From Plumapathes pennacea (Eukaryota; Cnidaria; Anthozoa; Antipatharia; Myriopathidae), in NCBI GenBank assembly GCA_964036295.1, contig OZ038467.1, positions 20,405,670 through 20,469,669 of the forward strand: a stretch of DNA of 64,000 nucleotides, written 5' to 3'. The stretch's first letter is position 1. Each line of letters starts with the position of its first letter. Shown piece after piece: positions 1-64,000 of the stretch. The notes beneath the pieces are model-generated. The model was not told the origin of the DNA. It was given only the letters and a program-made list of their open reading frames with translations, and did no database searches. A program made the position numbers and the translations under genes.

Positions 1-3
1 TAT

Positions 4-30
4 GTGGTCGGTAAATCGTATACCGACCAC
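4..30. repeat. Short perfect hairpin
   Basis: The ten bases GTGGTCGGTA are followed seven bases later by their reverse complement. It may be the edge of a truncated inverted-repeat element cut by the window start. Confidence 0.6.
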
Positions 31-314
31 TTACCGACAGTTCAACTTGTTCACAATTACCCTAGCCGACTGTATGATTTCATGTACTTGTATTCCAAAG
101 TTCTACAGGAAATATAGTTTTTTACTGTAAGATGTTGTCTAATTTTATAGAACAGACGGCCTGGTTGAAAAATTGAAGCGAAACTGTATTGACTTGGCAA
201 TTCGGACCGCCGAGCCGTTTAGGAGAATCTATTTTTTCATCGCTGTTAGCATTCCAACATTTTTGATGAATAAAGACAGTTTTACTCTGAAAGTTTTGAA
301 GTTCTATGTTATAA

Positions 315-503
315 AACAAATAGACCAGCTTCAAGCGTGCTCCGTTCAGAAATAAAGCACTTAGCAAGTGCCGAGAGCACTCAAGAAGTGGGGAAAAACG
401 CTCGCCTTCGGCTCGCGTTTCTCCCTACACTTCTTTCGTGCTCTCGTCACTTGCTGCGTGCTTTATTTCTGAACGGAGCACGCTTGAAGCTGGTTTATTT
501 GTT
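315..503. repeat. Long imperfect palindrome (hairpin MITE-like)
   Basis: The whole 189-bp segment is self-complementary about a centre near 409 (CGCCTTCGGCG-like core). The outer arms, from AACAAATA to the start of the TTTATTTCTGAACGG block, match almost perfectly. As RNA or single-stranded DNA it would fold into a stem of about 90 bp. Small open frames on both strands here are by-products of the palindrome. Confidence 0.85.
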
Positions 504-506
504 AAA

Positions 507-784
507 TATACAGTCAATCCCGAAAAGGTTGTCCAGTCTAGATATATAAATATACAAATATATCTGTCACGTGACCACCTAAAACTATCGTGTTTTAAAC
601 TGGAAACACTCCAAAGACTCTTGGTTTTACCATTCTAATGACTAGCAACCATAAAATTATATAAAATACTGACTTAACGTATTTCTTTGTAGTTATAAGG
701 TGTTTTTCAGTGGTCACGTGATAGATATAATTACCTAAATATATATTCAACTGGACAACCTTTTCGGGAATGACTGTGTATATA
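507..784. mobile_element. MITE with about 78-bp terminal inverted repeats
   Basis: The left end (CAGTCAATCCCGAAAAGG, then a CACGTGACC motif) is repeated inverted at the right end (GGTCACGTGA ... CCTTTTCGGGAATGACTG). The ends sit in TA-rich flanks, consistent with insertion at TA. There is no coding capacity. The element abuts the preceding palindrome. Confidence 0.75.
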
Positions 785-931
785 TATATATATATATACA
801 CTGAAGAGTGAGTTCATCACGAAACAGGCTTGTAGGGATGAAAGCGTAGTCTCTTTGGTTTTTTCCCTTATATACAAAGCTCTACTTTTATGTATCGAGC
901 ACTATACCAAGGGAAAATCGGAACACAGACC

Positions 932-956
932 TTATATATATATATATATATATATA
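932..956. repeat. (TA)n microsatellite
   Basis: About twelve TA units; another run lies at 779-799 at the end of the MITE. Confidence 0.9.
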
Positions 957-969
957 GTGCACATACAAG

Positions 970-1051
970 ATGGCGGAACAGTCAGTACCATGTACCGCCT
1001 GCAAGGCCAAATCATTGCCACATGCAAATACTCAAGAACTGAATGCAACAG
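970..1051 (+). CDS. Candidate first coding exon, unknown gene
   Basis: The ATG has a favourable context (CAAGATGGCGG). It opens a 27-codon frame starting MAEQSVPCTACKAKSL and ending in a plausible splice donor, ACAG|GTTTGT. The two CxxC-like cysteines (VPCTACKA) could be half a zinc site. No downstream exon was recognised before the retrotransposon at 1,823, so this rests only on start context plus donor. It could be chance. Confidence 0.25.
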
Positions 1052-1056
1052 GTTTG

Positions 1057-1822
1057 TTTAATAACTTGTACAATGTTAACTACAACGATTTTCGACTGCA
1101 ACAAAAACACAAAAGTCATGTAAAGTTGCACTAACAATACTAAAATTGTTCTTTGGATAGCAATTTGCAGTCTGTAAACTAACAAAAGAGAACATTGGAG
1201 AAGAGTACATCAAGTTGCTAGCATGCTATCAATATAATAACAAAATGTTTATGTTGCATTCTACTTGGATTGCTCATTTTGTTTTATAGTCATTGTTAAA
1301 CTCCACTGACATGGCCATGATTTTAATCATGGCAACGAAAAGACGAAAGTTGTTGCCAATGTCATGTGAATGTTGCACTGCAGTGTTACCAAATAATGTT
1401 GAACGATCTTTTGGATAACAATTCAAGGTCTGTAAACTAACAAAATAGAACGCTGGAAAACAGTACATTAATATGACAATGAATATGACGATGTTTATGT
1501 GCCATTCTACTCTGATCACATACTATAGACAAGGTCAGAAACTCGTATTGATCCGCATTCGTGTCCAATCGCCAAAGGGAATACGGCGGCAAACTCTGAA
1601 TGCATAGAGAAGTTGTATCTCCTGTGGAAAACAGCTGAGTTGACACATCACAGGATGGCAACGTCCATTTCTTGGCAAACACGGCACTACACAACTTTCT
1701 GATGTTCTGATAAACAGCTTCGCTCATAGTTCCTAATGATAGTGCAAAAAAATCCACACAGTTTCACTTGTCTTGGCAAAAACACGCAAGATCCGATCCG
1801 TGACACAGTGGCAAAACACGAC
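1057..1822. other. Non-coding interval with a degenerate direct duplication
   Basis: Segments near 1,100-1,215 and 1,365-1,470 share the order TTGCACT ... TTTGGATA.CAATT ... GTCTGTAAACTAACAAAA.AGAACG/A, an old direct duplication of about 270 bp. A minus-strand open frame (1,437-1,757, internal Met segment MSEAVYQNIRKLC) could be a first exon but matches no family I know. Otherwise nothing was identified. Confidence 0.4.
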
Positions 1823-2724
1823 TGTAACGGCAGCAGGCGACTATCGAGAGTAATCAGGATTTGTCGTGGCTGACGCGGGGATAATTTACATAAGAAGCGA
1901 AAGATGAACGAGTGAAGGCGATGGAAGGCTCAAATGGGGTTTATTCCGTGCCAACACAATGATTCGGATTCGTACTTCTCGTAAACTGAAAGTAAGGATT
2001 ACAACGTATAACTAATAAAACTACTACTAAATACTACAAATAGGAAAACTAGTTAAGCTAAGACAAGCGATCCATTCAAAGCAATGTAATCATGTAACGC
2101 TAACAACGTGATATAAAATAACATGTGGTATCACGCAATGAAGTAACAAAGGATAAACTGAGCATAATTAGCATGTAAAAGGGGGCTAAATAGCAACACT
2201 AAAGAAATAATAACAATATAAGGCAAAAGCGATACTAAATTCCAAGTAAACAAGGTACTTGAATAACTAATAACAAAGTTCGTGACTCGGTGTGCTAGCC
2301 ATACAAAAAGGGTAACAAAACGATAGTTAAATCACTTAAAAGGCGCTGATTACCAAACTACAATAAAAACGGTAAGAAAACAAGCAAGGGTACTTACATA
2401 TCTAACCCACGCAGTAAAACCTCTGAGCAAGGATAACTTGATAATAAAACGATCTGCTTACTACGGAGTCCAGACTACAACTAACTAAATGATACAACGG
2501 TACGTGCAGATATCGGAAGACAAAATAAAGATCTATTGATTACAGAACCCATAAAGTATCATAGGCATTTCCTTAGTGTCTCCAACTAAAACAAAGGAGA
2601 ATAGAATCTTTACACTAATCAAAGGGACAAAGAATAATTGATGATGCAATACAAAATGAATCTGAGCTTGGTTGCGTGACAAGAAACAAACTGAAACTGT
2701 AATCCTATTTATAATCACGTGACA
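1823..2724 (-). repeat. BEL/Pao 3' LTR (element sense)
   Basis: 902 bp, TG...CA ends, about 99.3% identical by eye to the copy at 8,759-9,660. In element sense it opens with a CACGTG E-box directly followed by a TATA-like TTATAAATAG. Confidence 0.95.
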
Positions 2725-2837
2725 ATCATAACAGCATAAATAGCATATTTCATAAACAACAAATTGTAAAGTCACTCTAAAACGATAATACCAGTTCAGT
2801 TCGTTAAAGGCTCCTTGTCGGGAATCTGCCTTGGTCT

Positions 2838-3707
2838 TCATTCGGCATCACCAGGCAGCAAGAGGATTAGCTTGTGGATTGGTCTGTCCAGGCATTTGAC
2901 AGGGGCTGTTCTGCGGCCTTCGCGGCTGAGAGTAGCGTCTCCGAGCACCAATTGAACTGTTCGCACGCACCCGTCCACGGATGGGTTGATTCTCGAGACA
3001 CGTGCGAGTCGCCAGCGATTCCTGGGAAGGTTGTCATCCTGAACAATGACAACGTCGTTCATGCAAAGGTTTCTCTTGGATTGGTTCCACTTCTGACGTT
3101 GCTGAAGGCTGAGCAGAAATTCTTTCTTCCAGCGGCACCAGAATTCGTTTGACAGGTGCTGTACTCGTCGCCAGCGTTTCCTGGAATACTTGTCAGCATC
3201 TTGGAAGATTCCAGGTGGCGGCAGTATGACTTTAGATTTCATAGTCAACAGGTGGTTTGGAGTAAGAGGGGCAAGTGCATCTGGATCTTGTAGAGCGTCC
3301 GTTGTCAAGGGTCTGCTATTGACGATGGCCTCCGCTTCGCACATAAAGGTGTTTAGAGACTCGTCGTCTAGTTGAGTACCAGTAGCATCCAGAAGGGCTG
3401 ACAGTACATTGCGGACACTTCTAATTTGTCGTTCCCAGATGCCTCCCATGTGGCTGGCTGAGGGGACGTTCATTTTAAAGTGAAACCAGTCACAATTTTC
3501 TTTGAGAAGGTTCTCGTCTATCTTGTGGTGGTCCAGTTCAGCCAGGGCTTCCTTTAACTCCCTCTTGGCTCCTACGAAATTCGTTCCTTGGTCGCTTCTC
3601 AGCTGGCGGATCGGGCCTCGGCGACAGATAAAGCGGCGCAGTGCATTGATAAACGAGTCGGTCTCCAGGGTATGTGAGACTTCTAGGTGAATGGCTCTGG
3701 AAGTCAT
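2838..3707 (-). pseudogene. BEL/Pao integrase core, C-terminal part
   Basis: Open frame of 289 codons carrying the second and third integrase catalytic residues. The Asp is in LRSDQGTNFVGA and the Glu in MGGIWERQIRSVRN. A C-terminal region of the kind that follows BEL integrases comes next (RNRWRLARV). It is in the same frame as the upstream zinc-binding and first-Asp segment, separated only by an in-frame TAG at 3,750-3,752 and 45 nt. Known role of the family: inserts element cDNA into the host genome. The stop would prevent a full-length enzyme from this copy. Confidence 0.9.
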
Positions 3708-3749
3708 GCAGGTGAAGAGGACGCCGTACCTCTTTACTTCTTTCCTCTT

Positions 3750-4286
3750 CTACTTGATAATCCAGGGACCAAAATAATCCACGGCGCAATACGTGAAGGG
3801 CGGCGCTGGCTCAAGTCTATCTTCCGGTAAGTCAGCCATCTTTTGCAATTGGGCAGAGCCACGAAGCTTGCGACATTTCACGCAGTTGAAGATAAGGTCA
3901 GAAACCGTGGAGGTCCCGCTGATTATCCAATATCCACTTGATCTAATTTCATTCATCGTGGTGGTTCTTCCTTGGTGCGTGACCCTTTCGTGGAAGTGTT
4001 GAACCACCAGTGTAGTTACATGGCCCTTTCTAGGCAGTAAAATTGGGAATTTGACTGTATCTTTTAAATTTACGCGTCTGAGGCGGCCGCCAACACGGAG
4101 AATCCCGTTTTCGTCAATAAAGGGGTCAAGCTTGTGAAGCAGGGCAGAGCTCTTTGGAATAGATTTCCTCTGAGTGGCCTTGGCTTTGTCTTCTTGTGGA
4201 ATTTCATTCATCTTTAGGGTTTTGATTGCATTCTTGAAGCTGATGGCTTGAGCGGCCTTCACTAACAAGGTCTGAGCAGTCTGCAT
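3750..4286 (-). pseudogene. BEL/Pao integrase zinc-binding region and first catalytic Asp
   Basis: 178 codons with an HHCC-type zinc module (VVQHFHERVTHQG followed by FNCVKCRKL), then the first catalytic Asp in YCAVDYFGPW. It stays in frame with the preceding RNase H segment across 99 nt that include an in-frame TGA at 4,383-4,385. That TGA is one transition from CGA and could reflect CpG decay. It ends at the TAG that splits the integrase. Confidence 0.88.
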
Positions 4287-4382
4287 CTCGTCGACTGTAA
4301 CGGGAGAATGGCTTGATGTTTCTTTAATTTTCCTGCTAGGGTGATCTGTCGCGCTGTGAGTTGACTCCTTCCTTCTCTGTAC

Positions 4383-5465
4383 TCAATCTTTGAGTAATCG
4401 AATGTAGCGCAGGCATAGAGCGACCGATTTCATTGCGCGGAACCAGTCCGAGTAGTACTCTATGCGGTCGAGTAGACTTGTATCGGGAGGGGCGGTCATT
4501 GTCGTCATTGTAACAACTTTTTTGACATCTGGGTCGTCTTCACTAAGAGGAGTGGCGCTCCGCTTTTCTTGGGCTTGTAACTGCATCGCAGCAGGCCACT
4601 CATCTTCGTTCTTCCACAGAAACTCTGGTCCTGTGATCCACCGTGATTCCAGGAGCTCGCGTACGGAGATTCCACGGGACGCATCATCTGCTGGGTTGGA
4701 CTTGGTTTCCACGTACCTCCACTGCTCCACGGATGTGCTGTCGTGAATCTGTTGGACGCGATTGGCTACGAAAACGTGAAATCTCCTGGACTCATTGGTG
4801 ATGTACCCCAGGACAACCTTGCTGTCGGTCCAGAAAGTTTCTTTGATTTCTTGCAATTGAAGTTCCCTTCGGAGTTGCTCGCTGATTCTCACAGACACTG
4901 TAGCTGCTGTCAACTCCAACCTTGGAATCGTAACGGACTTGAGCGGTGCTACTCTGGCCTTGGCTATCACGAGCGAGCAGTGAATCTGACCTTGGTCGTT
5001 CTTGAATCCCAAGTAGCTGCACTGGCCATATCCTATGCTGCTGGCGTCGGAGAAGTGATGCAGCTCTGTTTTGACGATGCGACCAAAGTTCTTTGGCTTG
5101 TAGCATCTTGGGGCCGAGAAATTCTTCAGGAGGTGAAGCTCTGTTCTCCACTTCTCCCATCTAGCTCGTACTGGATCGGGGATGGGATCGTCCCAACCTA
5201 GATTATTGCGGCACAGCTCTTGTAGGATGCTTTTTCCCTCCAACAGGACTGGAGCGACGAGGCCGAGAGGGTCGTAAATCGAGCTGACTGTTGAGAGGCT
5301 TCCTCTTCGTGTGCACGGTTTATCTTGGGGGGGCAATTTGGAGTCTGAAGGAGTCAGACTGGGTGCACCACTGAACACCAAGTGCACGTTCCATTGGTAA
5401 ACTTTCCAGGTCCAGATCAACATTCTTGATTTCTTCTGCTCGATCGTCAACAGGGATGGCTTCAA
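4383..5465 (-). pseudogene. BEL/Pao RT thumb and RNase H (Pao/A17-type region)
   Basis: 360-codon frame. STVSSIYDPLGLVAPVLLEG is the hallmark of the BEL/Pao region after the RT palm. RNase H acidic residues are visible in HHFSDASSIGYG, TIPRLELTAA, FWTDSKVVLGY and SNPADDASRG. It overlaps the upstream RT frame at 5,320-5,465; the switch is explained by one extra base in the G7 run at 5,327-5,333. It ends at an in-frame TGA where the sequence otherwise continues open into integrase. Confidence 0.9.
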
Positions 5466-7794
5466 TAACGTTCTTGCTGTTCGAAGTGAACTTGTGCAGG
5501 TTGAAACCTCCTCTCCTACACATCTCCTTTGTGCTCTTGATTAACGTTGCTGCTTCTTCCACTGTGGATACTGACTTAAGGCCGTCGTCTACATAGAAAT
5601 CTCTGCAGACGAAGTTCGCGGTTGCCGAACCAAGGTCGTTCTCGTTATCGTCCGCGGCAGCTTTCAGAGCGTAGTTTGCACAACCAGGGGAAGACGTTGC
5701 TCCAAAGAGATGAACAGCCATTCTGAACTCTGTTGGTTCTGCTGTTACATCTCCACCCTCCCACCAGAGAAAGCGAAGGTAGTCTCTGCATTCTTCGGAC
5801 ACTCTTACTTGATGGAACATTGCTTCGATGTCACACGTGAAGGCGACTGGTTCCTGTCTGAATCGGCAGAGAACTCCTACTAGATTGTTAGTTAGGTCGG
5901 GGCCTTGTAGGAGATGCTTGTTCAGCGTTTCGCCCTTGAATTCGGCTGAGCAGTCGAAGACGACTCGTATCTTGTTAGGTTTCTTCGGATGGTAGACACC
6001 GTGGTGTGGAATGTACCAAGTTGGCCTTGCGGGATCTTGGAGGGTAACTGTCCGCGTTGAACAGTTCTCAGACGGAACCTTCTCTGCGTAGCCGTTCTTG
6101 ATGATGTTGTCCATGAAGGTAACGTAATCGTTCCGGTAGTTGTTGTCCGAATTGAGTCTTCTTTTCAACTGGTTTAAACGGCGTACAGCAATCTCACGGT
6201 TGTTAGGCAGGTTCGGTCTTGGTTCCCTCAACGGCAGTGGTAACTCGTAGTGGCCATCTGCACACTTCCGAATGCCGCGTTCGGCCATTCCTAAGAATTT
6301 CCTGTCTTCTCTAGAGAGGGCTTGATTGGCTGGACTTCTTTCCGAGAAGTCGGTTTCGAACATCTTTCTTATAGTGCAGGGGTTGATTACTTCCTTGACT
6401 TGGACCTTGGGGACGAAACGAATACTTGTCTGAAGGTCGTTTCCAATCTCTTGAGTCATTATTCTGTGGCTTGTACCAAAGTCTTGTTCTTCTTTGTTCT
6501 CTTTTGAAGCTATTTGGAGGGCGACTGGTCCGATTATACCCCATCCAAGGAGAGTCCTTATTGCGTAAGGATCGTCTCCTTTTCCAGGAATAACTTCTCT
6601 TGGCTTTAAAGCTTTTGGACAATTGCAGCCGATAAGTAGTCCAACGTCGACATCGCTCCGGTATGGTTGCATCTTTGTGACTATCCTTTGTAGGTGGGGC
6701 CACTTGTTGGCGACTTCCGGTCTGGGAATTTGGTCCCTTCTAAAGGGTATATTTGCTCTTGAATACGTTTTAGGAAGTTCGATCTCCACTCTTTTGTCCA
6801 TTCTTTCGACCACCAGGCCGGTTATCTTCTCTACGGAGATTTCTTCCTTTCCCAACATGGTGGACAGGTTCAGCTTTACTTCAGGTCCTGTTAGACCAAG
6901 ATCGCGGAGTGTTTCAGATTTGATAAAGGTGGTATCACTTGCATCGTCCAGGAGGGCGTAAACCATCACCTCTTGTTCAGGTTGATCTTTATGACGGAGC
7001 CATACTGGGACGATTAGGCAGTTAGTGACACCTTTGTCTTCACTTGTTTGGGAGCAGGCACTGGAGCAATTGTTTGCGGCTTGATCTGCATTGGCTCCTG
7101 ACGCGTCTCTTGTCCTTGGCTCTTTAGTTTCTTTTAGGTCATTATGAAGGACTGTTGGGTGTGGTTTCTCGCACTTCGTGCAAGTTAGTCTTCTGCGGCA
7201 ATCCTTTGAGATATGGCCTTGTGTCAGACAACCAAAACAGAGTCTCTTCAACTTAATAAAGTCCCGGCGTTCGTTCAGATTCTTCTTCTTGAATTCATCA
7301 CAGTTATGGAGCGCATGGGAGTTGTTACACAGTGGGCACGATCTTGTCTGTGAAGGAAACCTCGGCTCAGCGGCAGGCCTACCGTTGCGCTGGGCGTGTC
7401 CGGTAGAGGTTGCAAAGCTGTTTGAGCTAGTTGGAGGGCGTCTCCGGTTAGGGTTCCATTTGTCCTTAGCAGGGTCCTTCTTGCGTTCTACTTTGAAGGC
7501 GTCCGGGGAGAAGACTGGGTCTGTGGCGAGATCAGCTTCGCTCTCGGTGAACTTCACGAGGTCGTTAAACAGAACTGCTCGGTCATGCTTCTTCTTGATC
7601 GGAAACGCATGCCTACACCACTTCACGCCTGAATAAGAGGGAAGCTTGGAGCCGACTTGCTTTATGACTTCGGCTGAGTCCAGATCATTCATGAACTTCA
7701 TGCTCTTCATGGCCTCTTCGCACTGCCCCAGGAAATCCGAGAAAGACTGCAAACCAGTGCTGTCACCCTCGTGGATCTGTGGCCATTTCCTCAA
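5320..7794 (-). pseudogene. BEL/Pao gag C-terminus, zinc knuckles, protease and reverse transcriptase
   Basis: 824-codon frame. Order: a DUF1759-like gag region (LRKWPQIHEGDSTGLQSFSD), Cys/His clusters (CPLCNNSHALHNC, CFGCLTQGHISKDC, CTKC), a retropepsin-like site (VYALLDDASDTTFI), then reverse transcriptase (FTCDIEAMFHQV, LFGATSSPGCANYAL, catalytic FYVDDGL). The protease site reads D-D-A-S instead of the usual D-S/T-G. The frame runs out just after the G7 run at 5,327-5,333. At the other end it must join the upstream gag frame by a frameshift near 7,860-7,910, because the matching reading continues open above the listed start. Confidence 0.92.
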
Positions 7795-8663
7795 GCGCGC
7801 CTTATATGCTTCGGAGACACGATGAGGATCTCCGAAATGATCGCCGGTTGCAGGTAAGGTGAGCTTGGATGAAAGGGAGATGAGTCTTGGTTCAATAGGC
7901 TCCCTGATCGTGCTTCTGTGTTTGGGTATTGTCTTGCCATGTTAGCATTCTCCTCTTCTTCAAGAGCCTTGATAGCATCTCTTTCAGCATTTGCCATTGC
8001 CAATTCCTTCATACATCTTAGCTTCTTGGCTTCAGCCTCTTGGTCGAGAAATTGTAGCTGCGCTTCCAGTTTTGCAGCTTTAACCGTTGCTTTCACTTTC
8101 CTCGAGTGTGTAGAAGAATTTGAAAGATGGGACGACTTTGTACCCTTTGAAATGATCGATCCTGAACGAGAAGACTTAACTGATTCTCTGCAAGATTTTC
8201 TTTCTATTACATGGATTCTTTCACAGATCCTCATGCGGCATTCCTGGTATTCGCGGTCGCTTAAGTCAAACCAGTGGTACGAGGCTTCTTTATCTTTATA
8301 AGACTCTATTTTCTCATGATAGGCCTTGTGCGCTTGATTGAAATCATCTTTCTGGGCATCGAGGGCATCTCTCTCATTTTCAAGTGCTTCTACACTCATG
8401 CTGTGCTCCAACAGATGGTACGCATTTTTAAGTTTCCTTCCTAGTGACGTGTATGATTCAGCACGTTTGCGATGTAAAATTTCTAACTGATAAACTCTTC
8501 CCTTTTCTGTTAGTTTTCTTTCCCGGGTAGATTTTGGTTCTTGATCGGCCGAAGTTTGTTCTGATGGAAGTTCGATTTCATTGGCGTTAACGACTCCTTG
8601 AATAAATTCGGCCCAGGGCGTGTATTTGATTTGCGAGGGTGCGGGACTATCCGATGACATCAT
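7791..8663 (-). pseudogene. BEL/Pao gag N-terminus
   Basis: Begins MMSSDSPAPSQ about 95 nt inside the 5' LTR. It is hydrophilic and helix-rich with coiled-coil character (ALEEEENANMARQY region; many E, K, A and Q), as expected for the N-terminal gag region of BEL elements. It terminates at 7,791 only because of a one-base shift around 7,860-7,910; from there the biologically sensible frame (LPATGDHFGDPHRV) continues into the next segment. Confidence 0.8.
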
Positions 8664-8758
8664 TACGTGCTGGGACGATTGGTTTGTCTTACATGAAGAA
8701 AGGTCGTGTTCGAGCTTTCACGATTCCGAGCCAGAGGCAAACGATGGAGATATTTTAC

Positions 8759-9660
8759 TGTAACGGCAGCAGGCGACTATCGAGAGTAATCAGGATTTGT
8801 CGTGGCTGACGCGGGGATAATTTACATGAGAAGCGAAAGATGAACGAGTGAAGGCGATGGAAGGCTCAAATGGGGTTTATTCCGTGCCAACATCATGATT
8901 CGGATTCGTACTTCTCGTAAACTGAAACTAAGGATTACAACGTATAACTAATAAAACTACTACTAAATACTACAAATAGGAAAACTAGTTAGGCTAAGAC
9001 AAGCGATCCATTCAAAGCAATGTAATCATGTAACGCTAACAACGTGATATAAAATAACATGTGGTATCACGCAATGAAGTAACAAAGGATAAACTGAGCA
9101 TAATTAGCATGTAAAAGGGGGCTAAATAGCAACACTAAAGAAATAATAACAATATAAGGCAAAGGCGATACTAAATTCCAAGTAAACAAGGTACTTGAAT
9201 AACTAATAACAAAGTTCGTGACTCGGTGTGCTAGCCATACAAAAAGGGTAACAAAACGATAGTTAAATCACTTAAAAGGCGCTGATTACCAAACTACAAT
9301 AAAAACGGTAAGAAAACAAGCAAGGGTACTTACATATCTAACCCACGCAGTAAAACCTCTGAGCAAGGATAACTTGATAATAAAACGATCTGCTTACTAC
9401 GGAGTCCAGACTACAACTAACTAAATGATACAACGGTACGTGCAGATATCGGAAGACAAAATAAAGATCTATTGATTACAGAACCCATAAAGTATCATAG
9501 GCATTTCCTTAGTGTCTCCAACTAAAACAAAGGAGAATAGAATCTTTACACTAATCAAAGGGACAAAGAATAATTGATGATGCAATACAAAATGAATCTG
9601 AGCTTGGTTGCGTGACAAGAAACAAACTGAAACTGTAATCCTATTTATAATCACGTGACA
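8759..9660 (-). repeat. BEL/Pao 5' LTR (element sense)
   Basis: 902 bp, identical in length to the 3' LTR with about six substitutions. It contains the element promoter by position; a TATA-like TTATAAATAG lies within the first 25 nt in element sense. Confidence 0.95.
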
Positions 9661-10436
9661 ATAACACGTGACACGTAACAACGGAAGCAAAACCTGGTTG
9701 CGATATTCTCACGCGAGAAAGCAAATGACGATGGCGTGTTCTCGCCCTACTGATTGGTTAGTAAAACCAATCGCAATTACTTGGTTTTGCTCGTACTTCT
9801 AATTGGTCGGAAGTGCTTTGGCTCACTTTATTGATTGGCTCTGTGATTGCTTTGGTTTTGGTTTTCGACAGTCATCCGAAAAGCGCACTAGTCCCAAATA
9901 AATTACTCCGGGTTCCCCGTTTCGAGTATGGCTTCATGTAGTTATGCAAAACTTTTCGGAGAAATCTTTGGTTCAAGTACTGACAACCCAGCAAATGCAC
10001 ACGTAGTTCCACACTAAACACTTGCAAGAGAAGTAAGTCCTTTAAAGTTGGTCACTAACTTATCAACTTCCTAAAAAACGGCGTTACGTTTCTTTTTCTC
10101 GCTAATATAGTGGTACTAGAAATACGATGATCGCAGATATCCCCTCGCTTTGTAGTGACTTTTGGTAAGCGGGATTCTTGTCTATTTTCCGCTCGGAGGT
10201 TATTGCTCGTTTTTACAAACCATAGTTGCATAGTGACGTCACCAGTCGGCCGCAGGGCAGTCTGGTTTAATTCAGACAACGTGCCGCGGTGCGTTTTCAA
10301 GTTTTCGTGTACAAGTAGTAAACTCAACTTTCTACACCAACTACAAAATACATCCGAGACTGTCTACGGAAAGTGTAATTAGAATCGCGACTCTATCAGT
10401 TTTGCACAGTAAAGGAAAGTCGCTCTTCGACACCGA
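9661..10436. other. Non-coding, dispersed repeat remnants
   Basis: Bases about 9,690-9,890 (CAAAACCTG...GATTGG...CTTTGGTTTTG...AGTCATCCGAAAA) resemble 26,660-26,870. Bases about 10,108-10,170 (ACTAGAAATACGATGATCGCA) resemble 15,672-15,740. No convincing exon was seen. Confidence 0.5.
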
Positions 10437-10986
10437 TTTTTTATTATTATTACTTTAACAGAAGCCGCGATTGTTCCAGCCAACGCTGCGTCCTAACCAA
10501 ATACGTGCTGGTTTTTTTTTTTTTAATCACGTTTCTTCGAGTTAATGTCTCAGTCACACGATTTAAGATAACGGCCACCTGGCGGAAAAAGTGATCTTGC
10601 ACGAAGGCACTCTGAAATAGCTCAAAAATTAGCGAAATGTTCTATAATGTATATAATCCTATTTGGTCTTCATCACACTTTCGGGGCATGTTAAAATACA
10701 GAACTGTATAGTATATTTTTTATTATTATTACTTTAACAGAAGCCGCGATTGTTCCAGCCAACGCTGCGTCCTAACCAAATACGTGCTGTTTTTTTTTAA
10801 ATAAATCACGTTTCTTCGAGTTAATGTCTCAGTCACACGATTTAAGATAACGGCCACCTGGCGGAAAAAGTGATCTTGCACGAAGGCACTCTGAAATAGC
10901 TCAAAAATTAGCGAAATGTTCTATAATGTATATAATCCTACTTGGCCTTCATCACAGTTTCGGAGCATGTTAAAATACAGAACTGA
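10437..10986. repeat. Tandem duplication, two copies of about 270 bp
   Basis: Copy 1 (10,437-10,706) and copy 2 (10,716-10,986) are nearly identical from TTATTATTATTACTTTAACAG to GCATGTTAAAATACAGAACTG, with a period of about 279. They differ mainly in a T-run and a few substitutions. No coding content. Confidence 0.9.
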
Positions 10987-11266
10987 AAAAACGTCTGCCC
11001 GTAATTATTATACTCAACGGTTCCTGATAGTCGTAGTTTTTAGTTAGTTTCCATTAAATGCAACAAAACCTCAAACGTTATCGTCTACGTCTTTTACTTT
11101 GTATTATTCTTGCTGATACAAGTAAAGCGTCAGAAAATCTGACTTTTGTTTGGAATCAAAATTTCACTCTGCGTGCATTTATGTTGTTGTTGCGAGATTT
11201 TGGCTCGGTGCCATGAAGGTCAAACAATCAGTGGAACAGATGGCGTTATTATTTGAAAATTAGGAA

Positions 11267-11602
11267 ATGGCTGAGGAAAAAGTGACCGTTGGTAGATCTT
11301 GCTTCGCTCAGTTTTATTGTATTCCCATAAATGTTTATGTGAAAGAAAACCGAAGTCCTCCAAGACGAAGTCGTGAGCCAAGCCACGTACCATTGAATTA
11401 CCTTTCACGCATTTTGAACAAGAGTAGAAAAAGCAGGCGACTAATACAAGAATACATTTCAAAGAATGTCCCAAAGTCGTCAAAAGTTCATGATTATACC
11501 CGAGCTTACGTACTTCACAATGCTAATGCGTTCCGTGAACGTGCATGTAAACAACATGGAAACAATAAAAAGCCACAGATGGAAATGGAAAGAGAAAATT
11601 AG
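11267..11602 (+). CDS. Hypothetical basic ORF in the inverted duplication
   Basis: 111 codons, Arg/Lys-rich (NRSPPRRSREPSHVPLNY, NKSRKSRRLIQEYISKN). The partner copy at 44,217-44,669 keeps the frame open and extends it upstream to 150 codons. In this copy a TAG ('AATTAG' versus 'AATTGG') cuts the extension. A segment resembles one in the next ORF (NKSRKSRRLI versus NKSRKDRQAI), hinting at internal duplication. No known family was recognised, and it may be non-coding. Confidence 0.25.
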   Translation: MAEEKVTVGRSCFAQFYCIPINVYVKENRSPPRRSREPSHVPLNYLSRILNKSRKSRRLIQEYISKNVPKSSKVHDYTRAYVLHNANAFRERACKQHGNNKKPQMEMEREN

Positions 11603-12095
11603 GATCAATAAACCATCGCTGCGAGAAAGCTAGAAGCTCAAAAAGAAGATTGCCAAAAGTAACCGAGGTGCTAAGATACGTTTGTATTTTAAAATGTGTT
11701 AAAACACAGGCATTGCAAGATCAGACGTATTCAGAGATCAAAATCACAGAACCAAGTACAATGGGTTTTCTCTGTCAAGGGATATAGAAAAAAATTCCGG
11801 TCCTTCAGTTGTTAATCCAAACAAAACGATCATCGGTTGGCTTTCTGGATGCACGGAAGCCATACTTTAGGAGCGATTTTGGCTTGCATTGTTTTTAAGC
11901 GTCGGAAGACTTGAAAACAGCCGTACCCAAATGCTTGATGTGTTACCAGCGGGACCCCCGTAAAGTACGAAGGGTTGTGTTTTGCAAATGCTCGATTATA
12001 GATACCGCTTCAACCAATGTATCTGTGTTCTGAGCAATATTTGTGTGAAAGAACATCGAATAAGTAGTAGAAGACGTGTCGAAACTTGATAGAAC

Positions 12096-12470
12096 TTGAA
12101 CTTTTCCCTGCGGGCAGAGCGTCTCCCTTTGTCGGAAACTCTGCGGCTTTGTGTAACGCGCGGCGTATACGAACAGTCGGCGTTTAACTTCGTTTTGCGT
12201 GCAGTAAAGGTTCTTTGTTTATTGTCTGAGGATATTGAATTACTAATAGGATTGAGGCAAATATCACGCGAGATTAAGATACAAGATCTGTCAATGAAAT
12301 GTCACGAGCATAATATCATAGAACGGGGAATCCCGAATCATCAGCTACTTAGCTTTCACTCACGCCGCTTTAACAAAAGCAGGAAAGACCGGCAGGCGAT
12401 TACATCGAGAATATTTGTCACTGAATACCTCGAAGTCTTCAAGGTTGATATCCGACTATCCGAGCCGTAA
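12096..12470 (+). CDS. Hypothetical ORF, identical in both duplication arms
   Basis: 124 codons, conserved residue for residue at 43,349-43,723 on the opposite strand. The start used may be non-AUG. Visible features are a Leu-rich middle (VLCLLSEDIELLIGLRQI) and a basic C-terminal segment. The identity reflects recent duplication rather than selection, so coding status is open. No family recognised. Confidence 0.22.
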   Translation: MNFSLRAERLPLSETLRLCVTRGVYEQSAFNFVLRAVKVLCLLSEDIELLIGLRQISREIKIQDLSMKCHEHNIIERGIPNHQLLSFHSRRFNKSRKDRQAITSRIFVTEYLEVFKVDIRLSEP

Positions 12471-12695
12471 TGTTCGCTCCACAAGCCCGTGATGCACGCC
12501 TTTGTTGTCACGGTATTCAAACGTCTGCAGCTTCCGATAGAGATTAATTTCGTATCGACCCAGAATTTTGCGTTAAAGCTTAATGCATAGCAGTCTTGAA
12601 CATATTAGTGATCAGACTTGTACATGTAGGATGCGTAACGTCTGAGATGGCTTTTTCATACGAAGTAATTCCATCATGGGAAGTGTCATGTTTTA

Positions 12696-13028
12696 GGCCC
12701 CGTCCACACTACGCCGGATAAATTTGAAAACGCAACTTTATTCTTACGGTTAGGAAAACGCTCTTCAAAGTGGATAAATTTGAAAGCGCCGGCTTTGCGT
12801 TTTGGTGTGGACGAAAAACATTTTGAAAACGGAACTTTTCGAAAACCCTGACTCACGTGGCCACGTCAAGTGGTTTCAAAGATTGTCAGGGACGTTTGTA
12901 GAGCAATAACAATACATTTGGGCCCGGAAACATTTTATCCGTTTTCCAGTGTGGACGGAAAACATTTCTTGCGTTTTCAGAGTGAAAGTTGCGTTTTCAA
13001 ATTTATCCGGCGTAGTGTGGACGGGGCC
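12696..13028. mobile_element. Harbinger-like MITE, 333 bp (left-arm copy)
   Basis: Terminal inverted repeats GGCCCCGTCCACACTACGCC...GGCGTAGTGTGGACGGGGCC are flanked by TTA on both sides, the 3-bp target duplication typical of PIF/Harbinger. Internally repetitive GTTTTCAAATTTATCC and GAAAACG motifs. No coding. Confidence 0.85.
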
Positions 13029-13542
13029 TTAATGTGCTACAGCTACTTGAACATGATGCACACGCTGGGAAGATGAGATAAGGCTATTACGCTGTCTTAC
13101 AGCTACTTAAGATGTCGGGTATTCCCCAGTCAATCCCATTACAAAATGACAACACAGTTCCTCCACAAAACATGTCAGCTTGAAAATTCACTCAACAAGG
13201 TTGCCAGGTTGTATAGAAAGCGTCACACAAGTACTGTCACGTGCATCGGAAAGCAATGAAAACTGGGTTGTTGCAAACGAAGAATATTCCTACTGGGCCT
13301 TCGATAATTGTTTTCTCTCAATTATTATAATACACTTTTTCGTGAATATCTGTTTGACCAAAATTAGAAGAAAAGAGGGCAAGAAAAATAAAGGGAGCTC
13401 TTGGATCCGTCATTTGCAAAAACTGACTCGGCTATAATATCTTTTGCATATAAACGCACGACAAAAGTTCCTCTCCCGGGACCCCGCGTGTCTCTATTCA
13501 TTGTACTAATGACGTCACAAGCGCACTGGCCACGGGCCTGTC

Positions 13543-13547
<5 letters not shown>

Positions 13548-13603
<56 letters not shown>

Positions 13604-13611
13604 TACTACTA
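13548..13611. repeat. (ATT)n microsatellite
   Basis: About twenty ATT units at the exact inner edge of the left duplication arm. Confidence 0.95.
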
Positions 13612-13694
13612 GGAAGTGAAATGCTGCCATTTGTTAAGATAAATGTTAAATATGAAAAGATTGCCATTTCATTTCAGAAAGTTACTACATTCAA

Positions 13695-13861
13695 TAACCC
13701 TTTCACTCCCAAGAGTGATTAACTTCAATTTTCTCCTTCAGTTTCTTACCAGAAATATATCATACAGGGTAACTTGCTCAGATTAAACCTGATTGAAATA
13801 TCAGCTGTCGCTACATAAGGTTGGTAAAATGTGCATTTTGAACTTGGCAGTGAAAGGGTTA
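13695..13861. mobile_element. MITE of the TAACCCTTTCACTCCC family
   Basis: Starts TAACCCTTTCACTCCCAAGAG and ends CAGTGAAAGGGTTA. Related copies occur at 56,683-56,983 (rearranged), 58,679-58,886 and 63,191-63,395. No coding. Confidence 0.8.
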
Positions 13862-14968
13862 ATAAGTAACAGGAACAGTCGACAATAACAAAGTGTCGAT
13901 TTTGCAAGTGTCGGTATTCTAGAGTTGCTCCAAAGAGGCTATTACACGAGTAAGAGTGCAATACGGCGGCGTATTTTTACGATTCAGTTTTATTTTCTCG
14001 AGCCAATTTCGGCGGCGTTCTCTCTGCGCACAAAATGGAACAATGCATGTACACATCTCCATCGATCGGGTCTGAGTGGGCTCAAAAGCCACCCAGTACA
14101 ATGACTTGGTTTGATTGCTTTGAGTTTGCACTGGGTCTACGGGCCGTACGGAAATAAAACTGCGTAATTTCCCACGGCATTCCTTTGCTTTGACAGCGAG
14201 CGAGAACACTTTCGCTAAAGTAGACACGGTTGTATTTCAAGAAGAATCAGCAAAGTAATACGTACACAAACCTCGTGGGCCTCGATAAATCGTTCCACAC
14301 AAAATACATGTGCCCATACTGCTTTAAATTTTGCACAAAAAATGGATTGCCAGCAGTGGAATGCCCGTGATTGACCCCTCGCAACATGTATTTAATTGTG
14401 AGTAAGGCAACGCGGCGAAGAAACGAGCGTTAACGACAAAAAAAAATTGTTATCTCAAGTCAGAGTGCAATTTATTTTTTTTACTCACATGGATCTTCAT
14501 GTAAAGCCAAATGATGAAACAGATAAACATTGAGAGGCACATTGACACGAAAGACATACCGTTTATACATCGCGAATGTGACGTGTTGTTGTTTGGCAGA
14601 GATCATCAGGAAGATCAGGCAATGTTTCACTTCAATACTCGATTTCTTATCGGCCTTCAGGAACACTAAACAAATCTTTGCTTCGACTTTCGAGTGACGT
14701 CAGAGAAAAACACTCACGGTCCCCTGGGCATTATAAGATGGCTGCTGATTGGGCATCACCTGTCACATGACTGAAAATCTGGACATCTCAACAACCCGCT
14801 ATCTCGATTCAAGTGACAAAAATATTTTCGCTGCGTCGCCGGTGCTCCGCAGCAATTATTATTTATGTAATTTAATTATGTTTTGTCATTGCAAAGCAAT
14901 TGCACCAGAGGCACTGTTTACATCAGCATTTTGCTGGCACTAATTTAACCTGCATTACCAAATAAAGA
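13862..14968. other. Intron or intergenic, no recognised gene
   Basis: Short minus-strand frames (13,919-14,227 and 14,481-14,666) have no family resemblance or strong splice signals. Further exons of the surface-protein gene could be expected here or further left, but none was recognised. Confidence 0.4.
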
Positions 14969-15215
14969 ATGAATGTATGTATGTATGTGTGTGTGTGTGT
15001 GTGTGTGTGCGTGCGCGCGTGCGTGCGTGAGTGCGTATGTATGTCTGTATGTATGTGCGTGCGTGCGTGCGTGCGTGCGTGTGTGTATGTATGTATGTAT
15101 GTATGTATGTCTGTATGTATGTATGTATGTATGTCTGTCTGTCTGTCTGTCTGTATGTATGTATGTATGTATGTATGTATGTATGTATGTATGTATGTAT
15201 GTATGTATGTATGTG
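14969..15215. repeat. (TATG)n / (TG)n compound microsatellite
   Basis: About 245 bp of ATGT, GTGC and CTGT tetranucleotide runs. It lies about 40 bp inside the intron after the last recognised Ig exon, and in the minus direction it is stop-free in all three frames. Confidence 0.97.
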
Positions 15216-15254
15216 TGCATCGCACAACATAAAAATATGCCAATAAATGTTTAC

Positions 15255-15518
15255 CTCTTACAAAAAGCTCCGTGGTTGCATTAATTACTCCTTGCTTGTT
15301 GGATACTGTACACGTATAGTTTCCTGAATCCTGTGTCTGAACTCCGTTTATGATGAGTCTGCCACCTTGTTGGTAGCTTCGCTCCTGCTGCAACACAGTC
15401 ATCCCTGTCCACTCAATCGTCGGTTTCGGTACACCCGATGCATCGCACTCAATCTTTAACTGCTCATCAATTTTCAAAAAGACGGATTTCTTGGGTATTT
15501 TGTTGAACGAAGGAGAAA
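15255..15518 (-). CDS. Surface-protein gene, exon 8: second Ig domain
   Basis: 264-bp exon, acceptor TTTGTTGCAG|TT and donor AGAG|GTAAAC, phase 1 at both ends. It encodes an I-set-like Ig domain: first Cys in KIECDASG, Trp in IEWTG, and DSGNYTCTVSN with the second Cys. It joins in frame to the MAM C-terminal exon (19,469-19,547). It closely resembles the first Ig exon of the same gene (34,630-34,902), pointing to exon duplication. Later exons, which would carry any membrane anchor or kinase/phosphatase domain, were not found in the window, so the class of the protein is undecided. Confidence 0.9.
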
Positions 15519-16481
15519 CTGCAACAAAGAGATTTGTCTGTCAAGTCTTCAACTTTATTTGTCTCTACGGCTATGAGTCGAGCATCACCTTAATTATGGG
15601 CTACCGCTGTCCAAAATTTGTTTTATGGGTAGTTGATGTGAATGAAAGCGCGAAGATAAGTTTTTATCTATTTACTAGAAATACGATAATCGCATATACC
15701 CCCTCACTCTGCCATTGATGGGACTTTTACTTTTGGTAACTCCCAATAAGAGTAGCCTTTGTTTTACCGAAATGTTGACTCAATCTTTTCTTCGAACTCA
15801 AGTGCTACACGCAAAGGAAGGAGAAAAAGAATGGTGTGTGTTATACTTTTGCGTTGAAAAAAGAATCGATTGCGTGACGAAGTACGTATTTCCCACGGTC
15901 GGCACGTCAAATTAATTCATACAGTCTGCCAAGCACGTTCTCGAAATTTAATACTCAAAGTTTGAAGTTGGTCGGCCGTCGTAGTACGGGAAAAAAGGAA
16001 CACTGATTTTCTAATTTCGAATTCATAGGCAGTACAATTAAATAGGCTTCCTGTGCGATTTGTTTTTACTAGTGCATGCACCAGACTCAGGCATGCATAT
16101 TTAATAGGCTCGAATTGTTTTGTATTTGAACCCACTCAAAACAGCAAAATTTCTCCCAGAATCAAAGCAAAACATGAACAGTTTACTTCAAATTATACAC
16201 GGGCTTCAGACCCAGTAATACTTCTAAGGGCTTGTGAACGATTTTCGCTGCAATCACCGCGTGTCAGATTACAGAAAAATAAGACATCTGACTAAATTAT
16301 TCAAGACTCCAAGTTCCGATTGCTCTGAGCAAATACGGTAGCCGAAACTGGCGACAGAAGCGTAGTAAAACAATACTTCGAGGGAAAATGATCAGCATAC
16401 AGATTTTAATACATTCTTGAAGTGATCGAGTTACAAAATATATATTTGTCACGGTGATTGTTCGACTTCCACTGACTAACC
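15519..16481. other. Intronic, no recognised gene
   Basis: Lies in the intron between Ig exon 8 and MAM exon 7. It contains a dispersed fragment (15,672-15,740) shared with 10,108-10,170. No exon recognised. Confidence 0.4.
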
Positions 16482-16882
16482 TTTGTTGCTTGTCCTTTCT
16501 AAATAAGTATCTGAGTTTAACACAAAACGGCGTCTGAAACTCCCGATTTGCTTTCAAGCACTGTTCCCTTTGCGGAGTTGTCTTTGTTTCCCGCTTCTGT
16601 TCATGTCGCTTTTGGTCGGCATTCATGCGCTGTTGTCTTAATTTGCGGAGTCTTCTCTTCGGCCCGCTTTTTCTCCTGAAGTTTCCGATTTGCGTTCAAG
16701 CGCTGTTCTCTTTGCGGAGTTGTCTGCATTACCCGTTTCTGTTCATGTCGCTTTCGATCGGCATTCATGCGCTGTTGTTCGCTCGTTTCACGATTTCGCC
16801 TTGCTCGTGCCTGTTCCCTTCTCATTTGAAGACGAGCTTCGCGAGACTGTTGTGTTTCAAGTTTTTCAGTTAAGTTTTCCAT
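16482..16882 (-). pseudogene. STPR-like 23-residue repeat ORF (frameshifted exon)
   Basis: Starts MENLTEKLETQQSREARL and contains about five degenerate 23-residue repeats with the pattern T-P-x-Q-R-E-x-R-L/M-x-A-x-R-x-x-x-x-x-K-R. Examples are TSEQQRMNADRKRHEQKR and TTPQREQRLNANRKLQEKKR. This resembles the STPR DNA-binding repeat known from silkworm FMBP-1 and from proteins tied to transposons. A one-base shift near 16,640 moves repeats 4-5 (NADQKRHEQKRETKTT) to another frame. The segment ends at a good donor, CAAAG|GTTAGT. It lies inside the intron of the surface-protein gene and is probably a decayed transposon-linked exon. Confidence 0.55.
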
Positions 16883-17022
16883 TTTCGTGAACGCAGCTAC
16901 AATATATTGTTGCTTCGTTCAAATCTCATCTCTAAGTTATTCCGAGTAAAACAACAGGGCACACGTGATCGATCCGGCCTTTGTTATTGGTTAGCGGGGT
17001 AACCGCTCCTAAAGTCGTACGA

Positions 17023-17051
17023 CAGACTGACTGACTGACTGACTGACAGAC
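17023..17051. repeat. (GACT)n microsatellite
   Basis: Six to seven GACT units. Confidence 0.9.
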
Positions 17052-18529
17052 AACGTTAAATTTCGAGATGGCGACAGGCTTGGAGTCCCCAAGTAGGCGG
17101 TATAATATTGCTGCATTAGTGTCGTGAGTATTTCCCTCACTTCGTTCGGGGATAATTTCTTTGTTTTTGTTCCTGTTGTTGTTGATGGGGGAGGGTGGGG
17201 TTCCGTGGAAGTATGTTGAACGACACACACAAAATGTGCAAGCCGGGCTCGTAAACATGACGCCAATTGACGTAATATAGTACCGTGACAAAACTCACTC
17301 CTCGCACGCAACGCAAGATTAACACAAAGTTCAATTTTAAATGAATAGTTCATACATGGATGACTAACTGCGAAATATGCATGTCAGCAACAAAGAGAAC
17401 GAGATCAGAGCTTACAAAACAAAGTCCACGAGGTAGTAATCGGATGTCCATTGTTCATTGCTGAGTTGGTTTCATTCCTTCTGACCAAGTTACTTACATT
17501 CCAAAAGAACTTTGATTGGTTCCGACGAACAATGCATTGTCAATCATTCAGAAAACTTGCACGACAGCAACTGTCTTATAGCGCAAGCGCAGTACACACG
17601 AACACACGGACCCGTTGTTCAATAGAGCAGGAGATTTGCTGTCCGACTTTGTCGTTTAGCGGACACTGTACTAGACAACTCAAAAGTAACAAACGTTTTT
17701 TCTATTTGTTCCGTGATTCAACTAAAATTAAGCAATACTTAGAAGTCCTCTAAATGTACGGTTGTTCTTATATTCATACTATTCACCTCCCGGCGACTTC
17801 CGGTTTGAAACAAAATGGTGTTTGTTTTGCTGCTGTCACCGAAGCAGGAGTGTTTCGGTAAACGAGGCAGCTGTACCGGACAACACAAAGAAAGCTACAA
17901 CGTTCGTTTCGGCAGTGTTCACTTGTGAGCTTTTGTGTTTCATTCTAGTACTAACCGGCCGTTGGTACGAAGTGTTTTGTTTTATGCAAGTGTCCTTTTA
18001 CGCAAGCTTGCATGAAAAACCTGAAAGTTTTCAACTCTAAGGGAAGCATTTAATGTTTACAAAATGGTTTCAACAGCAAGAAAAACTTAAAACTCTGTTG
18101 GAAGAAATGTCTCAGGCACAATCACACAAATTTCTTCGAATTTTCGCGTTGTTTTCAGTTGCAAATCGGTCTCGCGCGCGTAATCAGCAAAATCGCCTCT
18201 ACTTTTTGCCCACAGTTTGTGGGAAAATAAGGAGAGTGAATTTGATCCTCGGACCGAAAACATGATTAACGCTAATTGGTGGCAGCTCCAGGAGAATACG
18301 TTATAAGACTAACAGTAGGAGAGAGGAGTAGAGTAAATGAGAGAGAACAGAGAATGAATTTGGTCCTCGGACCGACAACATGACTGAGTTGAGATTCTCA
18401 AGTTTAGCTGAAGAGCTGAGAATAAACGCTGTTAACTGGAATTCACTGCCTCGAGCTACTCGTGTAAGCGAGTCTCCATAAGATCTGCTACGCCACCTTG
18501 AGTGTCCCGTGGGGAACAAAACATCGGAA
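17052..18529. other. No recognised gene
   Basis: Short ORFs on both strands lack family signatures. A 30-bp motif GAATTTG.TCCTCGGACCGA.AACATGA occurs twice (about 18,237-18,266 and 18,354-18,383). The motif GCGAGTCTCCATAAGATCTGCT (18,468-18,489) recurs near 29,907-29,930. Confidence 0.4.
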
Positions 18530-19022
18530 TCGTAAAGCTCACTTTAATTTCTTACTCTGCACCACTGACTCAGTGTACAGATTCTCATGACAAGACGAAT
18601 CAAGACAAATTAGACAAGTGCAGTGTCAAATCATATTCCGAATGATATTCCGAACAGATCTTCCCATTCGCATCTTCTCTTTTTTACTCGTCTTTATAGG
18701 ATTACTGCATTTATACAATTCAAGTCTGAAGTCAAATCAAACTAATCCTAATTGGGTTTTCATGCGTAAAAGCAGGTGTATACGGTAAGGCTTCAGGATA
18801 TCACCTAACAACAAATGACTACGATTACTTATGGCTGTGGTTACGGAGAAATCAGATCTAATTCCAGAGGAAGGCCTCAGCGTTGACTACAGTAAACAAC
18901 AAATGGACTATTATATCAACAGATCGATTCTGACTCTTCCGATTGTCAGCAAAAGAACTCCAAATCATTGAATTATTCACTTTCATGAGTAGTGGAATTT
19001 CCAATTTATATGCCATAACAAT
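18530..19022 (-). repeat. Diverged solo LTR related to the gypsy element
   Basis: Blocks match the 633-bp LTR at 47,717 in order: AAAGCTCACTTTAAT, GAGGAAGGCCTCAG.GTT, CAGTAAACAACAA, CTGACTCTTCC.ATTGTCA, AAAAGAACTCCAA, and the terminal CCATAACA. The copy is diverged, and only one LTR is present. Confidence 0.6.
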
Positions 19023-19468
19023 GTTGATCACGGCGTCGAGCATTTGTTTCATTTTGAGCTTGAAGCCTTCGGGGCAGTTGAAATGTTTTAAAACCGCAAG
19101 TGTTTCGCTGCCCCGAACTTTTAATTTTTTGTTTTGGCCGGCTTCCATTTGTGATGCACCCAATCACACTTTTTTGGCAGTGACTATTTCTCGTCTCTAT
19201 TGCTGCGTTCGCCTTCTTCTTGTTCCCCGCAGAAGCGCTGAAGATGAATGTACCGCGCTGTTCTCTGGGGCGTGTTGATTACCCGCTCGAGTTTTGTGTC
19301 ACAGGTGGCGAAGAACGATAGATGAACCGGCGCATTAAATTGGCACACAAAAAAATTACATAAATTGACAGTTATTTTTGAGTTGAAATTTATTGAGTTG
19401 AGTCCATAAGGTCCCTTCTTTTCTCCTCTCCTTTCTGAACAAACTGAAACATTTTGAGTGATCCTTAC

Positions 19469-19547
19469 CTTGGCAATCAAAGAATTTAACATCATCAATC
19501 GCTGCATCCCCTCTCCAACTCAATCCTATGATTCCCTCGAAAACAAG
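19469..19547 (-). CDS. Surface-protein gene, exon 7: MAM domain C-terminus
   Basis: 79-bp exon with acceptor CTTCCGCAG|CTT and donor CCAAG|GTAAGG (phase 0 in, phase 1 out). It encodes LVFEGIIGLSW, then RGDAAIDDVKFFDCQ, the invariant end of a MAM domain (FEG...G..AIDDV...C) with its last cysteine. It joins the preceding exon after GTGNKK and the following Ig exon at V-SPSF. The alternative donor of exon 6 (GTTG|GTACAA) would break this frame, which supports the chosen junction. Confidence 0.85.
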
Positions 19548-19775
19548 CTGCGGAAGACAAAACATGTTCTCAAAACCCGTCCGTGCAATAAATGTACAGT
19601 CTTGTGAATTGTCAAATGGTTTTGCCATCACACTTCATTGCCCAAGTGTGTATCAAAGAGTCGTGTCACTTCCGGGTCTTGGAATTAGTATTAATCCTCT
19701 TCCCTTGCGGTTAATAGATTTAAACTTTTAATCAATAGTTGACTGATATTATTATATTGTACCAACTATATGCAC

Positions 19776-20011
19776 CTTCTTATTTCCAGTGCCACTGGTA
19801 TAAGCCTGGAAGAACTTCCACTGGTCTCCTTGGGAACCTGACTTGCTAAAAATAGGGTTTCCATCGACTGTGACCTGGAGTGACCCCATGGGCCATCCGT
19901 ACATGTGATAGTAAAAAGACAGACAGGAGCGACCACTCAGCGTGATCATGATGGACAGCTTGGCGTTATCACCTTTAACACGTCCATCAGCCTCGATGTA
20001 CATGTAACTAC
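19776..20011 (-). CDS. Surface-protein gene, exon 6: MAM domain middle
   Basis: 236-bp exon, acceptor AAATCTCAG|GT and donor AAG|GTGCAT, phase 1 in and 0 out. It encodes SYMYIEADGRVKGD, then LSGRSCLSFYYHMYG (third MAM cysteine plus the aromatic core), then GSLQVTVDGNPIF and DQWKFFQAY. MAM domains mediate homophilic adhesion or protease assembly in extracellular proteins. The intron before it is 11.3 kb and holds a host repeat, a Mutator-like insertion and the whole 8.85-kb TTAA-flanked element. Confidence 0.9.
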
Positions 20012-20642
20012 CTGAGATTTAACCAAAATGAGACATTTATTTAGTGCGAATAACGCTCTTATTAGTTGCCATGCCATGTCCATATTAAACTGAACATACA
20101 CAAAATATGACCTCCACCCAGCAACAAAGCGACCTCTATAAGAAATCCAAGAGGGTCTTGAAAGGGATTTCGAAATCGCCGGGTCACTGAGATTATCTTC
20201 AGTTATGATGGCACGGCAAATTAATGGATTTTAACCAATCCCTGTAGATCCAGAACACACGAACACAGGTTCGCGGCCATTTTACAGTCACTTACAATAG
20301 AAGTTAACTAGACTGGCCTTGCCAGTGAGCTCGCGGCGTGAGTTGGGTCGAGACCAGAATATATAATGTAAAGTAGGGGACAAGAGCGGAACTCCCAAGA
20401 GATACTTCCAATTTCTCACAATAAAAATATCACACAGTATAGAGAACTTGGCTTTTGACACCTTGCTCTTTTGACACCTTGATTAAACTAAAAATTATTA
20501 TTACAACACTCATACACTTGCTTGCTTCTTAAAGGTTGAGCGACCCTGCATCTTGAGAATGTGTGACATATCTTTTTATGCACAATCGATTATGACAGTT
20601 TGATCTTGACTCTTATTTCTAATCAGAGGCCACGATTAATCC

Positions 20643-21920
20643 GATAGTGACTAAAAGAACACACGAGTGACCACGAATGACCACGAGTGACCACGAGTGA
20701 CCACGAGTGACCACAAATGACCACGAGTGACCACAAATGACTACGAGTCAAAATAAGCTCCTCACGTGATTGTAACGTCATTTTATTGTCATTTTAAATA
20801 TCATGCACCCATGATAAAGTGTAAAAATTTCACAGCGTCATTTTAAAAAACAAACAATTCGAAGAAAACGCCGACCACAAGGCGTAAAGTACACACATGT
20901 CCCTTGCGTGACGAATCACGTGTCAGCGTCGGCTGTAGACAACGTGACACAGCGTGCTGTATTTAACTCAAACTCGTGACCCTACCGAACAGATTTGGCT
21001 CTTTTAATTAAGTCGTGGGAATTGCTCACTAAATTCACATGGCGTGGGAACCTACATATGATTGGCTGATGAGATAAGGCTGCTGAGATGTCAAAAAAAA
21101 TTGCATTTCTGGTCCTCTTGCCATGGAAGTCCGGATAAAAAAAACGGAAGGATTTTACTCCAAAAAAGTACGACCAAAGTAAGACAACGAAAAGACCTAA
21201 CACTGGAGTGAAGGACGTGGAGGTTGTTACTATCGGCGACGTGGAAAGTAAATAGGGACAACCGGCGGAAGAACAGAATTTCAGTAACTGAACAGAAACG
21301 TGCGAAAGGTGCTGCAGTCAGACCCCGAAAGTGATGATTCTGAATCACTACCAAATGCTGCACAGCAAAGTCCCGGCAGTCGTTTGTATTTAGTAAAATT
21401 TTTCAGACTCGGGGACACCCGATAAGCGGGTCATAAATAAAATTGATGTCACAGTCACGCGAGGGACTTACTTTAACTCTGGGTTCAGTTGTTCAAAGTG
21501 TGAATAGTGGATAAGTGTTAAAACTTAGCCTTATAGTATTAACTGGATAAGAATTTCTCCGGTGGATAGCGCTATCCGCTCTTTGAACAACTGGGCCCTG
21601 GTCGTTTGTAGCCTGTTCTGCAGTGAGTTGGTAATGACGTCACTGTCACGCTATGAATACTTTACGCCTTGTGGTCGGCGTTTTCTTCAAAGTTTTTGTT
21701 TTACACTTCATGAGCGGGTGATTTTACATTTCATATTTAGAGGATATTAAAATGACGTTACAGTCACATGAGGAGCTCACTTTGACTCATGGTCACTCGT
21801 GGTCATTCTTGGGCACTCGTGGTCATTCGTGGTCACTCGTAGTTATTCGTGGTCACTCGTAGTCATTCGTGGTCACTCGTGGTCATTTGTGGTCACTCGT
21901 GTGTTCTTTTAGTCACTATC
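20643..21920. mobile_element. Mutator-like non-autonomous transposon, 1,278 bp
   Basis: Ends GATAGTGACTAAAAGAACAC and its inverse are flanked by an exact 10-bp duplication CGATTAATCC (20,633-20,642 and 21,921-21,930). The uninterrupted site CCACGATTAATCCAGCC is present in repeat copy 2 at about 32,415. Terminal inverted repeats run about 260 bp (inner homology GGCGTAAAGTA...CTTTACGCC). Subterminal tandem decamers CGAGTGACCA are found at both ends. A 9-10-bp duplication and long TIRs are typical of MULEs. There is no transposase ORF. Confidence 0.9.
21481..21598. mobile_element. Small MITE nested in the Mutator-like element
   Basis: GGGTTCAGTTGTTCAAAG...CTTTGAACAACTGGGCCC inverted ends with internal GGATAAGTG and GGTGGATAGCGCTATCC palindromes. 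This hairpin type is common in anthozoan genomes. Confidence 0.8.
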
Positions 21921-22142
21921 CGATTAATCCAGCCTTCGCTTCACTACTTATGTGTTTTCTTTTATTAACTCAATGCGTGTCTTCTATCAGGCTTTCGAGT
22001 ATTCGTGCTCTGTAACAAATATAAAATTGAAAGCGAGGAATGTCACACGAGAGATGTTTACAATATTATTGCGGCTTTGTTCACAGTGTGTTCAGTCCAT
22101 TTGTGACTGCAAACTCAATCCTCAGAATTATTTCGGTGTATT

Positions 22143-22310
22143 TCGGCCGCGCCTACGAAGACTAAACTTAGTTCACAAAGAGAGCATCACTCTATTGATA
22201 TTTGGTAAGAAAATACCAAAGCAAAATATTCATTGCAAATCCTGTTGAGACAGAGAAACCTAAAAACCTAGGCCAGCCCACACTGCACGCCTCCAGAGGA
22301 GAAACACAGA
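22143..22310. other. Intronic spacer
   Basis: Unique-looking sequence between repeat copy 1 and the TTAA-flanked element; nothing recognised. Confidence 0.5.
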
Positions 22311-22314
22311 TTAA

Positions 22315-23402
22315 GAGCCTGTCCAGGAGAGGACCAGGCAGGGGCGACACATGCCATCTCACCGATTTCAATGAAACTTGGCCAGTTTGAAGGGTTCACC
22401 CTAAAACCTCAAAACCCAAAGTGGCTCGCTTTTTGAAATTTTCCGGGGGGAGTTAGACCACCCCCCCTGGTTTTCAAGGGAAAATGGGGTAAATCTGCCA
22501 AAATTAAACACATAAGTAGACAGCTCTCACATGCACATAATACAAAAGATTTTATTTTTATTTCACATGAGCACTTATACTACCTTTGTGAGTTCACAAC
22601 ATAAGTTTTGTGCCATATGAATAATTGCCTGCCAATCAATACTGGTTAATTACTGAGTAGGTAGTCAGGCTTTTTCCAAAAAGTTGAAAATTGGCTATTT
22701 TGAGCTTTATTATCTCTAGTTTGCATCCTGCTTTGGAAATAAGGCTTATATCCCAGTTGAGACCAACCTTAATGCTTCTCAAATAATTAAAAATATTTTT
22801 GGGCTCTTCAATATTTCCGACACAAACATTGATTACAAAACATCACCGGGCGTATGCAAATGAGGTCTCATGAAACTCTCTCTACTGACTCTTCATACGA
22901 AAATCCGTTTCAATTTGCTAGAAAAGTCACCAAAACTTCACCAAGGTATTCCAAGAGATACTCCAGGCAATACAATTCATCAAATTCGGGAAACATGATA
23001 TATGAGCACCAATCAACGCATATTAATCACTTACCATGTTTCTTTTTTTGTTTTTGTTTGTTTTTGTTTTTTTGCAAATAAAGAATTCACTAGGATCTAA
23101 ACGTATACTCTATCGTATACGTATACTCTATCGATCCTTGTTTAACTTGTTCAGCCCTTAAACAGCCAGGGGCGAGGACAAGTAATGAAACGCTAATTAA
23201 CATGTTCAAATTGTAACATTTTTCACCAGCATGGATTTTGGCGCACTGGGCGCGCTATTTGTACACGCACAAAAAGCTTGACTCGATTGAACTGTTACTT
23301 GAGATTGATCTTTCATTCTGCTTCATTTTTAAATACAGCAAGCATTTGAAAACCATTGCTTTTCTAAACAGTCGTTGAGAAACTTTACAAATCCTAGTGT
23401 TC
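22315..23402. repeat. Left terminal inverted repeat
   Basis: 1,088 bp. Homology to the right arm begins at GAGCCTGTCC and ends at ATCCTAGTGTTC, after which the sequences diverge. It contains a T-rich tract with TTTTTGTTTG motifs (about 23,040-23,075) and GTATACTCTATCGATAC-like palindromes. Confidence 0.9.
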
Positions 23403-23904
23403 GTAGAATGATGAGAAATTAGTTTCAACTTGGTAAACAACTCACCAAAACACCCCAGGACATGCAATAAAATTTCACTGCGAGCCAAAGCTCGGTAAAC
23501 TGATCAACGTACACTAACCAGTGAGCAGAAATAGTCTAAAAGGCTTGGGAACCCCATTGAAACGGTAAACATAAAGTAAGTATTTACAAATATCTCAAGG
23601 TTTACTCCAACGATGCCGTGGCGCTTAGTTTGCTCTTGAACAGGCATTAGACGAGAGGATTGGCGTGCCGAACGAGTGCTGATTTTACCTTCGATTTTAC
23701 AAAATGTACCTCGAAAGTCTGAATGTATTTTGCATGTAGTAAACGTTGTTGTTTGTCGAAAAATATCGGCTGATAATAAGCCTGTATACAAAATTCATAC
23801 TGTAAGAATAAAAAAACTTCAACTAAAGTTCCAGCTCCCTCCTGACGTGCCTCCTGGTTCGCTCGTTGTCCGCCTCGGCAATGAAGGGCTCATCATGATC
23901 ACTG
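23403..23904. other. 3' region of the DDE-like gene
   Basis: Sequence between the left TIR and the stop codon, presumably the 3' UTR. AATAAA-like motifs can be seen on the minus strand, but the end of the transcript cannot be set. Confidence 0.35.
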
Positions 23905-25137
23905 TCAGCGGCTGCGGTTGCTCTGGAGGCGTCTCGTGGAAGACGGCCTCTCTTGTTCAGGGCCTAGAGCCTGCTGAAGAAGCGCGTGATTTGTGCTGTA
24001 CTCAGCCACTCTGACTTCCCAAACAACTTTGCGCCATCGTCTCTGCGGGTGCTTTTCATCCGTGGTAGGTTTCGCTTTATTCCCTGTTTCCTCACCTTGA
24101 AGGAAAACCTGTTTCAGGTATTTTCTGACATTGCCAGAGAACTGCGCGACTTTCTTCGGCCTCTTGAGCGCCCACCCCTCTTCTATTGCTGGCGCGCCCT
24201 GTTCACCTGAAGTTGCCATGCTGCTGCCGTAGGCAGATGGGTTGCCGTGGACATAACTCCCAGACACAGACCTGCAAGCTTCGACCCATTTGCGCTTGAT
24301 CTCATTGTACAGGGTCTCGCGCTCTAGCTTCAACAGGTGCTTTCGAACATCAAGATGGCGCTGCAGGGTGCTGTAAGATTGATACACTTTTATACACCCG
24401 TCCTCCGGGCATGCAAAGTGTACCTCGTCTGTCTCTCCCATGGTTTCCTCGTCCTCGTGGTGCGATGGCCCTGTTTGTTTTTCAGTGGGACGAGGTCTAG
24501 ATGTCGCGACCCTCACAGTAAAAGCTCCAACTGGCATTCTTGGTTGACTAAATGGCTGGACTGTTACAAGATTGGTAGGGCCTTGAGGAGATCCAAACTT
24601 CAGTAGCTGTGCTGAAGTAAATAACTTTCCAGGTCCAACATTATAGGCTCGCCAGACCCTCAGTCCCCCGGCCTCATATGCAAAGTTGTTGAGAGTGGTG
24701 ACGCCGCTCATGGTGTGCTTTTTCATGGTCATCGACGAGGTTTGGACTTGACACACCGCTCCATAGCAGCCTTTGACTCCCCCGTGCGACTCGATGGCAG
24801 CTTTCATGTCCGCTGCGGATTTGACATCGTGCCCTTCGTTTATAAAACACCTTATATGGCTTTTGACAGCGGCAATGCGGCGGTCGCAGATGTCTTTGCC
24901 TGCCTGGGTCTCGCTAAAGTCGTAGCGTGCAATTGTCACACCAATCCGCTGCCCAAGGCTCGGGAGAGAGAGAAGGAGGTACGCACAATGGTAGCAACCA
25001 GCGTTGTCTGATCTTAGGAATGCTTGAGAGAGCTCTGGTTTGAGTTCCTTGAGTATCGATAAGGTGTTCTCGACAATGGATGCCACTGCAAACCAGTTTT
25101 GAGTGCAATCCTCGAATAGGTGAATGTAGGTTCTGGT
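23905..25137 (-). CDS. DDE-like recombinase gene, last exon (catalytic part and C2H2 finger)
   Basis: 1,233-bp terminal exon, acceptor CTGTTTAG|ACC, phase 0, ending TGA. Numbering from the first open codon of the 5' exon, it holds the putative second catalytic Asp (about D703) in FLRSDNAGCYHC, an arrangement like the integrase SDNG strand. A third acidic candidate lies in ETQAGKDICDRRIAAVK (E735, D741 or D744). A single C-x4-C-x12-H-x5-H zinc finger (CPEDGC ... LQRHLDVRKH) is near residue 900-925, with a basic C-terminal tail. The gene matches a protein type I recall as 'uncharacterised' in cnidarian genomes. Nuclease or transposase activity is inference from the fold-like motif spacing. Confidence 0.85.
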   Translation of the reverse strand, partial: TRTYIHLFEDCTQNWFAVASIVENTLSILKELKPELSQAFLRSDNAGCYHCAYLLLSLPSLGQRIGVTIARYDFSETQAGKDICDRRIAAVKSHIRCFINEGHDVKSAADMKAAIESHGGVKGCYGAVCQVQTSSMTMKKHTMSGVTTLNNFAYEAGGLRVWRAYNVGPGKLFTSAQLLKFGSPQGPTNLVTVQPFSQPRMPVGAFTVRVATSRPRPTEKQTGPSHHEDEETMGETDEVHFACPEDGCIKVYQSYSTLQRHLDVRKHLLKLERETLYNEIKRKWVEACRSVSGSYVHGNPSAYGSSMATSGEQGAPAIEEGWALKRPKKVAQFSGNVRKYLKQVFLQGEETGNKAKPTTDEKHPQRRWRKVVWEVRVAEYSTNHALLQQALGPEQERPSSTRRLQSNRSR

Positions 25138-25287
25138 CTAAACAGAAAATAAACATGTTCATTAAACTAGAAATGCTAAATTGCCCGAGTGGAACCCCTT
25201 TAATAGTATTTGCCATATTGTTATGCTTCTTTGAGGTAATGTGATTACCAGTCCGGTCCTTCCTTGTGTGTCACATATAATAATTAC

Positions 25288-25570
25288 CTCTATTTCGGCA
25301 GTCTCGCGGTCTTTGGTTATGGCTACGGTCACGTGCCAAGATTTCCCCTTCTTCCCAAACCAGTCCCGTTGGGTCTCTCGGTAACTGGTCGGTAGGAACT
25401 TCATCGCCCAGTCCATGATTAGCAGCACTTGCGTGTCGGTTAGGTTGTCAATGATCACCGATTTGGCCAAGTCTTGGTGCACTGCACGCAGGATATGAGA
25501 CTTCCACTCCTCGAGATGTGGCAACGCTGTTTCAACATCATGCTGAAGTTCTTCGCGTTCCTCCATGTTA
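25288..25570 (-). CDS. DDE-like recombinase gene, exon with first catalytic Asp
   Basis: 283-bp exon, acceptor ATATTTCAG|T and donor ATAGAG|GTAATT (phase 2 in, 0 out). It encodes an amphipathic lead-in (MEEREELQHDVETAL), then LLIMDWAMKFLPTSYRE and RDWFGKKGKSWHVTV. An Asp on a predicted beta strand (about D618), followed by a Gly/Trp beta-hairpin, is the expected start of an RNase H-like nuclease fold. Asp-to-Asp spacing to the SDNAG motif is about 85 residues, within the range seen in DDE enzymes. Confidence 0.85.
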
Positions 25571-25657
25571 CTGAAATATATAATACGTTAGTGTTAGGAG
25601 CCACCTGTAAGGGTTCAATCACACAGCAACAACATTGCAGATAATTTAGCTAATTAC

Positions 25658-25919
25658 CTGGACTTGACATCAGAAAAAGTCGGGGCCAACTGCAAGTCGA
25701 TAAGTGCAGTTTTGATGTCTTCACAACGGTCACAAGTGACGTCATGCAGGTGCTCGCAATTCCCTCGGTACTCCTCTTCAGCACTGCTTAACGCGTGCAC
25801 GCTGCAGTGGTCAGCACAAGGGGCTTCCCTGGAAATGTGCAACTTGAAGTCTGTTTTCCAGTAATGCCTTGCTCCTTTTAGACCACTAAGGATACTCTTT
25901 GATGTGTCATCTTTGAGAC
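25658..25919 (-). CDS. DDE-like recombinase gene, Cys/His-rich exon
   Basis: 262-bp exon (phase 1 in, 2 out), donor TCCAG|GTAATT. It encodes GLKGARHYWKTDFKLHI, then a probable zinc-binding module CADHCSVHALS ... NCEHLHDVTCDRCEDIK. Regularly spaced Cys and His suggest structural metal binding just before the catalytic fold. Confidence 0.85.
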
Positions 25920-26424
25920 CTATTCAAACAAAGAACGTAAGTGCTGAAACATATTCTTGAGTAAAACACCGGAGTAAAACCAACATTAAGTCCGAAAAAT
26001 ATTCTCTGTAATTTACTGTAGATTGTCCCTCTTAAAACGGTCATCTTTATTAAGCGGCCACTGTGGCCTATGAGCGGTCCCAACTGACGCTTCGTATTGT
26101 ATAAATTAGTTTGGCGCACTTTTTACCACGAGGGAACCGAGACTAAGCGAGAGCTAAATTAAAGAACGTAGAACACTTAATTAATGTCAACATCACTCAA
26201 AATGTTACACCTCAGCCAAGCTTACAGATAATCAAACTCAATGCGTCATCAAACAAAGCTTGACCACACCCAAGGCCCATTGTTGGTGTCCCTCACAAAG
26301 CCATTGCCCGAGCCGGGTGGCCGCTTAATATAGGTTTTTGTGAGATGCACCGTGAGCATTTTTTCTTAATTTTTCATTTTGTAGTCGCGTCGTGAAAAAA
26401 ACAATCACTGTATAATGAACATAC

Positions 26425-26536
26425 CAAGCAGACCCAGCTGACCAGTTGTCTCTTCCAAGGTATTGATTGCGAACACACCATTTGTTTGCGTGCTGTCTAA
26501 TCCAGCGAGGGACTTTTTTTGTGAGGCAGCACAAAC
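26425..26536 (-). CDS. DDE-like recombinase gene, short helical exon
   Basis: 112-bp exon, acceptor ACTTTCAG|GTT and donor CTTG|GTATGT, phase 0 in and 1 out. It encodes VCAASQKKSLAGLD, then TNGVFAINTLEETTGQLGLL. It continues the helical DNA-binding-like region ending the previous exon (STLFSIIK). Confidence 0.85.
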
Positions 26537-26992
26537 CTGAAAGTAAACAAATTAAGAAGACAGTCATAAATTAGCTATCAACGTTGAGCTGCTTTCAAAA
26601 GACAGGATTCTTGTTTGCTTCACTTTCCAATTGGTACAAACAAGTTTGGCAGCAATTTTGGTTAATCAAGAGCAAAACCAAAACCTGATTATAGTATTTT
26701 TTACACGAGAAAGTAAGTGATAAAAGTGTATCCTCGCACTTCTGATTAACGTCTTTTATAAGCTACTTTGGCAATTCTGATTGGGTGAAATTGTTTTCTA
26801 CAGCCTCTGTGATTGGCGGTGTACTTGCTTTGGTTTTGCTTTTAGAAAGTCATCCGAAAACGACTCTATACAATTAGCCAACTTGCAAAACATCTATCAA
26901 CATTACCGATGACTATCACTGACAATTTATCTCAACAAATGACCAATAAAGCACAATAAGGCATGACACTGACAGCGCTATTATAAGTATAC

Positions 26993-27787
26993 CTTAATAA
27001 TACTGAAGAGCGTAGATCGTCGCATTGCAGCAAAGCCGGTTTCTGCACAATAGGTTTGGTACAGTTGCACAAGACGAGAAGCGATGACCGTGCGAACCAC
27101 ATTTGGTATTTGTATTTTTTCTCCGCTCGACAATCTTAGCGTTTTGGTTCCGTAGGCGACGTCCTGAAGAAATGAAGGACTGGACAAAAAGTCGATGAAG
27201 TGGTCGACTTTTACAGGATCTTGGCGTGTTCTAACAACTGCTGGAGGCTCGATTGGCTGGCCTGGCTTGTTCTTAAAGGCGTGCTTCCGGGCTTCGTCGA
27301 CTCTCCACTTGGTAAGACCAGGAATAAGCTGCATAAGTTCCGTCTTCGAAAAATCACCTGCTATAAGTGAGAGAATCTGCTGCTTCGTGTACCATGAGTT
27401 AGCCTCCTCATAGAGGACTACCAGTCGATGCACCAGGGTGTCCTCGTTGACTCCCTCTATTTGGCGTTGATCTCTGTATTTGTCGACGGCCTGTTGGAAC
27501 AGCCACGACGAGTTTCCAGGGGCAATGGCATCTAACAAGGAATCAACAGCTTGCGAGGCCTTGCGCTTGTAGTATCGAAGGGATGTGGAGGATAGCGTCA
27601 GTACGTCACTTGTACACTGCGACCTTATAGGGCTAACACGACCATCTGATGTCTTGCGCAAGAAGTTGTTCAGATACTGGAGTCTGTGAGACACCTGGGG
27701 CGTTGGCTGCCATTCCTGCGAAGTCTCACCCTCGGCAACTGAACCCTGGGAGGACGAGGAGAAGATGTCGGAGTTCTGATCGCTTGG
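26993..27787 (-). CDS. DDE-like recombinase gene, large exon (helical DNA-binding-like region)
   Basis: 795-bp exon, acceptor CAATTGCAG|CCA and donor TTAAG|GTATAC, phase 0/0. After a Ser/Gln-rich acidic linker (SDQNSDIFSSSSQGS) it encodes a helix-rich region. One part is TKQQILSLIAGDFSKTELM and GLTKWRVDEARKHA, which reads like a helix-turn-helix with a recognition helix. The other part is PNVVRTVIASRLVQLYQTY and FAAMRRSTLFSIIK. The layout of helix-turn-helix region before a nuclease fold is common in transposases; DNA binding is inferred. Confidence 0.87.
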
Positions 27788-28194
27788 CTGCAATTGAATA
27801 TATAATATAACAAAATATAAGCTGACAGGAAGCGCAAGACACATTTTAGTAGTGATATTCAATTAGTGGTATCGTAACTAAGACTGAACCTATAGGCTCT
27901 AAAGGAACGGGACGTTCGACCGAGCGACCAAGAAATATGGGCAGAGCGAGTCGACTTTCACCACAAGGAACTCGCCCAGACCGCCAAAGGATGCCATACG
28001 AAGTTAGATACAGTGACTGCAATTTGGATGCTGAAGAACAAAGATAGAGCAAACACTACAAACGCGCAGAAAGCAAGAATAAAACGTTGAGCCACCAGCT
28101 GGATTATTGAGGACAGAATCAGCCATGGAATTCAAGGTAATTAGTCAAGAGTGTACTTGCCGGATTAAGTAGTTATTAGGACAAAAATCTCTAC

Positions 28195-28394
28195 CTCACT
28201 TAAAAGATCTTCTTGATATCGGACGTGCAGGACGGGTGAGAGTACCTCATGCAGATCAACCTCAGCTGCTTTGTCGTCGACGACTTCCATCGACTGTTCT
28301 TCTTTCCGTTCTTCTTCCTCTGTCGTTTCCTGGACATCTTGCTCTGCCTGTTCTATAGCGGCGCGATGCTCAACTCGACATAATCTACACAATC
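28195..28394 (-). CDS. DDE-like recombinase gene, acidic exon
   Basis: 200-bp exon, acceptor AATACAG|GA and donor AGTGAG|GTAGAG, phase 1 in and 0 out. It begins LCRLCRVEHRAAIEQ (a CxxC plus His completing the N-terminal zinc module) and continues as an acidic helix (EQDVQETTEEEERKEEQ). Confidence 0.85.
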
Positions 28395-28555
28395 CTGTAT
28401 TATACCAAAACAAAGATGACTTTCAAAAAACGATTATTAGGAAATCATAGATTACAACTTGTACTGAGTACGGCTTTTATCTTGTATAAGAACAATGCAT
28501 GCAAAATTGAGAACCTACTGTTAAAGAATTAGAAAAAAAAAAACATCTTTCTTAC

Positions 28556-28889
28556 CTGCGCCAACAGCAACAACTACATTCCATTTTGCCTTTATTTCTT
28601 TTGCCATTTGGAGGTTTATTTCCCTATCCGGCTTTCGTTTCCCGCGTCCATGGAGAGGATGAAGGCATTTCTTTTTGGGACAAAAGATCACCCCGAGTTT
28701 GGCCCGGTGCTTTGGGCAAATGGTAAGGCCGTGACCATCCTCGTCGAAAAGACCTGCTCGTGCTAATATTAGCTCTTTCTCGGATGAAACACATGTTTGA
28801 GATACTCTCACTTGTTTCAGATGTGACTTTATATTGCTATTGCAAGCATTCAGGGCGAGAATTCCCTGTGTCCTCTCCACCGAGAAGAT
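28556..28889 (-). CDS. DDE-like recombinase gene, N-terminal zinc-binding exon (5' end unresolved)
   Basis: Open from just after a TAA near 28,890 down to donor GGCGCAG|GTAAGA. It encodes ILARAGLFDEDGHGLTICP, then KHRAKLGVIFCPKKKCLHPLH, with C-x2-H and C-x4-C-x3-H spacing suited to zinc. No in-frame ATG precedes this module, so the start codon must lie in an upstream exon not identified, or has been lost. From the GTG at 28,880 to the stop, the seven exons sum to 3,210 nt, exactly 1,070 codons, with every junction in phase. Confidence 0.75.
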
Positions 28890-29531
28890 TTATCGCACTG
28901 ACTTCTGCAGTAACTAAAGAACGAGCAAGAGCGTTGCGACATTGCGAATGGTCGGGTGATCTGTAAATAGGAGCTCTTATACCAAAGCACGTCCACGTGT
29001 TGCAATGACGCACGTAAAAAAACTAAAAAAACACACGTAAATGAAGTTCCCACGCTACAAACAATGAGTTGACACTTGAAACCTTTGTTATTTGCTCAGA
29101 CGAAGGGCTAGCGCTCAAAACGTCAGCTTCAAATTCTTTCATGGTGTCCAACTTTCACACATAGATCCTTTGTCGATCCAAGTTATATTGTCAAGGAACA
29201 ATTCGGAACAATTTGGAAGTTTATTATAAAGAATAATATTTCGGCTATCCTGGAGCGAACTTGTATTTGCAAACGGAAGAGCTCAAATTTGACCTTCGGA
29301 CTTAGGTTTGCAGTAGCCTTTAGGAGCATAGTTCATAAATGAGGTCAGCAAAGCATTTGCGTGTGCATCACAAACCACAGGAAAGGCATAACGCCAGGTT
29401 CGCTACGAACGTGTCTGTCGGTCCGCTTTACCTGCACGATTTGAGCAAGCTGCCGAGTATTTGCACGGCATCGTGATGCACAGACACCTTAAGGGGCCTT
29501 TACAGTCGCCTATGCCGCGGAAGTACTTTCT
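28890..29531. other. 5' region of the DDE-like gene inside the element
   Basis: Presumed promoter and 5' UTR region. A candidate upstream ATG frame (MSQRSCSFFSYC, near 28,940) ends at a possible splice site but is not in frame with the gene without splicing. Nothing else recognised. Confidence 0.35.
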
Positions 29532-29703
29532 GTTGCACTCGTAAACTCAACGTCTGAACGGCTTTTATTCGAACGAGAACACAGACTCAAAACTCTACCG
29601 ACTACAAAAGCACATGGTTTTCTCCTCCAACTCTCTTCCCGGACTCCCTTTCGGTTGCTCCTGGCCGCGGTGGTCTGGAAGCTAACTTTAGCCCCACTAC
29701 ATT
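29532..29703 (-). repeat. Short LTR remnant with adjacent polypurine tract
   Basis: TGTTGCACTCG...GCCCCACTACA has TG...CA ends. On the minus strand it is directly preceded by the purine tract GGAAAAGGGTGGAAA. This suits the 3' LTR of a small (TRIM-like) element nested in the transposon. No second LTR was found. Confidence 0.35.
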
Positions 29704-30079
29704 TCCACCCTTTTCCGTTCTGACTTTATCGTGGTTTTGCTATCTAATTTAGTTGTTTACCCAAAAGGAAGTTTGTAACCGCTGTGTGTGCTCCCTATAC
29801 TTAACCGCTAGCTTGTAGTGCAGAGTTCAGTTAGAGTCGGAGCCCGAGCTCTCCGTTCGAAGCTCAAGAGCTCAGCCAAGATTCACGAGTAAAGAAGTCA
29901 ACAAGGCTAGAAGCGAGTCCCCATAAAATCTGCTCCGCAACAATATGTACTTCTCCACGCCGATGAAGTCAATCTAGTTCCCTTTAGAGCTTGTTTTCCA
30001 TTGCATTATTTGTATTCTGTTTTATAATCACAGATTGCAATCACATGGGTGCTGTGTTTTTGCAGATAACGCACTCTAT

Positions 30080-31166
30080 GAACACTAGGATTTGTAAAGT
30101 TTCTCAACGACTGTTTAGAAAAGCAATGGTTTTCAAAAGCTTGCTATATTTAAAAATGAAGCAGAAAAGATCAATCTCAAGTGACAATTCAATCGAGTCA
30201 AGGTTTTTTGTGCGTGTACAAATAGCCAAAATCCATGCTGGTGAAAAAGGATACAATTTGAACACTTTAATTAGCGTTTCATTACACGTCCTCGCCCCGT
30301 GGCTGTTTAAGGGCTAAACAAGATAAACAAGAATCGATAGAGTATACGTATACGATAGAGTATACGTTTAGATCCTAGTGAATTCTTTATTTGCAAAAAA
30401 AAAACAAAAAACAAAAAACAAAACAAAACAAAACAAAAAAAACATGGTAAGTGATTGATATGCGTTGATTGGTGCTCATATATCATGTTTCCCAAATTTG
30501 ATAAATTGTATTGCCTGGAGTATCTCTTGGAATACCTTGGTGAAGTTTTGGTGACTTTTCTAGCAAAATAAAACGGATTTTCGTATGAAGAGTCAGTAGA
30601 GAGAGTTTCATGAGACCTCATTTGGATACGCTCGGTGATGTTTTGTAATCAATGTTTGTGTCGGAAATATTGAAGAGCCCAAAAATATTTTTAATGATTT
30701 GAGGAGAATTAAGATTGGTCTCAACTGGGATATAAGCCTTATTTCCATAGCAGGATGCAAACTAGAGATAATAGAGCTCAAAATAGCCAATTTTCAACTT
30801 TTTGGAAAAAGCCTGGCTACCTATTCAATAATTAACCAGCATTGATTGGCAGGCAATTATTCATATGGCACAAAACTTATGTTGTAAACTCACAAAGGTA
30901 GTATGAGTGCTCATGTGAAATAGAAATAAAATCTGTTGTATTATGTGCATGTGCGAGCTGTCTACTTATGCGCTCAACTCTGGTAGATTTTCCCCATTTT
31001 TCCCTTGAAAACCAGGGGGGTGGTCTAACTCCCCCCGGAAAATTTCAAAAAGCGAGCCACTTTGGGTTTTGAAGTTTTAGGGTAAACCCTTCAAACTGGC
31101 CAAGTTTCATTGAAATCGGTGAGATGGCATGTGTCGCTCCTGCCTGGTCCTCTCCTGGACAGGCTC
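30080..31166. repeat. Right terminal inverted repeat
   Basis: 1,087 bp inverted copy of 22,315-23,402 with similar A-rich tract and GTATACG palindromes. The outer end GGCTC|TTAA lies 141 bp from MAM exon 5. Confidence 0.9.
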
Positions 31167-31307
31167 TTAATACCTTCCCCACGGGGAGGGTGTAAAGTTG
31201 GTGTTTCTTTATTGCATCTGTCACGGCTTCCCCCTGACTTCAGCATAACCAATTACCTTCTCCCCTTCCCTTTCCTCAAAAAGGAAAATGTATTATATCC
31301 TTCTCAC

Positions 31308-31436
31308 CTCCTCCAGTGTGGTCACCACTTGGTCCAGTGTCTGTAGTTGGTGTAGGACCCGATCGTCTGGTCCAGTCAAATGTATCGTCCGAATCCTGGT
31401 TGAATCCGCATAAGTTCCTGTCGAAGTCGCAATTTC
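31308..31436 (-). CDS. Surface-protein gene, exon 5: MAM domain N-terminus
   Basis: 129-bp exon, acceptor TATACAG|GA and donor GGAG|GTGAGA, phase 1/1. It encodes [18 protein letters not shown] and [17 protein letters not shown], the canonical start of a MAM domain (C.FE...C.....D..DW). It joins the previous Ig exon as RPPG-NCDF and the next MAM exon as TGGG-SYMY. With exons 6 and 7 the MAM domain is about 148 residues with four cysteines, a normal length. Confidence 0.9.
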
Positions 31437-32105
31437 CTGTATAAAAAGGAAAGAAAAACAATCAAACTAGGAAGCTTTAGTAAAGAATAAGTAAGATGGA
31501 GAAAGAAAACAAAATAAGGACGACAAAAAGAAATAAGACTTGACAATGGCTAATTTTCGCAAGACACCGCCCAATCTGTCTCTGACAATCCTTTCTTTTT
31601 CAGCTCATTAATGACTCGTCCTTATCTTCTATTTCACATTTTAAAAGCATCCTTGCACTGTCTACTCCTGTGCATCTTGCTTCTGATTTCTCTGTCAGTA
31701 ATTTCCCAAAAACGTCTCAGACCCAAGAATTGCCAAGACAACTCCCCCAAAGTATTTAGGTTTGAATTGTGTCACGGGTATTTTGACCCCTGTGCTATTT
31801 TATTAAGATTAATGGTGGATGAGTTATATGAGGTTAAGGGAGTGATCGAGTGGCGAAGTGAAGGATAAATTAAAATGATGTGCGTTATTACGTGATTATA
31901 TGCTGCAGCGCTAAAATGGGGTCCGTGTCAGGGCTTGTATTTGTGTAGGGAACATTTTCGGTAGGGAGACATGTAGTTGGGGTCGGTAGTTAACACGTGT
32001 GTTGGGTAACAAAGGGGACGGGAGCGAAGAGCGAATAAAACCGAGAATACAATAAATAGAGAACTGAAAAACGAAGGAATTAGTGAAGACGCTAACACAA
32101 TAACA

Positions 32106-32639
32106 GTAACTAGACTGGCCTTGCCAGTGAGCTCGCGGCGTGAGTTGGGTCGAGACCAGAATATAAAATGGAAAGTAGGGGACAAGAGCGGAACTCCCAA
32201 GAGAGACTTCCAATTTCTCACCATAAAAATATCACACAGTATAGAGAACTTGGCTCTTTTGACACCTTGATTAAACTAAAAATTATTATTACAACACTCA
32301 TACACTTGCTTCTTAAAGGTTGAGCGACCCTGCATCTTGAGAATGCGCGACATATCTTTTTATGCACAATCGATTATGACAGTTTGACCTTGACTCATAT
32401 TTCTAATCAGAGGCCACGATTAATCCAGCCTTCGCTTCACTACTTATGTGTTTTCTTTTGTTAACTCAATGCGTTTCTTCTATCAGGCTTTCGAGTATTC
32501 GTGCTCTGTAACAAATATAAAATTGACAGCGAGGAATGTCACACGAGAGATGTTTACAATATTATTGCGCTTTTGTTCACAGTGTGTTCAGTCCATTTGT
32601 GACTGCAAACTCAATCCTCAGAATTATTTCGGTGTATTT
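32106..32639. repeat. About 540-bp dispersed repeat, copy 2 (uninterrupted)
   Basis: Same orientation as copy 1 at 20,304-22,142. It preserves the empty site for the Mutator-like insertion (CCACGATTAATCCAGCC). Confidence 0.9.
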
Positions 32640-33221
32640 TTCATTTCTGGTATTTAATGAACATTGCGAAACAAAGACTACATGATCAAATGAAAGAAAC
32701 ACTTCAACAGGCAATGTACGATACGCAGAAGAATTTTATGAGGCAACAGATGTCATGTACAGAGTAAAGCATAAAGCGTCATTGTTTTACGGCTAAAGCT
32801 CACCGTAGCTTTGGTTTCTGTTTTCGCCCTGTTATCTTCCCAAAAGTATTTCGTGTCGCCACAGAAAGTTTCGTCGGGACTAAATATTTATCGGCGACAG
32901 CGGTACCATCAAATATTTGTTTACGGCTATTCTCAAAGCTTCCGCGGTGAACGCGAGCCAAAATCGTTCCCGAAAATCCAGTTTATCCGTGCATATTCCA
33001 CAGAGCCAAATGGTGTTGAGTTTGGATGGGATGCAGTTAACTTTTACACACAAGTAACGAGCAATTCACTGGCCACATCTCGAGTTGTTTAGCGAAGTCA
33101 ATTACGTCATCGCCCAGCACGTGATAATATGAACCAATCACCGTGTGCTGATTCTCGACCCACAAAAAGGAAAAAATAAATAAAAATTCCCATTTTAAGC
33201 TCTCGTGGGCCCCAGGCCCCC
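32640..33221. other. Element interior, no recognised gene
   Basis: A 36-codon frame (from 32,657, MNIAKQRLHDQMKETLQQAM) is coiled-coil-like but isolated. The motif GATAATATGAACCAATCACCG (33,121-33,141) recurs at 45,189-45,209 and inverted near 62,975. Confidence 0.35.
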
Positions 33222-33545
33222 TCCCCCACCCTACAGAAACAACTACGAAACTCCCTTTCCCGTTTCCAAATACAAATGTGTTTCACAAACAATTCCCCCC
33301 TTCCCCACCCAACAGAAACAACTACGACGAAATTCCTTTTCCTGTTTCCAAAAACAAATGTGTTTTACAAACAATTTCCCCCTCTAACAACTTTCTACAA
33401 CCCACAACACACCCCCCCCCCCCCCCAATCCCCAGGCCTCAAACAATTCCCTCCTCCCCCACCCAACAGAAACAAGTACGACGAAACTCCTTTTCCTGTC
33501 TCCAAAAACAAATGTGTTTTACAAACAATTTCCCCTTCGACCCGC
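33222..33545. repeat. Pyrimidine-rich minisatellite, about 80-bp unit
   Basis: Three units of CCCACCCAACAGAAACAACTACGACGAAA ... CAAATGTGTTTTACAAACAATTCCCC, with a C14 run near 33,413-33,426. The long proline-rich frames here are artefacts of composition. Confidence 0.9.
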
Positions 33546-34629
33546 CCCTCCCAGTCGCCGTTTTCCTTGTTAATAATTCTCTATACCCGCCTCCTATTGG
33601 CCAGCGAAAGGTACGCCCCCACAAACCAAAGGTCACTTTACATTTCACGTGGCCACGATTCGACTTCGTTTACAACTGCCTGTCGTATTGCAACCCAGTA
33701 TTTTACTTAGCGTTTGGATGCAGTCCTACGGCATCGATCTTCGGAAATCTATCGAGGTAAGTCAATTCCTTCCACCTAATTTTTTCCCTCCCCTCCTTGT
33801 GTCGAAGTCTTGACCATCTTCCCCGCCTTCCTCCTTTCACCCTCAACTCGGCCAGGGCCAAAAGTTTGTAACCGTTGATCGTGTGGGGCATGGATGGCGC
33901 GCGCCTACCATTTCGAAACACGTACTATTGAAGGAACTTTCACCTTCATAGAGCAACCGCGTTACTATGCCCCTGATGAGAATAGCGCGGTTGCTTCGAC
34001 GGACAAACCTCAAATGATGGTCATTAGTTCGACACACTTTTTAGAGCGCTCTTTCCTACACCACCCGTTTAACTTCCACTTTTATTAATTACTGTTACTG
34101 TGTTAGCGTCTTCACTAATTCCTTCGTTTTTCAGTTCTCTGTTTATTGTATTCTCGGTTTTATTCGCTCTTCGCTCCCGTCCCCTTTGTTACCCAACACA
34201 CGTGTTAACTACCGACCCCAACTACATGTCTCCCTACCGAAAATGTTCCCTACACAAATACAAGCCCTGACACGGACCCCATTTTAGCGCTGCAGCATAT
34301 AATCACGTAATAACGCACATCATTTTAAGTTATACTTCACTTCGCCACTCGATCACTCCCTTAACCTCATATAACTCATCCACTATTATTCTTAATAAAA
34401 TAGCACAGGGGTTAAAATACCCGTGACACAATTCAAACTATTCTGATGATGTCTCACGGGCCCCCATCCATGAATCGAGGAAGTTCTGTTAGTCAAATCA
34501 ACCAACGACAGCTCTCGGTTTGGTCCCTTCAAACTTTAGCCGAGCTGGTTACAGAAAAAAAATATTACATTGGACTTGACCTTGGGACTCCTATAAACCA
34601 TTAACTTATAAAAACATGAAAACATTTAC

Positions 34630-34902
34630 CTGGAGGGCGTACAAAAACCTCTTTGGTTGCGCTGACGACTCCTCGTTTGTTTGTTGCTATGCAGGTGTAG
34701 TATCCAGAATCGTTAATCTGTGCTTTGTTTAAGCTGAGTCTGCCATCTTGTTGGTGGCTTCTACCCTCTGGCAGTGGCAACAGGGATCCTGTCCACTCGA
34801 CGGTCGGTTTAGGTTCACCGGAGGCAACGCACTCAATCGTTATATTTTCCCCGATTACCAGGTAAGTAACATTTTTGGGTGCTTTGGTGAACGAAGGATA
34901 AG
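34630..34902 (-). CDS. Surface-protein gene, exon 4: first Ig domain
   Basis: 273-bp exon, acceptor TGTTTCAG|CT and donor CTCCAG|GTAAAT, phase 1/1. It encodes YPSFTKAPKNVTYLVIG, then NITIECVASGEPKPTVEWTG, then NDSGYYTCIATNKRG, a complete Ig domain with both cysteines and the core Trp. It is very similar to exon 8 of the same gene, including the E/IEWTG motif. Confidence 0.92.
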
Positions 34903-35826
34903 CTGAAACATAAAATACAGTTCTGTTTGTGTTGCGCTTTTTACACACAACTACAAGTGAAATTAACTATCGCCTTATGGACTGCACAACTCTCTAATAT
35001 ACTATACCTTGTTATCGATAAACGCTAAGCGGCCAGAACAAACTTGGCGAGACTGTACACTCAAGAGGGTTTTACTTTTTATTTGGGAAATGGGGGAGGA
35101 AAGATGGGAGGATGAAGCAGTAATACTGAAAATGTCTAAAATAAACGCGTGTGGTTCACGTCCAGCTTACTTTCTGTTGCCTGGGATATGTCGAATGTAA
35201 TTTGTGGGTTTATAATTTCAAATTGTAAATGGCATATACATGAACTTTGCGGCACTTTTGTAATTTGAGACTACTGGAGCTCTGTTTTTTCTTCATTGAT
35301 CACATGTATATTATTATTCAAATCGCACAGGAAGACTTACAATCAGCAACTGCCACAAGATAAAAGAAAATTTGCAGCTGACAGCCAGCTGTTTCCCAGT
35401 TCATCAAAGCAAAATTAACAGAATATTCTGCGTCCCGGTGAACTGAAGTCGCAAAATCTTGAAATTAGTTTTAAGAGGGAGACTTGGGAGGGGATACTGA
35501 CTGCCATTTAGATCCGTCCGTGACAACCCCTTTTCCAGGTTAATTAGTGACTCTTGCGTGACTGTCATGCAAGCGTGCCGAGTTCAACGTCATCACAAGA
35601 ATCACGTTCATACTTTTTAAACTTTCGCAAAATGATATCATATCAAATTACACAATTCTCAACTGAGCAACAATCATACCAACACATTCTTGATCAACAA
35701 AGCCAAAACAACTTAAACACAAGCCTGGAAATGACTAAACGCGCCCAGACAAAAGTGAATAAGATGTTAATGGGCTACTCATTCTTGTGTCTATCTATCA
35801 GCAGTGTGAAGAAGTCGTGTACTCAC

Positions 35827-36105
35827 ATCCAAGAGTCTCGAATAAAATTTCGTTGCTCCACTTCTTAAGTTGTTTGTCGTCCTCCGTTGGCGTGACTCGA
35901 ACTCTGTACTCAGTGTTTAGATCAAGATGAGTCAGGTTGACTTTGGTGACGTTTTCTGGCTGTGCAACACCGTGGAATTGAGCTGTTGTCGTCGAGTTTT
36001 TGCGATTGGTGGATTCAATGTCGTAACCAGCCCACAGAGTGCTGTTGCTAGTCATGATTGACAGCACTGCTTGCCTCTCCTCAATATCCTCGACCTTTAG
36101 TTCGA
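35827..36105 (-). CDS. Surface-protein gene, exon 3: second FN3-like domain
   Basis: 279-bp exon, acceptor CTGTCACCAG|TC and donor GGAT|GTGAGT, phase 1/1. It encodes ELKVEDIEERQAVLSIMT, WAGYDIESTNR, then LTHLDLNTEYRVRVTP, the L.P.T.Y.V.V signature of a fibronectin type III fold. It is homologous to exon 2 (37,473-37,748), so it arose by exon duplication. Its acceptor is the seed of the adjacent 45-bp minisatellite. Confidence 0.88.
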
Positions 36106-36810
36106 CTGGTGACAGAGAAACGAGAATATCTTGGAGTTATATAGTTAAGGTTAGAGTTAGGGTTAGTTTAATACATAGAAACGAGACTAGTTTAATACAG
36201 ACTAGTGTAATACATAGAAACGAGAATACACTGGAGTTATACAGCTTGACTGGTGACAGAGCAGCGCGAAAATACATTGGAATTAAATAACTTGACTGGT
36301 GACAGAGAAACTAGAAGACATTTGAGTTATGTAGCTCGACTGGTGACAAAATAAACAAGAATATCGTGGTGCTATATAGCTCGACTGGTTACAGAGAAAC
36401 AAAACTACACTGCAGTTATATAGCTTGACTGGCTACAGAGAAGCCAGATAACATTGGAGTTATATAGTGTGACTGATGACAGAGAAACGAAAATACATTG
36501 ATACATTGCAGTTATATAGCTTGATTGGTGACAGAGAAACTAGAATACATTGGAGTTATATAGCTTGACTGGTGACAGAGATACGAGAATACGATGAAGT
36601 TATATAGCTTGACTAGCGACAGAGAAACTAGAATACGATAGAGTTATATAGAGCTTGATAGGTAAGAGAAAAACTTGAATACATTGGAGCTATATAGCTT
36701 GACCGGTGAAAGAAAAACAAGAATATCGTGGAGTTATACAGCTTGACTGGCTACAGAGAAACAAGTCACTGGAGTTATATAGCTTGAACTGTTACAGCGA
36801 AAAGGTGGTA
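36103..36810. repeat. About 45-bp minisatellite carrying the exon-3 splice acceptor
   Basis: About fourteen degenerate units GCTTGACTGGTGACAGAGAAAC followed by a GAATACATTGGAGTTATATA segment. On the coding strand each unit reads a pyrimidine-rich TTCTCTGTCACCAG|TC, the same as the true acceptor at 36,105. A related single unit sits at the exon-2 acceptor (37,740-37,785). Confidence 0.92.
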
Positions 36811-37472
36811 GCATGTTAGCACGTCATATATTCGTTGATTAAAATCGCCTTGTTCTTTTTTCAATCATTTCAATACGTCCTTGTTTCAAAAAGGAAGTAA
36901 ATATAAGCCGCTGTCTTATTGAAGTGTACACAAACTTCTGCTTAAAATTGCAATTATGTCTGCAAATCACTTGATATTTTATTTCAATATTTTTAGATCA
37001 ATTTTTAAATGTACAAAAACTTCTCTCCAGTTTTGGTATGTTTTGTTTTTTCTCGACAATTTCCAAATTTCTGTGATCGAAGCACAGTTTTGCATTTGAT
37101 CGCCACAGGGACCCACGATTCTCAAGTTTCCAAGCCAAGAAATTCACAGATGATTATATAGACACTAAACTTCCTGCCAATTTTTTTTTTTTTTTTTTTT
37201 ACTTTTCTAGGAGCGGTGAAAAGAAGATAACTGAAAAGGTGCGGTGCTCGACATGACGCAACAATATGGCGCACACATCGGCGTACACGCGTGAACACGA
37301 GCGCGTGTCCACGCACACATGACAACTAATCATTTGAGAATGAACGAGACAGCGATTGACAAAACAAAAAGGATGTTAATATGGTACAACTCCTATTTCC
37401 AACAGGGTGTAACTATCTGAACTGTACCCTGAGGACATTCAAATTGATCGACAGAAAAAACCGCGTGCTCAC

Positions 37473-37748
37473 CAGGTGTCTCGAATAAAGCTCCATCGAT
37501 CCATTTCTCAGGTTCCTTGAAATCTTTCGCAGGTCTGACACGAACATTGTACGAAGTACCAGGATCAAGACGAGGTAGGGTTATTTTGGTGACGTCAACT
37601 CCTGGCTGTACAATATGCTTAGACTCAAGCGGCTTCATGGTTCTGCGATTAACGAGCTCGATGATGTAGGCTGCCCAATGAGAATTCTTAGGTTTTATCA
37701 CAGACAGCACTGCCTCTCTTGGTGTGGTCTTCTCGACCTTCAGGCTGA
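37473..37748 (-). CDS. Surface-protein gene, exon 2: first FN3-like domain
   Basis: 276-bp exon, acceptor CTGTCACCAG|TC and donor CACCTG|GTGAGC, phase 1/1. It encodes SLKVEKTTPREAVLSVIK, AAYIIELVNRR, then LPRLDPGTSYNVRVRPA, and ends EKWIDGALFETP, in parallel with exon 3. It joins exon 1 as EEKL-V-SLKVE. Confidence 0.88.
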
Positions 37749-38365
37749 CTGGTGACAGAGGAAAATACATTAGATATTATATCGACAGCGCATTTTCGCA
37801 CTACTTCCTTTCCTATATATAAAATAAGATCCAATGAATTTAATCTGGTTACAGATGGCAAACCTTTCTGCAATAACACCCTCATTAATCCAAGCATGGT
37901 TCTTAACTGAAACTAATATAAACGCAGAAAGCTAAAGGGTCCATTCAAGGAATTAACTAAACCAAAATAAATACACAGAATTTTTTTGCTTCCAAGAACA
38001 AGAAAAAAAAAGAAAAAAAGAAATTAACATCGAAAGTAATACGGTAGGCTGCATGCGCGGCACTGCTAACTTCCCTTCTTTCCACTGATTGACATTATTT
38101 TATTTTGCATAAGAACACCGAGAACTCCTTGCCCAATCAAGTAAACTCTTCAATACAAACTATAGAATTCAGTGTGTCTCAAAAACAGCGGCAGCGCTTT
38201 CAGTTCGAAATAATTAAAAAAACCGGAACTGTCAACTTCACATATTCGCGGGCTGATTAATGCACTCCTGTTTTGTGCCGGATCACGATCTCTCTCAGGA
38301 AAATATATTTACAATTCAGAAGTTAGTATTGGTAATCACACGATTTCGAATGCAATTTCGAATAA

Positions 38366-38457
38366 ATGAGCACGAGTAAATTTTTCAAAGGCCACAAAAT
38401 TGCATGGGCGCCGCGCGAGTACAATTTGTGGGCTTTGAAAAATTTATGAGTGCTCAT
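38366..38457. repeat. Hairpin MITE (ATGAGCACGAGTAAATTTTTC family), copy 1
   Basis: Near-palindrome ATGAGCACGAG...GTGCTCAT around a GCGCCGCGC core. The same family is at 45,287-45,377. A flanking motif GGTAATC.CA.GATTTCGA.TGCAATTT also occurs at the inner edge of the right duplication arm (42,240-42,268). Confidence 0.8.
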
Positions 38458-39376
38458 TTAGAAAGTTACAGGTTACAATGTTTTTCTGTTGTGTATGTGT
38501 TTTTCGCTAAATTCTTTAGTTTCCGAAACACAACAACACAACAAATGAAGAAGGGACAACCCGAGTAAAAAAAGCCAACTGTTTCATAGCATGACTTCAG
38601 CATCCAAGCTCCAAGCTCGTTTCACAAGTGTAATGTGTATCGAGAAAAGACGGTCCTCGGCCCACCATAATGTACAAAATACTGAAACCTGTCGGTAGCT
38701 TCATAAGTCCAAGCGAACAATATTACATATTTTCTTGTGTTTCAAATCCAGTAGTTGTGATACACAATAAAACACTAAGAATGGCATACATATATAGCGT
38801 AAATAAACGCTGAAAATTTCGAAACTTTGCTGAATATCCAACTAGTGTTTTCTGAATGCTTTTCCATCTTGATCATAAACTCTTCGGACTGGTTTATCGA
38901 CCCGGCAAACAGCATATTTTTCTTGTCATTCAGCAGCTTTATCAAGATGTCCTTTTGTTAATTACTGTATGTGTTTTACAAAGTTGCAATCTGAAAACAC
39001 CACATTGTAGAGAAAAAAGAGACTAGAATAAGTTACTCCATCAAGACTGATCGACTCGTGTTAAACTCTAACTTAATAACACATTTTCGTTGTACGAGTA
39101 ACGCTTATTCAGAAGATATCACAGTAACCACGATCTATCTGTATTTTCCATAGACTAAATTACCATATAAAAAGCTAAATTAAAACTACAAAACTACGAA
39201 GGTACTTCTTTTGTCCGACGAATTAACAAAGAAAAATGGTCCTTATACGGCCGTTTATTATAACTATATCGGAACCATGCTTTTTCCAGCCGCAGCAAAA
39301 AAACCAGATAGCAGGAAGTAAGTAGAAAAACGTAGTAAAAGACAGACTTCAACTCAAGTCTAACTGAATTACTTAC
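38458..39376. other. Intron 1 sequence
   Basis: Unremarkable AT-rich intronic sequence between EGF exon 1 and FN3 exon 2; no exon or repeat recognised. Confidence 0.5.
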
Positions 39377-39641
39377 CGAGTTTTTCTTCACAGTTTACTC
39401 CGCCATATCCGAGAATACAGTCGCATGTATAGGGCTGATTGTCTTCATCAAGTACAGGGGAACATTTCGCTTCATTTTTGCAAGGTTTAATCACGTTGCA
39501 AACGTCCTTTGGCTCATAACATATTGCTATTATGCCGATGATGGTGCGTTGAGATCCCGAGTTCTCGGTGTATTTAGAGGCTTTGATGACAGGTATCAAA
39601 AGAAACGCGATGTACAAAACTGAAATATCAAGCAACTTCAT
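39377..39641 (-). CDS. Surface-protein gene, exon 1: signal peptide and EGF domain
   Basis: 265-bp first coding exon from ATG to donor CTCG|GTAAGT (phase 1). MKLLDISVLYIAFLLIPVIK is a typical signal peptide. After a 25-residue spacer comes an EGF-like domain with six cysteines: DVCNVIKPCKNEAKC, then YTCDCILGYGGVNC. An upstream in-frame TTG extends the open frame, but the ATG at 39,641 fits better because the signal peptide starts there. The eight exons from here to 15,255 give about 600 residues in one frame. EGF-FN3-FN3-Ig-MAM-Ig is unlike vertebrate MAM receptors, where MAM is usually first. Confidence 0.87.
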
Positions 39642-39727
39642 GGCTTCGAGCAAGAGGTTTTACCCTTCCAACTTCTCTGAAAAGGTAAAAGCAAACTCCA
39701 TCTGGTTAAGCACTTTCCAACCTATAA

Positions 39728-39807
39728 AGTTTATTATTATTATTATTATTATAATTATTATAATTATTATAATTATTATTATTATTATTATTATCATTAT
39801 TATTATT
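39728..39807. repeat. (ATT)n/(AAT)n microsatellite
   Basis: About 80 bp of TTATTATTA with few interruptions, upstream of exon 1. Confidence 0.95.
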
Positions 39808-40570
39808 AGTTGCCATGGTAATGTAATTAAAGCCGACAAACGGTGCCAAACACATCACTTTTCATGACAGTTAAACATCACATAAAAACTCTTTGACAAT
39901 ATGAGTTTATAATCATTAAATATAGTTTATAGTCACTAAATCTGTGAATATATATGAATATTTCGTCGTTAGTTAACGGCAAAGTTTTTGGTGCATCACT
40001 ATAAACAGAGTAAATATTTCCCCGTTAATTAACCGCTAAACACTGCATCTGTATTATATACCGAGCACTTTCTTTGCGAATTTTAATTTGTCTCGATAGA
40101 GGGACTTTAATGAAAAATTCGCATTTATCAAATGTCTCCTTGGGATCAAATTACAATGAGTTTAACGGAGCCCCCTCGGCGTTGAGAACCAAATGTAAAG
40201 AAAAAAAATTGAATTGGCTGAGACCTAAAAAATATGGCTTAAAAATTTTCGCTTCAAATATTTGAATTTTTAAAACCACCTGGTAGAAGTAATAAATAAC
40301 TGGGACTGATAGCAAACAGTCAGAAGTAACATATTCTATTGCGTACAAAATATTTCTAAACATCGGGTGCCTTTTTATTGGACAGGGAGGGCTGCTAGTA
40401 ATATAAATGATCACACCCTGGGATTAAACTAGTGACCCTAGTCTTTGTTTCGGGAGACCTTAACATCTGAAATAACACTGTCAACTCGAAAACAAGATAT
40501 TTGTGAAAACCTCATCCGAGGCAGGAAATTTAGAACTAATATTAAAAAAGGCAATTCAAATTTTCAGATA
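39808..40570. other. Upstream intergenic sequence, no recognised gene
   Basis: Short frames have no signatures. The promoter of the surface-protein gene should lie in or near here, but no box could be assigned with confidence. Confidence 0.4.
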
Positions 40571-41005
40571 ATGAAATTTAGAGCAAATATTAAAAAAGGC
40601 AATTAGGATTTTCAGAGGACCAGCCTTTTACCATATTGACTCATTCGAGCTTATGTGTATTTACTTTTCCGGATGTTAAAACTGACATTTGTGCATGATT
40701 TGAAAGTTTGGTCTTGAATTTTGAATTTTTGAATTTTTGAATTTTGAAAATATTATTATTATTTTTTTATTATTTTTGATTATGATATTTAATGAAATTT
40801 AGAGCAAATATTAAAAAAGGCAATTAGGATTTTCAGAGGACCAGCCTTTTACCATATTGACTCATTCGAGCTTATGTGTATTTACTTTTCCGGATGTTAA
40901 AACTGACATTTGTGCATGATTTGAAAGTTTAGTCTTGAATTTTGAATTTTTTGAATTTTTGAATTTTGAAAATATTATTATTATTTTTATTATTTTTTGT
41001 AAAGT
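40571..41005. repeat. Tandem duplication, 221-bp period
   Basis: ATGAAATTTAGAGCAAATAT...TTGAATTTTGAAAATATTATT occurs at 40,571 and 40,792 almost unchanged, with a partial third unit before 40,571. Confidence 0.9.
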
Positions 41006-42272
41006 GCCCATTTGAACATGTTCAAATTTTCCATGATAATCGATGAGACTTTTCCCGTTGATTACCCCTTCTATGAGTCCTTTCTAAGTTGCAATCCCTA
41101 ATCTATCATCAGCTATCATTCACTGTTTGATTGAGGATTTACATAAACATGTATTAGCCCCGAGGTGCGTCAATAACAAGTTAATTATCAGATCACAGCT
41201 GTTCGTGTTATTACAATAATAAATATCCTAAATTACTCTAAAGAAAATTGTGAGACAAAGAAGATGAATCCCTAAAAAGCGTCCAACACATTTACGCTTC
41301 TAGTGTGTTACCTTTGATAATCTTTGGGTTTGCTGACTTAAAAACACTTAAAAAAAACAGCGACTTTTTAACTGCTGAGCAGTTTCCCTGGTTTGTCTTG
41401 ATAGGTCACTACTCGATCGATTAGACTGTATAAAACGCTTGAAAAAGCGTATATCTTATTCTATGGTTTAGCGCTAGTCAAAACGTACGCACAGACATGA
41501 TAGAATTTTATAATGTTGTAAGGTACCGTACAGTATACATTGCATGCGGGTAAATATATAAATAACAGGGCCTAACAGCTAAAAATATTTTAAAAATGGA
41601 ATGTAATTTCATATTTCGTAGTACAGATTTTGAGTGGCTTTAGCTGTCAAACTTTCTCCGGGAGAATCGAAAGTTTTCTTTTCGTTTTTCTTTATGTGGC
41701 CGCCATATGCTAATTCTAGTTTGTATAATTAAATTGAATTTCTGAGCCTTTCTTCCACCAAGGATGTTCTGTATTCACACCGGATGCGGTTAACGCAGTC
41801 TTTCAATTTTTCTGTAGAACTTCACTGTACTGTCCGTTGTCTTGTCACGGTAAGCGTTGAGTGTTCTTGTTCGTAAGGTCTGGTGGTAAACATTCCGTTT
41901 TAAATCTCTCTGAGTTTCAGCAGGAAAATATTCCTTTCGATATCATTTATTCTTCGTTTTCGTTATGATTTTGTTTATAGGAATTAATTCTACATTTCAC
42001 GTAAAGTGAGAAAATGAAACGACAGCGCGTCAACAAGCTAAAGTCATGCAACACCGAGAGACCAGCTGCTGTTTTATCCCTAGTAAACAACGGAGAGATA
42101 ATTACGTCTTGAAAGGAGAAGTTCGTTTCTGATCACTCTTCGGATTTAATTAGGGTTCATTTTCCCTCTCAGAAAATATAAGAGCTTCCTCGCCGTTTGT
42201 GTATGGTATACATTAAGGCTATAAGTTCAGTTTATATAGGTAATCGCATGATTTCGAGTGCAATTTGGAATA
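41006..42272. other. No recognised gene
   Basis: AT-rich, no repeats beyond a terminal GGTAATCGCATGATTTCG motif at the duplication-arm border. Confidence 0.4.
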
Positions 42273-44729
42273 AACAAGACAGGACCGTGGCCAGTGCGCT
42301 TGTGACGTCATTAGTACAATGAATAGAGACACGCGGGGTCCCGGGAGAGGAACTTTTGTCGTGCGTTTATATGCAAAAGATATTATAGCCGAGTCAGTTT
42401 TTGCAAATGACGGATCCAAGAGCTCCCTTTATTTTTCTTGCCCTCTTTCTTCTAATTTCGGTCAAACAGATATTCACGAAAAAGTGTATTATAATAATTG
42501 AGAGAAAACAATTATCGAAGGCCCCGTAGGAATATTCTTCGTTTGCAACAACCCAGTTTTCATTGCTTTCCGATGCACGTGACAGTACTTGTGTGACGCT
42601 TTCTATACAACCTGGCAACCTTGTTGAGTGAATTTTCAAGCTGACATGTTTTGTGGAGGAACTGTGTTGTCATTTTGTAATGGGATTGACTGGGGAATAC
42701 CCGACATCTTAAGTAGCTGTAAGACAGCGTAATAGCCTTATCTCATCTTCCCAGCGTGTGCATCATGTTCAAGTAGCTGTAGCACATTAAGGCCCCGTCC
42801 ACACTACGCCGGATAAATTTGAAAACGCAACTTTCACTCTGAAAACGCAAGAAATGTTTTCCGTCCACACTGGAAAACGGATAAAATGTTTCCGGGCCCA
42901 AATGTATTGTTATTGCTCTACAAACGTCCCTGACAATCTTTGAAACCACTTGACGTGACCACGTAAGTCAGGGTTTTCGAAAAGTTCCGTTTTCAAAATG
43001 TTTTTCGTCCACACCAAAACGCAAAGCCGGCGTTTTCAAATTTATCCACTTTGAAGAGCGTTTTCCTAACCGTAAGAATAAAGTTGCGTTTTCAAATTTA
43101 TCCGGCGTAGTGTGGACGGGGCCTAAAACATGACACTTCCCATGATGAAATTACTTCGTATGAAAAAGCCATCTCAGACGTTACGCATCCTACATGTACA
43201 AGTCTGATCACTAATATGTTCAAGACTGCTATGCATTAAGCTTTAACGCAAAATTCTGGGTCGATACGAAATTAATCTCTATCGGAAGCTGCAGACGTTT
43301 GAATACCGTGACAACAAAGGCGTGCATCACGGGCTTGTGGAGCGAACATTACGGCTCGGATAGTCGGATATCAACCTTGAAGACTTCGAGGTATTCAGTG
43401 ACAAATATTCTCGATGTAATCGCCTGCCGGTCTTTCCTGCTTTTGTTAAAGCGGCGTGAGTGAAAGCTAAGTAGCTGATGATTCGGGATTCCCCGTTCTA
43501 TGATATTATGCTCGTGACATTTCATTGACAGATCTTGTATCTTAATCTCGCGTGATATTTGCCTCAATCCTATTAGTAATTCAATATCCTCAGACAATAA
43601 ACAAAGAACCTTTACTGCACGCAAAACGAAGTTAAACGCCGACTGTTCGTATACGCCGCGCGTTACACAAAGCCGCAGAGTTTCCGACAAAGGGAGACGC
43701 TCTGCCCGCAGGGAAAAGTTCAAGTTCTATCAAGTTTCGACACGTCTTCTACTACTTATTCGATGTTCTTTCACACAAATATTGCTCAGAACACAGATAC
43801 ATTGTTTGAAGCGGTATCTATAATCGAGCATTTGCAAAACACAACCCTTCGTACTTTACGGAGGTCCCGCTGGTAACACATCAAGCATTTGTGTACGGCT
43901 ATTTTCAAGTCTTCCGACGCTTAAAAACAATGCAAGCCAAAATCGCTCTTAAAGTATGGCTTCCGTGCATCCAGAAAGCCAACCGATGATCGTTTTGTTT
44001 GGATCAACAACTGAAGGACCGGAAATTTTTTCTATATCCCTTGACAGAGAAAACCCATTGTACTTGGTTCTGTGATTTTGATCTCTGAATACGTCTGATC
44101 TTGCAATGCCTGTGTTTTAACACATTTTAAAATACAAACGTATCTTAGCACCTCGGTTACTTTTGGCAATCTTCTTTTTGAGCTTCTAGCTTTCTCGCAG
44201 CGATGGTTTATTGATCCTAATTTTCTCTTTCCATTTCCATCTGTGGCTTTTTATTGTTTCCATGTTGTTTACATGCACGTTCACGGAACGCATTAGCATT
44301 GTGAAGTACGTAAGCTCGGGTATAATCATGAACTTTTGACGACTTTGGGACATTCTTTGAAATGTATTCTTGTATCAGTCGCCTGCTTTTTCTACTCTTG
44401 TTCAAAATGCGTGAAAGGTAATTCAATGGTACGTGGCTTGGCTCACGACTTCGTCTTGGAGGACTTCGGTTTTCTTTCACATAAACATTTGTGGGAATAC
44501 AATAAAACTGAGCGAAGCAAGATCTACCAACGGTCACTTTTTCCTCAGCCATTTCCCAATTTTCAAATAATAACGCCATCTGTTGCACTGATTGCTTGAC
44601 CTTCATGGCACCGAGCCAAAATGTCGCAACAACAACATAAATGCACGCAGAGTGAAATTTTGATTCCAAACAAAAGTCAGATTTTCTGACGCTTTACTTG
44701 TATCAGCAAGAATAATACAAAGTAAAAGA
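42273..44729 (-). repeat. Right arm of the 2.46-kb inverted duplication
   Basis: Reverse complement of 11,090-13,547 with only scattered substitutions (for example CTACGGGGCC versus CTACTGGGCC). It carries the same ORFs on the minus strand (44,217-44,669; 43,349-43,723; 42,743-42,949). The first is longer here (150 codons), so this copy looks closer to the parent. Confidence 0.93.
42791..43123. mobile_element. Harbinger-like MITE, 333 bp (right-arm copy)
   Basis: Same element as 12,696-13,028 inside the inverted duplication; GGCCCCGTCCACACTACGCC ends, TTA/TAA flanks. Confidence 0.85.
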
Positions 44730-46297
44730 ATACAAAGTTCACCTTCAAGTTCACCCTCATACTAAACAGTTCCATATAATCCGCTATCAAGCGCTTGTCA
44801 AGAATCGCCGTCTTTACACAGGTTCTCGTCTTTGTATCTCGAGCGCCTTCGTTCAGCTTGTTCCTTCAAGTTCTCAAGGTTCTGGATATTAGATTCTTCG
44901 TACATTTCTGTACAGTTGTGCATAGTTATGCAGTTCATTGATAAGTTCATTGCATTTGCTTTCATGGCTTTCAATATGGCTTTTGAGGCTGAACGGACCG
45001 ACCCAAGCCAAAACCGCTCAATGAAATTTAGTATGGGTCTACCGCAGCCGGCGTATGCGTTTGTAAGTAAGATGAGCGGTCCATAAAATAATCCACAGAG
45101 CCAACTAAGGCAAGCAACTTGCTGTCTTCAAAATGGCGAAACTGCTCGCCCGCCAAGTCACTTGATCACAACGTCATCACAAATCACATGATAATATGAA
45201 CCAATCACCGCATGCAGATTTCTAACCCAGAAAAATAAAAAAAAAAAGAAAATCGTTCCAATTTAAAGCTTGTGTCGTCACAAGCAATGAGCACGAGTAA
45301 ATTTTCAAAGACCACAAAATTGCACGAGCGCCGCGCAAGTACAATTTGTGGTCTTTGAAAACTTTACGAGTGCTCACTGATTCCAAAATTGCACGAGAAA
45401 TCATGTGATTACTTGTCAATAACATGCGTACAATAATTTTCGTCCAGCAATCTTTTTTCAATTTCGTTACAATTCACAAGTGTCTCAAGAACTTCGTTCT
45501 CTCGAAACAGAATCGGAATCGTCCTGAGGAATGAAAACGCTTTCGGTTTTGTTTGGCTTTGCCGCGAATACGCGCGCCAGCTATCGGCAATTTTTAATTT
45601 CAAATTCCTGCACTCTTAATTTCACATTTCTGCACTGTTTGGGATAAACTGACGTGCGCTCAGCGAATCAGAAAGCAGAAATTATTGTGTGCATGTTATT
45701 AAAAGCAGTTACCACACTTCTCGATTACCAATAATTTCTAGATTTATAACATATTAGCGCTCGCAGCTATATTTTGTGAAGGCCTATACCGGTCCGTAAG
45801 CACTGTGAAGTGAAGTAAAATATCTTTGTATTGGAAAAGGATAGCTGAAGACGGTTTGACTTTGCTAAATATCAAACGCGATGCATGGCAGCTAAAACTG
45901 GCCTAATCGAAAAGCAACCTATCTATACCACATCATACAGCGCTTACCAGTGAGGCCGGAGTTTCTATGTTTCTGCATCCTTCAGTTTAAAATGGCATCC
46001 GTACACGGCTGTGTGGTGACAAAATCAAATGTTAATCAGTGGCAATTGTGCATCGACCTATAAAGAACTCGCGAAGCATCACATAAATGTTTGAAAGTTG
46101 ATGATATCCACAATATATATTGTTTATCTAATGTCAAACAATAGGCGACCAAAAGACTGCAGGTGGGGTATATCAATATTTTAAAGTATTTCTCACTCAG
46201 TAAAGCTTAGGTGTGTCTTTTATGTGACTATATGTCGAGTTTCTAACTCACATTACATAAAACCACCCGAATTTCTGGCTTCTTTGATACTGGTGCA
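44730..46297. other. Intergenic, no recognised gene except a hairpin MITE
   Basis: Contains the second ATGAGCACGAG hairpin (45,287-45,377) and the GATAATATGAACCAATCACCG motif. The last few hundred bases would be promoter for the candidate exon at 46,298. Confidence 0.4.
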
Positions 46298-46367
46298 ATG
46301 AAGGTTCCTTGGCCCGTCAGTTTTATTTGCGTCGCATTTTTTCTAATGATCTTTGATTCTACTGAAG
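46298..46367 (+). CDS. Candidate signal-peptide first exon
   Basis: ATG (GCAATGAAG) opens MKVPWPVSFICVAFFLMIF then DSTEG, a well-formed signal peptide, and runs into a consensus donor CTGAAG|GTAAGG in phase 1, the phase used by extracellular-module genes. The divergent orientation relative to the surface-protein gene suggests a separate secreted or receptor gene extending rightward. No following exon was recognised before 64,000, and the retrotransposon at 47,717-53,917 would lie in its intron. Moderate evidence only. Confidence 0.45.
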
Positions 46368-46940
46368 GTAAGGCTAATTTGTACGCGTTCTAGAAACAGC
46401 TTAGCATGATTTGGTGGTAAAAGCTCAGTCACAAAAACCTGTTAATTATACTAATTTCAGTTGAAGGTTGGGAGCAGCTCTCATGAACTTTAAAGCTAAA
46501 ATCTGAAACTAAAAGAAAACTATGCATCCGTGGTGCTAGAGGGAAGAAATTTATTTCTTGCATACAAGGAAAGATAAAGAAATTAAAAAGGAACGAAATA
46601 ATATTCTTGGTGTTTCCTTTTTAACGATGTTCTCACTTGAATAAGCACATCCTATGCCTGATTTCTTATTCCTTTTATTTTCTTAAAGGGGTACTTTGAC
46701 CAAAATCGGACCTCTTTGAAATACTATTTTAACCACTTTAAATGAAAGTGTATGGTATGAATAGCAAAATGACCCAAAAACTTTTTTTTCAGATGTAAGA
46801 CTCCCGAGATATATTAATTCAAAGGAGGCTAAAACGCCTGTCCGCCATGTTGGCCGTGAATAAATATTTCGGGCCAGCGGTTTACCACTCTGACGTCATC
46901 TTACCAACGAGACGCGGACTTCACACACATTTCTTTGCAA

Positions 46941-47411
46941 ATGTCTTCGAGTGAGAGCGAACTTTCATTGATAATTTCTTCGAATTCTTCTATTTTATCG
47001 ACTCACGAGTCATTATTAGATGTTTGACATGTACATTCAAGTGTTAAAGGCAGTACGTTTGCGTACGACGACAGTCTTTGAACCAGCTGCCACGGAAGAA
47101 GAACTAGCGGTGTGCGTCGAGGAAGTCACAGTCGAAGAAGAACAAGAAGCCGAATTCAAGAAAAGATTCAGCCGAGAAGTAAATTTTGGAACGTGGTAAG
47201 ACCATTATTAATGTCGCTTGAGAACTCGGAAATTTACGAAGACGGTAGCGCTCAAATTACTGCAAAATCAACATGAACTTTCCGATTCTGTCAAAACATT
47301 TCAATTCTATTAAAACATCGAAGAACTAGCGGCGTACGTCGAGCAAGTCACGGTCGAAGAAGAAGCCGAATTCAAGAAAAGATTCAGCCGAGAAGTAAAT
47401 TTTGGAACGTG
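46941..47411 (+). pseudogene. P2X7-like/THAP-neighbour N-terminal exon, duplicated and broken
   Basis: From ATG 46,941 (MSSSESELSLIISSNSS) the frame hits a TGA after about 28 codons, and a one-base excess in TTT shifts the rest. The downstream part reads EEEQEAEFKKRFSREVNF and stops at donor ACGTG|GTAAGA (47,195). The end of this exon with its intron start is repeated 220 bp later (47,320-47,411). The KKRFSREVNFGTW ending resembles the exon that precedes the Cys-rich P2X7 C-terminal-like domain in cnidarian proteins. That resemblance is from memory. Confidence 0.35.
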
Positions 47412-47716
47412 GTAAGACCATTATTAATTTTAACACACTTCAGAACTCGGAAATTTACGAAGTCAGTAGCACACAAACTACTGCAAAATCAACATGAACT
47501 TTTTGATTCTATCAAATTATTGAAGGATCTAGTAAATGCATCGGTTTTAATGTAAAGTGAAATTCATAGATTGTATACAGTGTCACTATTTTGAATAAAT
47601 ACAATTACGTTGATTTGACATGCCGACTGTTGTGTGATTCCGCCCGGCGTTGTGTCTATATGAAAAGCCGCCGTCTAGCTAACTTGACCGTTTTATTAAG
47701 CTACAACAATCACACT

Positions 47717-48349
47717 TGTTACGGGGCTATAACAGACTTTAGAGTTGAAGCTCACTTTTAATGCACTTTAGCGTCGATGTTCCGTTTTCAAGAACAAGTC
47801 TCACTATCTGATCTCTATTTTCATAGCCGACAGCTTTTATGCACCACAAGTGTTAAGTCGTCCAGCGACTTCCTAATAGTGTTCACACTGGCCGAATTAG
47901 AACACAAAGGATAGGAAATGGATTTTCGCTAGGATCAAGTTCAAAGTCACATTCAGAACTCATATTTCCGAATGGCCTTTTACGCTAGGATGTCGTTAAC
48001 ACTCGAGTGGCTCCTCTATTTGCTTACTACACTTATTCTAAAATCACACTAACACATTCCAATGGATACGATTGGCTGTAGTTAAGATCTGAAGGAAGAG
48101 AAGGTGCTGGCACGCCTACGACAGTGTGCGCACTTGCTATTGCTCATTTCCTAAAGCAGGATCTTCAATTAATAACAAGATCACTTAGATTTCCTGAGGA
48201 AGGCCTCAGTGTTAATCACAGTAAACAACAACGTAAAACTTGATTAAACATCTATTCTAACTCTTCCAATTGTCAACAAAAGAACTCCAATTCACTAATT
48301 TATTCGCTTCCAAAACGACGGGAAGATATTCCAATTTTCTGCTATAACA
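47717..48349 (-). repeat. Gypsy-type 3' LTR (element sense)
   Basis: 633 bp, no difference from the partner LTR found by eye. Confidence 0.95.
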
Positions 48350-48352
48350 TTA

Positions 48353-48363
48353 CCCCCCTTTTT
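48353..48363 (-). other. Polypurine tract
   Basis: AAAAAGGGGGG on the minus strand, three bases before the 3' LTR (TGTTATAGC); primes plus-strand DNA in LTR elements. Confidence 0.85.
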
Positions 48364-49706
48364 CGAAGAGTCGACTCCGTTCGACAAAACTAAAAAGGAA
48401 AATGGAGGAAAATGTGTTGACATTCAGAGAGGAGTTACAAGCACTGGGCAGCTAACGCCATGTCTGACCATATTATTTAATTAAAAGGTACAGGCTCAAG
48501 ACTGTCTTAAAGTTTACAATAACAAGATAAGCAATTACATGAAATTATTATTCAGGAAGGAAAGCATGTTACTACATGCGTGAGGATTTACGCAATAATT
48601 TTTTTGAGTGATTCTGTACTTGAAAAAGCATGTCACTTGTTACATGCTGAAATGATCAAAGAATTTCACAAAGATTAATTTCAAATCAGTAGTATGTCAC
48701 TGACATACGACACGTGATATAAGTTTAACAAGTTAGTAGTAAATGGCAATGTTCAGTTCTAGTTTCCGTGGATTCGCAGGTAATGCTTGACTGGTATGTC
48801 GCGAGACACACAGTAAGTCCAGGGACTTGCATGTAGTGATTTCCATCTCGTAGTTGCGCCAGTATAGAAGAACAGATTTGCTGTTATGGTGCTGTTTGTA
48901 GTAGATCGGTTTATAGGTGCCTGTAACCTTGGTTTGACGTTGGACCCGTTTTTGCTGTTATATAGTGTTCAGTTGTTGTACTTGGTATTGTTCAGGCGGT
49001 TTGTTGGTATAACATGCCGCTTCTGAGATGAAAGTTCGCTTTGTTGAACAGCTTTCGTACTGGACTGATTTCTTTGGCTTTTGTTAGTTTGCTGTAACGA
49101 GGCTTTAGTGCGTCAGCAAGGTGTTCTCGTGTTTACGGAAATCCAGTAAATTCAGAGTATATAATCTTTGCATTTTGGTGGCAGGGTCCATCGGTAGGTT
49201 GTAGTAGTAGTAGTAGTAGCTCAACAGTATTTGGCGCAAGCAGATGTGGCATCGTTGAAGTGTGAGTTTATTGTCAGGGTTAAAGAAAATAACCAAGCCA
49301 TACTAACTAAAACAAGTACTCTTTCTATGCTTAACAAGATTATTGTCCTTTGACCAGTATAATACTATGCATAAAGTTTACAGAGCAATTGGTAACGAGA
49401 ATAATTTTTTGTAAAGTAACAGCATGCGCTGCAAAGGTGTTCACTAGCAACCGGAAGGTCGATCTAACGAGTTTTGACTTGTACAGCAATAACTTACTTG
49501 TGTACATGCAGCGCGAACAATATATGTTTGCAAAACGTTTTTTTTTTTTTTTTTTTTTGTGAGTCGCATGAAAAGATGTTTTTTAAATTATACAATTGGG
49601 TTAGTTTGTTTGCGAATCAAGAAGGGTGTTCACGGACGGTATTCGTTTACCAGGCAAGGTTCGGTACATTGATAATTCGAGAAGTTGTCCGATTGTTATA
49701 GTTCTT
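48364..49706. other. Non-coding 3' internal region of the LTR element
   Basis: 1.34 kb with only short frames, a (GTA)n run at about 49,200-49,218 and a T23 run near 49,536-49,558. RT/integrase would be expected here in an autonomous element, but no motif was seen. Confidence 0.7.
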
Positions 49707-51494
49707 TTAGCACGGTGTCATTATTTCTGTTTCGTGTGTGCTAATAGACCATGTGAACGAAATGTACAATAATTTCTCTCGTTCGTGTTTGCGCAAAAGC
49801 CACTCAAGTTCTCCATTTTGTGTGGAAGGCAAATTGCAGGCCTTCAGGATTTGCTTGCAGAATTTCCGTGTAATTTCCTGCTTTTGTAGTTTTCTGGAAA
49901 TAACCGACTTCCAAACCATTACAAAAAGAAAGGCGCAGACAACATAAGCGGGGCATGAATCATAGTCCTTCTCCAGTTTTGCCTTACTGCATGGGACAAT
50001 TTCCAACTGTTGATCATCTGCGGATTGGATCTTTAAGAATTTGTTAAAGGGCTTAGGCTGAAAATAAATTACGTCTTGCCGAACTTGGGTTGTTTGGGTG
50101 GTTGTTATTCGATCTATGTTTAAACGAGCAAGCTCTGGAGGGTGTTTCGTGGGCGGTGGCAATTGGCGCCACACATCCGCTTTGATGGCAGTGACATTTG
50201 CGCCAGTGTCAACAAGGAAAGCTAATTTCGTGCCACAAATCGAACCTTCTATTGAAAGACTATTGTTAGACTTAGAAAACTGAATAGCATTTTGACATGC
50301 CTCTGTAATTGACTCTATCGTGTTTGGATTGTCATTTGAAGAAATAATGTGCTCGGCACCTGTCACTTGTGTTTGTTCATTCTCAATCGATATGCAATCC
50401 TGACCACTTGATGTATTCAAGGCAAAATCTACAGTCTTGGTTTCAGTTTCAATTATTTCGCTGGGTGTTTGTGTTGTCTTAGCAATCTGAACATCATTAA
50501 TTGTTTTGTGATCTGAATACTGGGCTGTTGTTTTAGCAACTTGTTGTGTTTGATTTGCAACTGAGATTGTCATCTCTTGTGACACATTTTGAGTGGTATC
50601 TGGAACTCCGGTTTTAACTATATTTGTTTGGTCAGTTTCCTCTGTGACTTCCAAATTTAACCGTGGTTTCCTTATTAGAACAGATATGTATTTCATCAAC
50701 TTCATATACGACATTATTTTCTCAAATTGGTTCAGCGCGGCTGATCGTGTATTTTCTCTGTAAATATTTTCCACGGTGGGTTTTAGCGGTTCAGATACTT
50801 TTTCGTCGACTTCGATTTTGTTTTCTTCAGTTTCCACTCTTATCTCTTTGCATGAAATGCTTGGTTCTTCAAACACAATTTTAGGTTCTTCAGTCACCAA
50901 ACTCTCTTCTTGTGGCATTATTGTTTCAAAATTTTCTTCCGTTTGTTCTTCTGCGGTTATAGTGAAAGTTTCAGGCCTCCTAACATGATTTTCCGTAGTG
51001 ATCAGGGAAATAGTGTTAATTCGAGGAACGTTTTGAGTTCTTTCCTCTGAACAATTTATTAATTCATCTTCAGCAAAACGCACTTTTGGTTTTGAGGCAG
51101 GAATTTGCATGACAGGTGAAAATGATTCGACGTGTGATTCAACATTTGTGGACATTGGTTTGTCACCTTTAGTTTGGGCCATTTTTTCAAGTTCTCTGCG
51201 TTTGCGCATTCTCTCTTGCATTTGTTGAGATCTCGCTGGATATCCCTTAACTTCAGTGTCTTTACTGTTGTCCTTTGAATTCACGAGACTGTTCGGGACT
51301 ACAGGCTCGTGCGCTACTAAATCATTTTGGCTTTCCTGTCGTTGAGGCGTTTGTCTATCACTAAGTGGTTCATTACTAAGTGGTTCTATGTTTGTTTGTG
51401 GCGTTTCTGCTTTGGCGTTCATATTTCCATTAAGTTCACTATGTACAATGGCCTCGCTAGTTTCCCGTTCTAACAAGACCGAGGGGAGTTTAAA
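49707..51494 (-). CDS. ORF2: acidic linker, retropepsin and terminal hydrophobic segment
   Basis: Open from the slippery site to 49,707 with no ATG at its start, so likely expressed as a Gag fusion by -1 frameshifting. About 350 residues of low-complexity acidic sequence (TEEPKIVFEEPSISCKEIRV, TEENKIEVDEKVSEP) come first. Then a retropepsin with an intact site FLVDTGANVTAI, preceded by SLSIEGSICGTKLA. The C-terminal 85 residues contain a hydrophobic stretch (AYVVCAFLFVMVWKSVI) and a basic tail, not a polymerase. The length and acidity of the linker are unusual for this family. Confidence 0.8.
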   Translation of the reverse strand, partial: FKLPSVLLERETSEAIVHSELNGNMNAKAETPQTNIEPLSNEPLSDRQTPQRQESQNDLVAHEPVVPNSLVNSKDNSKDTEVKGYPARSQQMQERMRKRRELEKMAQTKGDKPMSTNVESHVESFSPVMQIPASKPKVRFAEDELINCSEERTQNVPRINTISLITTENHVRRPETFTITAEEQTEENFETIMPQEESLVTEEPKIVFEEPSISCKEIRVETEENKIEVDEKVSEPLKPTVENIYRENTRSAALNQFEKIMSYMKLMKYISVLIRKPRLNLEVTEETDQTNIVKTGVPDTTQNVSQEMTISVANQTQQVAKTTAQYSDHKTINDVQIAKTTQTPSEIIETETKTVDFALNTSSGQDCISIENEQTQVTGAEHIISSNDNPNTIESITEACQNAIQFSKSNNSLSIEGSICGTKLAFLVDTGANVTAIKADVWRQLPPPTKHPPELARLNIDRITTTQTTQVRQDVIYFQPKPFNKFLKIQSADDQQLEIVPCSKAKLEKDYDSCPAYVVCAFLFVMVWKSVISRKLQKQEITRKFCKQILKACNLPSTQNGELEWLLRKHEREKLLYISFTWSISTHETEIMTPC

Positions 51495-52768
51495 GGCGCC
51501 GCTTGGTTTGCTGGACGATATTCAGGTTGGCCTGAATATCTCGGATTGGGCTGGCGGTGTTCGTAATTGTAATTTGGGAGTCTGGGGTCTCTTTGTCCCA
51601 AACGTTGGCGGCAAGCATAAGCAACATGGACTGTCTTGTTACAGTAATTGCAGATGGGGCGCCCATCGAAGGTGCGTCTATTCCGATTTTGAAATCTCCC
51701 GTTCTGATTCTGATTCTGATTACGCTGATTATTGTTGGCTCGTCTCAATTCTTGTCGGACCTGTTGTGATACAATCTGAGCAATATCTTCCATATTGATA
51801 TTAGGTTTGTCTGGCTTTGGCCTTGCTTGTTGGGCAACACTATAAGGATCAAAGGCAGCCACTGTTGGAGTTTGGGCTTGTTTCAACAGTGGAGTTATCA
51901 CTTTTATCAGGTCATCAATTTTATCATCTGTTTTCTTTTCTGGGACAGACTCTTTTAATTTGGCGTGTGTTTCTGCGTCTTCTAGGGTTTCAGGTCGTTG
52001 TAGGACAACATAATTCTTTATTTCAGGTCGCAATCCCTGAATAAAATAATTAACGCACTCTGAACGTGGCAATTCTATGCGATGGCAGGTTCGTCTTATT
52101 TCTGCCGCGTATTCAGCCACAGATTCTGTTGTCAACTGTTTTCGTTCATTTAATTTCTGTCGCAACAGCCATTTGTCTGAAGCGGAGTGAAACTGTTCTC
52201 TTAGTGCATTTGCCAAGTCATTATATGATTTGCCTGACAGCCCGGGAGTTGTATTAAACCAAATGTTTGCATTATCTTTCAAATGTAAGGGAAAAGCCTG
52301 CGTTCTTTTATCGTCATGCCAATTATGAAAATCAGCCGCACGACCAAAATTGACAAGAAAATCATCTACATCCTCATTTGGTTTTCCAGAGAACGTGGGA
52401 AACTTGACTCCATTGTACTTAGGTGTTGCATTTGATGAGTACTGCATCATTTGTTCCATCAATTTTGTCAAAGCTTTGGTTTGCTCGGACCATTGTTCGG
52501 AAAGTTTTTCATTCTGTTCTGACATTAATTTGTACGTGTCTGCCATTAATGTTGCTGTTGCTGGTGCCTCACCGTCGTGTGCCATAGCTGGTTGTTCCGA
52601 AATTTGAATGGGTAAAGTAAGTTCTGGTACAATCAACTGGCGTGGTTCGTCGCTAGGTTTAGTTTTTGAACCTGTTAATTTCGGTCGAGGGCAATCACAA
52701 AACTTACTCTTTTTCCCACTTGGTTTTGGGTTCGCCGAGTCTGTCTTTTTCGTCTTGCTTCGAGTCAA
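51470..52768 (-). CDS. ORF1: gypsy-type Gag
   Basis: 432 open codons ending TAG at 51,470. The first ATG is at 52,585 (MAHDGEAPATATLMADTYK); the listed 5' end is the open frame from a TTG just after a TAA. It contains a capsid-like Retrotrans_gag region (VKFPTFSGKPNEDVDDFL, then NIWFNTTPGLSG, then QKLNERKQLTTESVAEYAAE). One CCHC zinc knuckle follows, CNYCNKTVHVAYAC, in an Arg/Asn/Gln-rich nucleic-acid-binding tail. The frame is intact, consistent with recent activity. Confidence 0.88.
   Translation of the reverse strand: MTRSKTKKTDSANPKPSGKKSKFCDCPRPKLTGSKTKPSDEPRQLIVPELTLPIQISEQPAMAHDGEAPATATLMADTYKLMSEQNEKLSEQWSEQTKALTKLMEQMMQYSSNATPKYNGVKFPTFSGKPNEDVDDFLVNFGRAADFHNWHDDKRTQAFPLHLKDNANIWFNTTPGLSGKSYNDLANALREQFHSASDKWLLRQKLNERKQLTTESVAEYAAEIRRTCHRIELPRSECVNYFIQGLRPEIKNYVVLQRPETLEDAETHAKLKESVPEKKTDDKIDDLIKVITPLLKQAQTPTVAAFDPYSVAQQARPKPDKPNINMEDIAQIVSQQVRQELRRANNNQRNQNQNQNGRFQNRNRRTFDGRPICNYCNKTVHVAYACRQRLGQRDPRLPNYNYEHRQPNPRYSGQPEYRPANQAAPLNSPRSC
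51488..51494 (-). promoter_or_regulatory. -1 programmed ribosomal frameshift site T_TTA_AAC
   Basis: In the Gag frame the codons are CCT-TTA-AAC, giving the canonical slippery heptamer in the correct phase 15 nt before the Gag stop. Slipping back one base enters ORF2, which is open from there. Downstream structure was not assessed. Confidence 0.8.
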
Positions 52769-53253
52769 CAGCTTGCCTTAAGATTCAATTTGACCACAAA
52801 GAAAATAGTTGTTCAACTCCCCCAAAAGGATCTAAGAATTGTTGTCCAATTCAATTCGAGAAAAAGCAAAATGCTCCTCGAGCAACTCACAAAAAATGTC
52901 GAAAATGCACAAAAATTAACTGACGAGTACCCCGAAAGATGTCAGGACATATAATCAACTCGATCGGTCGACTATTGAACACCAACCAGCACAAATACTA
53001 CACAGTCAAATAGTTTGACTCGCATTTACACTTTCAGGAAAAAAAACTTAAAGCTGTTACGCTAACAAACACTCTTTTTTTTTTCTTTTTCTTTTTCTTT
53101 TTTTTTCTTATTTCCGAACTCTAACCTACATCATTTCTAATGGACACGGTTTGGCTTGGTTTTCACTAAAACCCATAACACTCACAGAGATCATTGTGTA
53201 AAAGAAAGTGGCTTCAAATACCTCGAAGGTCCTCTTGCGAAGGTCTTTTTCCA

Positions 53254-53278
53254 GGATCGATGCCCGGATTCTCCACCA
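53254..53278 (-). other. tRNA primer binding site
   Basis: Minus strand TGGTGGAGAATCCGGGCATC is followed by GATCC. Its complement ends CCA and looks like a tRNA 3' end with a GATCGAT T-loop. It lies 6 nt from the 5' LTR. tRNA identity not assigned. Confidence 0.7.
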
Positions 53279-53284
53279 CAAATC

Positions 53285-53917
53285 TGTTACGGGGCTATAA
53301 CAGACTTTAGAGTTGAAGCTCACTTTTAATGCACTTTAGCGTCGATGTTCCGTTTTCAAGAACAAGTCTCACTATCTGATCTCTATTTTCATAGCCGACA
53401 GCTTTTATGCACCACAAGTGTTAAGTCGTCCAGCGACTTCCTAATAGTGTTCACACTGGCCGAATTAGAACACAAAGGATAGGAAATGGATTTTCGCTAG
53501 GATCAAGTTCAAAGTCACATTCAGAACTCATATTTCCGAATGGCCTTTTACGCTAGGATGTCGTTAACACTCGAGTGGCTCCTCTATTTGCTTACTACAC
53601 TTATTCTAAAATCACACTAACACATTCCAATGGATACGATTGGCTGTAGTTAAGATCTGAAGGAAGAGAAGGTGCTGGCACGCCTACGACAGTGTGCGCA
53701 CTTGCTATTGCTCATTTCCTAAAGCAGGATCTTCAATTAATAACAAGATCACTTAGATTTCCTGAGGAAGGCCTCAGTGTTAATCACAGTAAACAACAAC
53801 GTAAAACTTGATTAAACATCTATTCTAACTCTTCCAATTGTCAACAAAAGAACTCCAATTCACTAATTTATTCGCTTCCAAAACGACGGGAAGATATTCC
53901 AATTTTCTGCTATAACA
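53285..53917 (-). repeat. Gypsy-type 5' LTR (element sense)
   Basis: 633 bp, equal in length and sequence by eye to 47,717-48,349. Confidence 0.95.
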
Positions 53918-54187
53918 CACTGAAACACCGCCTTTTTTGTATTCACTAACGCTTGTAATAGTATGGTTTTTAGTTGCATCAGTCCGAAAAATGCTTCAAA
54001 TTTACCCGAATGGACTCATAACAAGTTGTCACGCCGCCACAGCGTGCGATGTGCGATGAAAACGAAAGTCCAGTTCTTGCAGTTTCTGCTAAACGAAACA
54101 GCTGAGAAAGCAGTTTGATGACAGTTTGCAAATTGTGGGACTCTTAAACTGCTCAAACTTCGAAAAAATTCCCTCGTCAAGACTTAC

Positions 54188-54485
54188 GACGATCTCTTGC
54201 ACTTTCGCCTCGATCTTTAGTTGCTCTCCAAATTGTGGGGACTGATCCTGGAATCAGTCTGCTGGAGAAAACCTTCTTGGTGGAGCCTTGAAAAACAGCT
54301 CTCTTCGAAATGCTTCGAGCAGACAGAGAAGCGATCACCAGGATTGAAGTTCTTGCGATGAAGTAGCACAAACCGTTCTTCCACATCGCGCACAGCGCTT
54401 TATTATTGAGCGAAATGTGAAGGGAAATGCCCTCTTTCGGGTTGGACTTGCTGTCGCAGCCCTGCACTACACACCTACCTGGCAT
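54188..54485 (-). pseudogene. THAP domain exon with two frameshifts
   Basis: Starts MPGRCVVQGCDSKSNPKEG, the usual N-terminus of a THAP (C2CH zinc, DNA-binding) domain, with AMWKN following. The middle, RFVLLHRKNFNPGDRF then SVCSKHFEESCF, is in a second frame, and the end, RLIPGSVPTIWRATKD, returns to the first. So one indel lies near 54,385 and another near 54,270. A consensus donor CGTC|GTAAGT closes the exon. THAP proteins often derive from P-element-type transposases. As read it cannot make a full domain; sequencing error is an alternative. Confidence 0.65.
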
Positions 54486-56682
54486 GTTGTGCAGTTTTGT
54501 TTGAAAATTCCAAATTATACCTCGATTTCAATCAAGAGTTACACGCGCTCTTCTGCAAAACTTCATACTTCCCTTATAGTGGAGCGGATATGTGCAGAAT
54601 TTGGGCCGAATTGTTCACTTTCGGTTAAAAGCACCAAACTTGCAGGAAATATACATTTTGTCATACTAATAAATATCTGATATAGTGCCATCGCGAAACT
54701 TTCTGTTAAATCCAGTTAAGGAGGTTTCCAAAATGGCCGCCATCTTGACCGGAAGTCGAATTCGACATTGATGGAATTTAGACTTTAAATGTAATTTACA
54801 TGTTCAGGCTTATTTCTTATTATATAATGAGCCTGAAAGTTAAAAAATATATGTCGAATAGCCCTAGACAATGCATACTTTGGTTGGTTTTGTGTCATCT
54901 ACGTTAAACCGGAAGTGAATGTTGCTTTGATCGGAAATACGGTAAAGAGTTTGAAATCATGTCTCCTATTCAACTATTTTTAAAGTTTGCTTTAAATGTA
55001 TCAAATTCCTGACATTTGGAAAATGATTTTTTTATTTTGTCGAAAAGTAAAGGGCATACGCAGAATATAAAAGTTGTTAGTACCCAGAAGTCCTTAGTCT
55101 GCGGAGCCGAAAATAGAATCTTAAAGCTTTCTGAGTGGTCTAAATGCCTTGCACAGTGCTCCGCTAAATCTGAGCGCCAGTCATAGGAGCAGGCCACAAA
55201 ACCTTGGCTGGGAATATAGTAAAGTTCATTGGTCTTTACATTTGCATGCCAAAAGAGACAAAGTCTTTCAAGAACGGGCAAAGTGGTGAGAGAGAAGATA
55301 CATTTTTCACGGTGCAAATCTAGCTGGCATAGAAGTTTCTATTATATATTTAATTATACGAGGCCTGAATAAAGCAGAAAAAAAGACGCAGTGCACTGGA
55401 ACCCGAGCAGGTAGTCGAAGACAAGTACAACATGCGATCGAATTCTACCGCATCCGCAGAAAGTGCCGCTGCATGCTTTGTATGTGGTTAATTTTGTACC
55501 CAAAATATACGGCGTATTTGCATTACAGGATGATAGGTTTTTAGCTAAGCTTTTGCGTCGGCCAATTCGACACTTCGAAAAGGGGATTTGACGCTCTCGT
55601 TTGTCTGGGAGACGGGACTTTGACAGACGGCTCTGTTCATGGGGTGGAGACGATTTCACCTCTTCGACAGAGAGTGGGAATTTTGAATTCAGTGGCGGGT
55701 CTAGACTGGTTCCCTTAATTTCACTCCACTTTACGCAAAACCAGTTAGCTGTGCGCTTGGTGTGTGTGTTGAAAGAAATCTGCAACACAAGTTTATTCGT
55801 TGCAACTGTATGGAAGATCGATCTCCAGGTGTTGCACCGTTCGATAAAAACAGAAAAGATTTTGAGTGCGTAAAGATTTTGAATGCGTTGCCTCGATCAA
55901 GGTACTGGTTTTATAACTGGATAAATAAACAAATACACATTGCCCTGGCGACTTTAACTCCGACGTTTATTACCGACATACCGTGATGAATCGATAAGAA
56001 AATATTTCCTTGTCGAGAGTTTATTCCTCTTTGTCCAGTACGTTTATAGTTTATAGATCTTCGCAAATCACTCGTATTTAATACTTCAAAGGAATATTTC
56101 AAACCATCGGATAACTACCTCAAAGAAACAATTATCTCGTACGCTCGTTTCACGAAATTTAGTTGACTCAAAAGTCAAAGTTTCAAGCTATTTTATTATC
56201 CCTTTCTCCGCGATGTTTTGCCCCGGGGGTGGGGCGTTTGACCACTGAATTCAGCCTTGAAGACGGGCATTTTAGTATTCCTTTTAACCCGATAATAAGG
56301 AATTTGACGGTAACATTGTTTGAGTTTCAAATTGATCAGCTCATTAGCGGAGGATACCGCGCCACTTGTCTAGCCTTGTTGTAAAAGAAGGCAAGGACAG
56401 TCATAGACGAGGATGAGGAAATTCAACGTTCTGAGGGTAATGTGCTTGCGGAACTAGTTTTGTATATAGAAGAGCCACGTGCCAGTGATGTAAAACTCCC
56501 CAAAATCGTTTGATGCGGCTGTAAGAAAGGATGTCGAGCAAGCTGTTCCTACGTGAAGGCTCACTTACACTGACTGCTCCGTGGACCTGCACTGATGAGT
56601 GCGGCAACAGAAATGTACTACGTTAAGATGATTTACTTCGACGCATTTTCAGCCTGAGAACTACCTTGTCTCTTGTATAGTC
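54486..56682. other. Intergenic, two unassigned minus-strand ORFs
   Basis: ORFs at 54,970-55,317 (115 codons, SLTTLPVLERLCLFWHANV, WRSDLAEHCARHLDHSESF) and 55,354-55,788 (144 codons, Ser/Arg/Lys-rich N-terminal half) are the longest. Neither has a recognised domain, and confidence that they are genes is low. The segment 54,674-54,760 (TAGTGCCATCGCGAAA...AAAATGGCCGCCAT...GACCGGAAGT) is related, inverted, to 57,290-57,365. Confidence 0.4.
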
Positions 56683-56983
56683 GAATCCGTGGAATATTAT
56701 GCCCTTACCATATTTCTGGTGAGAAACTGAAGTAGAAAATCGAAGTTGATCACTTTCGGGAGTGAAAGGGTTAACGCAATCTTCAAACTGTATTGCATAC
56801 TTGTTATAGACGAAACGAAACATTCTACGATTATTGAAAGCCGAATACTATAGTAAGGAGAACTTGGCTTTTGATGCTTTGCCCAGGTGATAGCTGATTG
56901 AACTATCAGTTCTCACTACATGACTCATACATTTTAAAAGTTGGGAGAATCTGCATTTTGAACTTGGGAGTGAAAGGGTTAAG
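56683..56983. mobile_element. Rearranged copies of the TAACCCTTTCACTCCC MITE
   Basis: An inverted half copy ends GGGAGTGAAAGGGTTAA at 56,774. A second partial copy ends at 56,982 with the same motif in the same direction. Confidence 0.65.
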
Positions 56984-58678
56984 ATGATGAGCCAATATTG
57001 TAACTAGAATATGTATTGGTAAATATTCTATCATGGCTGTGATAATAAAACAGACAAACACAGTAAGCTCTCAAAGAAAAGCATTTACTTTGACCACTTC
57101 CGCTAAAAATAATTTTCACTTCCGGTCTGTATAGATTGCCATTTTAAAAGCATCTTTTATGTTGTCAACCCAAAGTTTTTCTTCGAAACATGATACTTGC
57201 ACGTTTTATTGTTCCTATCTTTGATTGAAAGTGATTCAAATAATAAAAAAGATAGTTCAAATGTACGGTTCGGTCTATGTACTTTTACTTCCGGTCCAAC
57301 ATGGCGGCCATTTTGAAAATACGCCTTAACTCGGAAACCCATTATTTTTTGCGGTGGCACTATATCCATAATTGCCGCAGCCAGGTCTGACAAATCTCCA
57401 CCCCGGGTGGGGGGGGGGGGGGGGATGGTTACAGCTGGAATTGACCTATGCATAATAACCTCTTTATATAGAATGCACAAAAAAGCAATGCCAATTAATT
57501 CTCACATATATTTGATCCTACTGGGTGTGATACGTGTGCTATTCACGGCCGATCACTCGGCGCTTAGGGAGGGGTGGTTGTAGCATGGCGTTTTTTGCTT
57601 CCACTGCGCGTCTGCGCATCTGGCAAATCGTGGTTCTCGTTTGGATTTTGAGTGCTTCGCTCTCTTGTGCAAGAAAGAAGCTACGGCAAGCGATACGTAT
57701 TTGAGTGTATGATCGACAGTTTATCATACATAAACACGAGGGTGTGTTTTGTCGGGTTCTACCACGGTGCATTTGTTTAAGTGGGGTTTTTTCTATTTCA
57801 ACTTGCAAAAAAGCTTCGTTTGAAACCATTTCATTTCACTCGTAAAATTCCTTTGCAAATTTGTTTAATCATTCTAAATTCTGGCTGCAAAACTGTGTGG
57901 TATGCCACGCACACTGTATAGTTGCAGAATTTTGTCAAAAGTAGATTCTAATGCTTTATCTTTGAGCCTCTTTATGAGGATCCACGCTGACTTCAAATGG
58001 CTCACTTGTTTCTCAGTGCGGAATACGCAGTGGTTTGTGAGGAGTGTTTAAAATACCCGACAATCTACAAATACAGGAAAATAGGAGAATGTAAATGTGA
58101 CCTTGTATTCTTCTAAAGGCTTCTTCGCATTTGCATTGCTCGGTTACCAGAAACTCAGCTTGATTTTCACAGTGATCTTGCCAGTATGACAATTGCCCGA
58201 GTGAGTGCTTTATTACTGGGTCCAAGGTAACTTACTTGAAGTCATTTGAACTCCATGACAATATTTGTTGTTGAAAACGGCGTGATTTGGTTACCTTCTG
58301 GTGGAAACCTTCCCTACTTCGTTTGCAGTGAAAATCCTTTGCAATTTATTTTAGTTCGATATTCTCAACCCATAATACTTTCCACTCGAAACAATTGCTG
58401 CCTCGTTTTGAGGTTTTCCCAAAACAATAGTTTATCTCCATATTAGGGTATGGAACCGGAAAAAGCGTTACAGACGGACGGAGAGACGGAAGTGGCTAAG
58501 TGTATTATTATATATACTGTATGTATGTATGTAACACTACTTCTCTTGACAAGAGAACCAAGATTGAACGCTGAAGTTGATCTAAATTTATATACTTAGT
58601 GAGAGAAACAGCCAAATCAATTTTACTGAAAGAGAATCAAAACTGAACTGGAACTATAATTTATGTGAGTACTTGTCT
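56984..58678. other. No recognised gene
   Basis: Contains a G15 run at 57,410-57,424 with the GGTTACAGCTGGAATTGACC motif shared with 61,710-61,735. A minus-strand ORF at 58,013-58,225 (CENQAEFLVTEQCKCEEAF) is of unknown nature. Confidence 0.4.
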
Positions 58679-58886
58679 TAACTCTTTCACTCCCAAGAGT
58701 GATCAACTTCAATTTTCTCTTTTCATTCGACCACCAGAGATATATCATGACTTATGGAGAATTTGGCATTTGACACCTTGCTCAAATGACAGCTGATTAA
58801 AACATAAATTCTTTTTTATCCCTCACACATTTACTTGTTTTATGGTTGGGAGAATTTGTATTTTGAGCTTGGGAGTTAAAGGGATA
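58679..58886. mobile_element. MITE of the TAACCCTTTCACTCCC family
   Basis: TAACTCTTTCACTCCCAAGAG...GGGAGTTAAAGGGATA, about 208 bp. Confidence 0.8.
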
Positions 58887-59759
58887 AGTGTGTAAATCCT
58901 GTCATGATTTTTACTTCCTCTTTGGCCTATCAAAGTTCTCTAAACCTTTTTTTAACTAAATATATAATATTAACATTCAATACTAAAATTAACATTTTCC
59001 CAATAACATACCTCTATTTAACTGTCTATGTTTCATCTCTCAATCCATCATCTGTGATCAGCTGCTCTTCTTTCAGGAATTCCACCAGAACTTCTGCTAC
59101 TGTGGGCCTCCCCCTGGGGTTTGTTAGTTTGCACTGAACATGTACCCTCAGGAATAGTCTGGGGATATGATTGTCACCTGTCACCCTACAAAAGAATTTT
59201 ATCCACAACATTAGGATGCTCTGCACCAAGGTCCTTTTTATACTGTACACCATTTTTTAATAAAAAGGTTCCCCTTTCACATATATACCTTTCATAAAGA
59301 ATACTACTTATTTCATACACCATTTAAGGGAATTATTGCATTTTTTTGGAGCAAAATTAGTTTTTAATGACCCTACGAAATTCCTGCCAAAATATTTCTG
59401 CATAACGGAAGGACTAAAAGTCCTACCTTTTTTTACCTCTATCCTGAAAAAGGTATGGCCCCTTTCATATACCTCTAGCCTAAAAAGGCACCCCATTTGC
59501 ATACTTCCAGCCTGAAAAAGGTACCTCTTTTGGGCAGAGCCTCCCCATATAGCACACTATAGGGAGTGCCCCCCCCCCCCTCGGAGTCACACATTACTTT
59601 TATACCAATAGGACTGTTGTGAAGGAAGTCAAAAATCTTCACATAGCACAGCTCAAATCTGTGTCGTACAATGCCGTATTCTGACATTTCTGGTTGCATT
59701 AGGAAGGACTCCAGATTATCTGCTGAGCCATGCTTGTAATGACCAGTCACAAGCTAGCA

Positions 59760-61426
59760 AAAATACAAATAAAATAACTGATCTGAGACTTGATCAAAAT
59801 ACAAAACTTTGTATAGGGCTGCATTCATTAAGAACCAGGAAGGGGGATAACAATATTTTTGTGCATTAAAAGGGGGCTATTAATTTTTAAAGTCAGACAT
59901 CATGGGGGTGGGAAGAATTTTTGAGATGATAAAGGAAATAATACTCAGATTCGATCAATACCTTTTCTGCGTACTCAAAGTAACTTAATATAAATTTATA
60001 ATTCACAAGTCATCAACTCCTGCTTCTTTTTAAAATGAATGAGAATGAGATTTGCACTATGAAATACTCCACGTGTAAAGCTGTTTATCAAAAAAAAATT
60101 TTAAACTGTTAAACTTAACACTGTATCAAACTATTCAGTAGACAACAGAAGCTAAACTGTACACAGTTCTTTTGTTCTTAAATCTATATATAAGGAATGT
60201 CACTTTTAAATTACTGTACTGTACTCTTGCAATGTTTGGATAATCGTCTGTGCTGACAAAGGAACAATGAATACAAAAACCCAGAATAATGAAAATGCAA
60301 TTTCACTGGCAAATAATGAGTAACACGTCTGCTGTTAATATTGTACCTTATACAAACTGCTCAACAATCAACACAGTGATTCAGTGATGTTATCAATCAA
60401 ATCTCCTATATGCCAATCTGTAATTGTGATCCCTTGGACAGTCTTTTTTGCACCCATGATTCTACCACTTAACTGATCAGTGTGTTACAGCTAGTGCATT
60501 CATAAAAAGTGTGGTTTCTAAAGTGTTTGTTTGAACATTTGCATTTTGTTAAAAAAATAAAAATGCAGGAAACAGTGTTTCATGAAATCTAGATTTCAAA
60601 ATTTTCCAGGGGAGCATACCCCACACCACCCTAGCAGCTTACGCCTATCACACTTACCCCCCCCCCCCCCCTCAATCTGCCCCTGAGCTTTCTTCCATTA
60701 ATGAAACATTCAACCATTAGCTATTAAGAGCAATTTGTAGAAATTATCACACTTTTGGACATTCCAACCCTCCCAACTTTTGATGCAATCCCCAAATTTT
60801 CAAGCAATTCAAAAATTTAAAAATAAATATGCTGCCTGAAACCTTGAAAAATGAAAAATGCTCTCAATTCAGAAGACAAAATTGGGAGCATGCCTCTGGA
60901 CCCCCAGTCTCCCTACTTTTCAGCTCCAGGGGTTGGAATGTCTGCACTTTATATATTTAGCCGCTGTTAGTTACCAAATAAATGAGAGCATCACACAATC
61001 ATAAACTCCTGTAGAGTCCCTTACCATGTCTTTTGTGTTATGTGTGCTTAGACAAAAACAATAACACTGTGTTTAGGCCACTGATATGATGTATTTACAT
61101 TATTTATCAACTGTTGGATTAGAATTGTTACATAGTTGCTCACAAAAAAGTTTGTAAAAGGACCGACAATGAATAGATGAATATTAATCAAAGTCTTGAG
61201 AAGAATAATGAATAACCTAAAGAAAAAGGCCAGGATTATAGATAAATACACCAGGGTGAATACTCTGACCTTGTAGGTAAAGCTTGACACTTGACATAAA
61301 ACTGGGACTTGTTGTTTTAATGTGATTAGTGAGGCTCCAAATATTTCTTCTTAGCAGACAAGGAACCCCCTTTTCCTGGTTTGTAATGAATGCAGCCTAA
61401 CGTTTATGCAACTGTGCCTAGTACAG
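59760..61426. other. Intron of the POMK-like gene
   Basis: AT-rich with a C14 run near 60,657-60,672 and several degenerate GGGGG/CCCCC repeats. No other exon was found. Confidence 0.4.
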
Positions 61427-61748
61427 TAATGCATCAATCAATACCATCCCCCCCCCCCCTCCCCACCCACCCCCGGGAATACTCCGGCGATTTGTCAGGC
61501 CTGTGTCCTGGAGGCAGGTAATTTGTACAGCAAACGTGTTGCCCCGGGGTAGGGGCGAGGAATGATTGATCGTAAAATCCTAGATGGCCACCAAAAGGAG
61601 AGCTTGTCTAAATCAGTCCACACTTCCACCCACTAGTGCATTTGCAAAAACGAAAAATATATTTCAAGTGAAGAGGTGAAGAGGTGAAGGGGGGGGGGGG
61701 GGGGGGGGGAATGGTAACAGCTGCTGGAATTGATTGATGCATAAGTGC
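61427..61748. mobile_element. Poly-G/poly-C-edged inverted-repeat element
   Basis: ATGCATCAATCAATACCATC followed by a C run (61,433-61,461) pairs with a G20 run followed by AATGGTAACAGCTGCTGGAA then TTGATTGATGCAT (61,689-61,742). The G20 tract's exact length is unreliable. Confidence 0.6.
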
Positions 61749-62110
61749 AACATACAGCTGTAGTTTAAGTTTTAGTTTTCCATTCACCGGTATTTCAAAC
61801 AACTTACCTCCACATTTTCGTAGCACATCCCTATAAGTTGAACAACAAATTGGTTGCCTTGAAGTCCTGATACCATTTCCATGCCGTGTTAAAAGAATCC
61901 TCAAAAAAACACGGCACTTACACATTTTGAGTGCACAACACCATAACCGAACCAGTCGGCCAGAAAAACCTCCTTAACGGCGTTCAGGTGACCCGAGCAG
62001 CCTAACCTCCTCCTCGTCCGGACATCGGATGATATATCAACACAGTTCAAGTACGGAAAACAAGCAATTATCCAACCACGAAACCTGAAGTGTCCACTTA
62101 AGCAAGGAAT

Positions 62111-63190
62111 GCTTAAGTGGACAAAGCTGTTGTTCTTCGATGGCACGAAGTTTAGCATTTAAAATCTGTTACACTTCCAAATATGTTCGTGAAACAGCAG
62201 GTGATATGTGAGTAGCAGGAAGGAAATTGTCGATCCGTTGCAGCATGGTTCTGTGCAGTGTAGCATACTTGCGACTAAATACAGGAATCGCTCCTGGTTC
62301 TCATTCAAGCGGCCATGTTGGAATTCAGTATGAGAAGGACTTGACACTAGTGTCCAGTTCTCCGCGTCAAAATGGTCTGCCGCGGATGGCCCTGGGAACG
62401 AGGTTGTGCGGAGACAGAGCTGACAAACGCACTGTGCATGCGCGGCCGCGCAGGCAAGCTTTTTCCCGCTGGCGCGGGTGTACTCTCCACTGAATCCCTT
62501 TTTTAAAAGTTAAGACGCAGAAGCAAAAGTTAAACTACAAATTTTTAGAGTTTGCAGTTCAATAGTTTTTCTCTTCCTGAGCTTTTGCACCTACCACTTT
62601 CCTCCTTGCACCCGTGGTGAAAATTGCAAAACAAATTCGTCCTTGTCGGAGTGATTTCATCGCCATAGCGGCCGTTTAGTACTGGGCCAGCTGCATTCCG
62701 TGAAAGTCGTAGATAGTATAAAAGGACAATATATTTAAGGTGAAAGGACCGGTCAAGCATTGCAACGAAAAGGAAAGCTCTAAGGTTAATTTAAGTTAAT
62801 ATATTGACCTCAGTGATCGGATTCTGAAAAAGATAAAGAAAGCATACGAACTGATGACGTCACCAACGCAATGCGTTTGTCAGCTCTGTCGACTGCGGAC
62901 TGTCCGTTCAGATGAGATCTGCCAGTTGCACAGATTACCTCGCCGACTCATACTCCGGGTTACGAATCAGCACACGGTGATTGGTTCACATTGCCACGTG
63001 ATATGTGATGACGTAAGGTGACTTTGCGAACAACTTGAGATGTAGTCGATTGAATCATACGTTAATGGTTGTGTATAAAGATGTCATCGCAGGGAGGGTA
63101 ACTTGGGACGTACAGCTGGAGTGTTCTTTGACATATTTTATTGCATAACAATTTTGATAAAAATGCGGAGCATTTCAGAGAACGATTTTT
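62111..63190. other. Upstream of POMK-like; no confident gene
   Basis: A short minus-strand hydrophobic frame (SFLLLTYHLLF, about 62,180-62,215) could be the N-terminal anchor of the POMK-like protein, since POMK is a type II membrane protein. No clean splice link was found. GACAGAGCTGACAAACGCA (62,414-62,432) is repeated inverted at 62,871-62,889. Confidence 0.35.
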
Positions 63191-63395
63191 TAACACTTTC
63201 ACTCCCAAGATAGACCAACTTCAATTTTCTCCTTGAGTTTCACACCTGAAATATATTACACCGGAGAGGTTGGCTTTTGATAACTTGCTCACATGAAATC
63301 TGATTGAAGTATAGATTCTCACTATATCACTCATACATTTTCTTCTTAAAAGGCTTGGAGAATCTGTATATTGAGCTTGGAAGTGAAAGGGTTAA
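63191..63395. mobile_element. MITE of the TAACCCTTTCACTCCC family
   Basis: TAACACTTTCACTCCCAAGA...GAAGTGAAAGGGTTAA, about 205 bp. Confidence 0.8.
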
Positions 63396-64000
63396 AGTCG
63401 TATTTTTTACTGGCGATTTTGTCCCAGAAGCCCAATGCACTACATGTATAACTACATGAAGTGTGACGAAAAAAGGAAACACGCCATTCGAATATCAGGT
63501 GTAATGACAACTTTTAATGTTTCTTAAAGTACATGGAAACACATTTCTTTTGCCTTTTTATTGACTTGTTTTCGTGTTAAAACTAAACTTAAACATATAG
63601 AAAGAAAAGCTCATTAAAGTCCCCTCTATTATATACTGGATACGAAATAAACGCCAAGATTAACCTCGTAAGCCAACAGGAACCTCGATCAATTTGTCGA
63701 GTTAAGGTTACGCTGAACCTCTTCTAGTCATTATATATGCATTTAGTAAAAGTATAAGGGTACGCACGAACTGTTCCGAATCACATGACGTGTAGTGTAT
63801 ATTTTCGTTCAATGACTTTTTCTGAGGGATTGGTGAAAAAGTCGCAATTAGCACATATATTGCGAAAATGTTTTGAGTCGGAAGAGCTTCAAAAATTGAA
63901 ATACTTTTCTTTCGGTGTCCCAAAACATAACGTGGCTATGCAATGTAGTAAATTGATATTTCGCAGACATAAACTGGATAAATAGCTTTTGTTCAAACCT
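63396..64000. other. No recognised gene
   Basis: Two short overlapping frames on opposite strands (63,708-63,923 and 63,785-63,985) have no family signature. Confidence 0.4.

Follow-up and report, generated by a model that had tools for sequence, protein, structure and literature searches.

The 8,852-bp block at positions 22315-31166 of the window, the whole 64,000-nucleotide stretch of Plumapathes pennacea DNA that was analyzed, is very probably (we put the probability at roughly 0.9) a copy, locally decayed, of an autonomous DNA transposon that moves by cut and paste. Its organization as a unit, the other copies of that unit in the genome, the duplication of TTAA at its ends, and the conservation of an acidic triad throughout the family of its transposase are seen directly in the sequence.

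The block is delimited by two inverted arms of 1,095-1,096 bp, a left terminal inverted repeat (TIR) at 22315-23410 (plus strand, on the 3′ side of the gene) and a right one at 30072-31166 (minus strand, on the 5′ side), which are 92.4% identical over 1,117 alignment columns, TTAA included. The outer terminus of each arm is GAGCCTGTCC, and TTAA lies directly outside it (22311-22324 and 31157-31170, TTAA and terminus together), as the preliminary description had reported. The left target-site duplication at 22311-22314 adjoins GAGCCTGTCC and corresponds to a single TTAA in two empty paralogous sites; the right one, at 31167-31170, is placed by the reading of the terminus together with the empty sites. 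When up to two mismatches were allowed, TTAAGAGCCTGTCC occurred twice, both times exactly, compared with 0.38 occurrences expected, and at least two occurrences were found in 8 of 100 shuffles. A short terminus by itself would not prove an element; the arms are far beyond chance. A DNA fold computed for the window terminus gave a hairpin (z −2.25), on which our reading does not draw.

A search of the genome with the left end returned 154 candidates, 40 of which were scored. Eighteen of the scored ends form nine pairs at 92-100% identity, two are fragments of a single degraded copy on C12, and the other 20 come from diverged families. Three pairs on C6, including that of the window, have a common left flank, and the right flank of the window directly adjoins the second of these pairs and lies 3.26 kb beyond the third, so the nine pairs represent about seven insertions. 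The expectation that other copies would also be bounded by TTAA was borne out: TTAA was directly outside all 37 fetched ends, that is, all hits outside the window that reach the terminus, some of which share flanks through segmental duplication and are hence not independent. The exact 28-bp terminus occurs at 28 places in the genome and is preceded by TTAA at 22 of them; the other six are preceded by ATAA (four), AAAA (one), and TAAA (one), and five of these six lie in one cluster (C1:26.39-26.59 Mb) in which the inner sequence is changed. The complete unit of arm, gene, and arm was present in all six of the nine pairs that were fully read, with arms spanning 1,078-1,111 bp (for the larger pairs C10a, C10b, and C1 the reading covered just the ends). 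In three diverged copies the arms measure 907-919 bp. As to arms standing alone as separate repeats, which would speak against a single element, 18 of the 20 high-identity ends are paired and the other two come from the degraded C12 copy. Taken alone, the window would also allow the interpretation that two unrelated repeats flank a host gene by chance. We regard this as vanishingly improbable, since the same unit recurs at different sites in every fully read copy and the empty sites are precise.

The empty sites were sought by joining the flanks of 13 insertions in silico and searching the genome with ten of the junctions (C10b, SC4, and SC5 were left out). Uninterrupted matches were found for six of the ten, namely the window, C2a, C10a, C4, C1, and DC2, the last of which is a diverged copy in a satellite. 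The junctions of C2b and C6c had no uninterrupted match in the genome search, and those of DC8 and DC2b had none among the matches listed. Nine of the matching places, for the window, C2a, C10a, C4, and C1, were then read at the base level. The overlap of the left and right flanks was TTAA at eight of the nine and GTAA at the ninth; the overlap for C1 was printed as TTTAA, which is due to a right-flank string taken one base too long. The window insertion has two empty paralogues, both on C10. The preliminary description had called for orthologous empty sites; those read here are paralogous repeats and not orthologous loci, and a single TTAA in the empty copies of five targets shows that the element inserts into TTAA and duplicates it.

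The position of the block inside an intron of a host gene with a MAM domain, as claimed earlier, was supported by minus-strand Pfam matches to MAM (19752-20018), Ig (34601-34966), and fn3 (35798-37776), with an EGF-like match just below the cut-off. The element sits between the MAM and the Ig/fn3 exons of the host gene, on the same strand.

The gene between the arms is also on the minus strand. Its seven exons join in one frame of 3,201 nt (from 28871-28556 to 25137-23905), and all six introns have a GT donor and an AG acceptor. Exon 1 (28556-28942, start codon placed at 28942 from the sister copies) encodes an N-terminal Cys/His region, and only its part at 28871-28556 is in frame with exon 2, owing to a 1-nt deletion. 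It is followed in the joined frame by exon 2 (28195-28394), exon 3 (26993-27787), and exon 4 (26425-26536). Exon 5 (25658-25919) carries a conserved Cys/His cluster and exon 6 (25288-25570) a DWAMK motif with the first Asp; exon 7, as it is open in the window (23905-25137), carries the second Asp, the third acidic residue, and a C2H2-like finger, and the end of its frame is shifted by an 11-nt deletion. An exon-by-exon alignment with five sister copies (94.5-99.5% identical) showed that both deletions are found in the window copy alone. As a result, roughly the first 28 codons are read in a different frame from the remainder, and the last 84 residues are replaced by 53 out-of-frame residues. 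The gene had been described as a single intact multi-exon gene; the seven exons in one frame hold, whereas the intactness does not, and judging from its sequence no complete protein can be produced from the window copy. In one sister copy (C2:16321731-16330425) all seven exons are open, from MSQLSC to RRELEL followed by a stop. Another (C2:27507254-27515847) is interrupted by one stop and lacks 39 nt in frame; frame shifts and stops are present in the remaining three.

The copies differ little from each other. Among four copies that are separate insertions, the 5′ arms are 96.0-98.7% and the 3′ arms 95.2-99.4% identical to each other, compared with 94.1-97.6% between the 5′ and 3′ arms of different copies and 94.3-97.5% between the two arms within one element. 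Like arms are thus only slightly closer to each other than unlike arms, and in a tree of 5′ and 3′ arms the like arms group with moderate support (0.73-0.80). Across the internal regions, five copies show 97.4-99.2% identity, suggesting that the element spread rather recently. In five exon comparisons with two copies of a diverged family, the amino-acid identity was 59-73% and dN was 0.19-0.31 (NG86), with a dS that was not finite, which we read as saturation. A third diverged copy, broken with stops, was 39-52% identical with a dN of 0.38-0.56; of its two comparisons, one gave a dS of 3.7 and the other no finite value.

More distant relatives are present in the same genome. A search with the query P0006 gave at least 48 matches, with 42 of 1,073 candidates scored, and at least 12 of these each consist of one open frame, 921-1,032 residues long, with no stop. 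Three of the four relatives that were fetched are bounded by TTAA and have TIRs of 575, 970, and 993 columns. They start with GTGTCATTGTC, GAGTCACTGTC (other end GAGTCGTTGTC), and GAGGCTGTCTC, and both DWAMK and AGCY are present in their longest open frames, of 1,032, 1,003, and 1,016 residues. The fourth, L061, had no terminal repeats within the 9.4 kb fetched.

A protein-database search found homologues of the transposase in at least five animal phyla (Cnidaria, Mollusca, Nemertea, Echinodermata, and Cephalochordata), and among the named proteins those of Porites and Actinostola are nearest. In prokaryotic genomes 119 stretches, and in viral contigs 50, matched one of the two peptide patterns used for each, and none encodes a relative, the reach of both searches being strings near the patterns.

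The layout of zinc-binding and DDE-like parts noted from the exons was supported: zinc-binding motifs are present, and the D-D-D triad and predicted fold point to a core of the DDE/D type. D648, D732, and D773 are conserved in 140 of 140, 141 of 142, and 139 of 141 rows of the alignment, respectively, and there are 40 residues between the second and the third Asp. Position 764 is always acidic (77 E and 64 D in 141 rows), which makes it uncertain whether D773 or E/D764 is the third catalytic residue. The structure model is of modest quality, with a pLDDT of 64.8 (78 for the block that contains D773) and a pTM of 0.42. It predicts an RNase H/integrase-like core in which three acidic residues lie where the expected elements place them, and their position in it suggests a catalytic role for D648, D732, and D773. 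The RNase H fold is common to DDE/D transposases generally. The likeness to the catalytic core of retroviral integrase lies in the predicted fold, and at 8-14% identity in the rows no sequence kinship is claimed. With Foldseek, no PDB structure matched at E 0.001 or better, the first rows being a terminase nuclease domain and Argonaute-type proteins, and a profile search of the PDB at E up to 1 gave ten chains, mostly named as zinc-finger proteins.

We propose the following mechanism for the transposition of the element. The seven exons would encode a transposase of about 1,100 residues, which would bind the inverted ends of about 1.1 kb and excise the element with a D-D-D active site of the RNase H/integrase type. 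The ends would then be joined to TTAA on both strands with a 4-bp stagger, and repair would produce the duplication. Binding of the ends, DDD chemistry, and movement by cutting and pasting rather than by copying are what we infer. The window copy would now be a passive substrate; since both of its ends are preserved, protein made elsewhere in the genome could still mobilize it.

More than one superfamily of transposons uses TTAA. That it is not a piggyBac, despite the TTAA duplication, had been suspected from the look of the protein. piggyBac elements have CC[C/T]T termini and TIRs of 12-19 bp according to PMC2872659, compared with GAGCC termini and TIRs of 1.1 kb here, and no piggyBac transposase model was among the Pfam matches of 16 alignment members (E 0.01), seven homologues (E 1), or six window exons (E 1). 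Ends, TIR length, and protein together rule out this identity, for which we see next to no probability. Kolobok, another superfamily that duplicates TTAA, is unlikely. According to PMC9587614, Kolobok ends are 5′-RR and YY-3′, which the GA...TC ends of the window family fit, and the signature of the superfamily is C/DxxH between the second and the last catalytic residues. However, with D773 taken as the last residue, this signature appeared in none of 16 rows and in one of 141, which disfavors Kolobok; the spacing of the second and third Asp also differs, and the relative L058, which has the same kind of protein, begins with GT and not with RR.

We consider group Sola3 of the superfamily Sola the likeliest class, going by the published description of its anatomy. 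Sola3 elements target TTAA, as this element does. As described in PMC10741241, Sola elements have a DDD transposase, a target-site duplication of 4 bp, a length of 2-9 kb (some over 15 kb), and TIRs of 11-1124 bp. The element has a D-D-D triad (with a catalytic role suggested by the model, and E/D764 as the alternative for the third residue) and a 4-bp duplication, and its 8,852 bp and its TIRs are within the published ranges. The proposal of the preliminary description that this is a new type of transposon is therefore not upheld. Two published observations speak against this label. For a moth Sola of unspecified group, the preferred site listed in a table of PMC5704228 is AT. Furthermore, among the molluscs surveyed in PMC10294476, Sola was found in bivalves only, whereas the family of this transposase also occurs in the limpets Patella and Lottia.

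It is also possible, though doubtful, that the element represents an unnamed TTAA-specific D-D-D superfamily that differs from piggyBac, Kolobok, and Sola; its members, in the five phyla named above, would combine inverted ends of kilobase length with a zinc-rich transposase some 1,000 residues long. None of the homologue names listed (37 listed; 120 of 317 listed) is that of a known DNA-transposon superfamily, although Transposon Tf2-6 poly is the name of one homologue. With the window exons, the homologues, or the alignment members, no family of Pfam or NCBIfam reached its cut-off, and four motif strings of the transposase family had no occurrence in the literature searched. However, the absence of a name is weak evidence, and the anatomy fits the account of Sola in PMC10741241.

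Public animal proteomes contain many members of the transposase family, labeled "uncharacterized protein" and the like, and with such uninformative names and no Pfam model they can be mistaken for genes of the host. An enzyme that is specific for TTAA without being a piggyBac transposase would offer a useful comparison, in which one target is chosen by different proteins. The element most likely belongs to an already known group of transposons; if it should fall outside Sola, it would represent a new superfamily with a broad reach in animals.

The segment that holds the window transposon copy seems to be present three times on contig C6 of the same genome, at 20.43, 22.94 and 23.01 Mb, as judged from common flanks of which about 100 bp were compared. 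One of the copies with these flanks, C6c, is adjoined by an insert of 3.26 kb (C6:23022433-23025696), which stands between its right TTAA and the flank known from the window copy. The two ends of this insert are inverted matches of each other, and a genome search found its end again on further contigs. Based on these inverted ends and their recurrence, it appears that a second element used the same TTAA as the C6c transposon copy.

Near the insertion in the window lies a tandem 10-bp repeat of the TCGTGGTCAC type (21767-21926). Two stretches in equal orientation, one on each side of the element (21928-22248 and 32424-32657), have near-identical open-frame translations and represent a repeat of the host that lies close to the target site. 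The diverged copy at C2:22475913 (L026/L027) is flanked by a satellite of about 195 bp, which, among the matches listed, occurs as many uninterrupted units on C1, C2, C5 and C6.

Two relatives of 4.8-4.9 kb, L052 (C5:11441238-11446136) and L053 (C4:23421759-23426538), have arms of 0.97-1.48 kb that are about 99% identical, and their interiors contain only gene fragments, some of them inverted or with stops. They are likely to be non-autonomous derivatives. In a 0.2-Mb cluster on C1 (26394324-26587430), the transposon terminus occurs five times; ATAA stands before four of these copies and AAAA before the fifth, and their inner sequence is changed. This cluster is possibly an amplified or satellite-like derivative.

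Whereas the putative transposase gene of the window family has seven exons, at least 12 genome matches, among those listed, have one long open frame, a difference that would reflect introns gained or lost within a transposase lineage.
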